A stretch of DNA of 64,000 bases from Frigoribacterium sp. PvP032 (lineage in GTDB: Bacteria > Actinomycetota > Actinomycetes > Actinomycetales > Microbacteriaceae): the NCBI RefSeq assembly GCF_017833035.1, contig NZ_JAFIBM010000001.1, forward strand, positions 2,315,762-2,379,761, given 5' to 3'. Positions 1 to 64,000 of the stretch are shown piece by piece. The position numbers were made by a program, and so were the translations under genes. The notes under the pieces were generated by a model that searched no databases, was not told where the DNA came from, and saw only the letters and a program-made list of their open reading frames with translations. Each line of letters starts with the position of its first letter. Positions within the stretch are counted from its first letter, which is position 1.

Positions 1-1022
1 CGGAAGGCCGCCAGCAGGATCGCCGCGGTGGCCGACGTGGGGAGGCCGAGCGCCAGCAGCGCGCCCATCGCGGTGCCGGCAGTGGCGTTGCCTGCCGCCT
101 CCGGTCCGGCGACGCCCTGGATGGCACCGCGACCGAACATCGGCGACTTCCGGCGTGAGTCGAGCCGCTTCTCGGTGCCGTAGGCCAAGAACGTCGGCAC
201 CTCGGCGCCGCCGACCGGGATGATGCCGAACGGGATGCCGATCGCGGTCCCGCGCAACCACGCGGGGGCGGCGGCCCGCAGCTCACGACGGGACAGCCAG
301 AGGCGACCGGTCGAGCGCAGCAGCTGGGTCTCGTCGCGCGAGCCGCGGCGGGCGGCGACGCTGAACACCTCGCCGAGGGCGAGCAGGCCGACCGTGATCA
401 CGACGATGTCGATGCCGTCGAACAGCTCGGGCACGCCGGCGGTGAAGCGCGAGGCGCCCGAGATGCCGTCGATGCCGACGACCGAGATCGCCAGGCCGAT
501 CGCGAGGGCGCCGAGGCCCCGGACGACCGACTCCGTCACGACCGCCGAGATCGCCACGAAGGCGAACACCGCCAGCGCCAGGTACTCGGCCGGCCCGAAC
601 AGCGTGGCCAGCTCGGCGAGCCGTGGAGCGAAGAACACCACGAGGATCGACGCGATGATGCCGCCGATGAAAGCGCCGATCGCCGACGTCGCGAGGGCCT
701 GGGCGGCCCGTCCGCTCGTGGCCATCTTGTGGCCCTCGATCGTGCCGGCGATGGCCGTGCTGTTGCCCGGCGTGTTCATCAGGATGCCCGAGATCGAGTC
801 GCCGAACAGGCCGCCGAAGAGCACCCCGGCGAACATGATGAAGGCGCCGATCGGGTCGAGCGAGAAGGTGACCGGCAGGAGGAGCGCGACGGCCATCGCG
901 GAGCCGAGGCCGGGCAGCACGCCCACCGCGGTCCCGAGCACGGCCCCGATGAGCACCCAGAGCATGTTGATCGGCGTGAGGACGGTGGCGAAGCCGTCAC
1001 CGAGGTTCGCGAGCGACTCCAT
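1..1022 (-). CDS. tctA: Tripartite tricarboxylate transporter large permease TctA (3' part outside window)
   Basis: Large integral-membrane subunit of a TTT-family transporter, which takes up citrate-like or other organic acids using a periplasmic-type binding protein. The reverse-strand reading frame is open from an ATG at 1022 to the window edge (about 340 residues seen of the roughly 500 usual), so the C-terminus is missing. It shows repeated hydrophobic segments and the glycine-rich family motifs [11 protein letters not shown] near residue 35 and [13 protein letters not shown] near residue 75. The ATG overlaps the TGA of tctB (ATGA), so the two are translationally coupled. Family assignment is firm; the substrate cannot be read from sequence. 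Confidence 0.9.
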
Positions 1023-1621
1023 CAGAGGATCCCTCCCAGGACGCCCGGAGGCAGGTTGAGGCCGAGACCGGCCGAGAAGGCGAGCTGCACGATCGACGAG
1101 ATCGCGAGCGACAGGGGGATGTCGAAGAGCGGCCGCTGGCTGCCCAGCGCGCGGGCGACGCCCCAGAACAGCAGGGCGCCCGAGAGCAGCCAGCCGAGCG
1201 GGGTGAGCGCCGCGATGAACACGACGACGGTGAGCAGCGCGCCGAGCAGGGCGCGGTGGTTGCTCGTCGGGCGGAGTGCCTGCGGCTCGCCCTCCTCGTC
1301 GAGCACGAGGTCGTCGTCGGGCTGGCCGGGGGCCGCGGGCTGCGCGACCTCGACGCTCTCCGACTCGGGCTTGCGGAGCACGTCGACCGCGAGCAGCACA
1401 GCGAGCACGATGACGAGCGCGGCGATCAGCGAGGGGAAGACCTGCGGGCCGGGCGAGGCCGTGTTGGCGGGCACCTCCATCGTCACGGTGCCGACCACGA
1501 GGCCGAGACCGATGACGAGCATCAGCGCCGGCACGATCAGCCCGGTGCGACGGCGCCAGAAGCCGTCGGCGACGACCACGGCGCGACGGGTGACCGAGAC
1601 GGTCCGGATGACGCCGCTCAC
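1022..1621 (-). CDS. tctB: Tripartite tricarboxylate transporter small permease TctB
   Basis: Small membrane subunit of the same transporter, 199 residues, with about four hydrophobic segments and an acidic, proline-rich cytoplasmic loop in the middle. I start it at the GTG at 1621, whose bases overlap the tctC stop (GTGA). A longer frame extends upstream, but only as an out-of-frame read of tctC. TctB proteins vary a lot in sequence, so the call rests on size, topology and position between tctC and tctA. It is coupled at both ends by 4-nt overlaps, as expected for subunits made in fixed ratio. Confidence 0.85.
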   Translation of the reverse strand: MSGVIRTVSVTRRAVVVADGFWRRRTGLIVPALMLVIGLGLVVGTVTMEVPANTASPGPQVFPSLIAALVIVLAVLLAVDVLRKPESESVEVAQPAAPGQPDDDLVLDEEGEPQALRPTSNHRALLGALLTVVVFIAALTPLGWLLSGALLFWGVARALGSQRPLFDIPLSLAISSIVQLAFSAGLGLNLPPGVLGGIL

Positions 1622-2619
1622 AGGCCCAGCTCCTCGATGATCGCGTCGACACGCGCCTGGTCCTCGGCGATGAACTCGACGAAGTCGTCGCCGGTCACCA
1701 CCGCGGGCTCCCACGAGTTGCGGCGGAGCGTGTCCTGCCACTCGTCGGAGGCCACCATCTCGTCGATGATGGCGACGAGCTCGTCGCGCTCGGCGGTCGT
1801 GATGCCGGCCGGGGCGACGATGCCGCGCCAGTTCGGCAGGTTCACATCGATGCCCTGCTCGATGAAGGTGGGGGCGTCGATGCCGTCGACGGGCTCCTCG
1901 GCCGAGAGGGCGAGGGCGCGCAGGTTGCCGGCCTCGATCTGGTCGCTGAACTCGTTGTAGCCGCTGACGCCGATCTCGACCGTGCCCGACAGCAGCGCGG
2001 TGAGCACCTCGCCGCCGCCCGGGTACGAGACGTAGTTGATCTCGCCGGGGTCGACGCCGACCTCGCGAGCGAACAGGCCCGCGAGGAGGTGGTCGGTGCC
2101 GCCCAGCCCGCCGCCGCCGATCGCGTGGCTGGAGGGCGCCTCCTGCCAGGCCTCGACGAAGTCGTCGATGGTCTCGTAGGGCGAGTCCTCGGGCACGATG
2201 AACACCTCGTAGTCCTCGGCGAGCTTGGCGATCGGCGTCGTGTCCTCGAGGTCCACGCTCGAGCCCTGCACGGTGATCGCGCCCTCCATGACCGTGCCGG
2301 TCATCATCAGGTTAGTCGGGTCCGGGTCGAAGTCGGCGAACTGGGTCAGGCCGATGGTGCCGCCCGCGCCGGGCACGTTGACCACCTGGACGTTGTTCAC
2401 GATGGAGGCGGCCCGCAGCGCCTGCTGCGCCTCCCGGGCCGCGAGGTCCCACCCGCCGCCGGGCGCGGCCGGGGCCATCACCGTCAGCTTGGCTCTCGGA
2501 TCGGCTCCCGCGGTGCCGTCCCCGGCGTCCACGGCGGCGAAGCCGACGAGCGCGGCGGTGACGGCGACGCCGACTCCCCCGAGCAGGCGGCGTCGCGTCT
2601 TGTCGTTCGGTCTGGCCAC
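1618..2619 (-). CDS. tctC: Tripartite tricarboxylate transporter substrate-binding protein TctC
   Basis: Extracytoplasmic solute receptor of the TTT transporter, 333 residues. The start is the GTG at 2619, preceded by AAGGGAG at good spacing; an upstream in-frame ATG at 2649 lacks a ribosome site. The N-terminus carries RRRLL followed by a hydrophobic stretch, so export by signal peptide (possibly Tat) is likely; no lipobox cysteine is evident. The mature part has the family hallmarks APAAPGGGWD and NVPGAGG near the start. It is the first gene of the tctCBA operon, transcribed divergently from the IclR regulator gene that probably controls it. Confidence 0.9.
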   Translation of the reverse strand: MARPNDKTRRRLLGGVGVAVTAALVGFAAVDAGDGTAGADPRAKLTVMAPAAPGGGWDLAAREAQQALRAASIVNNVQVVNVPGAGGTIGLTQFADFDPDPTNLMMTGTVMEGAITVQGSSVDLEDTTPIAKLAEDYEVFIVPEDSPYETIDDFVEAWQEAPSSHAIGGGGLGGTDHLLAGLFAREVGVDPGEINYVSYPGGGEVLTALLSGTVEIGVSGYNEFSDQIEAGNLRALALSAEEPVDGIDAPTFIEQGIDVNLPNWRGIVAPAGITTAERDELVAIIDEMVASDEWQDTLRRNSWEPAVVTGDDFVEFIAEDQARVDAIIEELGL

Positions 2620-2646
2620 GTTCACTCCCTTGTGACGTCGGACGGG

Positions 2647-2663
2647 CATCCACTAGGTGGATG
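2647..2663. promoter_or_regulatory. Perfect 17-bp palindrome in the tct leader
   Basis: CATCCAC-TAG-GTGGATG is a perfect inverted repeat with 7-bp arms. It lies between the predicted tct -10 box and the tctC start, where a bound protein would block transcription. It could be an operator for the adjacent IclR regulator or for another repressor. Confidence 0.45.
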
Positions 2664-2677
2664 TCGGTGTCCGCCTG

Positions 2678-2707
2678 ATGGTAGCTTCGCGTCGAGACAT
2701 CGTGCAA
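2678..2707 (-). promoter_or_regulatory. Predicted tctCBA promoter
   Basis: On the reverse strand TTGCAC (2702-2707) and TACCAT (2678-2683) are separated by 18 bp, a reasonable sigma-70-type promoter firing towards tctC. It is flanked by two palindromes (2647-2663 and 2710-2730). Confidence 0.45.
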
Positions 2708-2709
2708 GG

Positions 2710-2730
2710 CGGACCGCACAGGACGGTCCG
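2710..2730. promoter_or_regulatory. Candidate IclR operator in the tctC-iclR divergent region
   Basis: CGGACCG-7 bp-CGGTCCG is a perfect inverted repeat just upstream of the predicted tct -35 box and about 30 bp before the iclR start. The position fits an activator or autorepressor site. The assignment to IclR is inference from location. Confidence 0.4.
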
Positions 2731-2759
2731 GAGGCGCGGGTCGAGAAGTGAGGTCGGCG

Positions 2760-3596
2760 ATGGTCACGGAAGCGAGCGGGGTCCGCGCCGTCAGCCGCGC
2801 CCTCGACGTGCTGCAGGCGTTCACGCCCGAGCGCACGACGCTGTCGATCGGCGAGCTCGTCAAGGCCGCCGGGCTGCCCCGCACCACCGTGCTGCGCCTG
2901 GTCGAGACGCTCGTCGCCGAGCGGATGCTGCAGCACGTCGCTGACGGCCGCGTCGCCGTCGGCACCCGGCTGATCCGCTGGGGAGCCTTCGCCGCCGCCG
3001 CGTGGACCGTGCCCGAGGCGACCGCCGCCCGCATGGCCGAGCTGGCCGCCGAGACGGGCGAGACCGTCAGCCTCTACGTGCGGAGCGGCACGACCCGCGT
3101 CGTCGTCGCCCAGTCGCCGAGCCCGCACTCGCTGCGACACGTCGTCCAGGTCGGCGACGAGCTGCCGCTCTGGAAGGGCGCCGCCGGGATGGTGCTGCTG
3201 AGCACGGTCGAGCCGGAGGCGCTCGGCGCCGAGGTCGCGGCGCTGGCGGCTGCGGTCGGCGGGTCTGGCTCCGGTACCGCGTCCGGCTTCGGGGCCGCGT
3301 CCGGATCCGAAGCCGCTGTCGGGTCCGCTGCCGAGGTCGTCGACGAGGAGGCGCTGGTCGCCCGCGTCGACCAGGCCCGCGCCGCCGGGTGGTCGCTGTC
3401 GCACGGAGTCCGCGAGCCGGGCAACAGCGGCATGGCGGTCCCGGTCCCGAGCCGCGACGGAGCGCAGCCCGTGGCGCTGGCGCTCGGGGGCCCGACCAGC
3501 CGGTTCACGGACGAGGCGACCGCGTCCTTCCTCGGGACGTTGCAGGCCGCCTCCTCGGACATCGCCCGCACCGGGCTGCCGCCCGCCCTCGACTGA
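2760..3596 (+). CDS. IclR-family transcriptional regulator
   Basis: DNA-binding regulator of organic-acid metabolism, 278 residues. The N-terminal winged helix-turn-helix (about residues 5-70) contains the pattern SIGELVKAAGLPRTTVLRLV; the rest is the GAF-like effector domain with GETVSLYV and GVREPGNSGMAVPV. I prefer the ATG at 2760 (AGTGAGG six bases upstream) to the GTG at 2748. An insertion of about 30 Gly/Ser/Ala residues (about 160-190) interrupts the effector domain and is not typical of the family. It faces tctC and runs in the same direction as the RraA-family and dehydrogenase genes, so it probably controls both arms of the locus. Confidence 0.9.
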   Translation: MVTEASGVRAVSRALDVLQAFTPERTTLSIGELVKAAGLPRTTVLRLVETLVAERMLQHVADGRVAVGTRLIRWGAFAAAAWTVPEATAARMAELAAETGETVSLYVRSGTTRVVVAQSPSPHSLRHVVQVGDELPLWKGAAGMVLLSTVEPEALGAEVAALAAAVGGSGSGTASGFGAASGSEAAVGSAAEVVDEEALVARVDQARAAGWSLSHGVREPGNSGMAVPVPSRDGAQPVALALGGPTSRFTDEATASFLGTLQAASSDIARTGLPPALD

Positions 3597-3654
3597 CCTC
3601 GACCCGGCCCGGGCGACGTCGCCCGGGTCACCACCCCGAACGACAGGAGCGACG

Positions 3655-4305
3655 ATGCCCCAGCCCGACCCGCAGCAGCCCGAGACCGCCGAGTCCTCCG
3701 CATCCGGACCCTCTGATGCCGGGCACGCCGCCTGGCCCGCCGCAGGCGAGCTGCCCGTGGCCACGATCTCCGACGCGATGGAGCGGTTCGGCGTCGCCGA
3801 CGGCATCCGCCCGCTCTGGCGCGGGGCTGCCTTCTCGGGGCGCGCGTTCACCGTCTGGACCCGTCCCGGCGACAACGCCGGCCTGCACGCCGCGTTCGAG
3901 CAGATCAGGAGAGGCGAGATCCTCGTCGTCTCCGGCGGCGGCGACGAGACGCGGGCGCTGATCGGCGAGCTGGTCGCCGAGAAGGCGCTCGCGCTGGGCG
4001 TCGGCGGCATCGTGCTCGACGCCGCAGCCCGTGACGTGGTCGAGCTGGAGCGCGTCGGCGTCCCCGTGTTCGCCCGGGCCGTGACGCCGGCGGGACCGTG
4101 GAAGACCGGCCCGTACCGCCTCGGCGAGACGGTGGCGGTCGGCGGGGTCGCGGTGGCCCAGGGCGACTGGGTCGTGGGCGACGACGACGGAGTGGCGATC
4201 GTGCCCGCGGGTCGTGTCGACGACGTGGTCGCAGCGACGCACGAGCTGCTGCGCGGCGAGGGCGAGCGGCGCGAGGCGAACCGACGGCTGGTGCCGCGTG
4301 GCTGA
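3655..4305 (+). CDS. RraA-family protein (class II aldolase/decarboxylase-like)
   Basis: Member of the RraA / 4-hydroxy-4-methyl-2-oxoglutarate aldolase family, 216 residues. These enzymes cleave or decarboxylate hydroxy-oxo-diacids using a divalent metal; true RraA proteins instead inhibit RNase E. Visible family features are ISDAMERFGV near residue 38, the glycine/glutamate segment GGGDETRALIGELVAEKA near 100, GGIVLDAAARDV near 120 (the RD pair that binds the carboxylate and metal) and GDDDGVAIVP near 180. GACAGGAG lies upstream of the ATG. The context with an organic-acid importer and a hydroxyacid dehydrogenase favours the metabolic role. The first 30 residues are low complexity. Confidence 0.8.
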   Translation: MPQPDPQQPETAESSASGPSDAGHAAWPAAGELPVATISDAMERFGVADGIRPLWRGAAFSGRAFTVWTRPGDNAGLHAAFEQIRRGEILVVSGGGDETRALIGELVAEKALALGVGGIVLDAAARDVVELERVGVPVFARAVTPAGPWKTGPYRLGETVAVGGVAVAQGDWVVGDDDGVAIVPAGRVDDVVAATHELLRGEGERREANRRLVPRG

Positions 4306-5284
4306 GGGTGTGGCTGAGTCCGCCCGGCCCGTCGTCTGGGTGCCGCGGCCGATCGACGGCGCGGTCGTCGAGTCCCTGGCGGAGTGGGCCGACGTGCGTC
4401 TCGGCTGGGGCGTGACGGCCGCCTCCTGGGCTGACGTCGCCCCGGAGGTGCAGGGAGTCCTGCTCCGCACCGCCCGCGTCGACGGAGCGATGATGCGCGA
4501 GGCCCCGCGACTGCGGATCGTGGCCCGCCACGGAGTCGGCCTCGACACCGTCGACGTGGCGGCCGCTGCGGAGCTCGGGATCGAGGTCACGACGACTCCC
4601 GCGGCCAACAGCCGGTCGGTCGCCGAGCTCGCCGTCGCCCTGCTGATGATCACGCGCCGCGGGCTCGGGCCGGCTCTCACGGGCAGCGGTGCTGGTGCGA
4701 GTGCGAGTGCTGGTACCGGTACCGGTGCCGCGCCTGGCGATCGCGCGTCGCTGATCGGCCGCGAGCTCTCCGGAGCCACCCTCGGCCTGCTCGGCTACGG
4801 CCGCATCGCACAGCTCGTCGCCGGCATCGCCCGCGACGGGCTCGGCATGCACGTCGTCGCGCACGACCCGCACCTCAGCGACGACGCGGTCCGCGAGGCC
4901 GGGGCCGAGCCGGCCGGTCTCGACGACCTCCTCCGAGCCTCCGATGCCCTGAGCGTGCACGTGCCCCTGACCGACGCGACCCGTGGCCTTATCGGGCCGC
5001 GGCAGCTGGCCCTGCTGCCCGCCGGAGCCGTCGTCGTCAACACCTCGCGCGGCGGCGTCGTCGACGAGGAGGCGCTGGTCGCCGCCCTGGACTCCGGTCA
5101 CCTCGCCGGCGCCGGTCTCGACGTCACGACGGTGGAGCCCCTGCCCGGCGACCACCCCCTGAGGAACCGTCCCGACGTCGTGCTCACGCCGCACGTCGGC
5201 GGGCAGACCCGTGAGGCCATGTCCCGTGTCGGCCACGAGGCCGCCGCCCATCTGAAGCGGTCCCTCCTCTCCCTCCGCGGGTGA
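4298..5284 (+). CDS. D-2-hydroxyacid dehydrogenase (NAD-dependent)
   Basis: Interconverts a 2-oxoacid and a D-2-hydroxyacid with NAD(P)H; 328 residues. It shows the Rossmann motif LLGYGRIAQ near residue 166 and the catalytic triad of the family: Arg in NTSRGGVVDEEAL (about 250), Glu in VEPLPGDHPL (about 279) and His in LTPHVGG (about 297). A Gly/Ala/Ser/Thr-rich insertion of about 25 residues sits just before the nucleotide-binding half. The GTG at 4298 overlaps the stop of the RraA-family gene by 8 nt; a second in-frame GTG at 4310 is the alternative. It probably processes the imported acid or its cleavage product. Substrate not known. Confidence 0.88.
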   Translation: MAEGVAESARPVVWVPRPIDGAVVESLAEWADVRLGWGVTAASWADVAPEVQGVLLRTARVDGAMMREAPRLRIVARHGVGLDTVDVAAAAELGIEVTTTPAANSRSVAELAVALLMITRRGLGPALTGSGAGASASAGTGTGAAPGDRASLIGRELSGATLGLLGYGRIAQLVAGIARDGLGMHVVAHDPHLSDDAVREAGAEPAGLDDLLRASDALSVHVPLTDATRGLIGPRQLALLPAGAVVVNTSRGGVVDEEALVAALDSGHLAGAGLDVTTVEPLPGDHPLRNRPDVVLTPHVGGQTREAMSRVGHEAAAHLKRSLLSLRG

Positions 5285-5337
5285 ACCGGCAGAAAGTGCT
5301 CTTCCCCACCTCGGGGAGAGCACTTTCTGCCGGTTCA
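5282..5337. terminator. Bidirectional terminator palindrome
   Basis: Arms of 21 bp (5282-5302 and 5317-5337) match perfectly, followed inwards by CCCC/GGGG with one bulged base. It lies between convergent genes. The dehydrogenase stop codon TGA forms the first bases of the stem. There is no T-tract, so termination by hairpin alone is inferred. Confidence 0.7.
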
Positions 5338-5356
5338 GCGGCCGGTCGGCGGCGGG

Positions 5357-6076
5357 CTAGCCGATGGCGGAGAGGATGCCGGTGGCGATCAGGGTCGTGA
5401 GCGTGGTCCAGGCGGCGATCGCGACGGCCTGCCAGAGGATCACCCAGCCCTTGGGAACGCCCGACGCCACGAACGACGCCGCCGTGAACATGGTGGGCAG
5501 CGCGAGCGGCGCCAGCAGGCTCGCCCCGGGGACGCCGAACTTCACGAGCCAGCGGCGCAGCTTCGCCTTGCCCTTGTTCTCGGGCACGGCCTCGGCCGTG
5601 TCCACTGACGCAGACGCAGACGCGGCCGCGGCCGCGACCGGAGCCGGAGTCGACGCGCCCGCCCCGGCGAACCCGGCGAACCGCGTCGACCCGCCGACGT
5701 TCGCGGGGACGGTCGTGGCGACCTCGGAGGCGGCAGGCACGGTCGACCCCGAGCGCGACTCCCCCACCGTCTGCAGGCCGCGAGCGGCGCGTCGACGCAC
5801 CAGCGCCTCCCTGATCCGCGACCCGAGCAGCACGACGAGGACGACGCAGAGCAGGTTGCCCGTGAATGCGGCGAGCGCCGCGACGACCGGGTGCAGCCCG
5901 CCGATGATGCCGAGCACCGCTCCCAGCTCGCCCTCGACGAACGGGACGGCCGCGGCGAGCGCGACGACCAGCGGCTGGACGGCCTCGGGCACCTGGCCGA
6001 CGAGTTCCTGGAACCAGGCGAAGGGCCCGCCGGGGTCGCTGGCAGCCGAGGAGGCGGTGAGGACGATGCGGGACAT
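5357..6076 (-). CDS. Small multidrug export protein family (Sm_multidrug_ex) membrane protein
   Basis: Predicted integral membrane protein, 239 residues, resembling the small multidrug-export family. There are hydrophobic helices at about 30-55, 60-90, 170-200 and 210-235. A long linker (about 100-165) rich in Ala, Val, Ser and Gly separates the two halves and may be cytoplasmic. ATG at 6076 is preceded by TGGAGA at good spacing; upstream extension of the frame is a shadow of the GPP34 gene. It is the last gene of a MerR-GPP34-exporter set. True drug-export activity has little experimental basis in this family, so the name is tentative. Confidence 0.65.
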   Translation of the reverse strand: MSRIVLTASSAASDPGGPFAWFQELVGQVPEAVQPLVVALAAAVPFVEGELGAVLGIIGGLHPVVAALAAFTGNLLCVVLVVLLGSRIREALVRRRAARGLQTVGESRSGSTVPAASEVATTVPANVGGSTRFAGFAGAGASTPAPVAAAAASASASVDTAEAVPENKGKAKLRRWLVKFGVPGASLLAPLALPTMFTAASFVASGVPKGWVILWQAVAIAAWTTLTTLIATGILSAIG

Positions 6077-6152
6077 GGTGGTCTCCAGAGATGGGGTGGT
6101 GCCGGGTGGAAGAGCGAAGCGAAGGAGGAGGGGCGCGAGACCGAGCAGCGGC

Positions 6153-6884
6153 TCAGTCGCGCAGCGACGGCAGCACGACGCTGACGAACAGCGTGTTCGA
6201 GAGCACGGAGGCGGCGACCGCGGCGGCCGAGGCGGCGACGGCCTCGCCGGTGGCGGCGGCACCCCATTCGCCGCGCTGCAGCTGCTGCCCCCGCGTGTAG
6301 AGCGCGCCCGACCAGGGCAGGTCGCGGTGCAGCGCGGGCAGGGCCCCGCTGGCCGAGAGCAGGGCGGCGAGTGCACCCGACCGCGGAGACGGCTCCTGGT
6401 CGTCGAGCAGCACCGGCCGCACGAGGGCGAGCAGCTCGTCCCGTCGCCCCGTGCCGCCGTCGACGAGCGCCGTCGTCGGGATGAACCCGAGCGTCTTCCG
6501 GCTCTCGCGGCGCAGCGTGCCGCGCTCGACGACGCGGTCGATCACCGGTCCGCGCAGCCGAGGACCGATCTCGAGCAGCAGCGACCGCAGGTCGGTCGGC
6601 TTCTCGGCGAGGCGCTGCCACGTGGTCGCGAGCAGCGGGTCGGCCGGCTCACGCCCCTCGACGGCGTGGACGAGTCGCCCGCGGAGCCCCGACCCGTGCT
6701 CGTCGACGGTGACGGCTCCGCCGAGGGCGAGCTCGGTGAGGACGGCGCCCGCCAGGGTGTGCAGCAGAGGCGTGCCCTCCGCGCGGATCGTGCCCGACTC
6801 CGGGTCGAACAGCAGCACGAGCACGTCCTCGGCGAGCAGGGGCGCGGTGCTGAAGGAGGTGGTGGTGCTGTCGGTCTCGGTCAT
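6153..6884 (-). CDS. GPP34 (GOLPH3-like) domain protein
   Basis: 243-residue protein of the GPP34 family, whose eukaryotic member GOLPH3 binds phosphatidylinositol-4-phosphate. Bacterial members are common in actinobacteria with unknown role, presumably at the inner membrane surface. Family features: LLAEDVLVLLFDPESG at about 16-31, LLHTLAGAVLTELAL at about 40-54, the RGRLVHAV segment, the R.RVVERGTLRRE.RKTLGFIPTT segment at about 125-150, and a hydrophobic C-terminal helix. The start overlaps the MerR stop (ATGA at 6881-6884), so it is translated with the regulator. Confidence 0.85.
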   Translation of the reverse strand: MTETDSTTTSFSTAPLLAEDVLVLLFDPESGTIRAEGTPLLHTLAGAVLTELALGGAVTVDEHGSGLRGRLVHAVEGREPADPLLATTWQRLAEKPTDLRSLLLEIGPRLRGPVIDRVVERGTLRRESRKTLGFIPTTALVDGGTGRRDELLALVRPVLLDDQEPSPRSGALAALLSASGALPALHRDLPWSGALYTRGQQLQRGEWGAAATGEAVAASAAAVAASVLSNTLFVSVVLPSLRD

Positions 6885-7741
6885 GGTCGTGTCCTCGGGT
6901 CGAGTCCGGATGCAGGGGCAGGCGCAGATGCAGGGGCGGGTGTAGACGCAGAGGCAGCGGCGGGCGCGGACGCGGCGCCCTCCGCCGCGTCCAGCGCAGA
7001 ATCGAGCGCCGCCAGGTCGTCGTCCTTGCCTGCCGACACGAGGTACGCGCGGTAGAGCACCTCGAGCTGGGCCTGGTTGTAGAGCTCGGTGACGGCCGCG
7101 CCGACTGTGGCGGTTGCCGACTCACCGCCGCGCAGGGCCTGGTCGCCGGGGTCGGCCAGCCACGGGTACTGCTCGAAGAGCCGTCCCATGCCGGGTGCCA
7201 GCGCTGCACCCAGTCGGCGGCGGGTCGCCCGATCAGAGTCGGCGGGCAGCGAGTCGAACTCGTCGTCGTCGGAGGTGCGGGGCTCGTCCCGCAGGATCGT
7301 CCGGAGGTCGTCCATCGCCGACTCGTCGTAGACCCGCGACCAGATCATGACCAGTGCCCGATCTGCCTCGCTGAGGTGGCTGCCGACCTCGCTGAACCCT
7401 GCGGGCAGCTCGGCAGGCGAGCGGTGCTGCATGATCAGGGCGAGCTCGCCGCGGATCCGCTGCAGCCGCTCGATCGTCGCCTCGAGTTCGGAGTCGAGCA
7501 CGCGCAGAGCCGCGTCGGGGTCGTCACCCGCGCCGCCGACCGCCTGGATCTGCGCCAGCGGCACGCCGAGGTCGGTCAGCCGGGTGATCTGCAGCAGGCG
7601 GACGAGGTGCCGCACCTCGTACTGCTTGTAGCCGTTGGTCAGCCGCGACGGCTCCTCGAGCAGCCCGAGCTGGTGGTAGTAGCGGACGCTCTTGACCGTG
7701 GTGCCGGCCATCTCGGCCAGCTGGCGGGTGCTCCAGGCCAC
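6881..7741 (-). CDS. MerR-family transcriptional regulator
   Basis: Activator of the downstream GPP34 and exporter genes, 286 residues. The N-terminal winged-helix HTH (about 1-70) has RQLAEMAGTTVKSVRYYHQLGLL followed by YRQYEV-like NGYKQYEVRHLVRLLQI. A coiled-coil region follows (LDSELEATIERLQRIRGEL). There is no metal-binding Cys cluster, so the effector is more likely organic, as in the BmrR/TipA branch. I chose GTG 7741, with GAGGAGG five bases upstream, over the longer frame to 7873. The C-terminal 35 residues are Ala/Pro/Ser low complexity. The promoter just upstream has the 19-bp spacer typical of MerR regulation. Confidence 0.88.
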   Translation of the reverse strand: MAWSTRQLAEMAGTTVKSVRYYHQLGLLEEPSRLTNGYKQYEVRHLVRLLQITRLTDLGVPLAQIQAVGGAGDDPDAALRVLDSELEATIERLQRIRGELALIMQHRSPAELPAGFSEVGSHLSEADRALVMIWSRVYDESAMDDLRTILRDEPRTSDDDEFDSLPADSDRATRRRLGAALAPGMGRLFEQYPWLADPGDQALRGGESATATVGAAVTELYNQAQLEVLYRAYLVSAGKDDDLAALDSALDAAEGAASAPAAASASTPAPASAPAPASGLDPRTRP

Positions 7742-7812
7742 GGGCGCCTCCTCGTCGGTGTCGTCGTGTCGTCGTGTCGTCGTGCGTCGGCGCTCGTCGC
7801 CGACTAAGGACA

Positions 7813-7843
7813 AGTAGAAACCGTGCCCCTGGGGCAAGGTCAA
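7813..7843 (-). promoter_or_regulatory. MerR-type promoter with 19-bp spacer and internal operator
   Basis: Reverse-strand TTGACC (7838-7843) and TCTACT (7813-7818) are separated by exactly 19 bp, two more than optimal. The spacer carries the dyad TTGCCCCAGGGGCA. Over-long spacers containing a dyad are the hallmark of MerR-activated promoters, where the regulator twists the DNA. It would drive the merR-GPP34-exporter operon. Confidence 0.75.
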
Positions 7844-7974
7844 GCCCTCCGTCGACGAAGCTGTCACCACCACCCGTCACCCCCGCTACACCTGTCGTCC
7901 ACATCCCCCTGCTCTGATGCCCGAGGCCCGTCCCGATCACGGGGGCGGCGCCTCCGCGATCACGAAGGACCAGG

Positions 7975-10506
7975 ATGACCACCACCCCCACCGACGCACG
8001 ACGTCCGGGCCGCCGCGCCCGCGTCGCCGCGGCGCTCCTGCTCGTCACGGCCACCGCCGTCGGAGCCACGAGCACCGTCACGTCGGCGGCCGCCGACGAC
8101 GCCGTCCCGCTGCTGACCACCGAGTCGACCGCGTGGAGCTACCTCGAGACCGGGGTCGACCCGTCGGCCGGCAGCACCGACCCGCTCAGCTGGACCGCCG
8201 ACGACTTCGACGATTCTGAGTGGAAGAACGCCCAGGGCAGCTTCGGCGCCAAGGGCGGCAAGGCGACCGGCATGGGCCGCGGCCACGCCGTCGACACCCT
8301 GCTGCAGCAGTACCTGCCGGGCGGCACCGTCGACGTGCCCACCTACTTCTTCCGCAGCTCCCTCGACCTCACCGCCGACCAGCTCGCCGGCTGGAAGTCG
8401 CTGACCGCCGACGTCGTCTACGACGACGCACTCGTCGTGTACGTCAACGGCACGAAGGTCGTCGGCTACGAGGACTCCCGCGTCGCCGAGCACGACGGCA
8501 ATGTCGGCTACGCGGGCGACGGCGGCGGCGACCCCGACCGCTCGACGTTCACCGTCGACCCGGCCCTGCTGCACGCCGGCGAGAACACCGTCTCGGTCGC
8601 GCTCTACCAGGACCGTTCGACCAGCTCGGACATCTACTTCGACTTCCTCTCGCTCACGCCCGTCTCGGCGAGCGCCGAGGCGACCATCAGCGACGTGTTC
8701 CTCGCCATCGGGGCCGACGAGTCGCAGCGTGCCGTGTCGTGGTACTCCGACTCGACCAGCGCCGAGGAGGCGCAGCTCGCGCTGACGAAGGACGTGACGG
8801 ACGGCGCCTTCCCGGCCCGCGCCTCCTCGTTCCCCTCCACCAGCGGAGTGGCGACCGACGGCCAGAACTGGCACCACGCGACGCTGACCGGCCTCGTGCC
8901 GAGCACCTCGTACAGCTACCGCGTCGGCAGCGACGCCGACGGCTGGTCGGAGACGTACAGCTTCGAGACGCAGGCGACCGGCGACTACGAGTTCCTGTTC
9001 ATCGGCGACGCCCAGATCGGCGCCGGCGAGACCGTCGCCGACACGGCCGGCTGGGTCGAGACGATGGGCAAGGCCGCGGCCGCGTTCCCCGACACGAGCT
9101 TCGTGCTGAGCGCGGGCGACCAGGTCAACACGGCCTCGAACGAGCTGCAGTACGACGGGTTCCTCGCACCGTCGCAGACGAAGACGCTGCCGTTCGCGAC
9201 CAACATCGGCAACCACGACGTCGCGAGCAAGGCCTACGAGCAGCACTTCGCGATGCCGAACGTCAGCGAGACGGCAGGCCGTCCCGACGCGAACCGCGCC
9301 GGAGGCGACTACTGGTTCCTCTACCAGGACACCCTCTACATCTCGTTCAACTCGAACGACCGTGACGACGCCGGCCACGCCGACTTCGCGCGCAAGGTGA
9401 TCGCCGAGCACGGCGACGAGGCCCGCTGGAAGGTCGTGACGTTCCACCACTCCGTCTACAGCGTCGCCTCGCACGCGACCGACGGCGACATCGTCACGCG
9501 CCGCGCCGAGCTGCCGCCCGTGATGAGCGAGCTCGACGTCGACCTGGTGCTGATGGGCCACGACCACGTCTACGTCCGCAGCTACCTGATGAGCGGCACG
9601 ACTCCGGTGCACACCGACGAGCCGGTCGACGGCACGGTCACGCCCGAGGGCGACGAGGTGCTCTACGTCACGGCGAACTCGTCGAGCGGCAGCAAGTACT
9701 ACGACATCCAGTCGCAGGACTTCGACTTCAGCGCCGTGCAGAACCAGGAGTACACGCCGAACTTCACCAACGTCGAGGTCACGGCCGACTCCATCGCGAT
9801 GACGACGTACCGCACCGCGGACATGACCGTCGTCGACGAGGTGACGCTGTCACGTCCGGCCGACCCGACGGAGCCGACGGTGCCGCCGGTCGACCCGACC
9901 GACCCCACCACCCCGCCGGTCGACCCGACGACGCCTCCCGTCGACCCGACGACGCCTCCTGTCGACCCGGGCACCGGCGACGAGGACCCCACGGCGGTGC
10001 CGCTCTCCGAGCTGACGGAGGCGACGCACACGCTGGTCGTGACCGCCGTCGACGAGGAGGAGGGCACGCTCACCGCGACCGTCCCGCGTCGACTCGCCGG
10101 CGCGGCGCTCGACTGGTTCGTCCACTCGGAGCCGGTCTACCTGGGCGACGACCCCAGTGACGACGACGGGGTGCTCACGCTGCGCCTCCCCGAGGGCCTC
10201 GGAGCCGGCACCCACACCCTCGTCGGCCAGACCGACGCCACGGGAGCCGAGACCTGGGGCACCTTCGAGCTGACCGCCGTCTCCGACCCGCTCCCGGGCA
10301 CGCCGGGTGCCGGCGGTGCCGGCGGTGCCGACTCGGGCGCTGGCGCAGGTGCGGGCACGTCGGCCGGAGGCTCGACCGACACGGCGCAGGCCGACGGCAC
10401 GCTCGCCTTCACCGGCAGCGACGCCCTCCCCCTCGCCGCGGGAGCCCTGCTGGTGCTCCTCGCCGGCCTCGCGCTGGTCGTGAGGGCCCGCCGCCGCCGC
10501 GCGTAG
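7975..10506 (+). CDS. Secreted, sortase-anchored metallophosphoesterase
   Basis: 843-residue surface enzyme of the purple-acid-phosphatase / calcineurin-like type, expected to hydrolyse phosphoesters outside the cell. Order: signal peptide (1-40), a jelly-roll-like N-terminal part, a fibronectin-III-like purple acid phosphatase N domain (about 235-335), then the metallophosphatase domain with metal-binding motifs GDAQIG (343), GDQVN (381), GNHD (411), HH (491) and GHDHVY (527). A Pro/Thr/Asp wall-spanning repeat (PTTPPVD) follows, then a second small domain, and finally LAFTG (about 811), a hydrophobic helix and RARRRRA, the LAXTG sorting signal common in high-GC Gram-positives. Monocistronic, flanked by a terminator. 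Confidence 0.9.
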   Translation: MTTTPTDARRPGRRARVAAALLLVTATAVGATSTVTSAAADDAVPLLTTESTAWSYLETGVDPSAGSTDPLSWTADDFDDSEWKNAQGSFGAKGGKATGMGRGHAVDTLLQQYLPGGTVDVPTYFFRSSLDLTADQLAGWKSLTADVVYDDALVVYVNGTKVVGYEDSRVAEHDGNVGYAGDGGGDPDRSTFTVDPALLHAGENTVSVALYQDRSTSSDIYFDFLSLTPVSASAEATISDVFLAIGADESQRAVSWYSDSTSAEEAQLALTKDVTDGAFPARASSFPSTSGVATDGQNWHHATLTGLVPSTSYSYRVGSDADGWSETYSFETQATGDYEFLFIGDAQIGAGETVADTAGWVETMGKAAAAFPDTSFVLSAGDQVNTASNELQYDGFLAPSQTKTLPFATNIGNHDVASKAYEQHFAMPNVSETAGRPDANRAGGDYWFLYQDTLYISFNSNDRDDAGHADFARKVIAEHGDEARWKVVTFHHSVYSVASHATDGDIVTRRAELPPVMSELDVDLVLMGHDHVYVRSYLMSGTTPVHTDEPVDGTVTPEGDEVLYVTANSSSGSKYYDIQSQDFDFSAVQNQEYTPNFTNVEVTADSIAMTTYRTADMTVVDEVTLSRPADPTEPTVPPVDPTDPTTPPVDPTTPPVDPTTPPVDPGTGDEDPTAVPLSELTEATHTLVVTAVDEEEGTLTATVPRRLAGAALDWFVHSEPVYLGDDPSDDDGVLTLRLPEGLGAGTHTLVGQTDATGAETWGTFELTAVSDPLPGTPGAGGAGGADSGAGAGAGTSAGGSTDTAQADGTLAFTGSDALPLAAGALLVLLAGLALVVRARRRRA

Positions 10507-10522
10507 CGTCGGCGCCCCTCAC

Positions 10523-10576
10523 GAGAGGCCCCGAATCGACCTCCGATCCCCTCGGAAGGTCGATCCGGGGCCTCTC
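10523..10576. terminator. Bidirectional terminator between convergent genes
   Basis: Twenty-base arms (10523-10542 and 10557-10576) pair with one mismatch; the outer core is GAGAGGCCCCG/CGGGGCCTCTC. A smaller stem-loop (TGCCGGT/ACCGGCA, 10638-10656) follows and would serve the tetR operon arriving from the right. Confidence 0.7.
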
Positions 10577-10663
10577 ACCCGTCCGCGCGGCGGAACCGGC
10601 GCGAACGGTCCTCTGGGGTCGCTCAGACAGCTCTTCCTGCCGGTTCAGCACCGGCAGAACGCC

Positions 10664-11377
10664 TCAGGCGAAGGAGGCGCCCGTCTCGTGCCCGAGGAAC
10701 GTCCACATCCACGTCAGCGCCAGCTCCGACGTCAGCCCCGGAGCCTTCTGCGCCAGCTGCGTCGCGACTCCGTCGCTGTACGCGGCGAGCTTGAGCGCCA
10801 CCTCCGAGGCGCGATCGGCGCCGGCCGGACCAGCAGCCCCGGCCCCGTCCGTGCCAGCAGCTCCAGCCCCAGCCCGGGGCACGAGCGCCGGGAACGCGCC
10901 CGTCTCGGCCCCGCGCCGGAGCGTCCGCGTGAGGCACGCCTCCCAGACGCGGATCCGCTCGACGTACTCCGCGGCGACCGCGGGCTTCCGCGCGACGGCC
11001 GTCCAGTAGTCCGACCAGAGCCGCCAGTGCTCGTCGCTGGCGTCGGTCGCGGCGAAGAGCGGCTCGACGAGCATCCGCACGCCGGCGACCGGGTCCGGCT
11101 CGGCGTCGACCGCCTCGATGATCGACGAGTAGAAGCGGGCGGTCTCGAGCACGACGACCTCGTTCAGGATCTCCGCGACGCTCTCGAAGTGGTAGGTCAC
11201 CGTGCCCACCGAGACGCCCGCCTCCCCCGCGATGTCGCGCAGCCGCGTGCCGCCGAGCCCCTCGCGCAGGATCACCCCGCGCGCCGCCTCCACGATCGAC
11301 GCCCGCCGCACGGCCGGCTTCTGCCGCGCCCCGCCCGCACCGACTGCTCCCGAGCCAGAACCCCCGACCCCGCTCAC
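10664..11377 (-). CDS. TetR-family transcriptional regulator
   Basis: 237-residue repressor. After an Ala/Gly-rich leader, the HTH lies at about 20-65: RRASIVEAARGVILREGLGG, then IAGEAGVSVGTVTYHF with the family's YHF end. The C-terminal ligand domain is Ala/Gly-rich in one loop (about 175-195). The GTG at 11377 overlaps the stop of the CocE-like gene (GTGA), so it is the last cistron of the peptide-uptake operon. The most likely target is the perfect repeat at 19667-19688 in front of the first gene, giving feedback control of the whole operon by the imported or processed ligand; that link is inference. Confidence 0.88.
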   Translation of the reverse strand: MSGVGGSGSGAVGAGGARQKPAVRRASIVEAARGVILREGLGGTRLRDIAGEAGVSVGTVTYHFESVAEILNEVVVLETARFYSSIIEAVDAEPDPVAGVRMLVEPLFAATDASDEHWRLWSDYWTAVARKPAVAAEYVERIRVWEACLTRTLRRGAETGAFPALVPRAGAGAAGTDGAGAAGPAGADRASEVALKLAAYSDGVATQLAQKAPGLTSELALTWMWTFLGHETGASFA

Positions 11378-13509
11378 GCCGACGTCCTCGGCACCCGGTC
11401 CTCGAACTGCCGTTCCGCGACCACGACGACGGGCGCCTCTGGCCCGCCGTCGCGAGCCCACGCCTGCACGGTGTTGACGACGACGAACTCGTCCCGGGTC
11501 GCCGTCAGCCGCGACGTCGTCTCGAGCCAGGCCCTCCACGACGGCTTCTCGAGCCCGATGGCCCAGCGCGACTCCGCCGAGGCCGACAGCGGGTCGCCGT
11601 CGGTGATGCGGTAGGTCTCGCGGCTGTCCTCAGTGAAGACGAGCCCGTCGGGGTACTCGCGTCCGCCGCCGTAGCCGGGGTCGACGTCGAGCACCCACTC
11701 GCCCGTGCCGACGTCGTGCGAGACGCTGCGCTGCGGCAGGTCCGACGCGGCGGGCAGCGGGCGGACGGCGAGAGGCGTCGCGCGGGTCGGCTCCTCGAAG
11801 CGCACCCCGTCGTCGCCGCTCCGCGTCCAGACGGGCAGCGTGACCGAGCTGTGCCGCGGGTCGATGGTGAGGGTCGCCTCGTCGGGGTGCGGCCAGATCC
11901 AGGGCCAGTAGGCGGACGAGACTGCCACCCGGAGGCGGTGGCCGACCGGGAAGGAGTGCCCGGTCGAGACCAGCGCGACCTGCACCTCCTCCTCGACCCC
12001 CGCCTCCATCGGGACGTTCTGGTCACGCCCGTGGCGCGCGTTCAGGTTGAGCACGCCGCGGGTGACGAGCGTCGAGCTGCCGTCGGGGGCGACGTCGCAG
12101 AGCCGCACGATCACAGTGGCCTGGGGCCGGTCGCTCGTCAGCGCGAGGTCGACGACGACGTTCCCCAACAGGTCGAGCGGCCGGCCGACTACCAGCAGGT
12201 CGAAGCACGCCGATCGACCGTCCTCGCCGCGCTGGTCGGGCGGCAGGTCGGTGGCGTTGCCGAACGGGAAGAAGCGTCCGGCGTCGAGGCCGGTGCTCTG
12301 CGGCGAGCGCACCGACACCGGTCCGTGCTCTCCGCCGGTCAGGAGCGACAGGGACTCGACGTGCGCCGAGGTCGCCTCCGACGGCCACGCCTCGGCGGCG
12401 ACCCAGCGGCCGGTCCGCTCGGCGTAGAACGTCGCGGGAGGCTCGGAGTCGTTGATCCAGGCCCGCAGCGCCGGCTCGTCGTCGACGCCGTTCGGCTCGT
12501 CGAGCAGCCAGCGGTCCCACCAGCGGAGCGTCTCCTGCAGGAACCCGATGCCCGGCCCCGGAGCCAGCCCGCGGTCCGGGTACTGGTGCGACCAGGGCCC
12601 GACGATGCCCTTGACCGGTGCGTCGAGGTTGGAGACCAGGCGCAGCACGGCGTCGCGGTACGGGTCGGCCCAGCCGCCGACGGCGAGGACGGCGGCGGTG
12701 AGCGACGAGTAGTCCTCGCAGACGCTGCCGTGGCGCCAGTAGTCGTCGCGTTCTTGGTGGGCGAGCCAGGTCGGCGTCATCGGCACGTTGTGCTCGAGCC
12801 GATCGCGCCACTGCGCGATCCAGTCGGCGCCGACCACCTCGGGCCGCGGCGGGCGGGAGTTGAACGCGAACATCGTCCCTCCCCAGGCCGCCATGTCGAT
12901 GCCGAGCACCGCGCCGCCCATGTAGTGGACGTCGTTGTCGTACCGGTCGTCGGTCGAGCACACCGTGACGATCGCCTTGAGCGCGTCGGGCGCGCGACCG
13001 GCGAGCTGGAGCGCGTTGAACCCGCCCCACGAGATCCCGAACATGCCGACGGCGCCCGTCGACCACGACTGGGCGGCGAGCCACTCGATCAGGGCGATGC
13101 CGTCGTCGAGCTCCTGCACCGAGTACTCGTCGTCGAACAGCCCGTCGCTCGATCCCGTGCCCCGGATGTCCACCCGCACCGACGCGTACCCCCGCGCCGC
13201 GTACCAGGGGTGCCGCTCGCTGTCACGCGGAGCCGTCCAGTCGTCGAGCCGGTACGGCAGGTACTCGAGCAGCACCGGCACCGGGTGCTCGACCCGCGGC
13301 GCCCAGATCCGCGCGTGCAGCCGCGTGCCGTCCGGCAGCGGCACCCACTCGTCGCGCACGAGCACCTCGTGCAGCAGTTCCGGGTCGCGAAGGAGGCGCG
13401 GGTCGCGGACGGCGGACCGGTCGCCCTGGTTGCTCTGGGCGCCGTGCGCGTGCTGGTCGCGCTGCGCGCGCTGCGCGCCCTGCTCGGCCTTCTCGCCCTG
13501 CTCGCTCAC
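11374..13509 (-). CDS. CocE/NonD-family alpha/beta hydrolase (X-Pro dipeptidyl-peptidase-like)
   Basis: 711-residue serine hydrolase of the CocE/NonD (peptidase S15-like) family, acting on acyl esters or N-acyl/peptide bonds. The catalytic triad is visible: Ser in FGISWGG (about residue 160), Asp in GGWADPYRD and His in GPWSHQYPD. RVDIRGTGSSDG, typical of the family, precedes the Ser. The C-terminal third is the jelly-roll domain (VDLALTSD onward). There is no signal peptide, so it is cytoplasmic and would act on what the ABC importer brings in. The first 40 residues are Gln/Gly/Ala low complexity. GTG at 13509 overlaps the small upstream ORF stop (GTGA). Confidence 0.88.
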   Translation of the reverse strand: MSEQGEKAEQGAQRAQRDQHAHGAQSNQGDRSAVRDPRLLRDPELLHEVLVRDEWVPLPDGTRLHARIWAPRVEHPVPVLLEYLPYRLDDWTAPRDSERHPWYAARGYASVRVDIRGTGSSDGLFDDEYSVQELDDGIALIEWLAAQSWSTGAVGMFGISWGGFNALQLAGRAPDALKAIVTVCSTDDRYDNDVHYMGGAVLGIDMAAWGGTMFAFNSRPPRPEVVGADWIAQWRDRLEHNVPMTPTWLAHQERDDYWRHGSVCEDYSSLTAAVLAVGGWADPYRDAVLRLVSNLDAPVKGIVGPWSHQYPDRGLAPGPGIGFLQETLRWWDRWLLDEPNGVDDEPALRAWINDSEPPATFYAERTGRWVAAEAWPSEATSAHVESLSLLTGGEHGPVSVRSPQSTGLDAGRFFPFGNATDLPPDQRGEDGRSACFDLLVVGRPLDLLGNVVVDLALTSDRPQATVIVRLCDVAPDGSSTLVTRGVLNLNARHGRDQNVPMEAGVEEEVQVALVSTGHSFPVGHRLRVAVSSAYWPWIWPHPDEATLTIDPRHSSVTLPVWTRSGDDGVRFEEPTRATPLAVRPLPAASDLPQRSVSHDVGTGEWVLDVDPGYGGGREYPDGLVFTEDSRETYRITDGDPLSASAESRWAIGLEKPSWRAWLETTSRLTATRDEFVVVNTVQAWARDGGPEAPVVVVAERQFEDRVPRTSA

Positions 13510-13801
13510 GACGCGCTCCCGTCCCGGCCTCGGGCCTGTTCGCGCTCACGCAGGCGGCGCAGGAGGTGGGCCTCCGCAGCGATGCCGCCCTCCGCCTCCT
13601 CGTCGCCGGCCCGGTCGTGCAGGCGTTCCCCGCCGTGGACGCTGGTCCGGACGGCACTCCTCGGGGCCCTGATCCGTTCCGTGCCGGACCGGTGCATGTC
13701 GCTCCGTCCCGTACCGGACCGCTCCGTGCTGATCCGTTCCGTACCGGATCGCTCCGCGCCGCGCGCCCCCGCCGCAGCCCTCCTGGTCACGCCGTCGTCC
13801 C

Positions 13802-13805
<4 letters not shown>
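13506..13805 (-). CDS. Small translationally coupled ORF of unknown function
   Basis: 99-residue Arg/Gly/Ser/Glu-rich frame, with no family recognised. Evidence that it is real: its GTG start overlaps the ABC ATPase stop and its TGA overlaps the CocE start, both as GTGA, the spacing used throughout this operon. The middle is built from three copies of a 30-bp DNA repeat, giving RSGTERI-like peptide repeats; the last 35 residues are predicted helical and charged. The frame may be a passenger created by repeat insertion in a former spacer, kept open because it couples translation. No function proposed. Confidence 0.5.
13671..13750. repeat. Three 20-nt palindromic units with 30-bp period
   Basis: Units at 13671, 13701 and 13731 follow the pattern GATCCGTTCCGTACCGGATC (third copy), separated by 10-nt spacers. 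GATCCG and CGGATC form the arms. They lie inside the 99-residue ORF. Two related units occur at 16883-16935 in the permease gene of the same operon. Confidence 0.75.
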
Positions 13806-15990
<2,185 letters not shown>

Positions 15991-15991
<1 letters not shown>

Positions 15992-16995
15992 CAGATCGCC
16001 CCCTTCTGCGCGCGGTCCACGCCGAGCGTCTTGCTGAGTCCGTCGGCGCTGAGGTTGAGGCCGATCACGAGGGTGGCGAGCGCGACGACGGGGGCGAGGG
16101 TCCCGAGCGGCACGACGGTGAGGGCGGTGCGGTTCTCCTGCACCATGAGCCCCCAGTCGGGAGTCGGCGGGTTCGCGCCGAACCCCAGGAACGACAGCGT
16201 CGAGATCAGCAGCACGATCCAGGAGGCGCGCATCGCGAACTCGACGAGCACCACGTCGGTGACGTTCGGCAGGATCTCGCGGAACACGATGCTGAGCGCT
16301 CCCTCGCCGCGGGCCCGGGCGGCGGTGACGTAGTCCTGGGTGATGACGGTGCGGGCGGCTCCGCGGACGACGCGGGTCACGGCCGGTGCGTAGACGACGG
16401 TGACGGCGAGCACGATTACCCACAGCCCCGAGTCGAACACGGTCACGACGACGAGCAGCGCGAGGATCGACGGCACGCTGAGCAGCGCGTCCACGATCCG
16501 CATGACGACCTCGTCGAACCAGTTGTCGGCGTAGGCGGTCACGCAGCCGAGCACCGTGCCGATGCCGACGGCGATCGTCGTCGCGAGGAACGTCACGAGC
16601 AGCGCGTACTGACCGCCGTGCAGGGTGCGCGAGAGGATGTCGCGGCCGTACTGGTCCGTGCCGAGCCAGTGCGACCAGCTCGCGCCGCTGAGGGCGGCGG
16701 TCGAGTCGGTCATGACGGGGTCGTGGCCCGAGATCAGCGGGGCGAGCACGGCGAGCAGCACGTGCAGCGCGATGAGCCCAAGCCCGATTCCGAGGGCCGA
16801 GGAGGCGCTGATGCTGCTGCCGAGACCGGTCCAGACCGAGCGCAGCCGCGTCGCGATCGGGGGTGAGGTCGCCACAGAGCCTGATCCGTTCCGTGACGGA
16901 CGAGCGCTGTGACCCGATCCGTTACGTGACGGATCAGCGCCAGGAGCGACAGGACCACCGGAGCCAGAGGCGGGAGGAGGCGTGATCGTGCTCAT
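15991..16995 (-). CDS. Peptide-type ABC transporter permease (DppC-like)
   Basis: 334-residue membrane subunit of the importer. After an unusual 45-residue Gly/Ser/Pro-rich N-terminal extension come about six transmembrane helices, the family segment SGASWSHWLGTDQYGRDILSR (about 95-115) and the EAA coupling loop DYVTAARARGEGALSIVFREILPN (about 215-240) that docks on the ATPase. Start ATG at 16995 overlaps the stop of the first permease (ATGA). The N-terminal extension is encoded by a palindromic repeat (16883-16935). Cargo is probably an oligopeptide or a similar compound. Confidence 0.92.
16883..16935. repeat. Pair of 20-nt palindromic units in the permease N-terminus
   Basis: GATCCGTTCCGTGACGGACG (16883) and GATCCGTTACGTGACGGATC (16916) are the same unit type as in 13671-13750. 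They encode the repeated SRNGSG in the permease extension. Confidence 0.7.
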
Positions 16996-18047
16996 GAGCG
17001 GGCCTTCCGTCGGGTGCGCAGCCGCGGGTCGAGCGCGAGGGCGATCAGGTCGGCCGCGAGGTTGCAGACGACGTAGACGAGCGCGCTGACGACGGCGATC
17101 GCCTGGATGGTGGGCAGGTCGCGGTTGAAGACCGACTCGAGCATGAGCTTGCCCATGCCCGGGTAGTTGAAGACGTTCTCGACGACGACGACTCCCCCGA
17201 GCAGCCACGCGACGTTGAGGGCGACGACGTTGAGCGTCGGCAGCAGCGCGCTCGGCACGGCGTGGCGCCAGACGACCTGGCGGGTCGAGAGGCCCTTGAG
17301 CTCCGCGGTGGTGACGAACTCCGAGGCCATCACGTCGATGGTCGACGAGCGTGCCGTCCGGACGATGTACGCCGCCATGGCGAGGGTCAGCACGATGGCG
17401 GGCAGCCAGACGCTCGGCAGCAGCTCCGTCACGGTGGCGCTGTCGCCGCGCAGCACGACGGCCGGGAAGATCGGGATCGCGACCGCGAACAGCAGCACGA
17501 GGATCGTCGCGACCATGAACTCCGGCACGCTCATCACGACCAGGCTGATCAGCGAGATGGCGTGGTCGCTCGGGCGTCCGCGGCGCACGCCCGCGACGAC
17601 GCCGAGCGTCAGCGACAGCGTGACGCCGACGAGCAGCGCCGGCACGGCGATCAGCATGCTGTTGCGGAACGCGACGAGCAGGTCGGGTCCGACCGGAGCC
17701 CCGCTGACCAGCGAGATGCCGAAGTCGCCGTGGCTGGCGCCGACGAGCCACTGGCCGTAGCGGGCCCAGACGTTCTGGTCGAGGCCGAGCGTCTCGCGCA
17801 GGGCGCCGACCGCGTCGGGCGTCGCGTCCTGGCCGAGCAGCTGCTGCGCGACGTCGCCGGGCAGCGCCTGCACCGCGAAGAACACGAAGAAGGAGGCGAG
17901 CAGCACGGTGAGCAGGGCGGTGCCGACCCGGCGCAGGACGAGCAGAGCGGTGGTGACCGCTGCGCCTCCTGGGCGGGCGCCTCCTGCGGGCTGCTTCGGC
18001 GCAGCCGTCGACGACGAGTCGGGCTGGGTGGCGATCTCGGCACTCAT
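16992..18047 (-). CDS. Peptide-type ABC transporter permease (DppB-like)
   Basis: 351-residue permease with six predicted transmembrane helices. DppB hallmarks are seen: GDVAQQLLGQDATPDAVGALRE.LGLD after the first helix, GDFGISLVSG, the EAA loop FVTTAELKGLSTRQVVWRHAVPSAL, and the terminal FNYPGMGKLMLESVFNRD. The first 30 residues are a Gly/Ala/Pro-rich cytoplasmic extension. ATG at 18047 overlaps the binding-protein stop (ATGA). It pairs with the DppC-like subunit to form the channel. Confidence 0.92.
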   Translation of the reverse strand: MSAEIATQPDSSSTAAPKQPAGGARPGGAAVTTALLVLRRVGTALLTVLLASFFVFFAVQALPGDVAQQLLGQDATPDAVGALRETLGLDQNVWARYGQWLVGASHGDFGISLVSGAPVGPDLLVAFRNSMLIAVPALLVGVTLSLTLGVVAGVRRGRPSDHAISLISLVVMSVPEFMVATILVLLFAVAIPIFPAVVLRGDSATVTELLPSVWLPAIVLTLAMAAYIVRTARSSTIDVMASEFVTTAELKGLSTRQVVWRHAVPSALLPTLNVVALNVAWLLGGVVVVENVFNYPGMGKLMLESVFNRDLPTIQAIAVVSALVYVVCNLAADLIALALDPRLRTRRKARS

Positions 18048-19648
18048 GCGCGCAGTCCGATCTGCAGGTAGTCGAACTCGAAGCCGTACTCGCGGTAGTT
18101 GACGACGTCGCGGCCGAGGCCGACGAGACGGTCGCCGAACATCGGCGTCATGTCGGCGGAGTCCTCGACGATGACGCGCTGGGCGTCCTGGTAGAGCATC
18201 CGGCGACGATCGTCGTTCATCTCGGCGCGGGCGGAGTCGAGCAGCCCGTCGAAGGTGGGGTTCGACCAGGCGCTCTCGTTGTACGACGAGCCGGTGCGGA
18301 AGATCTGGTTGAGCAGCTGGTCGATCGGGCGGCCGGTGAACCAGTAGCTGACCATGAGCGGCTTCTGCATCCAGATCTGTGTGTAGTACGAATCCGAGGA
18401 GGCGTTGCGCACGACGAGATCGATGCCCGCCTCCTTGACCTGATCGCGGTACGCGACGGCCATCGGGGTGAAGACCGACTCGTAGCTCGACGTGTAGATC
18501 TCGGTGCGGAACCCTCCGCGACCGGCCTGCTTGAGCAGTGCCCGGGCCTTGTCGGGGTCGTGCTGGCGCTGCTCGTCGAGCCAGACGGCCTGGGTGGGAG
18601 GCACGGGGTTGTCCCACCCCGGCGAGCCGGTGCCCTGCAGGGCGGTGTCGACGATGGCCTGGGGGTCGTAGGCGAGCTTCATGGCCTGGCGGACCAGGGG
18701 GTCGCTGAACTCGGCGGAGGTGAACAGCATCGGGATCGTGTACCACTGCGCGTTGGCCGAGCGGGCGACGGTGGCGGTGCTCGAGGCGCTGACGACCTGG
18801 GCGGTGGCGAAGTCGAGGTTGGTCTGCGAGATGAGGTCGATCTGGCCGGCGAGCAGGGCGTTGACGCGGGCCGTCGTGTCCTGGATCGAGTAGAAGTCGA
18901 TGCCGTCGAGCACCGGACGTCCGGCGAAGTGGTCCTCGAACGCCTCGATGCTGCCCGTCCCCGCGGGCTCGAAGCTGCTGAGCTTGAAGGGCCCCGTGCC
19001 GATGCCGGTGGTGCCGATGCCGTTCAGGTCGCCGGGCTCGGCGCTGCCCTCGGGGACGATGTAGCACTGGTACGCCGTCAGCAGCGAGGGGAACTCGGCG
19101 TTGGCGGTCAACAGCTCGAAGCGGAGGGTGAGCGGGTCGGGGGCGCTCATGCTGCCCGGGCCGATCATGGCGGCGAGCACCTCGCCCTGGGGCGAGCCGG
19201 TGTCGGGATCGAGGATGTGCTCGATCGAGTAGATGGCGTCGGCGGCGGTGAAGCGGCGTCCGTCGTGGAACGTCACGCCCTGGCGCAGGCGGAAGGTCCA
19301 GGTGACGCCGTCGGGGGTGGCGGACCACTCCTCGGCGAGGTCAGGCACGGTGACGCCCTGTTCGTCGAGCTTGACGAGGCGGTTGTAGAGGGCGCCGAGG
19401 TACTCGTAGGCCGAGAGGGAGCTGGCCGAGTCGAGGGTCTCCGCGGCGGAGGCGGCGGGTCGGGCGATGCGGAGCCGTCCGCCGCTCTTCGCTGTGCCGG
19501 TGGCGGCGGCCTCGGGGATGGTCGGGTTGCTCCGTGCCGGGGTGCAGCCCGACAGGGTGAGCAGGCCCAGCCCGGCGAGCCCGGCGGCGCCGGCCAGCAC
19601 GGTGCGCCGGCTCAGGCCGGATCGGTGTTCAGGGACGATCGGTGTCAT
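18044..19648 (-). CDS. Peptide/nickel-type ABC transporter substrate-binding lipoprotein
   Basis: 534-residue solute-binding protein of family 5. The N-terminus reads SRRTVLAGAAGLAGLGLLTL followed by SGC: a twin-arginine-like signal with a lipobox, so the Cys would be lipidated at the membrane. Family 5 features: YEYLGALYNRLV, LAEEWSATPDGVTWTFRLR, GVTFHDGRRFTAADAIYSIEHI, and GTGPFKLSSFEP. It is the first gene of the operon, preceded by GGAAGG and by a 22-bp perfect inverted repeat. Specificity is unknown; the CocE hydrolase downstream suggests an ester- or amide-containing substrate. Confidence 0.92.
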   Translation of the reverse strand: MTPIVPEHRSGLSRRTVLAGAAGLAGLGLLTLSGCTPARSNPTIPEAAATGTAKSGGRLRIARPAASAAETLDSASSLSAYEYLGALYNRLVKLDEQGVTVPDLAEEWSATPDGVTWTFRLRQGVTFHDGRRFTAADAIYSIEHILDPDTGSPQGEVLAAMIGPGSMSAPDPLTLRFELLTANAEFPSLLTAYQCYIVPEGSAEPGDLNGIGTTGIGTGPFKLSSFEPAGTGSIEAFEDHFAGRPVLDGIDFYSIQDTTARVNALLAGQIDLISQTNLDFATAQVVSASSTATVARSANAQWYTIPMLFTSAEFSDPLVRQAMKLAYDPQAIVDTALQGTGSPGWDNPVPPTQAVWLDEQRQHDPDKARALLKQAGRGGFRTEIYTSSYESVFTPMAVAYRDQVKEAGIDLVVRNASSDSYYTQIWMQKPLMVSYWFTGRPIDQLLNQIFRTGSSYNESAWSNPTFDGLLDSARAEMNDDRRRMLYQDAQRVIVEDSADMTPMFGDRLVGLGRDVVNYREYGFEFDYLQIGLRA

Positions 19649-19666
19649 GCGGGGATGGCCTTCCGT

Positions 19667-19688
19667 TTATCGTTCCGCTGAACGATAA
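19667..19688. promoter_or_regulatory. Candidate TetR operator upstream of the peptide-transport operon
   Basis: TTATCGTTC-CGCT-GAACGATAA is a perfect inverted repeat with 9-bp arms, a few bases upstream of the ribosome site of the binding-protein gene. Size and position fit a TetR repressor site; the operon's own last gene is a TetR regulator. Confidence 0.65.
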
Positions 19689-20076
19689 GGGACACACGCC
19701 CCTGCCGCGAGGCCGTCAGACCGTAGGAGGCGGCGCCTGCGTGCGCACTCTGCACCCCGCGATCCCCGCAGCTACGGGCCTCGGGCGGGGCTCGCGCCCT
19801 CCCCCTCCCGCCCCCGAAGCTTCACGCACTCGTTACACGGTCGTGCCCCACGCCCCGACCCAAGCGTTTCCGGCACCCCCTCCCCTTGCTCTCGAGTGGT
19901 CAAAATGGGTTCTTGCCAGGCCAATGAAGAACAGCATCTGCCCACTCGGTCAGTTTTTGGGTGCTGAAGCGATCGCGCCTGCGATCGCTTGGCTCGGCGT
20001 CATCGAACGCCCTCGCGGCAACCTCGGAGGGCGGCGCCCTCACATAAGCCGACATCGCGACTTCGCGACTACGACC
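19689..20076. other. Gene-free boundary region at the left edge of the accessory island
   Basis: No credible coding frame. Base composition changes here from very GC-rich to more mixed near 19880. A stem-loop with 9-bp perfect arms (AGCGATCGC/GCGATCGCT, 19978-19999) could end transcription of the gene to its right. No copy of the tRNA-Pro 3' end was found here, so no attachment site can be named. Confidence 0.5.
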
Positions 20077-20724
20077 TCAGGCTGACGACGACCGTGTCTC
20101 TCTGACCCGGGGAGGCAGCACACCGGCGGCATATGCAGCGTCAGTCGCAAGAACCGCCATGGTGTCGCAGAACGACCCGATAGGCCCCTCCCATTGCGAG
20201 CCGAACTGCGAGTTCCCGATGAGGCAACCGGCCCTCACATGGATGCGAATGAGAATCTGCTCGACTTCCTCGAGAGTCGGTGGCTCCCCGCTAGCGAGCC
20301 GCTCAACAACGCGGTCGACACTTTCGCCGTGCCAATCCTCGGCGTTGATGTGGGCCGGCAACTTCGACTTATCAAACGATGTCGGCTCGTAGCGGAAGGG
20401 CCGCCTTTCCCCCTCGTTCTCGCTCATGAGAGCCACGAAACCACTGACGATCTTCCGTTCGTAGTCCAGCGACTTCCAGGTGTCCTCTTCGCGATGGCGC
20501 TGGAGTGACGCTGCTTTCCCGACGTAGAGATCGTTTCCCTCGGAATCGATGATCACGTAAAGATTTGCAGAACTCAGAGGCTCATCAACCAGGCGTATCC
20601 CGGCACCGCTTGCTATGGATTTCAGGATTGCAACCTTCATCAGCTTGGCCAAACCGCTTCTCCGCCCGATTGCACTAAATTGTTTAGCGTCATGGTCCAC
20701 CAGCGCCCGCGAAAGTCGACCCAT
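20077..20724 (-). CDS. GIY-YIG-like domain protein, function unknown
   Basis: 215-residue protein. Residues about 55-80 read NLYVIIDSEGNDLYVGKA followed by SLQRHREE, which resembles the first strand pair of the GIY-YIG nuclease fold (two aromatic triplets, G-K, then a basic helix). The remainder (SVDRVVERLASGEPPTLEEVEQILIRIHVRAG) is not recognised, and the usual catalytic Glu cannot be placed. Start choice is uncertain: ATG 20724 is used; TTG 20736 and ATG 20640 are alternatives, and none has a strong ribosome site. Lower GC than the core genome. It could be a nuclease of the defence island or a decayed relative. Confidence 0.5.
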   Translation of the reverse strand: MGRLSRALVDHDAKQFSAIGRRSGLAKLMKVAILKSIASGAGIRLVDEPLSSANLYVIIDSEGNDLYVGKAASLQRHREEDTWKSLDYERKIVSGFVALMSENEGERRPFRYEPTSFDKSKLPAHINAEDWHGESVDRVVERLASGEPPTLEEVEQILIRIHVRAGCLIGNSQFGSQWEGPIGSFCDTMAVLATDAAYAAGVLPPRVRETRSSSA

Positions 20725-20989
20725 GCAGGAACGCAACCGCGAGGCCAGAAGAGCATCTCTCTCGATGCTTTATCGGTTCTTCGAGAGCCAAGGTAAGCCA
20801 GAGCTCCAGGCCCGTTCCTCCGATCTGATGCCAGCTCCTAGATGCCCCATGCACTCGTCGTCAGCTTCGTCCCATCGAACGCGGCGTCAGCACGTCACCC
20901 GAACGGGGCGTCTCATGAACACGGATTGCGTCCGTCTAGTCGGACCCTTTCACCTAGTCTCATGAGAAACCGTCACAAAGGGGACAACG

Positions 20990-22084
20990 ATGGAGTTTGC
21001 CGAGCGGCTCGCCGCACTTGCACTGAAGGTCAAGAACCAGCGCGAGGCCATTCAGACCGAGGAAGCGACAAAGAACGCGTTCATCATGCCGTTCATCTCG
21101 ACGATCCTCGGCTACGACGTGTTCAACCCTCTCGAGGTGGTACCTGAGTTCACGGCCGATGTCGGCGTGAAGAAGGGCGAGAAGATCGACTACGCCATCA
21201 TGCGAGACGGCGAAGTGCAGATCCTCATCGAGTGCAAGAAGTCGACTGAGCCGCTCAAGATCGAGCACGCGTCGCAGCTCTTCCGCTACTTCGCCGTGAC
21301 CAATGCGCGGATCGCCGTCCTCACCAACGGCGAGAGCTACCACTTCTACACGGACCTCGACAAGCCGAACCGCATGGACGAGAAGCCCTTCCTGGTGCTC
21401 GACCTTTCGGACATCGACGAGACCCTCCTCCCCGAGCTCAGCAAGCTGACGAAGGACGTCTTCGACCTCGACTCGGTCATCAGCGCCGCCGAAGAGCTGA
21501 AGTACGTGGGCCAGCTCAAGCGTGCCATCGCGGCTCAGTTCCGTGACCCGTCCGACGACTGGGTCAGGTTCGTCACGACCCGTGTCTACGAGGGCTCATT
21601 CACGCAGAAGGTGCGCGACCAGTTCACGCCTCTCGTCACCAAGGCGTCGAAGCAGTTCCTGAACGACCAGGTCAACGACCGTCTCAAGACGGCGCTCGGC
21701 TCGTCGAGCTTCCCCTCGATCGCTGTCGATGCGCCTGCAGGTGCTGTCACCAGCGAGCCGGCCGTCGAGGCGGACCTCGATCGGGACACAGAGACGGAGA
21801 CGACCCTGGAGGAGCTCGAGGGCTACCAGATCGTCAAGGCCATCGCGTGCAGCGAGGTCAAGCCCCAGCGCGTCGCTCACCGTGACGCCAAGTCCTACTT
21901 CGCGGTCCTGCTCGACGACAACAACCGCAAGCCGATCGCGCGCCTCCACTTCAACGGCAAGAAGCAGAAGTACCTCGGCATCTTCGACGCTGACAAGGTC
22001 GAGACCCGGCACGCGATCGAGTCGCTCGACGGCATCTACGAGCACGCGGACGCGATCCGCAGCGTCATCAAGTCCTACGCCTGA
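20990..22084 (+). CDS. Stand-alone type I restriction HsdR N-terminal-domain nuclease (HSDR_N_2-like)
   Basis: 364-residue protein of the HsdR_N type without helicase motor or partner HsdM/HsdS genes. The nuclease core is visible: Asp67 in KIDYAIM and Glu81-Cys-Lys83 in QILIECKK form a PD-(D/E)xK site, followed by ASQLFRYF and AVLTNGESYHFYTD typical of this domain. The C-terminal 90 residues (KSYFAVLLDDNNRKPIARLHF) look like the small fused domain often attached to such orphans. AAAGGGGA lies five bases before ATG 20990. It is monocistronic, convergent with the DUF726 gene. Such orphans are frequent in mobile regions; a defence role is inference. Confidence 0.82.
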   Translation: MEFAERLAALALKVKNQREAIQTEEATKNAFIMPFISTILGYDVFNPLEVVPEFTADVGVKKGEKIDYAIMRDGEVQILIECKKSTEPLKIEHASQLFRYFAVTNARIAVLTNGESYHFYTDLDKPNRMDEKPFLVLDLSDIDETLLPELSKLTKDVFDLDSVISAAEELKYVGQLKRAIAAQFRDPSDDWVRFVTTRVYEGSFTQKVRDQFTPLVTKASKQFLNDQVNDRLKTALGSSSFPSIAVDAPAGAVTSEPAVEADLDRDTETETTLEELEGYQIVKAIACSEVKPQRVAHRDAKSYFAVLLDDNNRKPIARLHFNGKKQKYLGIFDADKVETRHAIESLDGIYEHADAIRSVIKSYA

Positions 22085-22097
22085 CGTAGGTCACCCG

Positions 22098-22161
22098 CCC
22101 GACGGCTTCGCATGACGTGAGGCCGTCGGGTAGAAAAAAAGCCCCGGCCATCGGCCGGGGC
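22098..22161. terminator. Back-to-back terminators between convergent genes
   Basis: CCCGACGGC/GCCGTCGGG (22098-22130) follows the HsdR_N gene. GCCCCGGCC-A-TC-GGCCGGGGC (22141-22161), followed on the reverse strand by seven T residues, is a classical intrinsic terminator for the DUF726 gene. Confidence 0.85.
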
Positions 22162-22165
22162 ATCT

Positions 22166-23803
22166 TCAACGAAGAACCACGTTCTCGTGGTACCCGTGGT
22201 GGTTGTCGACCGCGTCCGAGACGTCGATGTTCTGCAGCCTCTCCGGCAACGGGCCCGTCTTCGCCTTGAAGCCGACGAGGCCTGCGGCCGTCTTCCCTGC
22301 CTGGGCGACTGCGTAGACGTACTTGAGAATGCCGTCCTCAGCCGAGTGGTAGTTGAAGACGGCCCCATCGACCGCGTCTGCCAGTCCCGACCATTCCCCC
22401 TTGGCGCCGATCGCAACGCCGAGCAGGTGGACCGCTTCAACGCGAGGCCCGCCTGGCTTGGTCCCGAGCGCTTGCGCTGCCACGACCATTGCACGAGCAC
22501 CGAGGCTGTGTCCGACGAGGATGAAGGAGCTCGTCTCGGTCCGAGCGAGAAGGTCGGCCAGTACCACGCCTGTCTTGTCCGCGCGGTTCTTGGCGACGTG
22601 CCAGGGGTTCTTGGCGATGTCGGCTGCAGCAAGGAGGGGCCCGAGGGGACCGATCTTCTTGGCCGCCAGGCGAGCCGCCTTGGCCGCCGCTTGCTGCAGC
22701 GCTGCCCCGCCCATGACCTTTGCTGCACCCACCCCGCCCAGAAGCCCAAGGTGCTTGAGCTCGCGAGCGCCCCAGTGCACGCGGTAGACCGGGGAGCCGG
22801 GGTAGCGAGCAGTCACGATGTCGCGCCACTCGCCCCACCCCTTTCCGGTCTCGCTGAGGAAGCCGTTGCACACGATGACGGGGGTGCCGGTGCCGCCCTG
22901 GAGCATCTCGATATGGAAGGACTTGTCCTCCTGCACGTAGGCGTTCGCGACTGAGGCGCTGAGCGCACCGCCGAGCGCTCCTCCGAGGGCGGTGAGGACG
23001 GCGGTGCCACCGGCCATTCCCAAGCCACCTGCAGCGATAGCTCCGCCCCCCAGGAAAGCCAAGCCCGAAGCCGTGGCAGCAGCGCCCGAATAACCGGTGA
23101 TGAGGACGCCAAGGGCACCTCCGATGGCAGGGGCCGCGAGCAGGCTTGCGGGAATGGCCAGGGCCACACCCGCGAGGCTGAACCCCACGATCTTGGTCAC
23201 ACGGCTCAGCTTGACCTTGTCGTAGTCAAGGAACTCCGCGTAGTCGCCGAGAGAGGCCATCTTGCGGTCGATCTTCTCGAATCCCGGAATCTCATGGCGG
23301 TGCTCTGCGCAGAAACGCGGCATCGTCAGGGGGCCGCGACCTCGAGAGGCCATGTTGTCGCACGTGGGACCCGCGCAGGGCAGGGTCGGTGAGCCGCAGT
23401 TGCCGCAGAGATATGCCGGGACTTGGTTAAAGGGCCTGTCCGTCTTGGCGTGCTCGGCGAGGGTGAAGCAATCGGAGCACCAGGCATGTTCGACCTCACC
23501 CGTGAGGTCGTCCGTCAGCTCTGCGATCCACTCAGCCACATCACGGTGCGCCTCAGCCCGCTTGCTCGCTGCTTTCTGCTCTTCCTCAGAGGGCAGTTGC
23601 ACTTTCATCTTGGTGAACCGGGCATGGGCCCACGCGTTGTCGATGAGAGCGCCGTTGCTAGCGAGCACCTCCGAGCCCTCAACGACTGGTGCGAGATCGT
23701 CATCGTTGTTGGTGAGGGTCAGCGACTGACCATTGGGGCTCGTGACGGTACACACGAGAACGTCCCCGTCGAGGAGACGGGCGACGACCTGGGATTTCGA
23801 CAT
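22166..23803 (-). CDS. DUF726 / TMCO4-like alpha/beta hydrolase with zinc ribbons and membrane hairpins
   Basis: 545-residue protein. The N-terminal 60 residues precede a Cys/His-rich segment (CSDC, CGNC, CAGPTC, CAEHRH, about 105-170) that looks like two zinc ribbons. Next come two or three very hydrophobic Gly/Ala-rich helices (about 215-315), then an alpha/beta hydrolase domain with nucleophile Ser in LVGHSLGAR (about residue 430) and a candidate His in the C-terminal NHHGYHENV. Start ATG 23803 (MSKSQVV) was chosen because upstream frame shows no coding character. It is probably membrane-attached. The combination of ribbons, membrane hairpins and lipase-like domain suggests a membrane-damaging effector, but this is inference. 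Confidence 0.72.
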   Translation of the reverse strand: MSKSQVVARLLDGDVLVCTVTSPNGQSLTLTNNDDDLAPVVEGSEVLASNGALIDNAWAHARFTKMKVQLPSEEEQKAASKRAEAHRDVAEWIAELTDDLTGEVEHAWCSDCFTLAEHAKTDRPFNQVPAYLCGNCGSPTLPCAGPTCDNMASRGRGPLTMPRFCAEHRHEIPGFEKIDRKMASLGDYAEFLDYDKVKLSRVTKIVGFSLAGVALAIPASLLAAPAIGGALGVLITGYSGAAATASGLAFLGGGAIAAGGLGMAGGTAVLTALGGALGGALSASVANAYVQEDKSFHIEMLQGGTGTPVIVCNGFLSETGKGWGEWRDIVTARYPGSPVYRVHWGARELKHLGLLGGVGAAKVMGGAALQQAAAKAARLAAKKIGPLGPLLAAADIAKNPWHVAKNRADKTGVVLADLLARTETSSFILVGHSLGARAMVVAAQALGTKPGGPRVEAVHLLGVAIGAKGEWSGLADAVDGAVFNYHSAEDGILKYVYAVAQAGKTAAGLVGFKAKTGPLPERLQNIDVSDAVDNHHGYHENVVLR

Positions 23804-23865
23804 AGAAGAAATACTCTCAGTTTCAGCAGAGTGGCACCGACAGAAGCAGGGTGAGAACGTGATGA

Positions 23866-24320
23866 ACTGTTGAATCATCTTGCGAGCTAACGCAGGCTCA
23901 CTCCGAGTCGAACGGCGGTCCTGACGCAGCGGCACTCACGCGTCAGCGCAGACGACTTGTCACTGTCGGGCAGCACCAGCAGACCTACCAGGGAGCCACC
24001 ATCGACTTCCCCGTTCAGGTCATCGCGTTCGATCTGACACGAGCAAGTATTGAGGATGCCCTGGCGAACCACGGACCGGGTCCAATCTTGACCTACTCGG
24101 CGACGGTCGACGGTAGGCGCTTCTCGGTCAAGCAGGCCCTCTCAATCACCACCGGCCTCGGCCACGACGAAATTTCGATTCGGGCCGTGCTGAGACCGTG
24201 CTGACGCGCGTCGGCTTCGATCACGTCAGCACCTCTGCCGAAGAACGGCAACGCGTGCCGCAGTCCGACCGCACCTTCGCGGGGGTCGTCTGGGGGCTGG
24301 CCCAGTCGGACGCCGGTTAA
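23866..24320 (+). pseudogene. Degraded unidentified gene
   Basis: A 112-codon open frame (23866-24204) has good coding character but no start codon for its first 70 codons; it contains YQGATIDFPVQVIAFDLTRA and ILTYSATVDGRRFSVKQAL. Beyond a frameshift near 24190 coding continues as ETVLTRVGFDHVSTSAEERQ to the TAA at 24318. The VDGRR..VKQAL...LTR.GF pattern recalls small modules seen at the ends of restriction-related proteins, but I cannot name a family. Missing start plus frameshift mark it as a remnant. Confidence 0.4.
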
Positions 24321-24929
24321 GAGGAAGCTCCATCCAGCAAGCTGTACCTCCCTGGCTGTGCCCAAGGCGTCGTGGCGCCGCGCCGCATCAGACAGCCAAC
24401 GAGACGTCTCGAGCGTGGTCCGCCGCACTTGACTCCGACCTGCGCGTCGTCGTCGACCCAGGATGGTGCGCTGACTGGGTCGCCCTTTGCGGCTGCATGG
24501 ATCAGCACGCGCCCCTAATGTATTCGGCGAGCCCACCGAGGACTGGCCGACTCGAACCACCGGCGATTGAGATTCGGCCCGGGTCATCCTCGAACCTGGC
24601 CTGGTCCGACGATCTTCGATCCTCGACGGTCGCACAGTGACGTGGGAGGCCGAGAAAGCTCGAGAGCTCCTGACCGCGATGAGCGCCCCGGCTTGGCTGC
24701 CACTTTCGGCGACCGACTCTTGCAGCAGCTGGACGGCCGACCACGAGCACCCGCCCCACGCGGAGAGGTGGGTCCAAGAAAACGCCGTTGGTGCTGAATC
24801 CAGGGGTACCGATCACAGTTCCGGCACTACCGAGCGCGACCGCGACAGCACGAACTTGCCTTCTGTCTCGACAACCAATCGGCCTTGGCCGCTCTTATGG
24901 CGTTTCGTCGCTGCGCCGTCGGCGAGCGA
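24321..24929. other. No intact gene; decayed sequence
   Basis: Only short frames, none with a ribosome site or recognisable motif. Patches with coding-like codon use on the plus strand (for example around 24430-24640, DLRVVVDPGWCADWVAL) suggest further remnants of genes lost from the island. Confidence 0.4.
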
Positions 24930-25825
24930 TCAGTCGAAGAAGTCGGCGTCGACCTCGACAGCTGTGTAGGTGTTGCGCACCTGGACACCGACCCGGTACT
25001 TGATCATTAGTGCGATGAGTCGGGGCCCATCAATGAGCACGACGCGGGATTGAACGTTGCTGGTATAGCTGACCGCGGCGGGCGTAAAGGCAGACGTCGT
25101 CAAGAACACTCCGCGGGTGGCGTCAAAGCCGTGTAGGGCTCCAACGAAGGCTTGGATGGTTTCTCGGCTGATATTGTTACCGGCCTCCTACCTCTTGGCC
25201 TGGATGTAGACCCGGTCAAGCCCGAGGGCGTCCTGGTCGATGACCCCATCGATGCCCTCGTCACCAGTCCCACCAATGCGTTTACCGCGCTGCTCAGCAC
25301 CTCCGTACCCCATCTTGAGGAGAAGGTCGACGAGGGCCTGTTCGAAGAAGTCGGGGTGGCTCTCACGAAGACGGTTGAGGAGCTCTCCTCCCACTTCAGC
25401 CTCAATACGGCTGATGCCATCTTCGATCTGCTCGATCTGCTCGATCGGGTCGAGGATGTCGGCAGCTGCCTGGACAAGCTCACCATCCACCAATTCGGCC
25501 CGACGTTCTTACGAGCTTCGTTGGGCCAGAAAGGTGCAAAGATCTCGCGCGCTTTGGCGTAGTCAAAGCCACCCGGGTACTCCACCAGCGCGCTGCGTCC
25601 GCGGTCGTTGATTGCGTAGTGGCCGCGGCTGGGCCTGTCGATCGCGCTGGCCTTCGTCAGATGACTAAGCGCCCATCCCAGCCGCTGCTCATACCGGTAT
25701 CCCCCAGAGCGAAGCGTCTCGGCCCGGGCCTCCGACGTGAGTCCGGCTCTCTCGGCCGCTTCATCGAAGACGTCTTTGCGATGCAGGGTCCGACCGTCCT
25801 ATAGGACTCGCAGTACAGGAATCAC
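24930..25825 (-). pseudogene. mrr: Inactivated mrr-type methyl-directed restriction endonuclease
   Basis: Mrr family (N-terminal winged helix, C-terminal PD-(D/E)xK domain) in pieces. From the GTG at 25825 the frame reads VIPVLRVL and then TAG; it continues DGRTLHRKDVFDEAAERAGL, YEQRLGWALSHLTKA and GHYAINDRGR. A frameshift near 25510 moves it to the frame with FEQALVDLLLKMGYGG, IGGTGDEGIDGVIDQDALGL and VYIQAKR, where a TAG replaces the expected aromatic residue. The rest, EAGNNISRETIQAFVGALHG and RGVFLTTSAFTPAAVSY, runs to TGA at 24930. Catalytic residues (GDEGIDG, QAKR) are still readable. Two nonsense codons plus one frameshift: the span of 896 nt is not a multiple of three. Confidence 0.88.
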
Positions 25826-25930
25826 GAATGCCGGCTAAATTGGGACGATCGAGACTGGGGCGTCACTAGGAGTGCTCACCAACCCACCATGCCTCAATCT
25901 GGACACACGACGGGCCCTGCGGGACTGCTG

Positions 25931-26131
25931 TCAGTAAAATGACTCAGTCTCTTGGACCTTGCAAGGTACGTGAACTGCCTTGAGGTAGATCATGTCGAAG
26001 TCGATCGGAGGGAGTGGGACGAGACTCTGTTGGCGTCGCCAGCCGTGGCAGGTCCGTTCTATGCAGGGCACGCAGGCCCAAAAAGTGCCCGCCCGGGAAG
26101 AATTAACGCTGCCTACTACAGGCGTTGACAT
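25931..26131 (-). CDS. Possible small Cys-containing protein downstream of the DUF262-HNH gene
   Basis: 66-residue frame starting ATG, 40 bp after the DUF262-HNH stop and on the same strand. It contains FWACVPCIERTCHGWRR, three Cys and a His that could bind a metal. No family recognised and no convincing ribosome site, so it may be a remnant rather than a gene. Confidence 0.25.
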   Translation of the reverse strand: MSTPVVGSVNSSRAGTFWACVPCIERTCHGWRRQQSLVPLPPIDFDMIYLKAVHVPCKVQETESFY

Positions 26132-26171
26132 TCCTCGTAGGCCCCACCTCTATTCAGCAGAGTTCACAGAC

Positions 26172-27320
26172 CTATACCCCGGATTTCTTCCGGTTATCGT
26201 CCTTGCATAGCATCTGGCAGTTGGATGCGATGGTTGGGCCACCCTTGCTCCATGGAGTGATGTGGTCAGCCTCCATTTCTTTAATGTCAAACACCTTCTC
26301 GCACACAGGGCAGACACCCTTCTGGCGGGTGAATGCCAAGCGTCTTTGTTGAGGGGAAAACGCACGGATGGACAGGCTTCGCTCGTCGCCAGATAACAAA
26401 TAAAGGTAAATGCCCTTATTGCTCGTAACGTCTTCGTCTTCCAAGAGGCGGACAACCTCGGCCTCGAACTGGCTCGACTGCTTCGCCGTGATGGAGTCGG
26501 AATACTTATTGTAAAACAGGCCCCATTCGAGCCCGTCCATCTCGCTCCGATAATCAGGAAAAGTAGCCTTTACCCAGGCCATGACCTTTTTAAAATAGTT
26601 CCACAAATGAGTGGCGTCGGCATTGTTCTGGTGGCTAGCCATGTAAACCTTGATATCATCATCCGTGCCTTTGGACGCGACGTTGCCGGCGTGCGCGGCC
26701 CAGCGGATGACCGTCTCTAAGTAATCCTGGCGGTCCGGGTCACCCCTGAGGTAGTCCTTGAAACCGAGATGTGCCGGACCAGAGAACCGTGAAAAGTAGC
26801 GCTTGGCATCGGCGAGCCAAGGGCCAACATACGCTGCATTGCGTAGTTCCTGGGGCTTCAGCACCATGCCCGCGATATTGATGGTTTCGAACCATTCCAG
26901 CTGCTCTTCCGCCGACCCCTCGCAGACGTACACGTCGAGCTCGTAGTCTTCGAAAGCCTTGACCATCTCGGGAGTTGAAGTCAGATTATGCCGGAACCGC
27001 GCGTTCCCCTTCCACCGAACGGAGAAGGCATTGGTGGCGTACTGACAAATGGAAAGGATTCGCTGCTGGCCATCGAGCACCTCGAAGCTCGAGGTGCCGT
27101 CGGCAGCAACTCTCTTAGACCAGTAAATCGTATTAAGAGGAAAGCCTTTGAGTACGGTCTGGAGTACAGCCTCACGCTGCTTGTCTTTGTAGACAAACTC
27201 GCGCTGGAACGGCGGTCGAACATCGAGCCGACCACCAAGGGCGACGATGCCCTTATCCTGGTTGTCGCTGTATCCATCAATCAATTCCTTGATTGTAACG
27301 GTAGTCTTGCTGATGATCAC
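26172..27320 (-). CDS. DUF262 (ParB-like) domain protein with C-terminal HNH nuclease domain
   Basis: 382-residue two-domain protein. The N-terminal DUF262 domain has RPPFQREFV (35-43) and FEVLDGQQRILSI (79-91); the DGQQR motif is the nucleotide-hydrolysing signature shared with GmrS and SspE. The C-terminus is an HNH endonuclease: Cys337-x2-Cys340, Asp352-His353 (EADHITPWSKGG), Asn367 and Cys372. Between them is a helical region. GTG at 27320 overlaps the methyltransferase stop (GTGA), so both are made together. Known DUF262 relatives restrict modified DNA in phage defence; here the partner is an adenine methyltransferase, suggesting a modification-sensing or restriction-modification pair. 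Lower GC than the core genome. Confidence 0.85.
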   Translation of the reverse strand: MIISKTTVTIKELIDGYSDNQDKGIVALGGRLDVRPPFQREFVYKDKQREAVLQTVLKGFPLNTIYWSKRVAADGTSSFEVLDGQQRILSICQYATNAFSVRWKGNARFRHNLTSTPEMVKAFEDYELDVYVCEGSAEEQLEWFETINIAGMVLKPQELRNAAYVGPWLADAKRYFSRFSGPAHLGFKDYLRGDPDRQDYLETVIRWAAHAGNVASKGTDDDIKVYMASHQNNADATHLWNYFKKVMAWVKATFPDYRSEMDGLEWGLFYNKYSDSITAKQSSQFEAEVVRLLEDEDVTSNKGIYLYLLSGDERSLSIRAFSPQQRRLAFTRQKGVCPVCEKVFDIKEMEADHITPWSKGGPTIASNCQMLCKDDNRKKSGV

Positions 27321-28372
27321 TTTATCATCCCCCCTGGATGTCTATTGCGGATCAGGACTCGGAAATAAGGTGTTCTTACTATTCCCTCACGCGTAAATTT
27401 CAAGTCTCTTCCATCACTTCCGTGACGGAATTGGACAATTTCGTATGGGCTATCTGGGATCCATTTTTCAAGGAAGGTGATTGGGACACCCATCACCCCG
27501 TCATAGTCTGCGGGAATTTCCACTACTCTTGACACTTCGATAGCATCGTAATTGTTGTAGGTTGGGTATAACCCCTTGGCGAGTCCTTCCTCGCGCGTCT
27601 GGAATGGGATAGGCATGTCAGCACGCTTGTCGACGACCAGATTTGTAAACCAGCACCCTGACTTGAGCCGGAAGCAGACAGTGCCGTCAACAATCTTATA
27701 GGCATCTCCGTGTTTTTTGTTAGCAACGAGCCAGTCCGCATATTCCGCAGTGACATCGAAAAGCATCTCCTTGCTCGACGACCGCTTACCGGTCCAGAGT
27801 TTTCCAGCCTTGATCAAGGCGAACGTCTCTTTGTATGTAATAGCGTTAGTGTTTCCAATAATTAGAAACTTTTTATCATATTCGAATAACTGAGCCAGGT
27901 ATTCCCGAAACAACGAGAACGGTGGATTTGTCACGACGATGTCTGCACGCTTCAGCAACAGAATGGACTCGGGATTGCGGAAATCTCCATTGCCCTCTAA
28001 CGGGGTTACGAGACGATTTTCAGTGAGGGGCAGGGCACTCTCGTAGGCACTGATGGCATACTCAGCATCGGCGTTGCTGGTGAGCTCAATCTTGTATGTG
28101 GCCTCATCCGCATAGAAATGTGTTGCAATGAGGCCGGCAAGGCCGAGATACTCGAAATTCATGGCAAAGTACCGGAAGAAGTTGCTCGAATCTGGGTCGT
28201 CACAGTTGCAGTAGACAACCTTGCCCGCGAACTGATTGCCTGCAGGCGTTCCCCCGAGATTCTCATCCCGCGTGTAGTGCGCCAGCTCCAGCTCGACCTC
28301 GGAAAGCCTGGTGTAGAACTCGTCGTACTTGACGCTCTTCGCCCTCGTGAGGGTCCTGTTGCCTGTTGCCAT
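27317..28372 (-). CDS. Adenine-specific DNA methyltransferase, EcoRI-methylase family
   Basis: 351-residue N6-adenine methyltransferase. Visible: N-terminal KYDEFYTRLSEVELEL, the SAM-binding region KVVYCNCDDP with DSSNFFRYF (51-69), and catalytic motif IV TNPPFSLFREYL (148-159), followed by FLIIGNTNAITYKE. The family includes M.EcoRI and many methylases on phages and islands without an EcoRI partner. Start ATG 28372 is preceded by GGGACAGTG; upstream frame lacks coding character. Its stop overlaps the DUF262-HNH start. It probably marks host DNA so that the coupled nuclease ignores it, or marks the target the nuclease recognises; sequence alone cannot decide. Confidence 0.88.
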   Translation of the reverse strand: MATGNRTLTRAKSVKYDEFYTRLSEVELELAHYTRDENLGGTPAGNQFAGKVVYCNCDDPDSSNFFRYFAMNFEYLGLAGLIATHFYADEATYKIELTSNADAEYAISAYESALPLTENRLVTPLEGNGDFRNPESILLLKRADIVVTNPPFSLFREYLAQLFEYDKKFLIIGNTNAITYKETFALIKAGKLWTGKRSSSKEMLFDVTAEYADWLVANKKHGDAYKIVDGTVCFRLKSGCWFTNLVVDKRADMPIPFQTREEGLAKGLYPTYNNYDAIEVSRVVEIPADYDGVMGVPITFLEKWIPDSPYEIVQFRHGSDGRDLKFTREGIVRTPYFRVLIRNRHPGGMIK

Positions 28373-28619
28373 CACTGTCCCGTTCTCGCGTCGCCTGTGG
28401 CAGCACGCTAATAAGCAGTAGCTTACAGCCCGCATCTGCGCCGTAGAAGCTCTGGAACGTCTAATCAAAGCCGTCCCAAGACACTGTGGGATTTTGAGCA
28501 CGGCCTCAGCTCCGATTCCGGGATTTCTAGAGTGATAGCGGAACGCAGGTAAGCATAAACATAAAGTATCGGAAAAACTATCTAATATTTGGTCCTGTTT
28601 GTTAGTGACCTCTCAATAG

Positions 28620-28938
28620 TCTTGCTTTCAACTTGTTGAGGAGCTTGGGAGGTTTTCCTCAGCGGCTGAAAGGGGGACTTCCACATTTGCGAGCAAGGGG
28701 GTCTCGATGAGATCGACCTGGACCAGACGCACAACGACGAGCTGATTAGGGCTTCCACCCGGTGCCTAGCAGCCGGCCGGAAAATGCAGGGGCTAAAGAC
28801 AACTCGCGCTTCGGGCGAGAAGTCGGACCCGACGGCGATGCAAAAGATTCGCGAGTGGGCCGGCAAGAGAGTCACACCGTCTCAAGCCGCGGCCGGATCT
28901 CGGCTGTCGTGCGAGACGCTCCCAGAGCCGCTCAGTAA
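28620..28938 (+). pseudogene. lsr2: Decayed lsr2 (H-NS-like xenogeneic silencer)
   Basis: Lsr2 pieces appear in order on the plus strand in shifting frames: QLVEELG near 28629, SAAERGTSTFASKGVS near 28660, then after a shift EIDLDQTHNDELIRA and AAGRKMQG, KTTRASGEKSDP and KIREWA, and after another shift ESHTVSSRGRISAVVRDA ending at TAA 28936. The last two blocks match the Lsr2 DNA-binding domain (REWA...RGRI). No start codon and at least two frameshifts, so it is not functional. The island probably once carried its own silencer. Confidence 0.75.
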
Positions 28939-29151
28939 CTGGTGCCGACAAGCTAGTAGGAAGGGACGCCACTGGTCTATCCCCAACGCGGTCCCAGTAC
29001 GATCGCGGACATCACTACCCGTCACATCAATGGCGCCCCGACCGAGTACATGACCTCTCGGGTCCACAGCGCAGGAGTCGACCGAATCGAAAGCGGTCCC
29101 AAGAGTCGCATCACTAGGGCTGGCGACGCGACCGCCCGCACTTCGCTGTGT

Positions 29152-29370
29152 CTAGAGCGATATTTTGCGCGCGATGTATCCGGCCCTCTTAATGTAGACA
29201 TCGAAGTAACGACCGACGCTAGGGGCTGTCATCAAGCTCGCGTGGACGGAACTTGGGACCGACAGGTACTGGTAGACACCGCCCTTCTTGAAAGCGACCT
29301 CGAGAGTTTGGGTGGTGGGGTCGTAGCCAACGGCAGATAGGTGGCTACTGACTACAGGCACACGAATCAC
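29152..29370 (-). CDS. KTSC-domain small protein
   Basis: 72-residue KTSC-domain protein, named for a domain also found at lysyl-tRNA synthetase C-termini; role unknown. The pattern is clear: VSSHLSAVGYDPTTQTLEVAF, then GGVYQYLSVP and a final SVGRYFDVYIK. AAGGAG seven bases before the GTG at 29370 supports the start, which also overlaps the stop of the DUF2130 remnant frame (GTGA). It appears intact although its neighbour is broken. KTSC proteins are frequent in mobile regions and phages. Confidence 0.78.
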   Translation of the reverse strand: MIRVPVVSSHLSAVGYDPTTQTLEVAFKKGGVYQYLSVPSSVHASLMTAPSVGRYFDVYIKRAGYIARKISL

Positions 29371-29628
29371 TTGCTAGCTCCTTCGGTTTCACTTGCAACT
29401 GCGAGCTCGGTAAGCTCGGCGTCCTTTGCAGCTGCTGTTTGCTGCTGTGAACAGGAGGCCTTCGCACCCGCGAGCACCGTAGCACTCCTCCTATTTTGTT
29501 TCGCTAGCTCGAAGCGTTCGTGACTTGCTTTTCAAACTCGCCGTAACGAACTTGCATAGCGATGTTTGTATACTCGGCCTCATTCACCGTAAATGTTTTC
29601 TCGCCATACGGGCACTTAATTTATGCAT
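29367..29628 (-). pseudogene. Truncated, frameshifted DUF2130 gene
   Basis: From an ATG at 29628, inside the end of the OLD gene, a frame shift leads into KCPYGEKTFTVNEAEYTNIA and MQVRYGEFEKQV, the N-terminus of DUF2130 proteins (CP.C.K.F..DEA.Y..I..QVR..EFE). It hits TAG after TNASS. The neighbouring frame carries on with ELAKQNRRSATVLAGAKA and QQQTAAAKDAELTELA, the coiled-coil part, to TGA at 29367. The rest of the family's usual 400 or so residues is absent. A 36-codon frame from GTG 29477, behind AGGAGGAG, could still be translated and couple to the KTSC gene. Confidence 0.65.
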
Positions 29629-31708
29629 TTAGCTGTGCCTCAGCTGTCGAGCTCAACACGGAGATTGGGGCCTCTGAGGCGGCTGGTGCTTCGGCGGGCA
29701 CGTCTTGGCCGCTAAGTGCTGCGATCTCTGTAATCACAGCCCTCAAGATTTTCGGAAGGTCCGCCTCGGCGGCCGCGAATACCGCGTTGCGGTAGGCGAG
29801 TAGGTTCTTGTTGTTGCGCAACGCGAGGGTTATTCCTGCCTCTGTGAGCGCCTCATCGAAGCTTGGCCACTCGCCAAGCTCCTCCTCGATGTCGTCTTTC
29901 CATACCGTGAAGTCGCCGCACACGAGACTCGGGTTCCCGAATGAGTAGGGTAGTGAACCGTGAGTGGCTTTAGACGTGGCAGGCAGCGCTCCAACTAGGC
30001 CGTCCGTTGCTTTCCTATGCGAATCGCGGGCTTGCGTCTTCAGCGCTTGAATCTCGTCGTCTGTCTTGTCCTTGTAAGGCTTGCGGTCAGATGTTCCGAA
30101 ATCCCCATCCGCCAGCACATAAGTCGGCACCTTAAGCGCCGTCAGAATCGCTCGAGCAACGCGGAGTCCGCCCTTGCCCTCCACCGATAGGACCGTCACC
30201 CCCAAACGGTCCAAGTCCTTACCGAGCTTCGTTGCAACCGCTTCGAGGACGATTCGGTCGGTCTGCCCCTCTACAAGGACTACTGCGTCAGCGAAGAAGC
30301 CTTCCGAAAACTCTGTTGGCACACTTGACACGATGGCTTTTTGAACTTTTTCCTCATCTAAGCCAGATGTCAGAGCTACGGATCCGACTGAGGCCGTTGC
30401 CGCCGAAGTCTCACCGTTCTTATAGGTGAAACGGTGGAGTGCTCCGAACTGCTCCGGCTGAATAAAGTACGGGCTGTGTGTAGCGAGCAGAACCTGCACG
30501 CCCGGCTGAGCACTGAGTTCAAGGAGTGTGCGCGCGAAAGAACGAGCACGGACCGGGTGCTGGTATATTTCCGGCTCTTCGACGGCGACAATAATGCTTG
30601 GTAGTCCACCGAGAGCGTCCATGAGACGCGCCTCAGCTGCGGCCTCGTCTTCACCATCCTGCACCTTGTGTGTCTTGCGCGTGAGGTCCTCGTCGGGGAC
30701 CATCGCCTGAAACATCGAAATCATGACGGCGCGCTGTACGCCGTGGCCCTGTCGTGACACGTCGTTCGTAGCGCCCGAGATCGTCACTGCTGTCGTGATC
30801 GATGGATCAAGCTTTGGAGCGAAGTCCGGCACCGTCGGCGTAAGTGTGACGCTCGCGTTCGGAATGAGGGAACCAAGGCGTGAATTGACCCGGGCGGCTT
30901 GAACGCCAGTGGCCAGTTCAATGCTCTTGCGAATGTCGCCGGTCAGTTCGCTAACGGCTGCCGCATGCTTCAGCAGCCATGCAGCCTGGGCGCGCGCACT
31001 GGCTGCTGCCATGAACGTGCCAACAAGTTCGGTCAACGCAGTACCCCGAGACGCGGTACCAACTTCGCCAGAAATGCTTGTGGCCGCCGGTATGAGCACA
31101 AATCTTGCGCACTCTCGCAAAACATTCGCTCCATTCCAGCCCATCATCTGGTTGGCGTCATCGTCCGCGACCTCCACGAGTTTCGAAACGTTCACGAGTT
31201 CCGCTTCCCAGGCTGCAAGGGCAGCCACAATCGCATCCTTGCTCGCGGAACTTCCGAGTTCTGGCAGTTCACTATGGACTGCTCGCAAGTTCCGGTAGCC
31301 CTGCCTGCGCAAGGCGATGCCCTGATCAGCTCGCACCTCGGCGAACCCGGGGCCCTGCTTCGCGTTTCCGACCGTCTTCGTCTGTTTGGTGTCGGCGTAC
31401 CAGGTTCGACGGACCTCTGCGCGATCGCTTCGCCCGTATTGCTGCAGGCGAGCACGATCCATGGCCGTGAAATCCGTGAAAGTGACCGATACTTCGACGG
31501 TCGCTCCTGGATCTAGGGCAACACCCTCCTTCCATCCGTGGACATCTATCTCACTCAGCGGCGTGCCGTTGAAAAACCAGTCCAGGGCGTAAAGCACCGA
31601 GGATTTGCCTGCACCGTTTGCGCCGATAAAAGCTCCATAGTTCTCCACTTGTAGCGTGACGTCTTTGAGACTCCGATAGTTGCGAATGGTGATGGCTGCA
31701 ATACGCAT
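29621..31708 (-). CDS. OLD-family ATP-dependent nuclease (AAA ATPase plus TOPRIM)
   Basis: 695-residue class 1 OLD-type protein. The N-terminal RecF/SMC-like ATPase has IRNYRSLKDV, Walker A GANGAGKSS (29-37), Walker B IIVAVEEPEIYQHP (about 375) and the switch His in LLATHSPYF (about 407). The C-terminal TOPRIM nuclease has VLVEGQTDR (Glu about 478) and VLADGDFG (Asp about 533). The first OLD protein, from phage P2, blocks other phages. No UvrD-like helicase follows, so this is not a two-gene Gabija system. GGGGGAAG precedes ATG 31708. It lies alone at the tRNA end of the island; a phage-defence role is likely. Confidence 0.88.
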   Translation of the reverse strand: MRIAAITIRNYRSLKDVTLQVENYGAFIGANGAGKSSVLYALDWFFNGTPLSEIDVHGWKEGVALDPGATVEVSVTFTDFTAMDRARLQQYGRSDRAEVRRTWYADTKQTKTVGNAKQGPGFAEVRADQGIALRRQGYRNLRAVHSELPELGSSASKDAIVAALAAWEAELVNVSKLVEVADDDANQMMGWNGANVLRECARFVLIPAATSISGEVGTASRGTALTELVGTFMAAASARAQAAWLLKHAAAVSELTGDIRKSIELATGVQAARVNSRLGSLIPNASVTLTPTVPDFAPKLDPSITTAVTISGATNDVSRQGHGVQRAVMISMFQAMVPDEDLTRKTHKVQDGEDEAAAEARLMDALGGLPSIIVAVEEPEIYQHPVRARSFARTLLELSAQPGVQVLLATHSPYFIQPEQFGALHRFTYKNGETSAATASVGSVALTSGLDEEKVQKAIVSSVPTEFSEGFFADAVVLVEGQTDRIVLEAVATKLGKDLDRLGVTVLSVEGKGGLRVARAILTALKVPTYVLADGDFGTSDRKPYKDKTDDEIQALKTQARDSHRKATDGLVGALPATSKATHGSLPYSFGNPSLVCGDFTVWKDDIEEELGEWPSFDEALTEAGITLALRNNKNLLAYRNAVFAAAEADLPKILRAVITEIAALSGQDVPAEAPAASEAPISVLSSTAEAQLNA

Positions 31709-32196
31709 CGCGACCTAACTTCCCCCATGAATTGCCTGGTCTACGGGGCTCGCAAATAGCCGCGAACCTAGCCACAACTTAGCGGCAGGTCTCGGGTTGT
31801 CAAGGCAATATGGGAGAAAAAGTATCCCCGCCCCGAAGTCCGACGGGCCCAAGTTGGTCGCTTGCAATAGGCAACAAAAGTCGATTTACCTCGGGTGATC
31901 AGCTGCTGATACCCATTCCGTGAACCACGGCGACTCGACGGTTGACATGCACCCGGACCAGGCAAATCTAGGAGAACAAGTAGGCCGGGTACGGACGAAT
32001 AGTTTTCGGGCGTCTGCTCGAGCGAAAGAAAGAAGCCCCTGCTTCCTTGGATCTCCAAAGATCAACGGGGCCTCTTGGCTGGCTATACCGGCGAAATATG
32101 AACTTACGTGGCACTGTCGCCACGAATAGGTAGCCTTGCCGTGCACGCAAAATAAAAACTTTGCTAAGTCTATAGAGTGGCCAGTTAGCTAAATGG
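31709..32196. other. Gene-free region between the OLD gene and tRNA-Pro
   Basis: No credible coding frame on either strand. AT-richer than the core genome (for example AAAATAAAAACTTTGC near 32150), so it belongs to the island. It should contain the OLD promoter and, if the island inserted at the tRNA, one end of the insertion, but I see no direct repeat of the tRNA end. Confidence 0.5.
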
Positions 32197-32270
<74 letters not shown>

Positions 32271-32478
32271 AGAAATTCTCTCCGAAGAGTGAACCTCTTG
32301 GTGTTGCCCCGACCGAGGCAACTCGATCAGCATAGCGGATCCGGAGACCCGGGACGAACCATGCCAGCCAGCCGAGCCCGACGGGCGAGCCCCAGACGGG
32401 CACAAGCCTGACCGACCACTGTTGCGCCCCGTTACAGCCAGCGCGACAGCACCAGCCACCCCGCCATACCGTCGGGAC

Positions 32479-33408
32479 ATGCCCGCCTCCTCGACGACCG
32501 CCTCCCGCGCTCTGCCGTTGACCCTGCGCGGTGTGGGCCGGCGGTTCGACCGGCCGGTGCTGCACGAGGTGGACCTCGACGTGGCCGCCGGCGAGATCGT
32601 CGCCGTGCTCGGGCCGAGCGGGTGCGGCAAGTCGACTCTGCTTCGCCAGCTCGGCGGACTCGACCAGCCCGACACCGGCACCGTCCGGATCGGCGACGAG
32701 CCCGCCCGCCACGCCGACCAGCGCTGCGCCGTGGCCTTCCAGGAGCCGCGCCTCCTCCCCTGGCGCACCCTCCGCGACAACGTCGCCCTCGGCCTCCCGA
32801 AGCCGAGCAAGCCGAGCTCCAAGACCGGCACGGCCAGCAGCAGCAGCCGCACCACCGCCGCCGCCCCCAAGCTCACGAAGGCCGAGCGCGACGCCCGCCT
32901 CACCGAGCTGCTCGACCTCGTCCACCTCGGGCCGGCCGGCGCCCGCCGCCCCCGCGAGGTCAGCGGCGGCATGGCCCAGCGCGCCAGCCTCGCCCGGGCC
33001 CTCGCCCGCCAGCCGGCGGTCCTCCTCCTCGACGAGCCGTTCGGCGCCCTCGACGCACTCACCCGCCTCCGCATGCAGGACCTGCTCCTCGACGTCCACG
33101 ACGCCCTCCCCACCACGGTCGTCCTCGTCACCCACGACGTCGACGAGGCCCTCTACCTCGCCGATCGCATCGTGCTGCTCGTCGACCTGAGCCAGCAGCC
33201 TGCCGACCAGCCCGACCCGGCGAGCGCCGACGCGACGCACACCGACACCGCAGGAGGCGCAACCAGCATCCAGCGCATCGTCACGGTCCCCGGAGCCCGC
33301 CGTCGAGACCGCGACGCCCCCGAGCTCGCCGTCCTCCGCCAGGAGCTGCTCGAGGGCCTCGGCGTCCACCGCGTCCCCGCGGCCAGCAGCGGCACCGCAC
33401 GCTCCTAG
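32479..33408 (+). CDS. ABC transporter ATPase, sulfonate/taurine/nitrate type (SsuB/TauB-like)
   Basis: 309-residue ATPase. Motifs: Walker A LGPSGCGKST (about 50), Q-loop AFQEPRLLPW, signature SGGMAQRASLARAL, Walker B VLLLDEPFGALD, switch His VTHDVDEAL. The short Q-loop segment and EPFGALD are typical of the SsuB/TauB/NrtD branch. A Ser/Thr/Lys-rich insertion of about 25 residues follows the Q-loop, an Ala/Asp/Thr-rich one sits near the C-terminus. I use ATG 32479; the frame is open further up. It is the first gene of a three-gene operon supplying energy for uptake of an organosulfonate or similar anion. Confidence 0.9.
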   Translation: MPASSTTASRALPLTLRGVGRRFDRPVLHEVDLDVAAGEIVAVLGPSGCGKSTLLRQLGGLDQPDTGTVRIGDEPARHADQRCAVAFQEPRLLPWRTLRDNVALGLPKPSKPSSKTGTASSSSRTTAAAPKLTKAERDARLTELLDLVHLGPAGARRPREVSGGMAQRASLARALARQPAVLLLDEPFGALDALTRLRMQDLLLDVHDALPTTVVLVTHDVDEALYLADRIVLLVDLSQQPADQPDPASADATHTDTAGGATSIQRIVTVPGARRRDRDAPELAVLRQELLEGLGVHRVPAASSGTARS

Positions 33409-33473
33409 CCCTCCCCCCGCACCGCACACCTCGAGCACCACGCCATCCCCGACACAGCACCGGAGACGACACC

Positions 33474-34541
33474 ATGACCACCACCCGCACCTCCCCTGCC
33501 CGCCGCAGCCGCGCCTCCTTCGCCGCCCTCGCGCTGGGCGCAGCGGCAGCCCTCGCGCTCACCGGCTGCGTCGCCGGCGAGGACGCCCAGGGCGAGCCCG
33601 CCGAGGCCGCGGGCGGCGACGCGAGCGCGTCCAGCGGCGAGTGGAGCACCGACACGCTGAACATCGACTTCGCGACCTACAACCCGCTCAGCCTCATCGT
33701 CAAAGATCAGGGCTTCATCGAGGACGCCCTCGGCGACGACGTCGCCGTCACCTGGACCCAGTCCGCCGGCTCGAACAAGGCCAACGAGCTGCTGCGTGCC
33801 GGAGCCGTCGACGTCGGCTCCACCGCCGGCTCGGCCGCGCTGCTCGCCCGCTCGAACGGCTCCCCCATCCACACGATCGACATCTACTCGCAGCCCGAGT
33901 GGTCGGCGCTCGTCGTCCCCGGTGACAGCGACATCGCCGACGTCGAAGACCTCAAGGGCAAGACGATCGCGGCGACCAAGGGCACCGACCCCTACTTCTT
34001 CCTGCTGCAGGCGCTCGACGAGGCCGGCCTCAGCGCCAGCGACGTCACCATCGAGAACCTGCAGCACGCCGACGGCCGCGCCGCCCTCGAGAACGGCAGT
34101 GTCGACGCCTGGTCCGGGCTCGACCCGATCATGGCCGCCAGCGAGGCCGAGTCGGGCACGAAGCTGCTCTACCGCAACGTCGACTTCAACACCTACGGGT
34201 TCCTCAACGCGACGGAGTCGTTCCTGATGGAGTCGCCCGACGTCGCCCAGGTCGTCGTCGACTCGTACGAGAAGGCCCGCGCCTGGGCCGAGGAGAACCC
34301 CGACGAGACCGCGACGATCCTCTCCGGGGTCGCGGGCATCGACCCGGCCGTCGCCAGCACCGTTCTCGACCGCACCCACTTCGACGTCGACCCCGTCCCC
34401 GGAGCCGCGCAGCAGGCCGTGCTCGAGACCGTCGGCCCGATCCTCGTCGAGTCCGGCGACGTCGCCTCGCAGGACGCCGTCGACGACGCCCTCGACACCC
34501 TCTTCGACGACACCTTCGCCAAGGACGCCGACGCTTCATGA
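33474..34541 (+). CDS. Aliphatic sulfonate-type ABC substrate-binding lipoprotein (SsuA-like)
   Basis: 355-residue binding protein. Signal peptide with Arg-rich start and lipobox ALTGC (about residue 30). The body is SsuA/NrtA-like: TYNPLSLIVKDQGFIED, TWTQSAGSNKANELLRAGAVDVG, DLKGKTIAATKGTDPYFFLLQAL and ENGSVDAWSGLDPIMA. GGAGA seven bases before ATG 33474. Its TGA overlaps the permease ATG (34538-34541). The longer frame starting at 32622 is a shadow of the ATPase gene. Likely ligands are sulfonates; taurine or nitrate-like compounds are possible. Confidence 0.9.
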   Translation: MTTTRTSPARRSRASFAALALGAAAALALTGCVAGEDAQGEPAEAAGGDASASSGEWSTDTLNIDFATYNPLSLIVKDQGFIEDALGDDVAVTWTQSAGSNKANELLRAGAVDVGSTAGSAALLARSNGSPIHTIDIYSQPEWSALVVPGDSDIADVEDLKGKTIAATKGTDPYFFLLQALDEAGLSASDVTIENLQHADGRAALENGSVDAWSGLDPIMAASEAESGTKLLYRNVDFNTYGFLNATESFLMESPDVAQVVVDSYEKARAWAEENPDETATILSGVAGIDPAVASTVLDRTHFDVDPVPGAAQQAVLETVGPILVESGDVASQDAVDDALDTLFDDTFAKDADAS

Positions 34542-35440
34542 CCAGCTTCTACCCGCTGAGCGGCAACGAGAAGGAGGCGGACGCCCGCCAGGTCGTCGAG
34601 CGCACCCGCGAGGCGGCCGAGCGCCGCGGTGCAGGCGCGAGCAGCGGATCGCAGGAGGCGCGGGCCGGCTCGACCCGCACCTCCCGCGGTCCGCGTCGCG
34701 GCCTGGCACTGCTCGGGGTGATCCTGCCCGCGGCCGTCCTGCTCGCGTGGGTGCTCGCGACCGAGGTCGTCGACGTGCCGAGCTACAACCTCCCCTCGCC
34801 GTCGGACGTCTGGCTGGCCGGCGTGCAGCTGGCCCAGGCAGGACTGCTCGGGCAGTACGTCGCGATCTCCGTGCAGCGCGTGCTGATCGGCTTCGCGATC
34901 GGGGCCGGCATCGGCATCGTGCTCGGAGCCGTCGTCGGACTCTCCCGGGTCGGCGAGGCCCTGCTCGCCCCGTCGATCGCGGCCGTGCGGGCCGTGCCGT
35001 CGCTGGCGTGGGTGCCGCTGCTGATCCTCTACCTCGGCATCGGCGAGGACTCGAAGATCACCCTCATCGCGATCGGGGCCGCTTTCCCCGTCTTCACGAC
35101 CGTCGCGGGCAGCCTCCGCCACGTCGACCCCCAGCTGGTGGAGGCGGGCCGCGCGTACGGACTCGGCCCCGTCTCCCTCTTCACGACGGTGCAGCTGCCG
35201 GCGGTGATCCCGTCGCTCGTCTCGGGCCTGCGCCTCGCGCTCGCCCAGGCGTGGCTGTTCCTGGTCGCGGCCGAGCTGATCGCCTCGTCGATGGGACTCG
35301 GCTTCCTGCTCACCGACTCGCAGTACAACGGACGTGTCGACCGCATGTTCCTCGCGATCATCCTGCTGGCGCTGCTCGGGACGCTGACCGACTTCGTCCT
35401 CAACGTCGCCCAGCGCGTGCTCCTCCGCCGCTGGCGCTAG
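34538..35440 (+). CDS. ABC transporter permease, sulfonate/taurine type (SsuC/TauC-like)
   Basis: 300-residue permease with about six transmembrane helices, following a 50-residue charged cytoplasmic N-terminus of low complexity. Family segments: YNLPSPSDVW, VRAVPSLAWVPLLILYLGIGE, the EAA loop LVEAGRAYGLGPVSLFTTVQLPA, and AELIASSMGLGFLL. Coupled to the binding-protein gene by an ATGA overlap. Completes a three-subunit importer; downstream is a 60-nt palindromic element before the convergent betaine-type binding-protein gene. Confidence 0.92.
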   Translation: MTSFYPLSGNEKEADARQVVERTREAAERRGAGASSGSQEARAGSTRTSRGPRRGLALLGVILPAAVLLAWVLATEVVDVPSYNLPSPSDVWLAGVQLAQAGLLGQYVAISVQRVLIGFAIGAGIGIVLGAVVGLSRVGEALLAPSIAAVRAVPSLAWVPLLILYLGIGEDSKITLIAIGAAFPVFTTVAGSLRHVDPQLVEAGRAYGLGPVSLFTTVQLPAVIPSLVSGLRLALAQAWLFLVAAELIASSMGLGFLLTDSQYNGRVDRMFLAIILLALLGTLTDFVLNVAQRVLLRRWR

Positions 35441-35512
35441 CCCGGCCCCGCGCCTCCTCTGCCGCCCAGCCCGCGCCTCCTGCACTGCCGGCCCCGCGCC
35501 TCCTGCACCAAA

Positions 35513-35572
35513 GAACCGCGTTCCGTTCAAAGAACCACCTTGCAACGTGGTGCTTTGAACGGAACGCGGTTC
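35513..35572. repeat. Family A palindromic element, copy 2 (intergenic, likely terminator)
   Basis: 60 nt, 26-bp arms with one mismatch; core CGTTCCGTTCAAAGAACCAC and loop CTTGCAAC. Lies between convergent genes, so it probably terminates both. Preceded by three copies of the motif GCGCCTCCT. Confidence 0.92.
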
Positions 35573-35613
35573 GATGCCAGCGGCACACGTCTCGTGTGCC
35601 CGGCCAGCGCCTC

Positions 35614-36534
35614 CTACGCGGTCAGCTCGTCGACGTAGTCGCCGTGCTCGGCCATCCACTCGCGCACCAGCGGCTCGTAGTCGCTGCCGCTGTTCTCGTT
35701 GAAGAGCAGGTTGCAGAGCGAGAGCAGCTCGTCGTCGCTCATCGAGAAGTCGCGCAGCCAGCCGCCGGCCGTCGCGAAGTCGTCGTCGAAGGTGGGGCTG
35801 CCGAGCGCGTGGATCTCCTCGGCCGCGCCCATGGCGCCCTCCGGGTCCACCAGGTCGCGCAGCCCGTACGCCTCGTAGGCCCAGTGCGGACGGGCGAGGG
35901 TCGCGACGATGTTCTCGCCCGCGGCGTCGGCGGCCTGCAGCTCGGTCAGCAGCGCGGCGGTCGACGACGTGATGAACTCCATGTCCTCGAGGCCGTAGGT
36001 CGGGATCGCCTGCTCCTCGGTGATCTTCGTCAGGCCGGCGCCGGGCTCGAGGCCGACGATCCGGCTGCCGAACAGGTCGGCGTTCGCGGCGAGCTCGTCC
36101 AGGGAGGTGATCGGCGCGTCGTCGTTGACGACGATCGTGTTGCGGGCGTCGGTGTACCAGGGGCCGAGGTCGGTCAGGTCGGCCCCGAACTCGTCGAGGT
36201 AGGCGGCGTGCGTGTCGGGCAGCCACGAGTCGAGCACGAGGTCGTAGTCGCCCGACGCCACGCCCGAGTACCCCGGAGCCACGTCGATGTCGGTCAGCGT
36301 CACGTCGTAGCCCTCGTCCTCGAGCACGGCGCTCCACAGCTCGGACGCGGCGATCCCCTCCGGCCAGCCCGCGAACACGGCGATGGTGATCTCGCCCTGG
36401 TCGCCGTTGTCGAGGGCGGCGGCGGGAGGCCCTCCCGGTGTGCAGGCCGTCAGCCCGAGCGAGAGGGCGACGGCGGCGGCGCTCAGGGCCGTGGCGAGTC
36501 GGGCGTTCTTCTTCATGCGGGTGGTCTTCTTCAT
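35614..36534 (-). CDS. Glycine betaine/proline-type ABC substrate-binding lipoprotein
   Basis: 306-residue OpuAC/ProX-type binding protein for quaternary ammonium osmoprotectants or related compounds. Lys-rich signal peptide with lipobox LTACT (about 29). Trp residues expected in the betaine-binding cage occur in FAGWPEGIAASE, LDSWLPDTHAAY and GPWYTDARN. ATG 36534 is preceded by AAAGG at good spacing. No permease or ATPase gene of the same type is adjacent, so it is either an orphan receptor or works with a transporter elsewhere; the sulfonate-type transporter next door is a different family. Confidence 0.87.
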   Translation of the reverse strand: MKKTTRMKKNARLATALSAAAVALSLGLTACTPGGPPAAALDNGDQGEITIAVFAGWPEGIAASELWSAVLEDEGYDVTLTDIDVAPGYSGVASGDYDLVLDSWLPDTHAAYLDEFGADLTDLGPWYTDARNTIVVNDDAPITSLDELAANADLFGSRIVGLEPGAGLTKITEEQAIPTYGLEDMEFITSSTAALLTELQAADAAGENIVATLARPHWAYEAYGLRDLVDPEGAMGAAEEIHALGSPTFDDDFATAGGWLRDFSMSDDELLSLCNLLFNENSGSDYEPLVREWMAEHGDYVDELTA

Positions 36535-36708
36535 GGTGGGCCTTTCGTCTGCTCGGCACACGCCGGCACCGAGACGAGGAGGTGCGGTGCACGCGACACG
36601 ACGACGTCACGGACCGCAGACGGTCGCGTCGGTCGCGGCCGCCGAGACGAGCCGCACAGCACCGACCTGCGAGCGCGCGTCAGCGCGGCGATCGGGTGCC
36701 CTGGCGGC

Positions 36709-36858
36709 TCAGGAGCGTGGCGAGACCGCGCCGAAGTGCACGGTGCGACGCGACCAGACGGTGCCCGCGCGGCGGACGACGGAGCCGAGGGTGCGGGCGC
36801 CGGAGGCGGAGGTGCGGTCGACGGAGGCAGCTGCGGCGCGGGGCGCACACGATGCCAT
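36709..36858 (-). CDS. Possible small basic protein upstream of the betaine-binding gene
   Basis: 49-residue frame from an ATG with GGAGGA six bases upstream, an excellent ribosome site. The product is Arg/Ser/Ala-rich with SVVRRAGTVWSRRTVHFG and has no recognised family. It lies in the leader of the betaine-binding gene and could be a regulatory leader peptide or an artefact of high-GC sequence. Confidence 0.3.
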   Translation of the reverse strand: MASCAPRAAAASVDRTSASGARTLGSVVRRAGTVWSRRTVHFGAVSPRS

Positions 36859-37042
36859 GTCGGGTCCTCCGGGCTGGTCGGGGCAGGGCTGGTCTCGTCA
36901 CGCTCAGCGACAGCCGTCGCCGAGGTGTGACGCAGCCACGGTAGTCCCGATCCCGCGCGCTGGCGAATGCGCCGCGGCCACCGCCTCCTCGTCTGCCCGG
37001 CCCGCGCCTCCTCGGGCACCTCGGCAGTCACGTGCGCACACC

Positions 37043-37102
37043 GAACCACGTTCCGTTCAAAGAACCACCTTGCAACGAGGTTCTTTGAACGGAACGAGGT
37101 TC
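37043..37102. repeat. Family A palindromic element, copy 3 (intergenic, likely terminator)
   Basis: 60 nt, 26-nt arms with two A/A mismatches; core GTTCCGTTCAAAGAACCACC, loop with GCAAC. Directly downstream of the MFS gene on the reverse strand. Confidence 0.92.
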
Positions 37103-37131
37103 GATGCGCTCTGTGGGTGGTGCGCTTCCGC

Positions 37132-38334
37132 CTACGCCGCGACGCGCTCGCGCTCGCGCCGGCGCCGCCCGCCCATCACGACCACCACCGCCACCATCGC
37201 GGCGAGCGCCAGCCCCACGATCGCCGGAGCACCGACGTCGACCGCGCTCTCGAGCCCTCCGCGGGTCGCCTGCGCGCCGAGCCACAGCGCCGTCGCCCCC
37301 TGCACCAGGTACGCGACGAGGTACACGGCCGACAGCGTCCCGGCGCGGTGGTGCTCGTGAGCGAACCGCGACACGATCCCCAGCCCCGACGCGAAGAAGA
37401 GGCTGTAGCCCACCCCCGACAGCACGCAGAACACCAAGAACAGCGCGAGCGACTGCTGTGCCGCGGCCAGCACCAGCGCGGTGAAGCTCGCCGCCGTCGC
37501 GACCGCCGCCACGACGACCGCGATCACGACGGGCACCCGCCGCGACGCGAGCGCCACCACCGCGATGACGACCATCGACAACGCGATGATCGCCCCGGTC
37601 ACGAACGCGTTCGAGCTGCCGATCAGCGTCGTCCCGATCTCCGCACCGAGCGACAGCACCACCGCACCCAGGGCGTAGGAGGCGCTGACGCAGACGGCCG
37701 CGGCGCCCACCGCCCCGAGGAGCCCCCGCGGCACGCTCAGCCCCCGTAGCCGCCAGCGCCCGACTGTCGCGTCCCGGTCGCGGGGCAGGCGCCACACGAG
37801 CGCGAGAACTCCGAGCTCGACGACGAGCAGCACCCAGTAGGTGAGGTGCAGCGGCTCCGGCGCGTACTGGACGAGCGCGCCGCCGAGCAGGGTCGCGAAG
37901 ACGAGGCCGACGGCGGTGGAGGCGGTGCTGATCGCTCCTGTGCGGGCGGAGTTGACCGGCCCGGCGATGTCGATCATGGCGGCGGTGGCGGGGCTGAGCG
38001 AGAGGCCGACGCCGAGGCCCATGAACGCCCGCCCGACCAGCACCCAGCCCACGTTCGGTGCCAGGGCGAAGAGCAGCACCCCGACGATGGAGGCGGTGAC
38101 TCCGAGCAGGATGCTCGCCCGGCGGCCGATGGTGTCGCTCAGGCTGCCGAAGACGAGCAGCACGACGACGAGCACGAGCGGATAGACGGCGAAGATCGCG
38201 GTCGTGACGAACGGCGTGAGCTGCCAGTCGGTCGCGTAGAGCGGATAGACCGGCGTCGCGGCGCCGCTCGTCCACAGGGCGAGGGCGAGGACGGAGGCGC
38301 AGGTCCAGAACGCGAGGCGCTGAGCGTGGGGCAT
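37132..38334 (-). CDS. MFS transporter (probable drug or metabolite exporter)
   Basis: 400-residue major facilitator with 12 predicted helices. Visible are the loop 2-3 motif GSLSDTIGRRASILLG and the arginine-containing GRAFMGLGVGLSLSPATAAMIDI (motif B/C region), which argue for proton-coupled export. The C-terminus is Arg-rich. It is transcribed divergently from the HxlR regulator 54 bp away, a common arrangement for an exporter controlled by its own sensor. Substrate unknown. Confidence 0.9.
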   Translation of the reverse strand: MPHAQRLAFWTCASVLALALWTSGAATPVYPLYATDWQLTPFVTTAIFAVYPLVLVVVLLVFGSLSDTIGRRASILLGVTASIVGVLLFALAPNVGWVLVGRAFMGLGVGLSLSPATAAMIDIAGPVNSARTGAISTASTAVGLVFATLLGGALVQYAPEPLHLTYWVLLVVELGVLALVWRLPRDRDATVGRWRLRGLSVPRGLLGAVGAAAVCVSASYALGAVVLSLGAEIGTTLIGSSNAFVTGAIIALSMVVIAVVALASRRVPVVIAVVVAAVATAASFTALVLAAAQQSLALFLVFCVLSGVGYSLFFASGLGIVSRFAHEHHRAGTLSAVYLVAYLVQGATALWLGAQATRGGLESAVDVGAPAIVGLALAAMVAVVVVMGGRRRRERERVAA

Positions 38335-38364
38335 GAGCGCGACGCTAGCACCCTGGATACGAAA

Positions 38365-38382
38365 AGCCTACTGAGCTAGGCT
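38365..38382 (+). promoter_or_regulatory. Operator-like repeat overlapping a leaderless promoter for the HxlR gene
   Basis: AGCCTA-CTGAGC-TAGGCT is a perfect repeat with 6-bp arms. Its right arm TAGGCT fits a TAnnnT -10 box and ends six bases before the ATG at 38389. There is no Shine-Dalgarno sequence, so transcription probably begins at or near the ATG (leaderless mRNA). An HxlR dimer bound here would block its own promoter and could affect the divergent MFS promoter. Confidence 0.55.
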
Positions 38383-38388
38383 GGCCCC

Positions 38389-38841
38389 ATGGCAGCTCGT
38401 ACTCCCCTCGACCCGCGCTGCGGCATCGCCCGCAGCCTCGACGTGCTCGGCGAGCGCTGGGCGCTGCTCGTCGTGCGGGAGGCGCTGCTCGGCCACACGC
38501 GCTTCTCGCAGTTCCGTGCGCGGCTCGGCCTGTCGCCCGACGTGCTGACCGCACGCCTCGAGTCGCTCGTCGCGGCCGGCGTGCTGCAGCCCTCGACCTA
38601 CCGCGAGGACGGAGCCCGCGAACGCGTCGAGTACCTCCTCACCGACGCCGGCCGCGACCTCGCCCCCGTGCTCGCCGCGCTGGCCACCTGGGGCGACGAG
38701 CACGACCCCCACCCCGACGGAGCCGCCCGCGAGTTCACCGCCGCCGACTCCGGCGAGCCCGTCCGCGTCGCGTTCGTCACCGCCGCCGGGCACGTCGTCG
38801 ACCCGGCCGCCGTCGAGATGCTGCCGCGCGTCGGCAGCTGA
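38389..38841 (+). CDS. HxlR-family transcriptional regulator
   Basis: 150-residue winged-helix regulator. HxlR hallmarks: CGIARSLDVLGERWALLVVREALLG at the start, then TRFSQFRARLGLSPDVLTARL and LVAAGVLQ with YLLTDAGRDL. The single N-terminal Cys (residue 11) is in the position used for redox or electrophile sensing in relatives. The C-terminal 35 residues are less conserved. Divergent from the MFS exporter and probably its repressor or activator. Confidence 0.9.
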   Translation: MAARTPLDPRCGIARSLDVLGERWALLVVREALLGHTRFSQFRARLGLSPDVLTARLESLVAAGVLQPSTYREDGARERVEYLLTDAGRDLAPVLAALATWGDEHDPHPDGAAREFTAADSGEPVRVAFVTAAGHVVDPAAVEMLPRVGS

Positions 38842-38882
38842 CCCGCGCCTCCTGCGGCGCCTGCCCCAGCCTGTGCCTCCTG

Positions 38883-38940
38883 CACCCCGTAGTGGACGAT
38901 GCACCCACATACAACGGGGTGCGTGGTCCATTACGGGGTG
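38883..38940. repeat. Family B palindromic element, copy 2 (intergenic)
   Basis: 58 nt. Arms CACCCCGTAGTGGAC / GTCCATTACGGGGTG plus the inner stem GCACCC/GGGGTGC. Same core as the copy at 14782-14837. Here it lies downstream of the HxlR gene and probably helps termination. Confidence 0.88.
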
Positions 38941-39010
38941 CGGCGCAGTTGCTGAGTCGACCCGCACTGCCGTGACCAACCACGTTCGAAGCGGAGCCTG
39001 GAGCGTGGAC

Positions 39011-39066
39011 GGGCGAGTTCGTCGCACACGGGCCGTCACGACCGCCCGCAGCCGACGAACTCGCCC
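39011..39066. terminator. Terminator between convergent genes
   Basis: GGGCGAGTTCGTCG (39011-39024) and its exact complement (39053-39066) form a 14-bp stem with a GC-rich loop, three bases after the stop of the membrane-protein gene on the reverse strand. Confidence 0.65.
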
Positions 39067-39068
39067 GG

Positions 39069-39707
39069 TCAGGAGCGGTGATCGTCGGCGGACGGCGACG
39101 ACGCCGCCGCCGCCGCCGCCGGGCGCGGGAACGCCGCTCGCATGTGGTCCGTGGTGAGCAGGTCGCCGATGCCGATCATCAGCAGCGAGAAGACGATCTG
39201 CTCGACGACCATCCAGCCGGGGTAGAGCCCGGGGATCGTCGCGACGATCAGCGTCACGATCGGGAAGATCCGGCTGAACAGCCTCAGCCGTGAGTACGCC
39301 CACCAGTAGCCGAGCTGGGCCCGCCAGGCGAAGACGTAGAGCGAGGCGGTGATGAAGAGCACCACGGTCGAGCGGAACCACACGGCCCACGGCACGTGCT
39401 CGCCCCGGCTCCACAGCACGGCGGCGATGAAGATCGCGGTGAGCCCGACGACGGTCTCGCCGAGCAGCAGCCACCGGATGCCCATGAACGCCCGGACGGT
39501 GCGCGGGTGCTCGCGCATGTCCTCGTGGATGACGTGCTCGGCCTGACGACCGCCAGCGAGACTGTCCAGCCGGAGGCGCCTCCACAGCCGGTCGGCGGAG
39601 TCGCTGAGGGCGCTGGTCGCCTCCACACCGTCCCGGGGCCCGACCACCCCGCCTCGCACCGTCCGCACCACCCCATCGTGCCCCATCCCGCCGAGCGTTC
39701 CCGTCAC
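39069..39707 (-). CDS. Predicted membrane protein of unknown function
   Basis: 212-residue protein with a charged N-terminal half (to about 75) and four hydrophobic helices (about 78-98, 110-130, 142-162, 165-185), ending in an Ala/Ser-rich tail. No family recognised. The GTG start overlaps the lipoprotein stop (GTGA); an internal ATG at residue 8 is an alternative. Last gene of the WXG100-like operon; it could anchor or export the products of the preceding genes, but there is no direct evidence. Confidence 0.7.
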   Translation of the reverse strand: MTGTLGGMGHDGVVRTVRGGVVGPRDGVEATSALSDSADRLWRRLRLDSLAGGRQAEHVIHEDMREHPRTVRAFMGIRWLLLGETVVGLTAIFIAAVLWSRGEHVPWAVWFRSTVVLFITASLYVFAWRAQLGYWWAYSRLRLFSRIFPIVTLIVATIPGLYPGWMVVEQIVFSLLMIGIGDLLTTDHMRAAFPRPAAAAAASSPSADDHRS

Positions 39708-40228
39708 TCGGCCGCGATCTCCCAGTCGTAGCCGTCGCGCTGCTCGTCGTAGTCGAAGCAGGTCGAGAACGAGGCGACCTGGAGGACGCCCTCCCGCCTC
39801 TGCACCCAGTAGTTGCCAAGCTCGGTGCTCCGCAGAATGAGGCGAGGTTCACCGGTGGACCCGCGCGTCAGCTCGAACTCGAAGTCAGGGGCGCGTGACC
39901 AGTCGTCGCGGAGACGTACTTCGAGGGCGCGGAGATCAGGCTGCTCGCTCACGTCGACCGCGGTGGAGCTCCCCCAGACGGCACCGCCGGGTGCACACCC
40001 GGTGAGGGCTCCCTCAGTCTTCTCGCGGATGCCGAGCCGCACCGAGTCCGGGACATGACCCGCGATCTCGACCTCGATCTCCTTGACCACGATCTTCACC
40101 TCGGCCAACGTCTGCTGCGACAGGACCGGGCCGGCGTCACGCTCGTCGCCGTCCTGTCCCACGCCACAGCCTCCCAGCGCCATCACCACCACTCCCGCCG
40201 TGACCGGCCATGACCACCACGTCCTCAT
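39704..40228 (-). CDS. Predicted lipoprotein of unknown function
   Basis: 174-residue secreted protein. The signal peptide WWSWPVTAGVVVMALGGC ends in a lipobox Cys (residue 21). Beyond it are LSQQTLAEVKIVVKEIEVEI, a CAPGGAVWGSS loop, and a final SFSTCFDYDEQ; two further Cys could form a disulfide. No family named. Its ATG overlaps the hydrolase stop (ATGA). Similar small lipoproteins often follow DUF1023-type genes in actinobacteria, suggesting an immunity- or accessory-type role; this is inference. Confidence 0.72.
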   Translation of the reverse strand: MRTWWSWPVTAGVVVMALGGCGVGQDGDERDAGPVLSQQTLAEVKIVVKEIEVEIAGHVPDSVRLGIREKTEGALTGCAPGGAVWGSSTAVDVSEQPDLRALEVRLRDDWSRAPDFEFELTRGSTGEPRLILRSTELGNYWVQRREGVLQVASFSTCFDYDEQRDGYDWEIAAE

Positions 40229-42054
40229 CGGTCGGCGTCCACGGTCTCGAGCTCTGCCAACACGTCGGAGATGACCTGCTCGTTCTGCGGCGAGTCGCTC
40301 GCGATCAGTCCGTGGTTGACGAGCAGCGTCACGACTCGCAGCACGAGCGGCGAGTTCCACTTCGTCGCACGGTCGGCGTCGCTCTCGTACATGTGCTGCT
40401 CGAACTCGGCGAGGTACTGCGGGTTGCGGTGCCGGTAGACGTTGCCCGTCGCCTGGGCGACGCCGAGAGCGTCGTCGTAGCGGAACGAGTCGTACTCGGT
40501 GTTCGGCGAGCCGGCCCACTCCTGGACGGCGCCCGCTCCGGCGAGCGCGACGACGTGGTCGAACTCCGCGCCCGCCAGCTCGGACGCGAGGATGTTCGCC
40601 GTGCCCCAGCTGTGACCGATGCCGACCGAGCGAGGAGGCGGGGAGCCCTCCGCCGCGCCGCCGACGTCGAGACCAGCCCGGAACGCCGCGAGGCGTTCGC
40701 CTGACTCACGGGCGAACGCCGAGGAGTTCGCCTTCGCGAGGGCCAGGAGGATGTTCTTCTTCTCGAGGGGGAACTCCCCGTCACCACCCCCGGGGAACCG
40801 CCCGTCCTTGTAGACGAACGCCACGCTGTCGACCTCGTCGTCGGCCATCAGCCGGTCGGAGAACGCCCGGAGGCCAGGACCGCCCGCCCAGAAGTCGCTC
40901 ATCTGCGTCGAGGTGCCCGGCACGTACGTGTAGATCCGCTCCGGGGCTCCCGCCGCGGGCCAGTCGCCGAGCATCTCGACGATGCGGTCGGCCGCACGGT
41001 CGTACGTGTACAGCTGCACCGTCGGCGGCACGGCCGTCGCACCTCGCAGGTAGGCGTTCTCCCGCTCGAGCTCGGCGATCAGCTCCCTGGCTCGCGGGTC
41101 GTCCAGCGGGTGCCGTGCGATGTCGTCGATCATCCGCTGGTTCTCGATCACCTGCCCCGCCGCCGTCACCGCGTTCGCCCTGATGCGTGCAGGAGGCGGC
41201 ACCCCGTCGAGGTTGCCGATCAGCCACGGGACCGCGAGCACCAACGCCAGCTGCGCCGAGGACAGACCGTCCGCACCGAGTGGGCGGAGCAGGGCGAGCG
41301 AGTCCCACCACTCGCGCACCGCCTCCGGCGAGGCCTCGGCGATCAGGGCCGCGAGCAGCGGGTTCTCGGCGAAGAGCAGTGCGAGGTCGACGGTCGAGAG
41401 GCCGTCGAGCAGACGCAGCGCCTGCTCGGGCGTCTTCGCCTCCCTGATGTCGGCGGAGGCGCCCAGGAAGTCGCTCGTCGCCGATTCGCCGTAGAGCCCG
41501 GCGATGCAGGCGCCGTCCGCGGCGTCTCGTCGCGCGACCAGCTCGGCCCACTGCCGACCGACCCGGGCCAGTTCGTCGTGGCCGGCCTGCTCGTCGCGCC
41601 GGAGGGACTCCCTCTCGGCGTCGCGCAGACCGAGGCCGAGGCCGGCACCGACCCCGAGGCCGAGGCCGCCCGACGGGAACACCGCCTCCTCCGCCTCGAG
41701 CAGCACCAGCGACTCGGCCCCTCGCCGGAGAGCCTGGTCGACCTCGACACGGCGCCGCTCGAGGAGCCCCTGCACCGCGGCGATGTCGCCGACCTCGACC
41801 CCGTAGGCCTCGAGCACGTCGCCGTGCTGCTCGACGGCGTCCATCAGGGTCGCCAGCTCGGCGACGATCAGCTCGCCCGTCTGGCCGAAGGCGATCCCGG
41901 CCTCGGCCCGCCACTCGGCCTCAGACCAGGTAAGGCACGCCTCGAGGCGGTACCTGCCTAGGCTCAGGTCGTCGTGCTTGACACGGCGCGCCCGGGCGAG
42001 GCGGGACATCTCAGCAGGGCTGCCCCGGCCTGGGTCGAGCTCGTCGACGCTCAC
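40225..42054 (-). CDS. DUF1023-type alpha/beta hydrolase with N-terminal helical (WXG-like) domain
   Basis: 609-residue protein. The N-terminal 200 residues are helical, Ala/Glu/Leu-rich and contain a Gly-Leu-Gly stretch; the central part has ALLFAENPLLAALIAEASP; the C-terminal domain is a hydrolase with YTYVPGTSTQMSDFWAG and nucleophile Ser in GIGHSWGTANIL (about 480). His in a final VYRHRNPQYLAEFEQHMY may complete the site. DUF1023 proteins are often encoded after WXG100-like genes and thought to leave by type VII secretion. The GTG start overlaps the upstream small gene stop. No signal peptide. Confidence 0.78.
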   Translation of the reverse strand: MSVDELDPGRGSPAEMSRLARARRVKHDDLSLGRYRLEACLTWSEAEWRAEAGIAFGQTGELIVAELATLMDAVEQHGDVLEAYGVEVGDIAAVQGLLERRRVEVDQALRRGAESLVLLEAEEAVFPSGGLGLGVGAGLGLGLRDAERESLRRDEQAGHDELARVGRQWAELVARRDAADGACIAGLYGESATSDFLGASADIREAKTPEQALRLLDGLSTVDLALLFAENPLLAALIAEASPEAVREWWDSLALLRPLGADGLSSAQLALVLAVPWLIGNLDGVPPPARIRANAVTAAGQVIENQRMIDDIARHPLDDPRARELIAELERENAYLRGATAVPPTVQLYTYDRAADRIVEMLGDWPAAGAPERIYTYVPGTSTQMSDFWAGGPGLRAFSDRLMADDEVDSVAFVYKDGRFPGGGDGEFPLEKKNILLALAKANSSAFARESGERLAAFRAGLDVGGAAEGSPPPRSVGIGHSWGTANILASELAGAEFDHVVALAGAGAVQEWAGSPNTEYDSFRYDDALGVAQATGNVYRHRNPQYLAEFEQHMYESDADRATKWNSPLVLRVVTLLVNHGLIASDSPQNEQVISDVLAELETVDADR

Positions 42055-42362
42055 CGTGCGCCGCCAGCGGCCGCCGCGGCCGCAGCCGCAGCCGCAGCGA
42101 GCTCGTCGTCGACCGCTCGGACTCCGCGCACGAAGTCCGTCGGCAGCGCCGCGAGCCGCGCCAGCAGCTCGAGTGCGAGGTCGACGCGGCGCGCGAGGTG
42201 CACGGAGACCTCGCCCAGCACGCCGGCGACGCCGCCCGAGCCCAGCGCTGCCGAGCAGTCGCCGGTCAGCACGTGCGAGAACGCGAGCCCCTCCCCCGCC
42301 GTCCGCGTCGCCCCGGCCATCCCCTCCAGCGCATCCAGGTCCACGTCGATCGTCGCCGTCAT
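42051..42362 (-). CDS. WXG100-like small helical protein
   Basis: 103-residue helical protein of the size and layout of ESX/WXG100 partners: DVDLDALEGMAGATRTAGEG, a middle turn region, then a long helix ending in poly-Ala. A strict WXG triplet is absent, so the relation is by size, helix content and position. GAAGGG precedes ATG 42362. It is the first gene of a four-gene coupled operon with the DUF1023-type hydrolase, and probably binds that protein's N-terminal helical domain. Confidence 0.6.
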   Translation of the reverse strand: MTATIDVDLDALEGMAGATRTAGEGLAFSHVLTGDCSAALGSGGVAGVLGEVSVHLARRVDLALELLARLAALPTDFVRGVRAVDDELAAAAAAAAAAAGGAR

Positions 42363-42440
42363 GCCTCGCCCTTCGTCAGTGAGAAGATCACCGAGCCGAT
42401 ATGTCAGTACCGGTCGGGTGAGGATCACACTAGCAATGCC

Positions 42441-42478
42441 GAACGCCCGGCCGAGGACGGATCCACAACCGGGCGTTC
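42441..42478 (-). terminator. Terminator downstream of der
   Basis: GAACGCCCGG / CCGGGCGTTC (perfect 10-bp stem, 18-nt loop), 28 bp after the der stop on the reverse strand. Confidence 0.65.
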
Positions 42479-42506
42479 ACCGCACAGGGGCGGCGGGAGA
42501 GACGAG

Positions 42507-44015
42507 CTACGGGCGCTTGCGCTTCTCGCGCACGCGCATGTTCACCGTGATCGGGGTGCCCTCGAAGCCGAAGATCTCGCGCAGGCGACGCGTGATGAAG
42601 CGGCGGTACTGCGGGTCGAGGAACCCGGTCGTGAAGAGCACGAAGGTCGGCGGGCGGTTGGCCGCCTGGGTGCCGAACAGGATGCGCGGCTGCTTGCCCG
42701 AGCGCAGCGGGTGCGGGTGCTCGGCGACGAGCTCGGCGAGCAGGGCGTTGAACTTGCCCGTCGGGATGCGGGTGTCCCACGACTCGAGGGCGAGCTCGAG
42801 AGCAGGCACGAGCTTCTCGAGGTGACGGCCGGTGCGGGCCGAGATGTTGACGCGCGGCGCCCACGAGACGTGGTCGAGGTCCTGCTCGATCTCACGCTCG
42901 AGGTAGCGACGACGGTCGTCGTCGAGCAGGTCCCACTTGTTGAAGGCGAGCACGAGCGCGCGGCCCGACTCGAGCACCAGGTCGATGATCCGCAGATCTT
43001 GCGTCGAGATGGGCTCGGTGACGTCGATGACGACGACGGCGACCTCCGCCTTCTCGAGCGCCGCGGAGGTGCGGAGCGAGGCGTAGAAGTCGGCGCCCTG
43101 CTGCAGGTGCACGCGCTTGCGGATGCCGGCGGTGTCGACGAAGGTCCAGATGCGACCGGCGATCTCGACCTGCTCGTCGACGGGGTCGCGGGTCGTGCCG
43201 GCGAGCTCGTTGACGACGACGCGCTCCTCGCCCGCGGCCTTGTTGAGCAACGAGCTCTTGCCGACGTTCGGGCGGCCGAGGATGGCGACGCGGCGAGGTC
43301 CGCCGATCTCCTCCTTCGCGACCGTCGAGACGGCGGGCAGCTTCGTCATGATCACGTCGAGCAGGTCGGCGACGTTGCGGCCGTGCAGGGCCGACGCGGG
43401 GAACGGCTCGCCGAGGCCGAGCGACCAGAGCGAGGCCGCCTCCAGGTCTTTCCGGGCGTCGTCGCTCTTGTTGGCGACGAGGATCACGGGCTTGTGCGAG
43501 GCGCGCAGCATGCGGACGACGTGTTCGTCGGTGGCCGTGGCCCCGACGTTGACGTCGACGACGAACAGCACGGCGTCGGCCAGGTCGACGGCGATCTCGG
43601 CCTGCATCGCGACGGACTTGTCGATGCCGATCGCGTCGGGCTCCCACCCGCCGGTGTCGACGAGGGTGAAGCGGCGTCCGCCCCACTCGGCCTTGTACGA
43701 GACGCGGTCGCGGGTGACTCCCGGCTTGTCCTCGACGACGGCCTCGCGGCGGCCGAGGATGCGGTTGACCATGGCGCTCTTGCCGACGTTCGGGCGGCCG
43801 ACGATGGCGAGCACCGGCAGGGCCGGGGCGTAGGTGAGGGCGTCAGGATCCCACTCGCCGCCCTCGAGGACGTCGACGTCCTCGTCGTCCAGCTCGTAGT
43901 CGGCCAGGCCGGCACGCAGGGCGCGGGCGCGCTGCTCCGCATCTTCGTCGGGCATCGCCTGGATGCGGCCGACCATCTGGTCGTCGAGCTCGGGGTACTT
44001 GTCGTCGTCTGCCAT
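42507..44015 (-). CDS. der: Ribosome-associated GTPase Der (EngA)
   Basis: 502-residue tandem GTPase needed for 50S ribosome assembly. Two G domains, each with G1 [10 protein letters not shown] / [11 protein letters not shown]3 DTGGW / DTAGI and G4 NKSD / NKWD, followed by the KH-like C-terminal domain ([10 protein letters not shown] through the basic KRKRP end). An acidic N-terminal extension of about 65 residues precedes the first domain, as in other actinobacteria. It follows cmk by 8 bp, the conserved actinobacterial order tyrA-cmk-der. Confidence 0.97.
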
Positions 44016-44023
44016 GGAGGCTC

Positions 44024-44818
44024 CTAGCGTGTGGGGGTGCTCGCTCGCACGAGCTCGACCACGGCCTGCACCGTCTGGTCGAAGTCGAGATGGGTGGAGT
44101 CGACGGTCGACACGCCCTCGGCGGCGGTCATGAAGTCGACGACCTTGCTGTCCAGCCGGTCGCGGGTCGACAGCTGCCGAGCGGTCTCCTCGGCGGACTG
44201 CCCGGTGACCTCGGCGGAACGCCTGGCCATCCTAGCCTCTTCGCTCGCCGTCAACAGGATGCGCACCTGGGCGTCCGGCGCCACGACGGTCGTGATGTCC
44301 CGACCCTCGGTCACGATGCCGGGGCGGTCGGTCGACGCGATTATGCGACGGAACAGGTCGACCATGAAGCGCCGCACCTCCGGCAGCTTCGCCACGTGGC
44401 TGACCGCGCCGGTCACGCGGGGCGTGCGGATCTCGTCCGTGACGTCCGCACCTCCGACGGTCACCGAGGAGGCGCGGGCCGGGTCGATCTCGATCGCGTA
44501 CGCGAACGAGGGCAGCGCCCCGATGACCGCGTCCGGGTCGTCGAGGTCGACGCCGCTGTCGAGCGCGTGCAGGGCGAAGGCGCGGTAGGCCGCGCCCGTG
44601 TCCTGGTAGTCGTAGCCGAGGGCCACGGCGGAGGCGCGGCTCACGCTGGACTTGCCGCTGCCGGCCGGCCCGTCGACGGCCACGACGACGTGCCGGTGCA
44701 CCGCCTCCGCGGTCCGCTCGCGCAGCTCGGCGGTGTGCGCCTCGCCGGCGGGGCCGCCCACGCCGTGCTCGCCGGGGGTGCGCTCGACGTCGGTCGGAAC
44801 TGCGTCTCCGGCGCTCAT
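44024..44818 (-). CDS. cmk: Cytidylate kinase
   Basis: 264-residue (d)CMP kinase. P-loop [14 protein letters not shown] (about 48-61), [14 protein letters not shown], the LFRRIIA / [13 protein letters not shown] region that binds CMP, and [13 protein letters not shown] in the lid. The N-terminal 40 residues are an extension of low complexity. ATG overlaps the tyrA stop (ATGA). Makes CDP/dCDP for nucleic acid and lipid synthesis. Confidence 0.96.
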
Positions 44819-46008
44819 GCGAACGCCCCGGACACGGTCCAGCCGCGCCGCTCGAGCTCGGCGACGAGTCGTTCTTCTTGTTCAGGCACGATGCTGACCT
44901 CCGCGAGTCCCACCTGCGCGCCGGGCGAGTGCTCCAGCCGCAGGTCTTCCAGGTTGACGCCGATGTCGCCGATGTCGGCGAGCAGGCGGGCGATCTGGCC
45001 CGGGGCGTCGTCGACGATGACGACGACCGAGCTGAACCGTGTCGACTGCCCGTGCTTGCCGGGCAGGCGTGCGACGCCGGTGTTGCCGGCGCCGATGGCC
45101 TCGGCGACCGTGCGGCGAGCGCCCGGGGCCGCGGGGTCGGCGAGCGCCGCGATAACGCCGTCGAGGTCGTCGCGCAGCTCGCGCAGCACCTCGACGACAC
45201 GCGACGCGTTGGCGCCGAGGATCTGCACCCACAGCGCCGGGTCGCTGGCGGCGATGCGAGTGACGTCACGCACTCCCCCGCCTGCGAGCCCCAGGGAGGC
45301 GTCGGTCGCGTCGCGCAGACGAGTCGCCATCAGGCTCGACACCACCTGGGGCACGTGGCTGACGAGGGCGACGCCCGCGTCGTGCTCCTCGGGCGTCATC
45401 TCGATCGGGGTGGCACCGAGGTCGAGGGCGAGGTCCTCGACGGCCGCGGCGCGGCGGTAGCTGATGTCGTCGTGGCCGGCGATGACCCACGGACGTCCGG
45501 CGAACAGGTCGGCGCGGGCCGAGATGGCGCCGCCGCGCTCACGACCCGCCATGGGGTGCGAGCCGATGTAGCGCGAGACGTCGGCGCCGCGGGCGCGCAG
45601 CTCGTCGAGGGGCGCGACCTTGACCGAGGCGACGTCGGTGACGAGCGCCTCCGGGTAGGCGTCGAGCTCGCGGTGCACGATCTCGGCGGTCACGTCGGGC
45701 GGCACGGCGACCACGACGAGCACGGGGGCGTCGCCCTCGGCGGCCACCCGGCCCGCACCGTAGTCGACGGCGAGGCTTCGGGCCGCGGGCGAGGCGTCGT
45801 CGAGGATCACGTCGACGCCGTGCTCGCGCAGCCGCAGCCCGATGCTCGTGCCGAGCAGGCCCGAGCCCACGATGCGCACCTGGCCGTCGAGACGGCGGGT
45901 GCCGCCGACGAGGTCGTCGACGGTCACGCCGGGGCGGCCCGAGCCTGTGGTCGTGCTCGGGTCAGTGCTGGTCAGGTCCGTCGAGGAGGCGCGGGTCGGG
46001 TCGGTCAC
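44815..46008 (-). CDS. tyrA: Prephenate dehydrogenase with C-terminal ACT domain
   Basis: 397-residue enzyme of tyrosine biosynthesis, converting prephenate to 4-hydroxyphenylpyruvate with NAD+. Rossmann motif [11 protein letters not shown] (about 46-56), catalytic His in [12 protein letters not shown] (about 150), and [14 protein letters not shown]. The last 75 residues form an ACT domain ([20 protein letters not shown]), the usual feedback sensor for tyrosine. GTG 46008 overlaps the upstream stop (GTGA). N-terminal 30 residues are Ser/Thr-rich. Confidence 0.95.
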
Positions 46009-48257
46009 GACCGCCCGCCCCCGCGGGGACCACGTCCCCCGTCGTCGGGGCGGCCACGGAACGGACGGTCGCCGCCGCGCTCGGGGCGTCCGCCGCGGTC
46101 GTCGCGACCGGAACGGTCGTCGCGACCCTGGTAGCCGCCCCCGGCCGGGCGTCCGCCACGGTCGTCACGGCCCTGGTAGCCACCACCGGCAGGACGCCCT
46201 CCACGGTCGTCACGCCCCTGGTAGCCACCGCCAGCAGGACGACCACCACGGTCATCGCGCCCCTGGTAGCCACCGCCAGCAGGACGACCACCACGGTCAT
46301 CGCGCCCCTGGTAGCCACCGCCAGCAGGACGACCACCACGGTCATCGCGCCCCTGGTAGCCACCGCCAGCAGGACGACCACCACGGTCATCGCGGCCCTG
46401 GTAGCCGCCGCGCTCGGGGCGTCCACCGCGGTCGTCACGTGCACCACGGTCGTCACGGCCCTGGTAGCCGCCGCGGTCGTCGCCGTCACGGGCGCTGCGG
46501 TCCTCGCGGCCGCCGCGGCCGGATCCGGGTCCGCCGGCACGGACGCCGGAGGGGCGGCCGGTGCGCGGGTCCTTGGGCAGGTCGCGGTTCGGGTAGCCGG
46601 CGGCGCGTTCCTCGCCGGGGCTCAGCGGGCGGTCTCCGCCACGGGGAGCGCCGCCACGGTCGTCGCGCGACACGTAGCCGCCGCGGTCCGGGCGTCCGCC
46701 GCGGTCGTCGCGCGACACGAAGCCACCGCGCTCGGGACGGGCACCACGGTCGTCGCGACCCTGGTACCCACCGCCAGCGGGGCGTCCACCGCGGTCGTCG
46801 CGACCCTGGTAGCCACCACGCTCGGGGCGTCCGCCACGGTCGTCGCGCCGGTCGTCGCGACCCTGGTACCCGCCACCGGCAGGACGCCCACCACGGTCGT
46901 CACGACCCTGGTAGCCACCACGCTCGGGGCGTGCGCCACGGTCATCACGCCGGTCGTCGCGACCCTGGTACCCGCCACCGGCAGGACGCCCACCACGGTC
47001 GTCGCGAGCAGCGCCTCCTCGAGCACCCGAGCCAGGACGATCGGCGCGGGGGGCGTAGCCCCCACGGTCCTCGCGAGCGGCGTAGCCCCCGCGATCGCCA
47101 CGGTCGGCACGATCGTCGCGACCCTGGTAGCCACCACGCTCGGGACGGCCGGCACGGTCGTCACGCACCGGGCGCCCGCCGCGCCCGCCGCGATCCGCGC
47201 CCTGCTCGCGGCGTCCTGCCTGCTCGCGCCGCACCTCCGCGCGTCGCGACACCGGGGCGTCGCCCTTGCCGACACCGGCACGCGGGCCGGCACCGGGCAC
47301 GCGGCGACGCGCGTCGCGAGCGTCGGTCTCGGGGTCGTACTCGTCGTCGTCCTCGTCGTAGAACTCCTTCTCGACCTCGTCCGCGTCGAGGGCGACCTCG
47401 ACCACGTCGGCCTCGTCCACGGGTGCGTCGCCGCTCTCGATCGTGGGGACGGAGTCGACCTTCGGCGACGGCGCGGCGTCGCGCGCGATCGTGAGGATGG
47501 CGCCGAGCTCGGTCTTGTTCAGCGAGCGCACGTGCCCCGCCTTGAGGGTGCCGAGGTGCAGCGGGCCGAACGAGCGGCGCACGAGGTCGATGACGGGGTG
47601 GCCGACCTCCTCCATCATGCGGCGGACGATGCGGTTGCGCCCCGAGTGCAGGGTGATCTCGACCAGGGACGAGTCGGCGGAGCGCGACAGGCCCGCGCCT
47701 CCTGCGACCACGGCCGCGCGGTCGGCCGCGATCGGGCCGTCCTCGAGGTCGACGCCGGCGAGCAGCTGCGCGAGGACGGCGGGCGTGACGACGCCGCGCA
47801 CCTTGGCGATGTAGGTCTTGGTGACGCCGAACGAGGGGTGCGCCAGCACGTGGGCGAGCTCGCCGTCGTTCGTCAGCAGCAGCAGGCCGCTGGTCTCGAC
47901 GTCGAGGCGGCCGACGTTGAACAGGCGCTCCTCGAAGTCGGAGGTGAACTGCCGCAGGTCGGGGCGGTCGGCCTCGTCGCTCATCGTGCTGACGACGCCG
48001 ACGGGCTTGTTCAGCATCACGTAGCGGCGAGTCGTGTCGAGCTGGACGGCCGCGCCGTCCACGACGACCTTGTCCTTCTCGGGGTCGATGCGGCGACCGG
48101 CCTCGGTGACGACCTTGCCGTTGACGGTGACGCGGCCCGCGGCGATCAGGTCCTCGGACACGCGGCGCGAGGCGACGCCGGCGGCGGCCATGACCTTCTG
48201 CAGGCGCTCGCCCGTGGGCAGGTCGTCGTCGTGGGTGGTGGTGGGGTCAGATGACAT
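46005..48257 (-). CDS. rRNA pseudouridine synthase (RluB type) with giant Arg/Gly/Asp-rich repeat tail
   Basis: 750-residue protein. Residues 1-250 are a normal S4 domain (RLQKVMAAAGVASRRVSEDL) plus pseudouridine synthase with catalytic Asp in NVGRLDVETSGLLLLTNDG and the conserved LHSGRNRIVRRM. After an acidic bridge (about 270-320), more than 400 residues consist of Arg/Gly/Asp/Tyr repeats, chiefly GGYQGRDDRGGRPAG, about 14 copies of GGYQGRDDR in all. Such RGG-like tails bind RNA and phase-separate in other proteins. Repeat number is likely to vary between strains by slippage. ATG 48257 lies inside the end of scpB (11-nt overlap). Confidence 0.93.
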   Translation of the reverse strand: MSSDPTTTHDDDLPTGERLQKVMAAAGVASRRVSEDLIAAGRVTVNGKVVTEAGRRIDPEKDKVVVDGAAVQLDTTRRYVMLNKPVGVVSTMSDEADRPDLRQFTSDFEERLFNVGRLDVETSGLLLLTNDGELAHVLAHPSFGVTKTYIAKVRGVVTPAVLAQLLAGVDLEDGPIAADRAAVVAGGAGLSRSADSSLVEITLHSGRNRIVRRMMEEVGHPVIDLVRRSFGPLHLGTLKAGHVRSLNKTELGAILTIARDAAPSPKVDSVPTIESGDAPVDEADVVEVALDADEVEKEFYDEDDDEYDPETDARDARRRVPGAGPRAGVGKGDAPVSRRAEVRREQAGRREQGADRGGRGGRPVRDDRAGRPERGGYQGRDDRADRGDRGGYAAREDRGGYAPRADRPGSGARGGAARDDRGGRPAGGGYQGRDDRRDDRGARPERGGYQGRDDRGGRPAGGGYQGRDDRRDDRGGRPERGGYQGRDDRGGRPAGGGYQGRDDRGARPERGGFVSRDDRGGRPDRGGYVSRDDRGGAPRGGDRPLSPGEERAAGYPNRDLPKDPRTGRPSGVRAGGPGSGRGGREDRSARDGDDRGGYQGRDDRGARDDRGGRPERGGYQGRDDRGGRPAGGGYQGRDDRGGRPAGGGYQGRDDRGGRPAGGGYQGRDDRGGRPAGGGYQGRDDRGGRPAGGGYQGRDDRGGRPAGGGYQGRDDRSGRDDRGGRPERGGDRPFRGRPDDGGRGPRGGGRS
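46120..46400. repeat. Tandem 45-bp repeat array in the RluB tail
   Basis: Six consecutive near-identical 45-bp units encode GGYQGRDDRGGRPAG; three (about 46215-46375) look identical at nucleotide level, pointing to recent expansion by slippage or gene conversion. Looser copies continue to about 47130. Confidence 0.85.
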
Positions 48258-48852
48258 CGTCGAATCCTCCGGATCCGTCAGGGAGGAGCGGGGAGATCAG
48301 CGGGAGCTCGTCGAGCGAGGCGATGCCGAGGTGGGTCAACAAGAGATCCGTCGTTTCGTAGGTGAGGGCGCCGGTCTCGGGGTCGGTGGACGACTCCGTG
48401 ACCAAGCCGCGACCCACCAGTGTACGGACGACCGAGTCGACGTTCACCGCGCGGATCTGCGCGATGCTGCTGCGGGTGATGGGCTGCTTGTAGGCGATGA
48501 CCGCCAGCGTCTCGAGAGCCGCCTGCGACAGTCTGGACGGGTTCTCCGTCAGCACGAAATCGCGCACGACGGGATCGAGCTCTTCCCGGACGTAGAAACG
48601 CCAGCCGCCGCCGACCTCGCGCAGCTCGAAGCCGCGCCGGGGCGTGCCGTCGACGCCGTCGAAGTCGGCGACCAGGTCGGCCACCGCACGGCGCACCTCG
48701 GCGGTCGGGCGCCCCACGGCGGCGGCCAGCGAGAGCAGCGACTGCGGCTCGTCCGCGACCAGCAGCACGGCCTCGAGCGCTCGGGCGGTCGCGCGGTCGT
48801 CGTGCGCCGTAGCCGAACGAGTCGAGGAGGCGGTCGTCGTGTCAGCCGTCAT
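48247..48852 (-). CDS. scpB: Segregation and condensation protein B
   Basis: 201-residue ScpB, the winged-helix partner of ScpA in the SMC condensin complex that organises the chromosome. RALEAVLLVADEPQSLLSLA, then GWRFYVREELDPVV, ETLAVIAYKQPITRSSIAQIR and TTDLLLTHLGIASLDELP are typical. ATG 48852 overlaps scpA by 11 nt. The first 25 residues are Thr/Ser/Ala-rich. Confidence 0.96.
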   Translation of the reverse strand: MTADTTTASSTRSATAHDDRATARALEAVLLVADEPQSLLSLAAAVGRPTAEVRRAVADLVADFDGVDGTPRRGFELREVGGGWRFYVREELDPVVRDFVLTENPSRLSQAALETLAVIAYKQPITRSSIAQIRAVNVDSVVRTLVGRGLVTESSTDPETGALTYETTDLLLTHLGIASLDELPLISPLLPDGSGGFDDVI

Positions 48853-49699
48853 AGTCGGCCCCCAGCGAGTCCAGCGCCTCGTCGGTCCAGTGCTCGGCCA
48901 CCCAGCGCACGCTGAGCTCGCCGAGCGGCTCCACCTGCTCGAACGCCAGCGACCCGTGCCGGTAGAGCTCGAGCAAGGCGAGGAACCGCGCGACGACGAC
49001 GCCCTTCTGGTCGACGTCGGCCACGAGCTCGCGGAACGTGGCGACCCCGGCGCGGCGCAGCATCGCGACGACCCAGGCGGCCTGCTCGCGGATGCTCACG
49101 AGCGGGGCGTGCAGGTGGTCGAGGCCGACGGTGGGCACGGCCTGCGGGGTGAGGGCGAAGGCGGCGAGCGCCGCGAAGTCGTCGGGCGTGAGCGTCCAGA
49201 CCAGCTCGGGCGTCGTGACCCGGTACTTCTCCTCCAGGCGCACGGCGCGGGCGTGGCGGCGGGACTCCGTCGCGCCTCGCTCGGCGAACCACTCCGCCGC
49301 CTGCTTGAAGGCGCGGTACTGCAGCAGCCGCGCGAAGAGCAGGTCGCGGGCCTCGAGCAGCGCGACGTCTTCTGCGTCGACGAGCTCGCCCTGGGGCAGC
49401 AGGCCGGCGACCTTGAGGTCGAGCAGGGTCGCGGCGACGACGATGAACTGGCTGGCCTGGTCGAGGTCCTCGTCGGTGTCGACGGTGCGCAGGTAGGCGA
49501 TGAACTCGTCGGTGACGGCGCTGAGCGCCACCTCGGTGACGTCCATCTCGCGCTTCCCGATGAGGGTCAGCAGCAGGTCGAACGGCCCGCTGAAGTTGTC
49601 GAGCACGACCTCGAACCCCCGCGTCGACGCGTCGACGACGGGATCGGGGCTGCCGCTCGGGTCGGCGACGACGACGGGGGCCTCAGGCTGCGGCACCAC
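48842..49699 (-). CDS. scpA: Segregation and condensation protein A
   Basis: 285-residue kleisin of the SMC-ScpAB complex. The N-terminal region has the family signature FEVLDNFSGPFDLLLTLIGKR-like VVLDNFSGPFDLLLTLIGKR and DVTEVALSAVTDEFIAYL; the C-terminal winged helix is near FRELVADVDQKGVVVARFLALLEL. Start GTG 49699, overlapping parA by 17 nt; the next codon is also GTG, so the exact start may be 49696. Confidence 0.96.
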   Translation of the reverse strand: MVPQPEAPVVVADPSGSPDPVVDASTRGFEVVLDNFSGPFDLLLTLIGKREMDVTEVALSAVTDEFIAYLRTVDTDEDLDQASQFIVVAATLLDLKVAGLLPQGELVDAEDVALLEARDLLFARLLQYRAFKQAAEWFAERGATESRRHARAVRLEEKYRVTTPELVWTLTPDDFAALAAFALTPQAVPTVGLDHLHAPLVSIREQAAWVVAMLRRAGVATFRELVADVDQKGVVVARFLALLELYRHGSLAFEQVEPLGELSVRWVAEHWTDEALDSLGADYDG

Positions 49700-50582
49700 G
49701 CGCGATCAGCTCTCGGGCCAGCTGGCGATAGGCCTGCGCCGCCGGGTGCTCGGGGGCGAACTGCGTGATGGGGATGCCGGCGACCGACGCGTCGGGGAAC
49801 TTCACGGTGCGGCCGATGACGGTCTCGAGCACCTCGTCGCCGAACGCGTCGACGACGCGCTCGAGCACCTCGCGGCTGTGCAGGGTGCGCGAGTCGAACA
49901 TCGTCGGCAGGATGCCGTCGAGCGTGATGGCCGGGTTCAGCCGGTCGCGCACCTTCTCGATCGTCTCGACGAGCAGGGCGACGCCGCGCAGGGCGAAGAA
50001 CTCGCACTCGAGCGGGATGAGCACGCCGTGCGCCGCAGTGAGGGCGTTGACGGTGAGGAGGCCCAGCGAGGGCTGGCAGTCGATCAGGATGACGTCGTAC
50101 TCGGCGCTGACCTGCCGGATGATGCGGGCGAGGATCTGCTCGCGGGCGACCTCGTTGACGAGGTGCACCTCGGCGGCGGACAGGTCGATGTTCGCCGGCA
50201 TGACGTCGAGGTCGTGCACGCGGGTCGGCACGATCACGTCGTGCGCGTCCTTCACGGACCCGATCATGAGGTCGTAGATCGTCGGCTGGTCGTGCGCCTG
50301 CACGCCGAGACCCGCGGTGAGGGCGCCCTGGGGGTCGAAGTCGATGGCGAGCACGCGACGGCCGTACTCGGCGAACGCGGCGCCGAGGTTGATCGTGGTC
50401 GTGGTCTTGCCGACGCCGCCCTTCTGGTTGCAGAGGGTGATGATGCGCGCGGGGCCGTGGCCGTCGAGCCTCTCGGGGACGGCGAACTCGGTGCGCGGGC
50501 GACCGGTCGGACCGTTCGCGGGAACGGTCGCCGGAGCGCTCTCGAAGAGGGCGGGCGTGCTCGAGGTCGACTTGGTGCTCAC
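49683..50582 (-). CDS. ParA/Soj-family chromosome-partitioning ATPase
   Basis: 299-residue ParA-type ATPase. Deviant Walker A CNQKGGVGKTTTTINLGAAF (about 50-70), FDPQGALTAGLG, Walker A' and B in VILIDCQPSLGLLTVNALTA. An N-terminal 45-residue tail precedes the domain. It is not next to a parB gene but upstream of scpA-scpB, a conserved actinobacterial arrangement for a second ParA-like protein linked to SMC loading. GTG start at 50582. Confidence 0.92.
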   Translation of the reverse strand: MSTKSTSSTPALFESAPATVPANGPTGRPRTEFAVPERLDGHGPARIITLCNQKGGVGKTTTTINLGAAFAEYGRRVLAIDFDPQGALTAGLGVQAHDQPTIYDLMIGSVKDAHDVIVPTRVHDLDVMPANIDLSAAEVHLVNEVAREQILARIIRQVSAEYDVILIDCQPSLGLLTVNALTAAHGVLIPLECEFFALRGVALLVETIEKVRDRLNPAITLDGILPTMFDSRTLHSREVLERVVDAFGDEVLETVIGRTVKFPDASVAGIPITQFAPEHPAAQAYRQLARELIARGAAA

Positions 50583-50676
50583 ACGTCGATGGTACCGGCG
50601 GCCCCCGTCCGAGCCGGGCTGACGCGCCCGCCCCGCAGGCAGGAAGCCTCATGCGGCGGATGAAGGTAGTGCCTGG

Positions 50677-51600
50677 TCAGGAGGCAGGTCGGAGCGCCCG
50701 GGGGTGGGCCGTCACGTACATGTCGCGCAGCGCGTCCGCCGTCACCAGCGTGTAGATCTGCGTCGTCGCGACGGACGAGTGGCCGAGCAGCTCCTGCACC
50801 ACCCGCACGTCCGCGCCGCCCTCGAGCAGGTGCGTGGCGAACGAGTGCCGCAGGGTGTGCGGCGAGACCTCGACGTCGAGCTCGGCCCGCTCGGCGGCGG
50901 CCTGGATGACGAGCCAGGCGCTCTGCCGCGAGAGGCGCGCGCCCCGCGCGCCGAGGAACAACGCGGGCGTGGCGTCGCCCCGCACCGAGAACTCGGGCCG
51001 GCCGCGCACGAGCCAGGCGTCGAGCGCCCGTCTCGCGTAGCTGCCCACCGGCACGATCCGCTGCTTGCCGCCCTTGCCGAACAGCCGCACGACGTCTCCC
51101 CCGTCGATGACGTCGTCCACGTTGAGCGACACGGCCTCGCTCACGCGGGCACCCGTCGCGTAGAGCAGCTCGAGCAGCGCCTTGTCGCGCACCCGCGCGG
51201 TCTCGTCGCCGTCGGTGGCGGCCAGCAGGGCCTCGACCTGCGCGACCGAGATGGCCTTCGGCAGGCGCGAGGGCAGCTTCGGCGGGCGGACGCCCGCCGC
51301 GACGTCGACGGCGACCAGCCCCTCCTCGTGCAGGAAACGGTGCAGCCCCCTGACCGAGGAGAGCACCCTGGCCACGCTGGAGGCGCGCAGAGGGTCCTCC
51401 GAACGGGTCGCCAGCGCGGCCGGGAAAGCCGCGACGTCCGCGGGCACGACCTCCTCGACGGAGGCGCGTCCCGCCTCCTCGAGGTGCGCCGCCCAGAGCA
51501 CGAGGTCGCGCCGGTACGCGGCCGTCGTGTTCGGGGACAGGCCTCGCTCGACAGTGACGTGCCTCAGGTAGCGGGCGACCGCCTCCTCGATCGACGTCAT
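50677..51600 (-). CDS. xerD: Site-specific tyrosine recombinase XerD
   Basis: 307-residue recombinase that resolves chromosome dimers at dif with XerC. N-terminal SAM-like core-binding domain ([23 protein letters not shown]), C-terminal catalytic domain with Arg in [13 protein letters not shown], Lys in GKGGKQR, His-x-x-Arg in [14 protein letters not shown], and Tyr in [15 protein letters not shown] 51600 chosen; the frame continues upstream only as a shadow of the NUDIX gene. Its housekeeping context shows it is the chromosomal enzyme, not an island integrase. Confidence 0.96.
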
Positions 51601-51634
51601 CGCGCGCCCGTCCCGACCGCTGGCAGCTCGGACG

Positions 51635-52207
51635 TCAGCGGCGGGCGGCCGCGGTCGCGGCCAGCGCCGCGATGCTGAGGATGGAGTTGTGCAGGCGCCC
51701 GGCCAGCACGCCGTCGACGATCTCGTCGAGGGCGACCCAGCGCTTCTCGATGTCCGCCTCTTCTGCGGTGCGGTCGAAGGCGGCTGCGGTCGCGCTGACG
51801 CCGGTCGCCCGGTAGACGGTGACGAGCTCGTCGTTGCCGCCGGGGGTGGTGTGGAACGAGACGAGCTCGTCCCACTGCGTGGCCTCGAGGTCGGCCTCCT
51901 CTGCCAGCTCGCGCTTGGCCGCGTCGAGCTTCGACTCGCCCTCGGCGTCGAGCAGGCCGGCGGGCAGCTCCCAGTCGCGGGTGCGGATCGGGTGCCGGTA
52001 CTGCTTGATGACGAGCACGCGGTCGTGCTCGTCGACCGCGAGCACCGCGACGGCACCGGTGTGCGCGACGTACTCCCGGGTCATCGGCGAGCCGTTGTAG
52101 TCGACGACGTCACGGACGACGTTCCAGACGGCGCCCTCGAAGACGGTCTCGGAGGAGGTGACGGTCGGGTCGGCGGGCTCGTCCCGCAGCAGCTCGGTGT
52201 CGGCCAC
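51635..52207 (-). CDS. NUDIX hydrolase (ADP-ribose pyrophosphatase type)
   Basis: 190-residue NUDIX enzyme. The Nudix box runs from [20 protein letters not shown] to EADL (about 85-110). Flanking [17 protein letters not shown] is characteristic of ADP-ribose pyrophosphatases, which cleave ADP-ribose to AMP and ribose-5-phosphate. It starts 3 bp after the pyrG stop and precedes xerD, as in other actinobacteria. Confidence 0.93.
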
Positions 52208-52210
52208 GGC

Positions 52211-54028
<1,818 letters not shown>

Positions 54029-54075
54029 GGGATTCCATCCTATGTCACGCGGGGCCGGTCGGCCACCGCTGCCTG

Positions 54076-55785
54076 TTACGAGTGTGTGACGGCGCGCCCG
54101 GCCGAGGCGAGCTCGAGCAGCTCGCGGGCGTGGTCGAGGCCGCTGGCGCTGTCGGGCAGCCCCGAGAGCAGCCGGGCCATCTCGGCGACCCGCTCGTCGC
54201 CCTCGAGCTGCTGCACGCTGCTCGCGGTGACCTCGCCCGACGCGTCCTTGACGACGCGCAGGTGGTTGGTGGCGAACGCCGCGACCTGGGCGAGGTGCGT
54301 CACGACGATGACCTGCGCGCGCTCGGACAGCGCGGCGAGCCGGCGGCCGATCTCGATCGCGGCGGATCCGCCGACGCCGGCGTCGACCTCGTCGAAGACG
54401 AAGGTCGGCACGTCGCTCGACCCGGCCATCACGACCTCGAGGGCGAGCATGACGCGCGAGAGCTCGCCTCCTGAGGCTCCCTTGCCCAGCGGGCGGGGCT
54501 CGCTGCCCGGGTGCGGTCGAAGCAGCAGCGACACGACGTCGGCGCCCGTGCTGCCGAGCTCGTCGCGCGGCGTGACCTCGACGACGATCTCGGCGCCGGC
54601 CATCGCGAGCGCGGACAGCTCGGCGCTGACGCGCTCGGACAGGTCGGCCCCGGAGGCGCGGCGCAGGTCGCTGAGGACGCCCGCCCTGGCCTCGGCCTCG
54701 GCCCGGAACTGCGCCACCTCGTCGTCGAGCGAGGCGAGCCGGTCGTCGTCGCCGTCGAGCTCGACCAGGCGTCGGCTGCCCTCGTCGAGCAGCCGCAGCA
54801 CGTCGTCGAGACCAGGACCGTGCTTGCGCATCAGCGAGGTCAGCTCGGCGCGACGGGTCTGCACGGCCTCGAGGTCGCCCGCAGCGTCGGCGTCGAGGCC
54901 GCCGAGGTAGCTCGACAGGCGCGACGACGACTCGGACACCTGCACGCTGACCTCGGCCAGCAGGTCGGCGATCGGCGCGAGCTCGGGGTCGTGCGGGGCG
55001 ACGCGCTCGACCTGGCGGCGCGCCTCCTCGACGAGCGAGAGCACGTCGCGGGTGCCGTCGACGGCGTCGGTGGAGAGGATCTCGTGGGCGAGGCCGGCGG
55101 CGAGCCGCAGGTCTTCCGAGTTGCTGAGCCGTTCGGCCGTCGCGTCCAGCTCGTCGAGCTCACCGGCCACGGGCGCGGCTGCCTCGATCTCGTCGATGGC
55201 GGCGCGCAGCGCGTCAGCCTCGGCGCGACGCTCGTCGCGGTCGCGGGTGATCTCGGCGAGCTCGTCACGTGCGGCGGTCCACGCCCCGAAGGCGGCCCGG
55301 TAGGAGGCGGCGGCCGCGGCCAGGGGTGCGCCTCCGTGCGCGTCCACCGCCGCCCGCTGTGCCTGTGCCGACTTGAGGCGGATCTGCTCGGACTGCCCGT
55401 GGACGATGACGAGGTGGTCGGCGAGGTCGCCGAGCACGCCGATCGGGGCAGAGCGGCCGCCCACGACGGCCCGGCTGCGCCCCTCGGCCGAGACGACCCG
55501 GCTGAGGAAGAGCTCGCCGTCGTCGACGTCTCCCCCGGCGTCGCGGACGCGATCGACGACGGCACCCTCGACCGGGACGACCCACCGACCGTCGACGACG
55601 GCCTGGGCGCTGCCGGAGCGCACGATGCCGCTCTCGGCGCGCTGGCCGAGCAGGAGGCCGAGCGCGGTGACGACCATGGTCTTGCCTGCGCCGGTCTCGC
55701 CGGTCACGGCGGTGAAGCCCGGCCCGAGGGGCAGGGTGGCCCGGCCGATGACGCCGAGGTCGCGGATCGCGATCTCCTCGATCAC
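54076..55785 (-). CDS. recN: DNA repair protein RecN
   Basis: 569-residue SMC-like ATPase acting in double-strand break repair. [19 protein letters not shown] and Walker [19 protein letters not shown] at the start; coiled-coil arms in the middle ([20 protein letters not shown] and similar); ABC signature [15 protein letters not shown], Walker [14 protein letters not shown] and [13 protein letters not shown] 55785 overlaps the nadK stop (GTGA). Longer frames upstream are shadows of nadK. Confidence 0.96.
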
Positions 55786-56714
55786 GAGGCGTCTCCCTGC
55801 TCGGGGCCGCGCCAGCCGGTCACCGGCAGCTTGAACTTGGCGACGAGGCGATCGGTGAACGGCCCCTGTCGCAGGCGGGCCAGCAGCACGGGCTGGTCGG
55901 AGCGGGTGCACTCGACGCGGGCGCCCGGCGGCAGGTCGTGCTCGCGGCGGCCGTCGCACCAGAGGATGCCGCGGCCGTCGGTCCGGCTCATCACCTCGAC
56001 GGCGAGCGTCGAGTCGGGGCCGACGACGAGGGGCCGCGCGAAGAGCGCGTGCGCGCTGAGCGGCACGAGCAGCAGCGCCTGGACCTCGGGCCAGACGACC
56101 GGCCCGCCGGCGGAGAACGAGTACGCGGTCGAGCCGGTCGGCGTCGACATGACGACGCCGTCGCAGCCGAACGACGACAGGGGGCGCCCGTCGACCTCGA
56201 TGACGACCTCGAGCATCCGCTCGCGCGACGCCTTCTCGACGGTCGCCTCGTTCATCGCCCAGGTGCGCCAGACGACCTCGGTGCCCTCGACGACCCGGAC
56301 GTCGAGGGCGGTGCGCTCCTCGACGTCGTAGTCGCGCGCGACCACGCGCGACACGGCGTAGGCCATCTCGTCGCGCTCGCTCTCGGCGAGGAACCCGACG
56401 TGGCCGAGGTTGACCCCGACGATCGGGGCACGCGTGCCCCGGACGAGCTCGGCGGCCCGGAGGATGGTGCCGTCGCCGCCCAGGACGATGACGCACTCGA
56501 GCGTGTCGAGCGCGACGTCCTCGCCGAGGATGTCCACCGGCTCGATGTCGGGGGCCGCCGACTTGATGTCGTCCCACTCGTCACGCGAGAGGACGGGCAC
56601 GACGCCGGCCGCGACGAGGAGGCCGCAGACCTCGAGGGCCGCGTCGAGCGAGTCGCGTCGCCCGGTGTGGGAGACGACGAGGATGTGCCGTGCCGTCGTG
56701 TCGATCTGTCTCAC
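55782..56714 (-). CDS. nadK: NAD kinase
   Basis: 310-residue enzyme phosphorylating NAD to NADP. GGDGT motif in VIVLGGDGTILRAAELV, GVNLGHVGFLAE, the conserved NEATVEK and SFGCDGVVMSTPTGSTAYSFSAGGP. I use the GTG at 56714, which overlaps the tlyA stop in the 4-nt style seen across this region and gives a short N-terminus like relatives; an upstream ATG at 56747 would add 11 residues. Part of the conserved tlyA-nadK-recN set. Confidence 0.95.
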   Translation of the reverse strand: MRQIDTTARHILVVSHTGRRDSLDAALEVCGLLVAAGVVPVLSRDEWDDIKSAAPDIEPVDILGEDVALDTLECVIVLGGDGTILRAAELVRGTRAPIVGVNLGHVGFLAESERDEMAYAVSRVVARDYDVEERTALDVRVVEGTEVVWRTWAMNEATVEKASRERMLEVVIEVDGRPLSSFGCDGVVMSTPTGSTAYSFSAGGPVVWPEVQALLLVPLSAHALFARPLVVGPDSTLAVEVMSRTDGRGILWCDGRREHDLPPGARVECTRSDQPVLLARLRQGPFTDRLVAKFKLPVTGWRGPEQGDAS

Positions 56715-57568
56715 GCTCCCGTCGTGCTCTCGGACCTGCCGAGCCATTCTGTCGGATTCGACCCGTGACGAGCCGAGAACCGCACGACGTACTCCTTGTT
56801 GCCTGCCGTGCCGACGATGGGTGAGGGGATGATCCCCGCGGTGCCGAGGCCCAGGTCGTGCGCCGCCCAGAGGACGCCGGTGACGGCCTCGTTCCGCAGC
56901 CGGGCGTCGTGCACGACGCCCTCGCGGATGCCCTGCCTGCCGACCTCGAACTGCGGCTTCACGAGCAGGACGAAGTCGCTGTCCACAGGGACGCTGGCCA
57001 CGAGCGCCGGCAGGACCATCGTGAGCGAGATGAACGAGAGGTCGGCGACGACGAGGTCGATCGAGGAGGCGCGGTCGCTGAGGCCGTGCAGCTGACCGGC
57101 CTCGAGGTAGCGCGCGTTCACCCCCTCGACCACCGTGACGCGCGGGTCGCTGCGGATCGACGGCGACAGCTGGCCGTGCCCGACGTCGAGCGCGACGACG
57201 TGGTCGGCACCCCGCTCGAGCAGCACCTGCGTGAAGCCCCCGGTCGAGGCGCCCACGTCGAGGGCCGTCCGCCCGCGGGGGTCGACGCCGAAGGAGTCCA
57301 GCGCCGCGACGAGCTTGTGCGCGGCGCGACTGACGTAGTGGTCGAGGCCTGCGACCTCGACGGTGTCGGTCTCGACCACCCGGGACGACGCCTTGACGAC
57401 GCCCGAGCCGTTGACCGTCACCAGGCCGTCGGCGAGGAGGCGGGCGGCGTGCGTGCGAGACCGGGCGAGCCCCCGAGATGCCAGAGCAGCGTCGAGACGC
57501 TGTCCGTCCCGCTCCGCCTGGTCGGCGGACGAACCGGCGTCCTCCGGCTCCTCGATGCGGACGGTCAC
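56711..57568 (-). CDS. tlyA: TlyA-family rRNA 2'-O-methyltransferase
   Basis: 285-residue enzyme; in mycobacteria TlyA methylates 16S and 23S rRNA and loss gives capreomycin resistance. N-terminal S4 domain (QRLDAALASRGLARSRTHAARLL), then FtsJ-like methyltransferase with ALDVGASTGGFTQVLLERGA, VVADLSFISL and VLLVKPQFEVG. The GTG start overlaps the upstream small gene stop (GTGA). Confidence 0.95.
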   Translation of the reverse strand: MTVRIEEPEDAGSSADQAERDGQRLDAALASRGLARSRTHAARLLADGLVTVNGSGVVKASSRVVETDTVEVAGLDHYVSRAAHKLVAALDSFGVDPRGRTALDVGASTGGFTQVLLERGADHVVALDVGHGQLSPSIRSDPRVTVVEGVNARYLEAGQLHGLSDRASSIDLVVADLSFISLTMVLPALVASVPVDSDFVLLVKPQFEVGRQGIREGVVHDARLRNEAVTGVLWAAHDLGLGTAGIIPSPIVGTAGNKEYVVRFSARHGSNPTEWLGRSESTTGA

Positions 57569-57777
57569 CGACCACCCGAGCTGACGTCGGCCTCGCCTGT
57601 GCCCACGCCCTCGAGGGCAGTGCGCAGCTCGTCGTGCACGGCACCGAACGCCGTGGCGCGCTGGTCGAGAGGGAGGCTCTCGATCGACCGGAGGCGCGCT
57701 GCCAGCTCGGCTGCCGCCTCCTCGTCCGACGTCGCGTCGACGGTGGTGGTGTCGGCGGAACTCGGCTCTGGCTGCAT
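57565..57777 (-). CDS. Small conserved acidic protein between HAD-IIA and tlyA
   Basis: 70-residue acidic protein: Ser/Thr-rich start, then EEAAAELAARLRSIESLPLD and RATAFGAVHDELRTALEG, predicted helical. A small ORF of this type commonly sits between the HAD-IIA phosphatase and tlyA in actinobacteria; function unknown. ATG 57777 chosen; the frame is open upstream, but that part overlaps the neighbouring gene. Its TGA overlaps the tlyA start. Confidence 0.75.
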   Translation of the reverse strand: MQPEPSSADTTTVDATSDEEAAAELAARLRSIESLPLDQRATAFGAVHDELRTALEGVGTGEADVSSGGR

Positions 57778-57790
57778 GGTGTCGCCCACC

Positions 57791-58795
57791 CTACTCACCG
57801 GCGTGCAGGGCAGGGTCGATGTTGAGGCCGTAGATCGCCCGGCCGGTGCCCCAGACGGCGTGCGCCCCGGCTCGCAGCAGGTCGACGGGGTCGTCACCGG
57901 CCGAGAGGACGCGGACGACGCCGGCCCGCACGGCGACGCGGGCGCCGCGCACGGTGACCACGTGGACGTCGTCCTCGTCGTGCTCGACGATCTCGGGGTA
58001 CGGCTGGCTCAGCTCGCGCAGGTCTCCGACGATGAAGTCGGGCCGCGAGCCCTTCTCGGCCGCGAGGACCTGCTTCGCACCGTCGATGCCGGTCAGCACG
58101 AGCACGGAGACGAGCCCGGCACGGCGCGCCCCGAGGATGTCCGTGTCGAGGCGGTCGCCGATGAACATGGCTCTGGTCGCGCCGAAGCGCTCGACGGCCG
58201 CGGTGAAGATCGGGGTCTCGGGCTTGCCCGCCGTCACGGGCAGGCGCCCGACGGCCGTGTGCACGGCACTGACGAGCGTGCCGTTGCCGGGAGCGGTGCC
58301 GCGCTCCTGCGGGATGGTCCAGTCGGTGTTCGTCGCGATCCACGGGATGTCCGCCGCGAGGGCGAAGGAGGCCTCGGCCAGGTCGGACCAGCCGACCTCG
58401 GGGCTGAAGCCCTGGACGACCGCCGCGGGCTCGTCGTCCGCCGATCGCGTGACCCGGAACCCCTCGGCCTCGAGCACGGACGTGAGCCCGTCTCCCCCGA
58501 CGACGAGCACGGTCGAGCCGGCCGGGACCGCGTCGACGAGGAGGCGCACCGCAGCCTGCGGGGAGGTCACCACGTCGTCCGCGGTCACCTGCAGCCCGTA
58601 GCCGCTCAGCTGCGCGGCCACCGTGGCCGCGGTGCGCGAGGCGTTGTTCGTGATGTAGCCGACGCGGTGCGTCTCGGCCGCCGCGGTCAGGCTCTCCACG
58701 GCGTGGTCGATCGCGACGGACCCGCGGTACACGACCCCGTCGAGGTCGGCCAGGACGGTGTCGACGCCGTCGAGCGGCGTGGGACGGTCAGCCAC
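57791..58795 (-). CDS. HAD-IIA family phosphatase
   Basis: 334-residue HAD hydrolase of the NagD/4-nitrophenylphosphatase group. Motif I LADLDGVVYRGS (nucleophile Asp about 16), YITNNASR, the C2 cap between, GKPETPIF and motif III/IV FIGDRLDTDILGARRAG. Start GTG 58795 overlaps the TPR gene stop by 8 nt; longer frames are shadows. Probably a sugar-phosphate or phosphoglycolate-type housekeeping phosphatase. Substrate unknown. Confidence 0.92.
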   Translation of the reverse strand: MADRPTPLDGVDTVLADLDGVVYRGSVAIDHAVESLTAAAETHRVGYITNNASRTAATVAAQLSGYGLQVTADDVVTSPQAAVRLLVDAVPAGSTVLVVGGDGLTSVLEAEGFRVTRSADDEPAAVVQGFSPEVGWSDLAEASFALAADIPWIATNTDWTIPQERGTAPGNGTLVSAVHTAVGRLPVTAGKPETPIFTAAVERFGATRAMFIGDRLDTDILGARRAGLVSVLVLTGIDGAKQVLAAEKGSRPDFIVGDLRELSQPYPEIVEHDEDDVHVVTVRGARVAVRAGVVRVLSAGDDPVDLLRAGAHAVWGTGRAIYGLNIDPALHAGE

Positions 58796-60065
58796 GGTGC
58801 TCGGTCTCCTCGCCAGCAACGGGCTCCTCAGCGGCAGGGTCCACATCCTCAGCGGCAGGCTCCTCATCAGCGGCAGGCTCCTCGTCGTCAGCGGCAGGCC
58901 CACCCTCGTCGAGCGGCACGGACTCCTCCTCCGCCTCCCACGACTCGTCGAGCTCGAGCTCCTCCTCCACGACCTCGACGGTCTCCCGGTCGTCGTCGCC
59001 GTGGTGCGCCTCGAGCGCGGCGTCGGCGCGCTCGGCCAGCGTGCGCCACTCCTCGGCGTCGCGCTCGCGCCCGAGGTCCTCGAGCACGGTCGCGTAGGCG
59101 TCGAACAGCGCCGGGCTGTACTCGAACGCACGCCGACGGTCGAGCTGCGGGATCTCGAGCTCGCCGAGCGCCGCGTCGGGCTGCCCCAGGTCGAGCCGCG
59201 CACCGCTCATGGCGATGGCCAGCGAGACCCGGACCGCGGGCGCCAGCGTCGAGACGTCGACCGAGCGCCCGAGCTCGAGCGCGCGCTCGGGGCGACCGAG
59301 GCCGCGCTCGCTGTCGACCATCAGCGGCAGCTGGTCGTCGCGACCGGTGATGCGGCGGTAGGTCCGCAGCTCGCGGAGCGTGAGGGCGTAGTCGCCCACC
59401 GTGTAGGCCGTGATGGCGATCGTCTCGCGCACGACACCGATGCGACCAGCGCGACGACCAGCGGACAACGCGTGCTTGTGTGCCTCCTCGGGCTCCTCCT
59501 CGATGAGGCGCCCCGCCATGACGAGGTGCTTCGCGACCCAGTCGGCGTTCTCCTTGCTCAGCGTCTTCAGCTCGCCGCGGGCGACCTTGTCCAGGTCACG
59601 GGGCTCCACGTCGTCGGGAACGTGCGCGACCTCCTGCGCCGGCCGCACCGACTTGAGGCCGTAGGGATCGCGGTCCTCCGGCGTCTCGCGATTCCCCTGG
59701 TACCCGGTCGTCGGACGACCGCCCGCTGAAGGACGTCCGCCGCCCGACGAAGGTCGACCGCCGCTGGAGGACGGACGCCCACTGCTCGACGGACGACCTG
59801 CACCGCTGGATGGACGACCGCCCGTCGCGCCTGCACGACCACCGGCTGAGGGACCGCCTCGACGGTCTCCCCCACCCTGAGGCCGACCCGAGGAGGCGCG
59901 GTCACCGTACGCAGGACGCTCACCCCGCTGGGGCCGGTCGCCCCGAGCCCCGCGGTCGCCGCCCGACGGACGACCCGACGGCCGCTCCCCGCGAGCACCG
60001 CCGTCGCGTCCGGAGGACGAGTCTCGTCGGGGTCGGTCGGGTCGGTCGTCGTCGCGGTCGCTCAC
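58788..60065 (-). CDS. TPR-type protein with Arg/Gly-rich N-terminus and acidic C-terminus
   Basis: 425-residue actinobacterial protein. Residues 1-125 are almost entirely Arg, Gly, Ser, Asp and Pro (for example GRPSSSGGRPSSGGGRP). The middle (about 130-330) is helical and TPR-like: LKTLSKENADWVAKHLVMAG, then EEAHKHALSAGRRAGRI and YALTLRELRTYRRITG. The last 70 residues are very acidic (EEE, AADEEPAAEDVDP). First gene of the tlyA-nadK-recN group. Function unknown; the basic and acidic ends suggest RNA or protein scaffolding. Confidence 0.88.
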   Translation of the reverse strand: MSDRDDDRPDRPRRDSSSGRDGGARGERPSGRPSGGDRGARGDRPQRGERPAYGDRASSGRPQGGGDRRGGPSAGGRAGATGGRPSSGAGRPSSSGRPSSSGGRPSSGGGRPSAGGRPTTGYQGNRETPEDRDPYGLKSVRPAQEVAHVPDDVEPRDLDKVARGELKTLSKENADWVAKHLVMAGRLIEEEPEEAHKHALSAGRRAGRIGVVRETIAITAYTVGDYALTLRELRTYRRITGRDDQLPLMVDSERGLGRPERALELGRSVDVSTLAPAVRVSLAIAMSGARLDLGQPDAALGELEIPQLDRRRAFEYSPALFDAYATVLEDLGRERDAEEWRTLAERADAALEAHHGDDDRETVEVVEEELELDESWEAEEESVPLDEGGPAADDEEPAADEEPAAEDVDPAAEEPVAGEETEHRG

Positions 60066-60193
60066 GGAGGTGCTCCTCGTTGTCCAGTCGTGCAGGCAGC
60101 TGTTGTGTTGTGGGGCTCTCGCCCGGAAAGTCCGTCGTCCGTCGCCCCTGAGGTGCGGACGGACCGACGCACGACTCTACCAGCGGTTAAACA

Positions 60194-60224
60194 AGAAGAG
60201 CCCCTCCAGTGGAGGGGCTCTTCT
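60194..60224 (-). terminator. Intrinsic terminator of the rRNA operon
   Basis: AGAAGAGCCCCTCC / GGAGGGGCTCTTCT, a perfect 14-bp stem with a 3-nt loop, followed on the reverse strand by TGTTTAAC. It lies just after 5S rRNA. Confidence 0.9.
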
Positions 60225-60235
60225 ATCAAAAGGAG

Positions 60236-60352
60236 TCCGGCGGTGTCCTACTCTCCCACAAGGTCCCCCTTGCAGTACCATCGGCGCTGAGAGTCTTAGC
60301 TTCCGGGTTCGGAATGGGACCGGGCGTTTCCCTCTCGCTATGGCCGCCGAAA
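60236..60352 (-). rRNA. rrf: 5S ribosomal RNA
   Basis: About 117 nt on the reverse strand. The 5' end TTTCGGCGGCCATAGCG and 3' end GGGAGAGTAGGACACCGCC pair as the 5S closing stem; CCCGGTCCCATTCCGAACCC is the conserved loop B/C region. Ends are accurate to a few bases. Confidence 0.95.
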
Positions 60353-60581
60353 CATTTACCACACAACCCCCGAAACTTGAGCCTCGGGTGAGGGTGAAGT
60401 CTGTTTCAGACCATGCCCACCAACGCTGTCAGTGGGACTTGTCTGTTCTGTTGTCCCCACACCGCACAGGACGTGGTGGTGTGAGGGGTGTTCCGTAAAG
60501 CAGTCGTTGCCGACCGTCTTTCGGGAACCACATAGTGGACGCGTAGCAATCTTTCTTCCTCCTCTACAGGGGAAGAGTGTT

Positions 60582-63705
<3,124 letters not shown>

Positions 63706-64000
63706 AAGTTGCCACCAGCCTTAGCTGGCAGCTCAGTGTTATCTCATTCGCCAACCACACCCCAAAGGGCGGGTTGGTCTAAGAAATTGCACTTAGTATC
63801 ACAAACTCGCACCCAACCCGAAGGCCGGCACTTGCTTGCGACTAAGATGCTCGCGTCCACTGTGTAGTTCTCAAAATACGGGCGGCACCAGAATCACCCT
63901 GCGATTGATGCAGGACTTTCCTGGCCCAGAGGAGTTCAACCCGTTGATCTTCCGACCAACCGGTTTGGTCCCTCAGGACCCAACAGCGTGCACACCAACC
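63706..64000 (-). other. 16S-23S internal transcribed spacer (partial)
   Basis: Spacer upstream of 23S on the reverse strand. It contains GTATTTTGAGAACTACACAG near 63870, a sequence common in actinobacterial rRNA leaders and spacers around antitermination boxes. No tRNA is visible in this part. 16S rRNA must lie beyond the right edge. Confidence 0.85.

Follow-up and report, generated by a model that had tools for sequence, protein, structure and literature searches.

An EcoRI-family methylase with exchangeable modules may aim a DUF262-HNH nuclease in a two-gene restriction-modification pair

How does a DUF262-HNH nuclease find its target when the gene in front of it encodes a methylase of the EcoRI family? 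This question is raised by positions 26172-28372 (minus strand) of the window, the stretch of 64,000 nucleotides of Frigoribacterium sp. PvP032 DNA that was analysed here. The locus encodes an intact EcoRI-family N6-adenine methyltransferase of 351 amino acids (M; 27317..28372, minus strand, ATG at 28372, stop ending at 27317) and an intact DUF262 (GmrSD_N)-HNH protein of 382 amino acids (R; 26172..27320, minus strand, GTG at 27320, stop ending at 26172). By sequence reading, the stop of M and the start of R share a GTGA overlap (27317..27320, minus strand), and the two proteins are likely to be translationally coupled. The sequence-only reading had described a methyltransferase with NPPF that overlaps a DUF262-HNH gene by GTGA; this was confirmed, with all the motif residues it named found at their positions. 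The genes overlap in 78 of 150 pairs, by 4 nt in 47 of these (start codons being chosen mechanically), and M lies upstream of R in 150 of 152 pairs.

M is matched by Pfam EcoRI_methylase PF13651 (E 1.1e-96, 324.6 bits against a cut-off of 26.4) and, over nearly its full length, by PADLOC MTase_II (PDLC03297, 1.2e-91), and it is 43% identical to the M adjoining R.EcoRI on the E. coli plasmid pCol-4. A fold search led to generic SAM methyltransferases, and PDB sequence searches with M and with an M profile led nowhere. In an alignment of 153 Ms the catalytic motif IV NPPF (residues 149-152; 27917..27928, minus strand) is kept almost without exception, with N149, P151 and F152 in 153/153 and P150 in 152/153. 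Low conservation marks two other parts of the protein: a central hypervariable module that is putatively target-recognizing (residues about 196-240; 27653..27787, minus strand; conservation 0.38 and 0.30 in bins 201-240, among the lowest) and a C-terminal variable module (residues about 312-351; 27320..27439, minus strand; 0.22 and 0.20 in bins 321-351). Bin 101-120 is also poorly conserved (0.32). The central module falls into 30 classes among 145 Ms, 8 of the 153 paired Ms being excluded from module counts as not parsable there; the window M belongs to class 6 and differs from the EcoRI type. No covariation is seen between the tail and the central module (the difference being reached in 473 of 500 permutations), and they are therefore treated as separate modules.

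R is matched by Pfam GmrSD_N PF03235 (E 4.6e-20, 73 bits, cut-off 33.2), by Pfam HNH PF01844 (E 1.2e-11) and, over residues 1-380, by PADLOC REase_II (PDLC03418, 7.8e-116); the Pfam search gave only GmrSD_N and HNH-type families, with neither DUF1524 nor a helicase. The DGQQR motif of the DUF262 domain (residues 83-87; 27060..27074, minus strand) is present in 153/153 aligned Rs, partly by selection as the motif lay within the search patterns, and its invariance argues against the NTP-free cleavage by R that a Type II system would show. The C-terminal HNH motif with its cysteines (C337, C340, D352-H353, N367, C372 and N376; 26184..26312, minus strand) is nearly as constant in the same alignment: H353 and N367 in 153/153, D352 and C337 in 152/153, C340 and C372 in 151/153, and N376 in 150/153. 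In a search with the AlphaFold2 monomer model (mean pLDDT 92.9) the top PDB fold match was BrxU (7p9k, E 9.7e-06, TM only 0.23), and SspE (6jiv) was among the weaker matches (E 0.041).

The DUF262 domain and the match to BrxU would fit a GmrSD-family enzyme that depends on modified DNA and works by itself (Type IV), its neighbouring M being incidental. The pairing across genomes makes this reading scarcely credible. After removal of duplicates by R sequence and of the window's own copies, 191 loci were reduced to 152. A whole or partial M lies at most 1.8 kb from R in 157 of 160 R loci on genome and viral contigs, and in the remaining three the contig ends just upstream of R. M adjoins R in all 8 R-positive genomes among the 396 actinobacterial genomes searched, and also in 36/36 loci of a set drawn from a single other family (36 of the 39 best of 104 listed places, three near a contig end being skipped, with a region holding two R copies, L352, left out of the counts). 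The pair occurs in bacteria, phages, plasmids and at least one archaeal bin, and its recurrence in several phyla argues that the pairing is not due to chance. Distant DUF262 proteins without M do occur, namely three partial matches in relatives at 28-31% identity (L006-L008) with no M in their 1.5-kb flanks, but full-length R has M beside it wherever the contig permits a look, and R lacks a DUF1524 match. The pairing is thus neither unique to this strain nor missing from close homologues of R, and the conserved two-gene system proposed by the sequence-only reading, in which a DUF262-HNH nuclease occupies the place of the EcoRI enzyme, gained support.

In searches for EcoRI-family M only, M was absent from none and broken in 5 of 145 assessable R loci, and an intact R also stands next to a broken M in 2 of 12 plasmid and phage-record loci and in L003. 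The few intact Rs beside broken Ms would equally suit a classic restriction system. Ten viral Ms and that of L079 looked like split genes; they were rejected as such, being single reading frames with a profile gap. L095, L144 and the R of L065 were likewise rejected as broken, an in-frame TGA being their sole interruption. L065 and L095 belong to Gracilibacteria, in which TGA is recoded, and this would explain theirs; in the L144 viral contig the TGA is presumably recoded as well.

Could M then serve to restrain a toxic R nuclease, as its inhibitor or antitoxin, with methylation secondary? The tight coupling, the upstream position of M and the finding of at least a remnant of M at every assessable R are in line with this. 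Yet catalytic NPPF is preserved in M, the hypervariable modules resemble target readers, and the five intact Rs beside broken Ms are joined by three more (in L003, L010 and L015), so that we consider such a role very improbable.

A third component was also looked for. The small ORF at 25931-26131, suggested earlier as a third member, did not hold up: it has no Pfam, PADLOC or NCBIfam match, and among the collected loci matches only the window's own copies (next E 0.57). Genes between M and R were rejected as well, as they differ by locus (named by eye, Fic-like in L058, L063 and L072, Bro-N-like in L099 and L104, HEPN-like in L089). No exact repeats of at least 14 bases, as a possible att site, were found around the tRNA-Pro.

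The remaining question is which of the two proteins reads the DNA. In the classic Type II reading R itself recognises the sequence that M methylates and methylation blocks R; the modules would then leave the core target unchanged, or R would read a common core. PADLOC already files both M and R as Type II, the M-then-R operon is found on plasmids and phages, and lone Ms are common, unlike lone Rs (of 76 assessable viral loci found via M, 35 lack R, among them seven that have an EcoRI-type R instead, and in 7 R is broken). What this reading does not fit is the exchange of both M modules while R stays constant. Using a single alignment and a single backbone measure, we compared DUF262-partnered Ms with Ms partnered with R.EcoRI. 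At backbone identities of 0.55-0.85 the central module of DUF262-partnered Ms agrees in 993 of 7733 pairs (614/5483 at 0.55-0.65, 270/1842 at 0.65-0.75 and 109/408 at 0.75-0.85). The ten Ms partnered with R.EcoRI, a true Type II enzyme, have one central-module type in 45/45 pairs, or 21/21 with full-length R.EcoRI only, although these form one clade with non-independent pairs and the 6 viral R.EcoRI matches include 3 partial ones. An earlier contrast with differing backbone measures gave 621/5605, 277/1925 and 113/407 against 45/45. The tail is alike in 145 of 5207 DUF262-partnered pairs over the same range (86/3624, 43/1338 and 16/245 in the three bands) and in 36/36 pairs of R.EcoRI-partnered Ms, with 35 of 153 Ms and 1 of 10 R.EcoRI-partnered Ms excluded as their tails were not parsable; in a second tail data set 49 Ms and one R.EcoRI-partnered M had no parsable tail.

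The same exchange is seen when R is held nearly fixed. Among pairs with R identity of at least 0.80, the central modules fall below the similarity threshold in 40 of 60, and in the single-family set (5 of 36 loci being excluded for want of a module or a full R) they are unlike in 18 of 37 pairs with R identity of at least 0.90. Unlike modules accompany Rs that are one residue apart (L318/L320) or differ in 4-6 columns (L058/L063/L069). The cleanest case is L327/L328, where the Rs are two residues apart and the M modules differ in 167 of 367 DNA columns: the differences number 3/450 in the 5' part of M, 121/261 in the central module, 3/159 in the middle, 46/106 in the tail and 4/1077 in R. Over 145 loci R correlates with the M backbone at 0.70 and with the module at 0.14 (partial 0.045); the divergence of R follows the M backbone and not the central module. 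In 37 R windows compared with the module the largest |z| was 2.6, and no R segment clearly tracks the M module. Two R regions lean towards it, 131-150 (z 2.6) and 1-30 (z 2.0-2.1).

The exchange of M modules beside a constant R makes it unlikely that R reads sequence and likelier that it is aimed by M; R seems to have no matching sequence specificity of its own. The classic Type II reading is accordingly rather doubtful. That the modules set the target sequence is suggested by the R.EcoRI contrast together with mutagenesis near C223/H235 of M.EcoRI, which reportedly bears on specificity.

Free module exchange would also be tolerated by a reader that is blind to context. In such a case R, like SspE, would sense N6-methyladenine regardless of sequence and would thereby be licensed to nick unmethylated incoming DNA. 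Passages of PMC10952713 describe the host mark as the trigger for the NTPase of SspE, itself a DUF262 protein, and the place of SspE among the weaker fold matches of R agrees with this. A generic reader should suit any adenine methylase, whereas one methylase family (the only one looked for) stands at every assessable R locus. That full-length R is never found without this family, where the contig permits, ties R to the M protein and not to generic m6A; R also tracks the M backbone. We therefore judge such sensing unlikely. By having N6-methyladenine either inhibit R or attract it, the sequence-only reading passes over the main feature, the exchange of M modules with R constant.

A mechanism that fits these data better, and that we hold with moderate confidence from the sequence comparisons, is a restriction-modification system of two genes whose M doubles as methylase and target reader and aims R, an NTP-gated HNH nuclease. 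M would bind a short site via its two exchangeable modules and methylate an adenine there. R, with a DUF262 NTPase-type domain, an HNH nuclease and no sequence specificity of its own, would act with M, either in a complex or after M has recruited it to an unmethylated site. HNH cleavage of foreign DNA, presumably of phages or plasmids, would be licensed when the DGQQR domain binds or hydrolyses NTP, and it is plausible that site methylation blocks this putative cleavage. As for a possible contact between M and R, L104 pairs a DUF262-HNH R with an M that shares 68% identity with the pCol-4 M adjoining R.EcoRI; given this likeness to M.EcoRI, which needs no such partner, no dedicated R-binding surface is evident.

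How does such a pair compare with known systems? It shares its methylase family with the EcoRI system, where the partner is the EcoRI enzyme, the order is R then M and the modules are constant; here the partner is DUF262-HNH, the order is M then R and the modules are exchanged. Like Type II systems it has an adjacent cognate methylase and endonuclease. In Type II independent recognition by R is expected, so that a change in M needs a change in R, and module exchange argues, indirectly, against this. PADLOC PDLC03418/PDLC03297 already predicts restriction-modification, but its Type II label implies a recognition by R that the data argue against. The mobility of target-recognition modules is described for Types I and III in passages of PMC3983042. 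The logic of Types I and III (Mod/Res) is alike, an exchangeable target module in the modification part with a constant restriction part, if the M modules do read the target. Yet Type III Res has a helicase and PD-(D/E)xK while R is a 382-residue DUF262-HNH protein with no helicase match, and the methylase here is of the M.EcoRI family. Type III M and R also form one complex; the structure models made here are of monomers. GmrSD/BrxU (Type IV) resembles R in having DUF262 with DGQQR and a C-terminal His-Me-type nuclease, but carries DUF1524 and acts alone on modified DNA, whereas R is shorter, has HNH PF01844 and has M at all 145 assessable loci (broken in 5). SspABCD-SspE likewise joins a DUF262 nuclease to a host DNA-marking activity in the excerpted text of PMC10952713; its mark is phosphorothioate, while here an adenine methyl from one enzyme is predicted and the marker modules are exchanged. 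No paper on the M and DUF262-HNH pair was recognised in the open-licence literature of PubMed Central, and RAATTY is not linked to a DUF262 pair in the available portion of PMC7785942.

These pairs may constitute a separate kind of restriction-modification, a DUF262 NTPase-HNH protein aimed by swappable modules of an EcoRI-family methylase, with the EcoRI methylase as a member that would have lost its module exchange on gaining a self-guided partner; we regard the case for and against this as evenly balanced. Should M indeed aim R, the exchange of a few dozen methylase residues could redirect restriction to other sequences. The pair would then be a naturally retargetable nuclease made of two proteins, through which bacteria could renew their phage defence in a compact manner. 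Methylase-guided systems would gain an NTPase-HNH effector class, a Type II label in a defence database would need correction, and EcoRI would be placed in an evolutionary context.

The two genes lie on the minus strand: M (27317-28372), an intact EcoRI-family adenine methyltransferase of 351 aa, and R (26172-27320), an intact 382 aa protein with GmrSD_N (DUF262) and a C-terminal HNH. The end of M and the start of R have a GTGA in common, as the sequence-only reading had claimed, and every residue it had assigned in M and R was correct on checking. PADLOC models cover both proteins near full length (Type II methyltransferase, 1.2e-91; Type II restriction enzyme, 7.8e-116) so that the prediction of a restriction-modification system for the pair predates this analysis. 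AlphaFold2 models R with confidence (pLDDT 92.9), and the top Foldseek match of the model is BrxU (E 9.7e-06), with a low whole-chain TM; weaker matches are HNH proteins, ParB, SspE and sulfiredoxin (E > 0.001, low whole-chain TM).

The pair is contained in a variable cargo region (19700-33400) between two genus-conserved flanks, the right one found in 15/15 genus-mates and the left in 13/15. The flanks are 13.8 kb apart here and 11.8-36 kb apart in the 12 genus-mates where a single contig holds both, and tRNA-Pro (32194-32270, minus strand) is beside the region. R was sought in the 15 genus-mates and found in none at E <= 1e-10. An OLD/Gabija-like AAA ATPase gene with a TOPRIM domain (29621-31708, minus; PADLOC Old 1.5e-56) is probably a second defence gene, and a 101 aa Mrr-type fragment (25188-25493, minus; Mrr_cat match at profile positions 2-56 of 115; PADLOC mREase_IV) is apparently the remnant of a modification-dependent enzyme. 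The cargo also holds adjoining genes for an HSDR_N-type protein (20990-22084, plus) and a DUF726 protein (22166-23803, minus). Based on the varying flank spacing and the defence-type cargo, the pair occupies a variable locus rich in defence genes, adjoining tRNA-Pro.

That the two genes form a coupled system, as had been proposed, is borne out by their neighbourhoods, where the pairing recurs across phyla. Of 160 R loci (the top 80 of 461 confirmed species-genome places and the top 80 of 176 viral ones), 157 have all or part of an M at most 1.8 kb from R, and in the other three (L073, L107, L137) the contig ends at most 220 nt from R. The genome record titles among the best 80 of 461 include Actinomycetota, Bacteroidota, Bacillota, Saccharibacteria, Gracilibacteria, Fibrobacter, Spirochaetaceae, Nitrospirales, Acidobacteriales, Elusimicrobia, Verrucomicrobia and one Pacearchaeota bin. 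The pair was also found in plasmid and phage records of Pseudomonadota, Bacteroidota, Bacillota and Actinomycetota, and in a Flavobacterium phage. R is matched over >80% of its length in 43 plasmid and 4 phage records out of 174 of each with any match to R, the majority matching less and including other DUF262 proteins; M is present in 12/12 regions examined, two of these Ms being broken (that of L010 by a frame break; that of L015 shortened and adjoining an IS256 transposase gene). Two plasmid pairs adjoin drug-resistance genes, with optrA between M and R in L012 and mef(F)/msr(G) downstream in L011. Of 396 actinobacterial genomes, 8 carry R, always with M adjoining, though both genes look degraded in G131 (L028), and 11 carry M; the three with M alone have an intact M without adjoining R (G407), an M in pieces (G357) and one at a contig edge (G477). 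Among 99 relatives, seven have R-like matches: the window's own genome, three with full-length Rs, each with M (L003-L005; M of L003 broken near its end), and three with partial matches of 28-31% identity (L006-L008), in whose flanks M was looked for and none was found.

When integrity was scored, 15 of the 160 R loci were cut by a contig end; in the 145 assessable, M is absent in none and broken in five (L032, L044, L084, L089, L171), many of the loci being metagenome bins in which frameshifts may be errors. L095 and L144, which have only an in-frame TGA, were not counted as broken. In the reverse search, through M, the best 80 of 281 viral places gave 76 assessable loci (four more are cut at a contig end): 34 with an intact R, 7 with a broken one and 35 with none, seven of these last carrying an EcoRI-type R instead. 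Thus, among the loci scored, there is an asymmetry: R without M was not found, whereas M without R is frequent.

M is upstream of R in 150/152 distinct pairs; with start codons assigned mechanically, these 150 divide into 78 overlapping pairs (the overlap being exactly 4 nt in 47), 57 with 0-30 nt between the genes and 15 spaced more widely. In 153 Rs DGQQR is invariant, partly by construction because it was in the search patterns, and the HNH residues are nearly so. Genes named by eye between M and R are Fic-like (L058, L063, L072), Bro-N-like (L099, L104) and HEPN-like (L089), and L352 has a single M with two R copies ~5 kb apart. A Lactiplantibacillus plasmid gene of 700 codons annotated Dcm (L283:2180-4282) is an apparent fusion of two methylases, with a match to the EcoRI-family methylase in its N-terminal part.

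M has two hypervariable modules, a central one (~residues 196-240) and a C-terminal tail (~312-351); conservation is low at 201-240 (0.38, 0.30) and from 321 on (0.22, 0.20). Residues 101-120, outside both, are also poorly conserved (0.32). The central module, delimited by W-x-G and W-[FLMY]-T-N, was parsable in 145/153 Ms; single linkage at score 0.40 sorts these into 30 classes, of which 17 are singletons and class 6 comprises the window's M and five more. For comparison we used ten distinct Ms adjoining R.EcoRI or a homologue, four from plasmids (one R annotated merely restriction endonuclease, 88% identical to R.EcoRI) and six from viral contigs (three full-length R matches, three partial), with a single alignment and a single backbone measure for both sets. 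All ten share one central module class, bearing GFIVPxHYxLYGTE; their modules are alike in 45/45 pairs (21/21 for the seven with full-length R) and at least 71% identical at backbones of 60-85% identity, and their tails in 36/36, though these Ms are one clade whose pairs are not independent. In contrast, DUF262-partnered Ms have like central modules in 614/5483, 270/1842 and 109/408 pairs at backbone 0.55-0.65, 0.65-0.75 and 0.75-0.85, and in 12/13 above 0.85; their tails are alike in 86/3624, 43/1338 and 16/245 pairs of the first three bins. The DUF262-HNH R of L104, from a Rickettsiales bin, is partnered with an M that has 68% identity to the EcoRI methylase of E. coli and EcoRI-type modules at both positions. 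The M tree without the central module, midpoint-rooted with no outgroup, places the R.EcoRI-partnered clade among DUF262-partnered Ms, a placement that is only suggestive.

R does not follow these modules. Over 145 loci its identity correlates with that of the M backbone (0.70), while the correlation with the similarity of the modules is slight (0.14; partial 0.045). Central modules are below the similarity threshold in 40/60 locus pairs with Rs at least 80% identical and in 7/11 at 90% or more, pairs that are not independent events. Excess identity in same-module pairs over 37 sliding windows of R has z from -2.4 to 2.6, highest at residues 131-150 and 1-30. In the bacterial family of L058, R is in 76/200 genomes and M in 36/36 loci scored; in 31 of these R is full and the module could be parsed, and of the 37 pairs whose Rs are 90% identical or more, 18 have unlike modules, a partly independent repeat since it shares at least five loci (L058, L063, L069, L072, L043) with the first set. 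One residue separates the Rs of L318 and L320 over the part that was matched, and their modules score 0.23.

The clearest case is L327 and L328, two genomes with contigs of 118 and 245 kb and 96.6% identity across 3 kb upstream. Their M genes differ at 3/450 positions in the 5' part, 121/261 columns in the central module, 3/159 in the next stretch and 46/106 in the tail, and R at 4/1077; residues 101-120 look unchanged. By this comparison, recombination seems to have exchanged only the two modules without touching R; seen as it is in long contigs whose flanks are nearly identical, the exchange is hard to explain as an artefact. If R read its site by itself, as in a classic Type II system, swapped modules should leave its sites unprotected; this option survives only if the modules leave the core target unchanged. 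Distinct ways of recognising DNA are described for the R and M of Type II pairs (PMC4081073). In Rothia sp. P100 (L032) R is intact and M carries one in-frame TAG, and a second M sought in its genome was not found; a classic Type II system would hardly accommodate this, except by readthrough of the TAG.

Free module exchange would also be compatible with R as an SspE-like reader of m6A in any context; yet R pairs with one methylase family at every assessable locus, in a search that covered the M family only. As the modules of M are swapped while R stays constant, we think that M would supply the address for R. R may be in complex with M, or be brought by M to an unmethylated site, where its DUF262 domain would bind or split an NTP and so release the HNH nuclease. 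Exchange of target-recognition domains is described for Type I and III systems (PMC3983042), and a review states that Mod may be required for Type III Res activity (PMC12707154). The division of labour proposed for M and R would be the same as in Type III, with a different effector.
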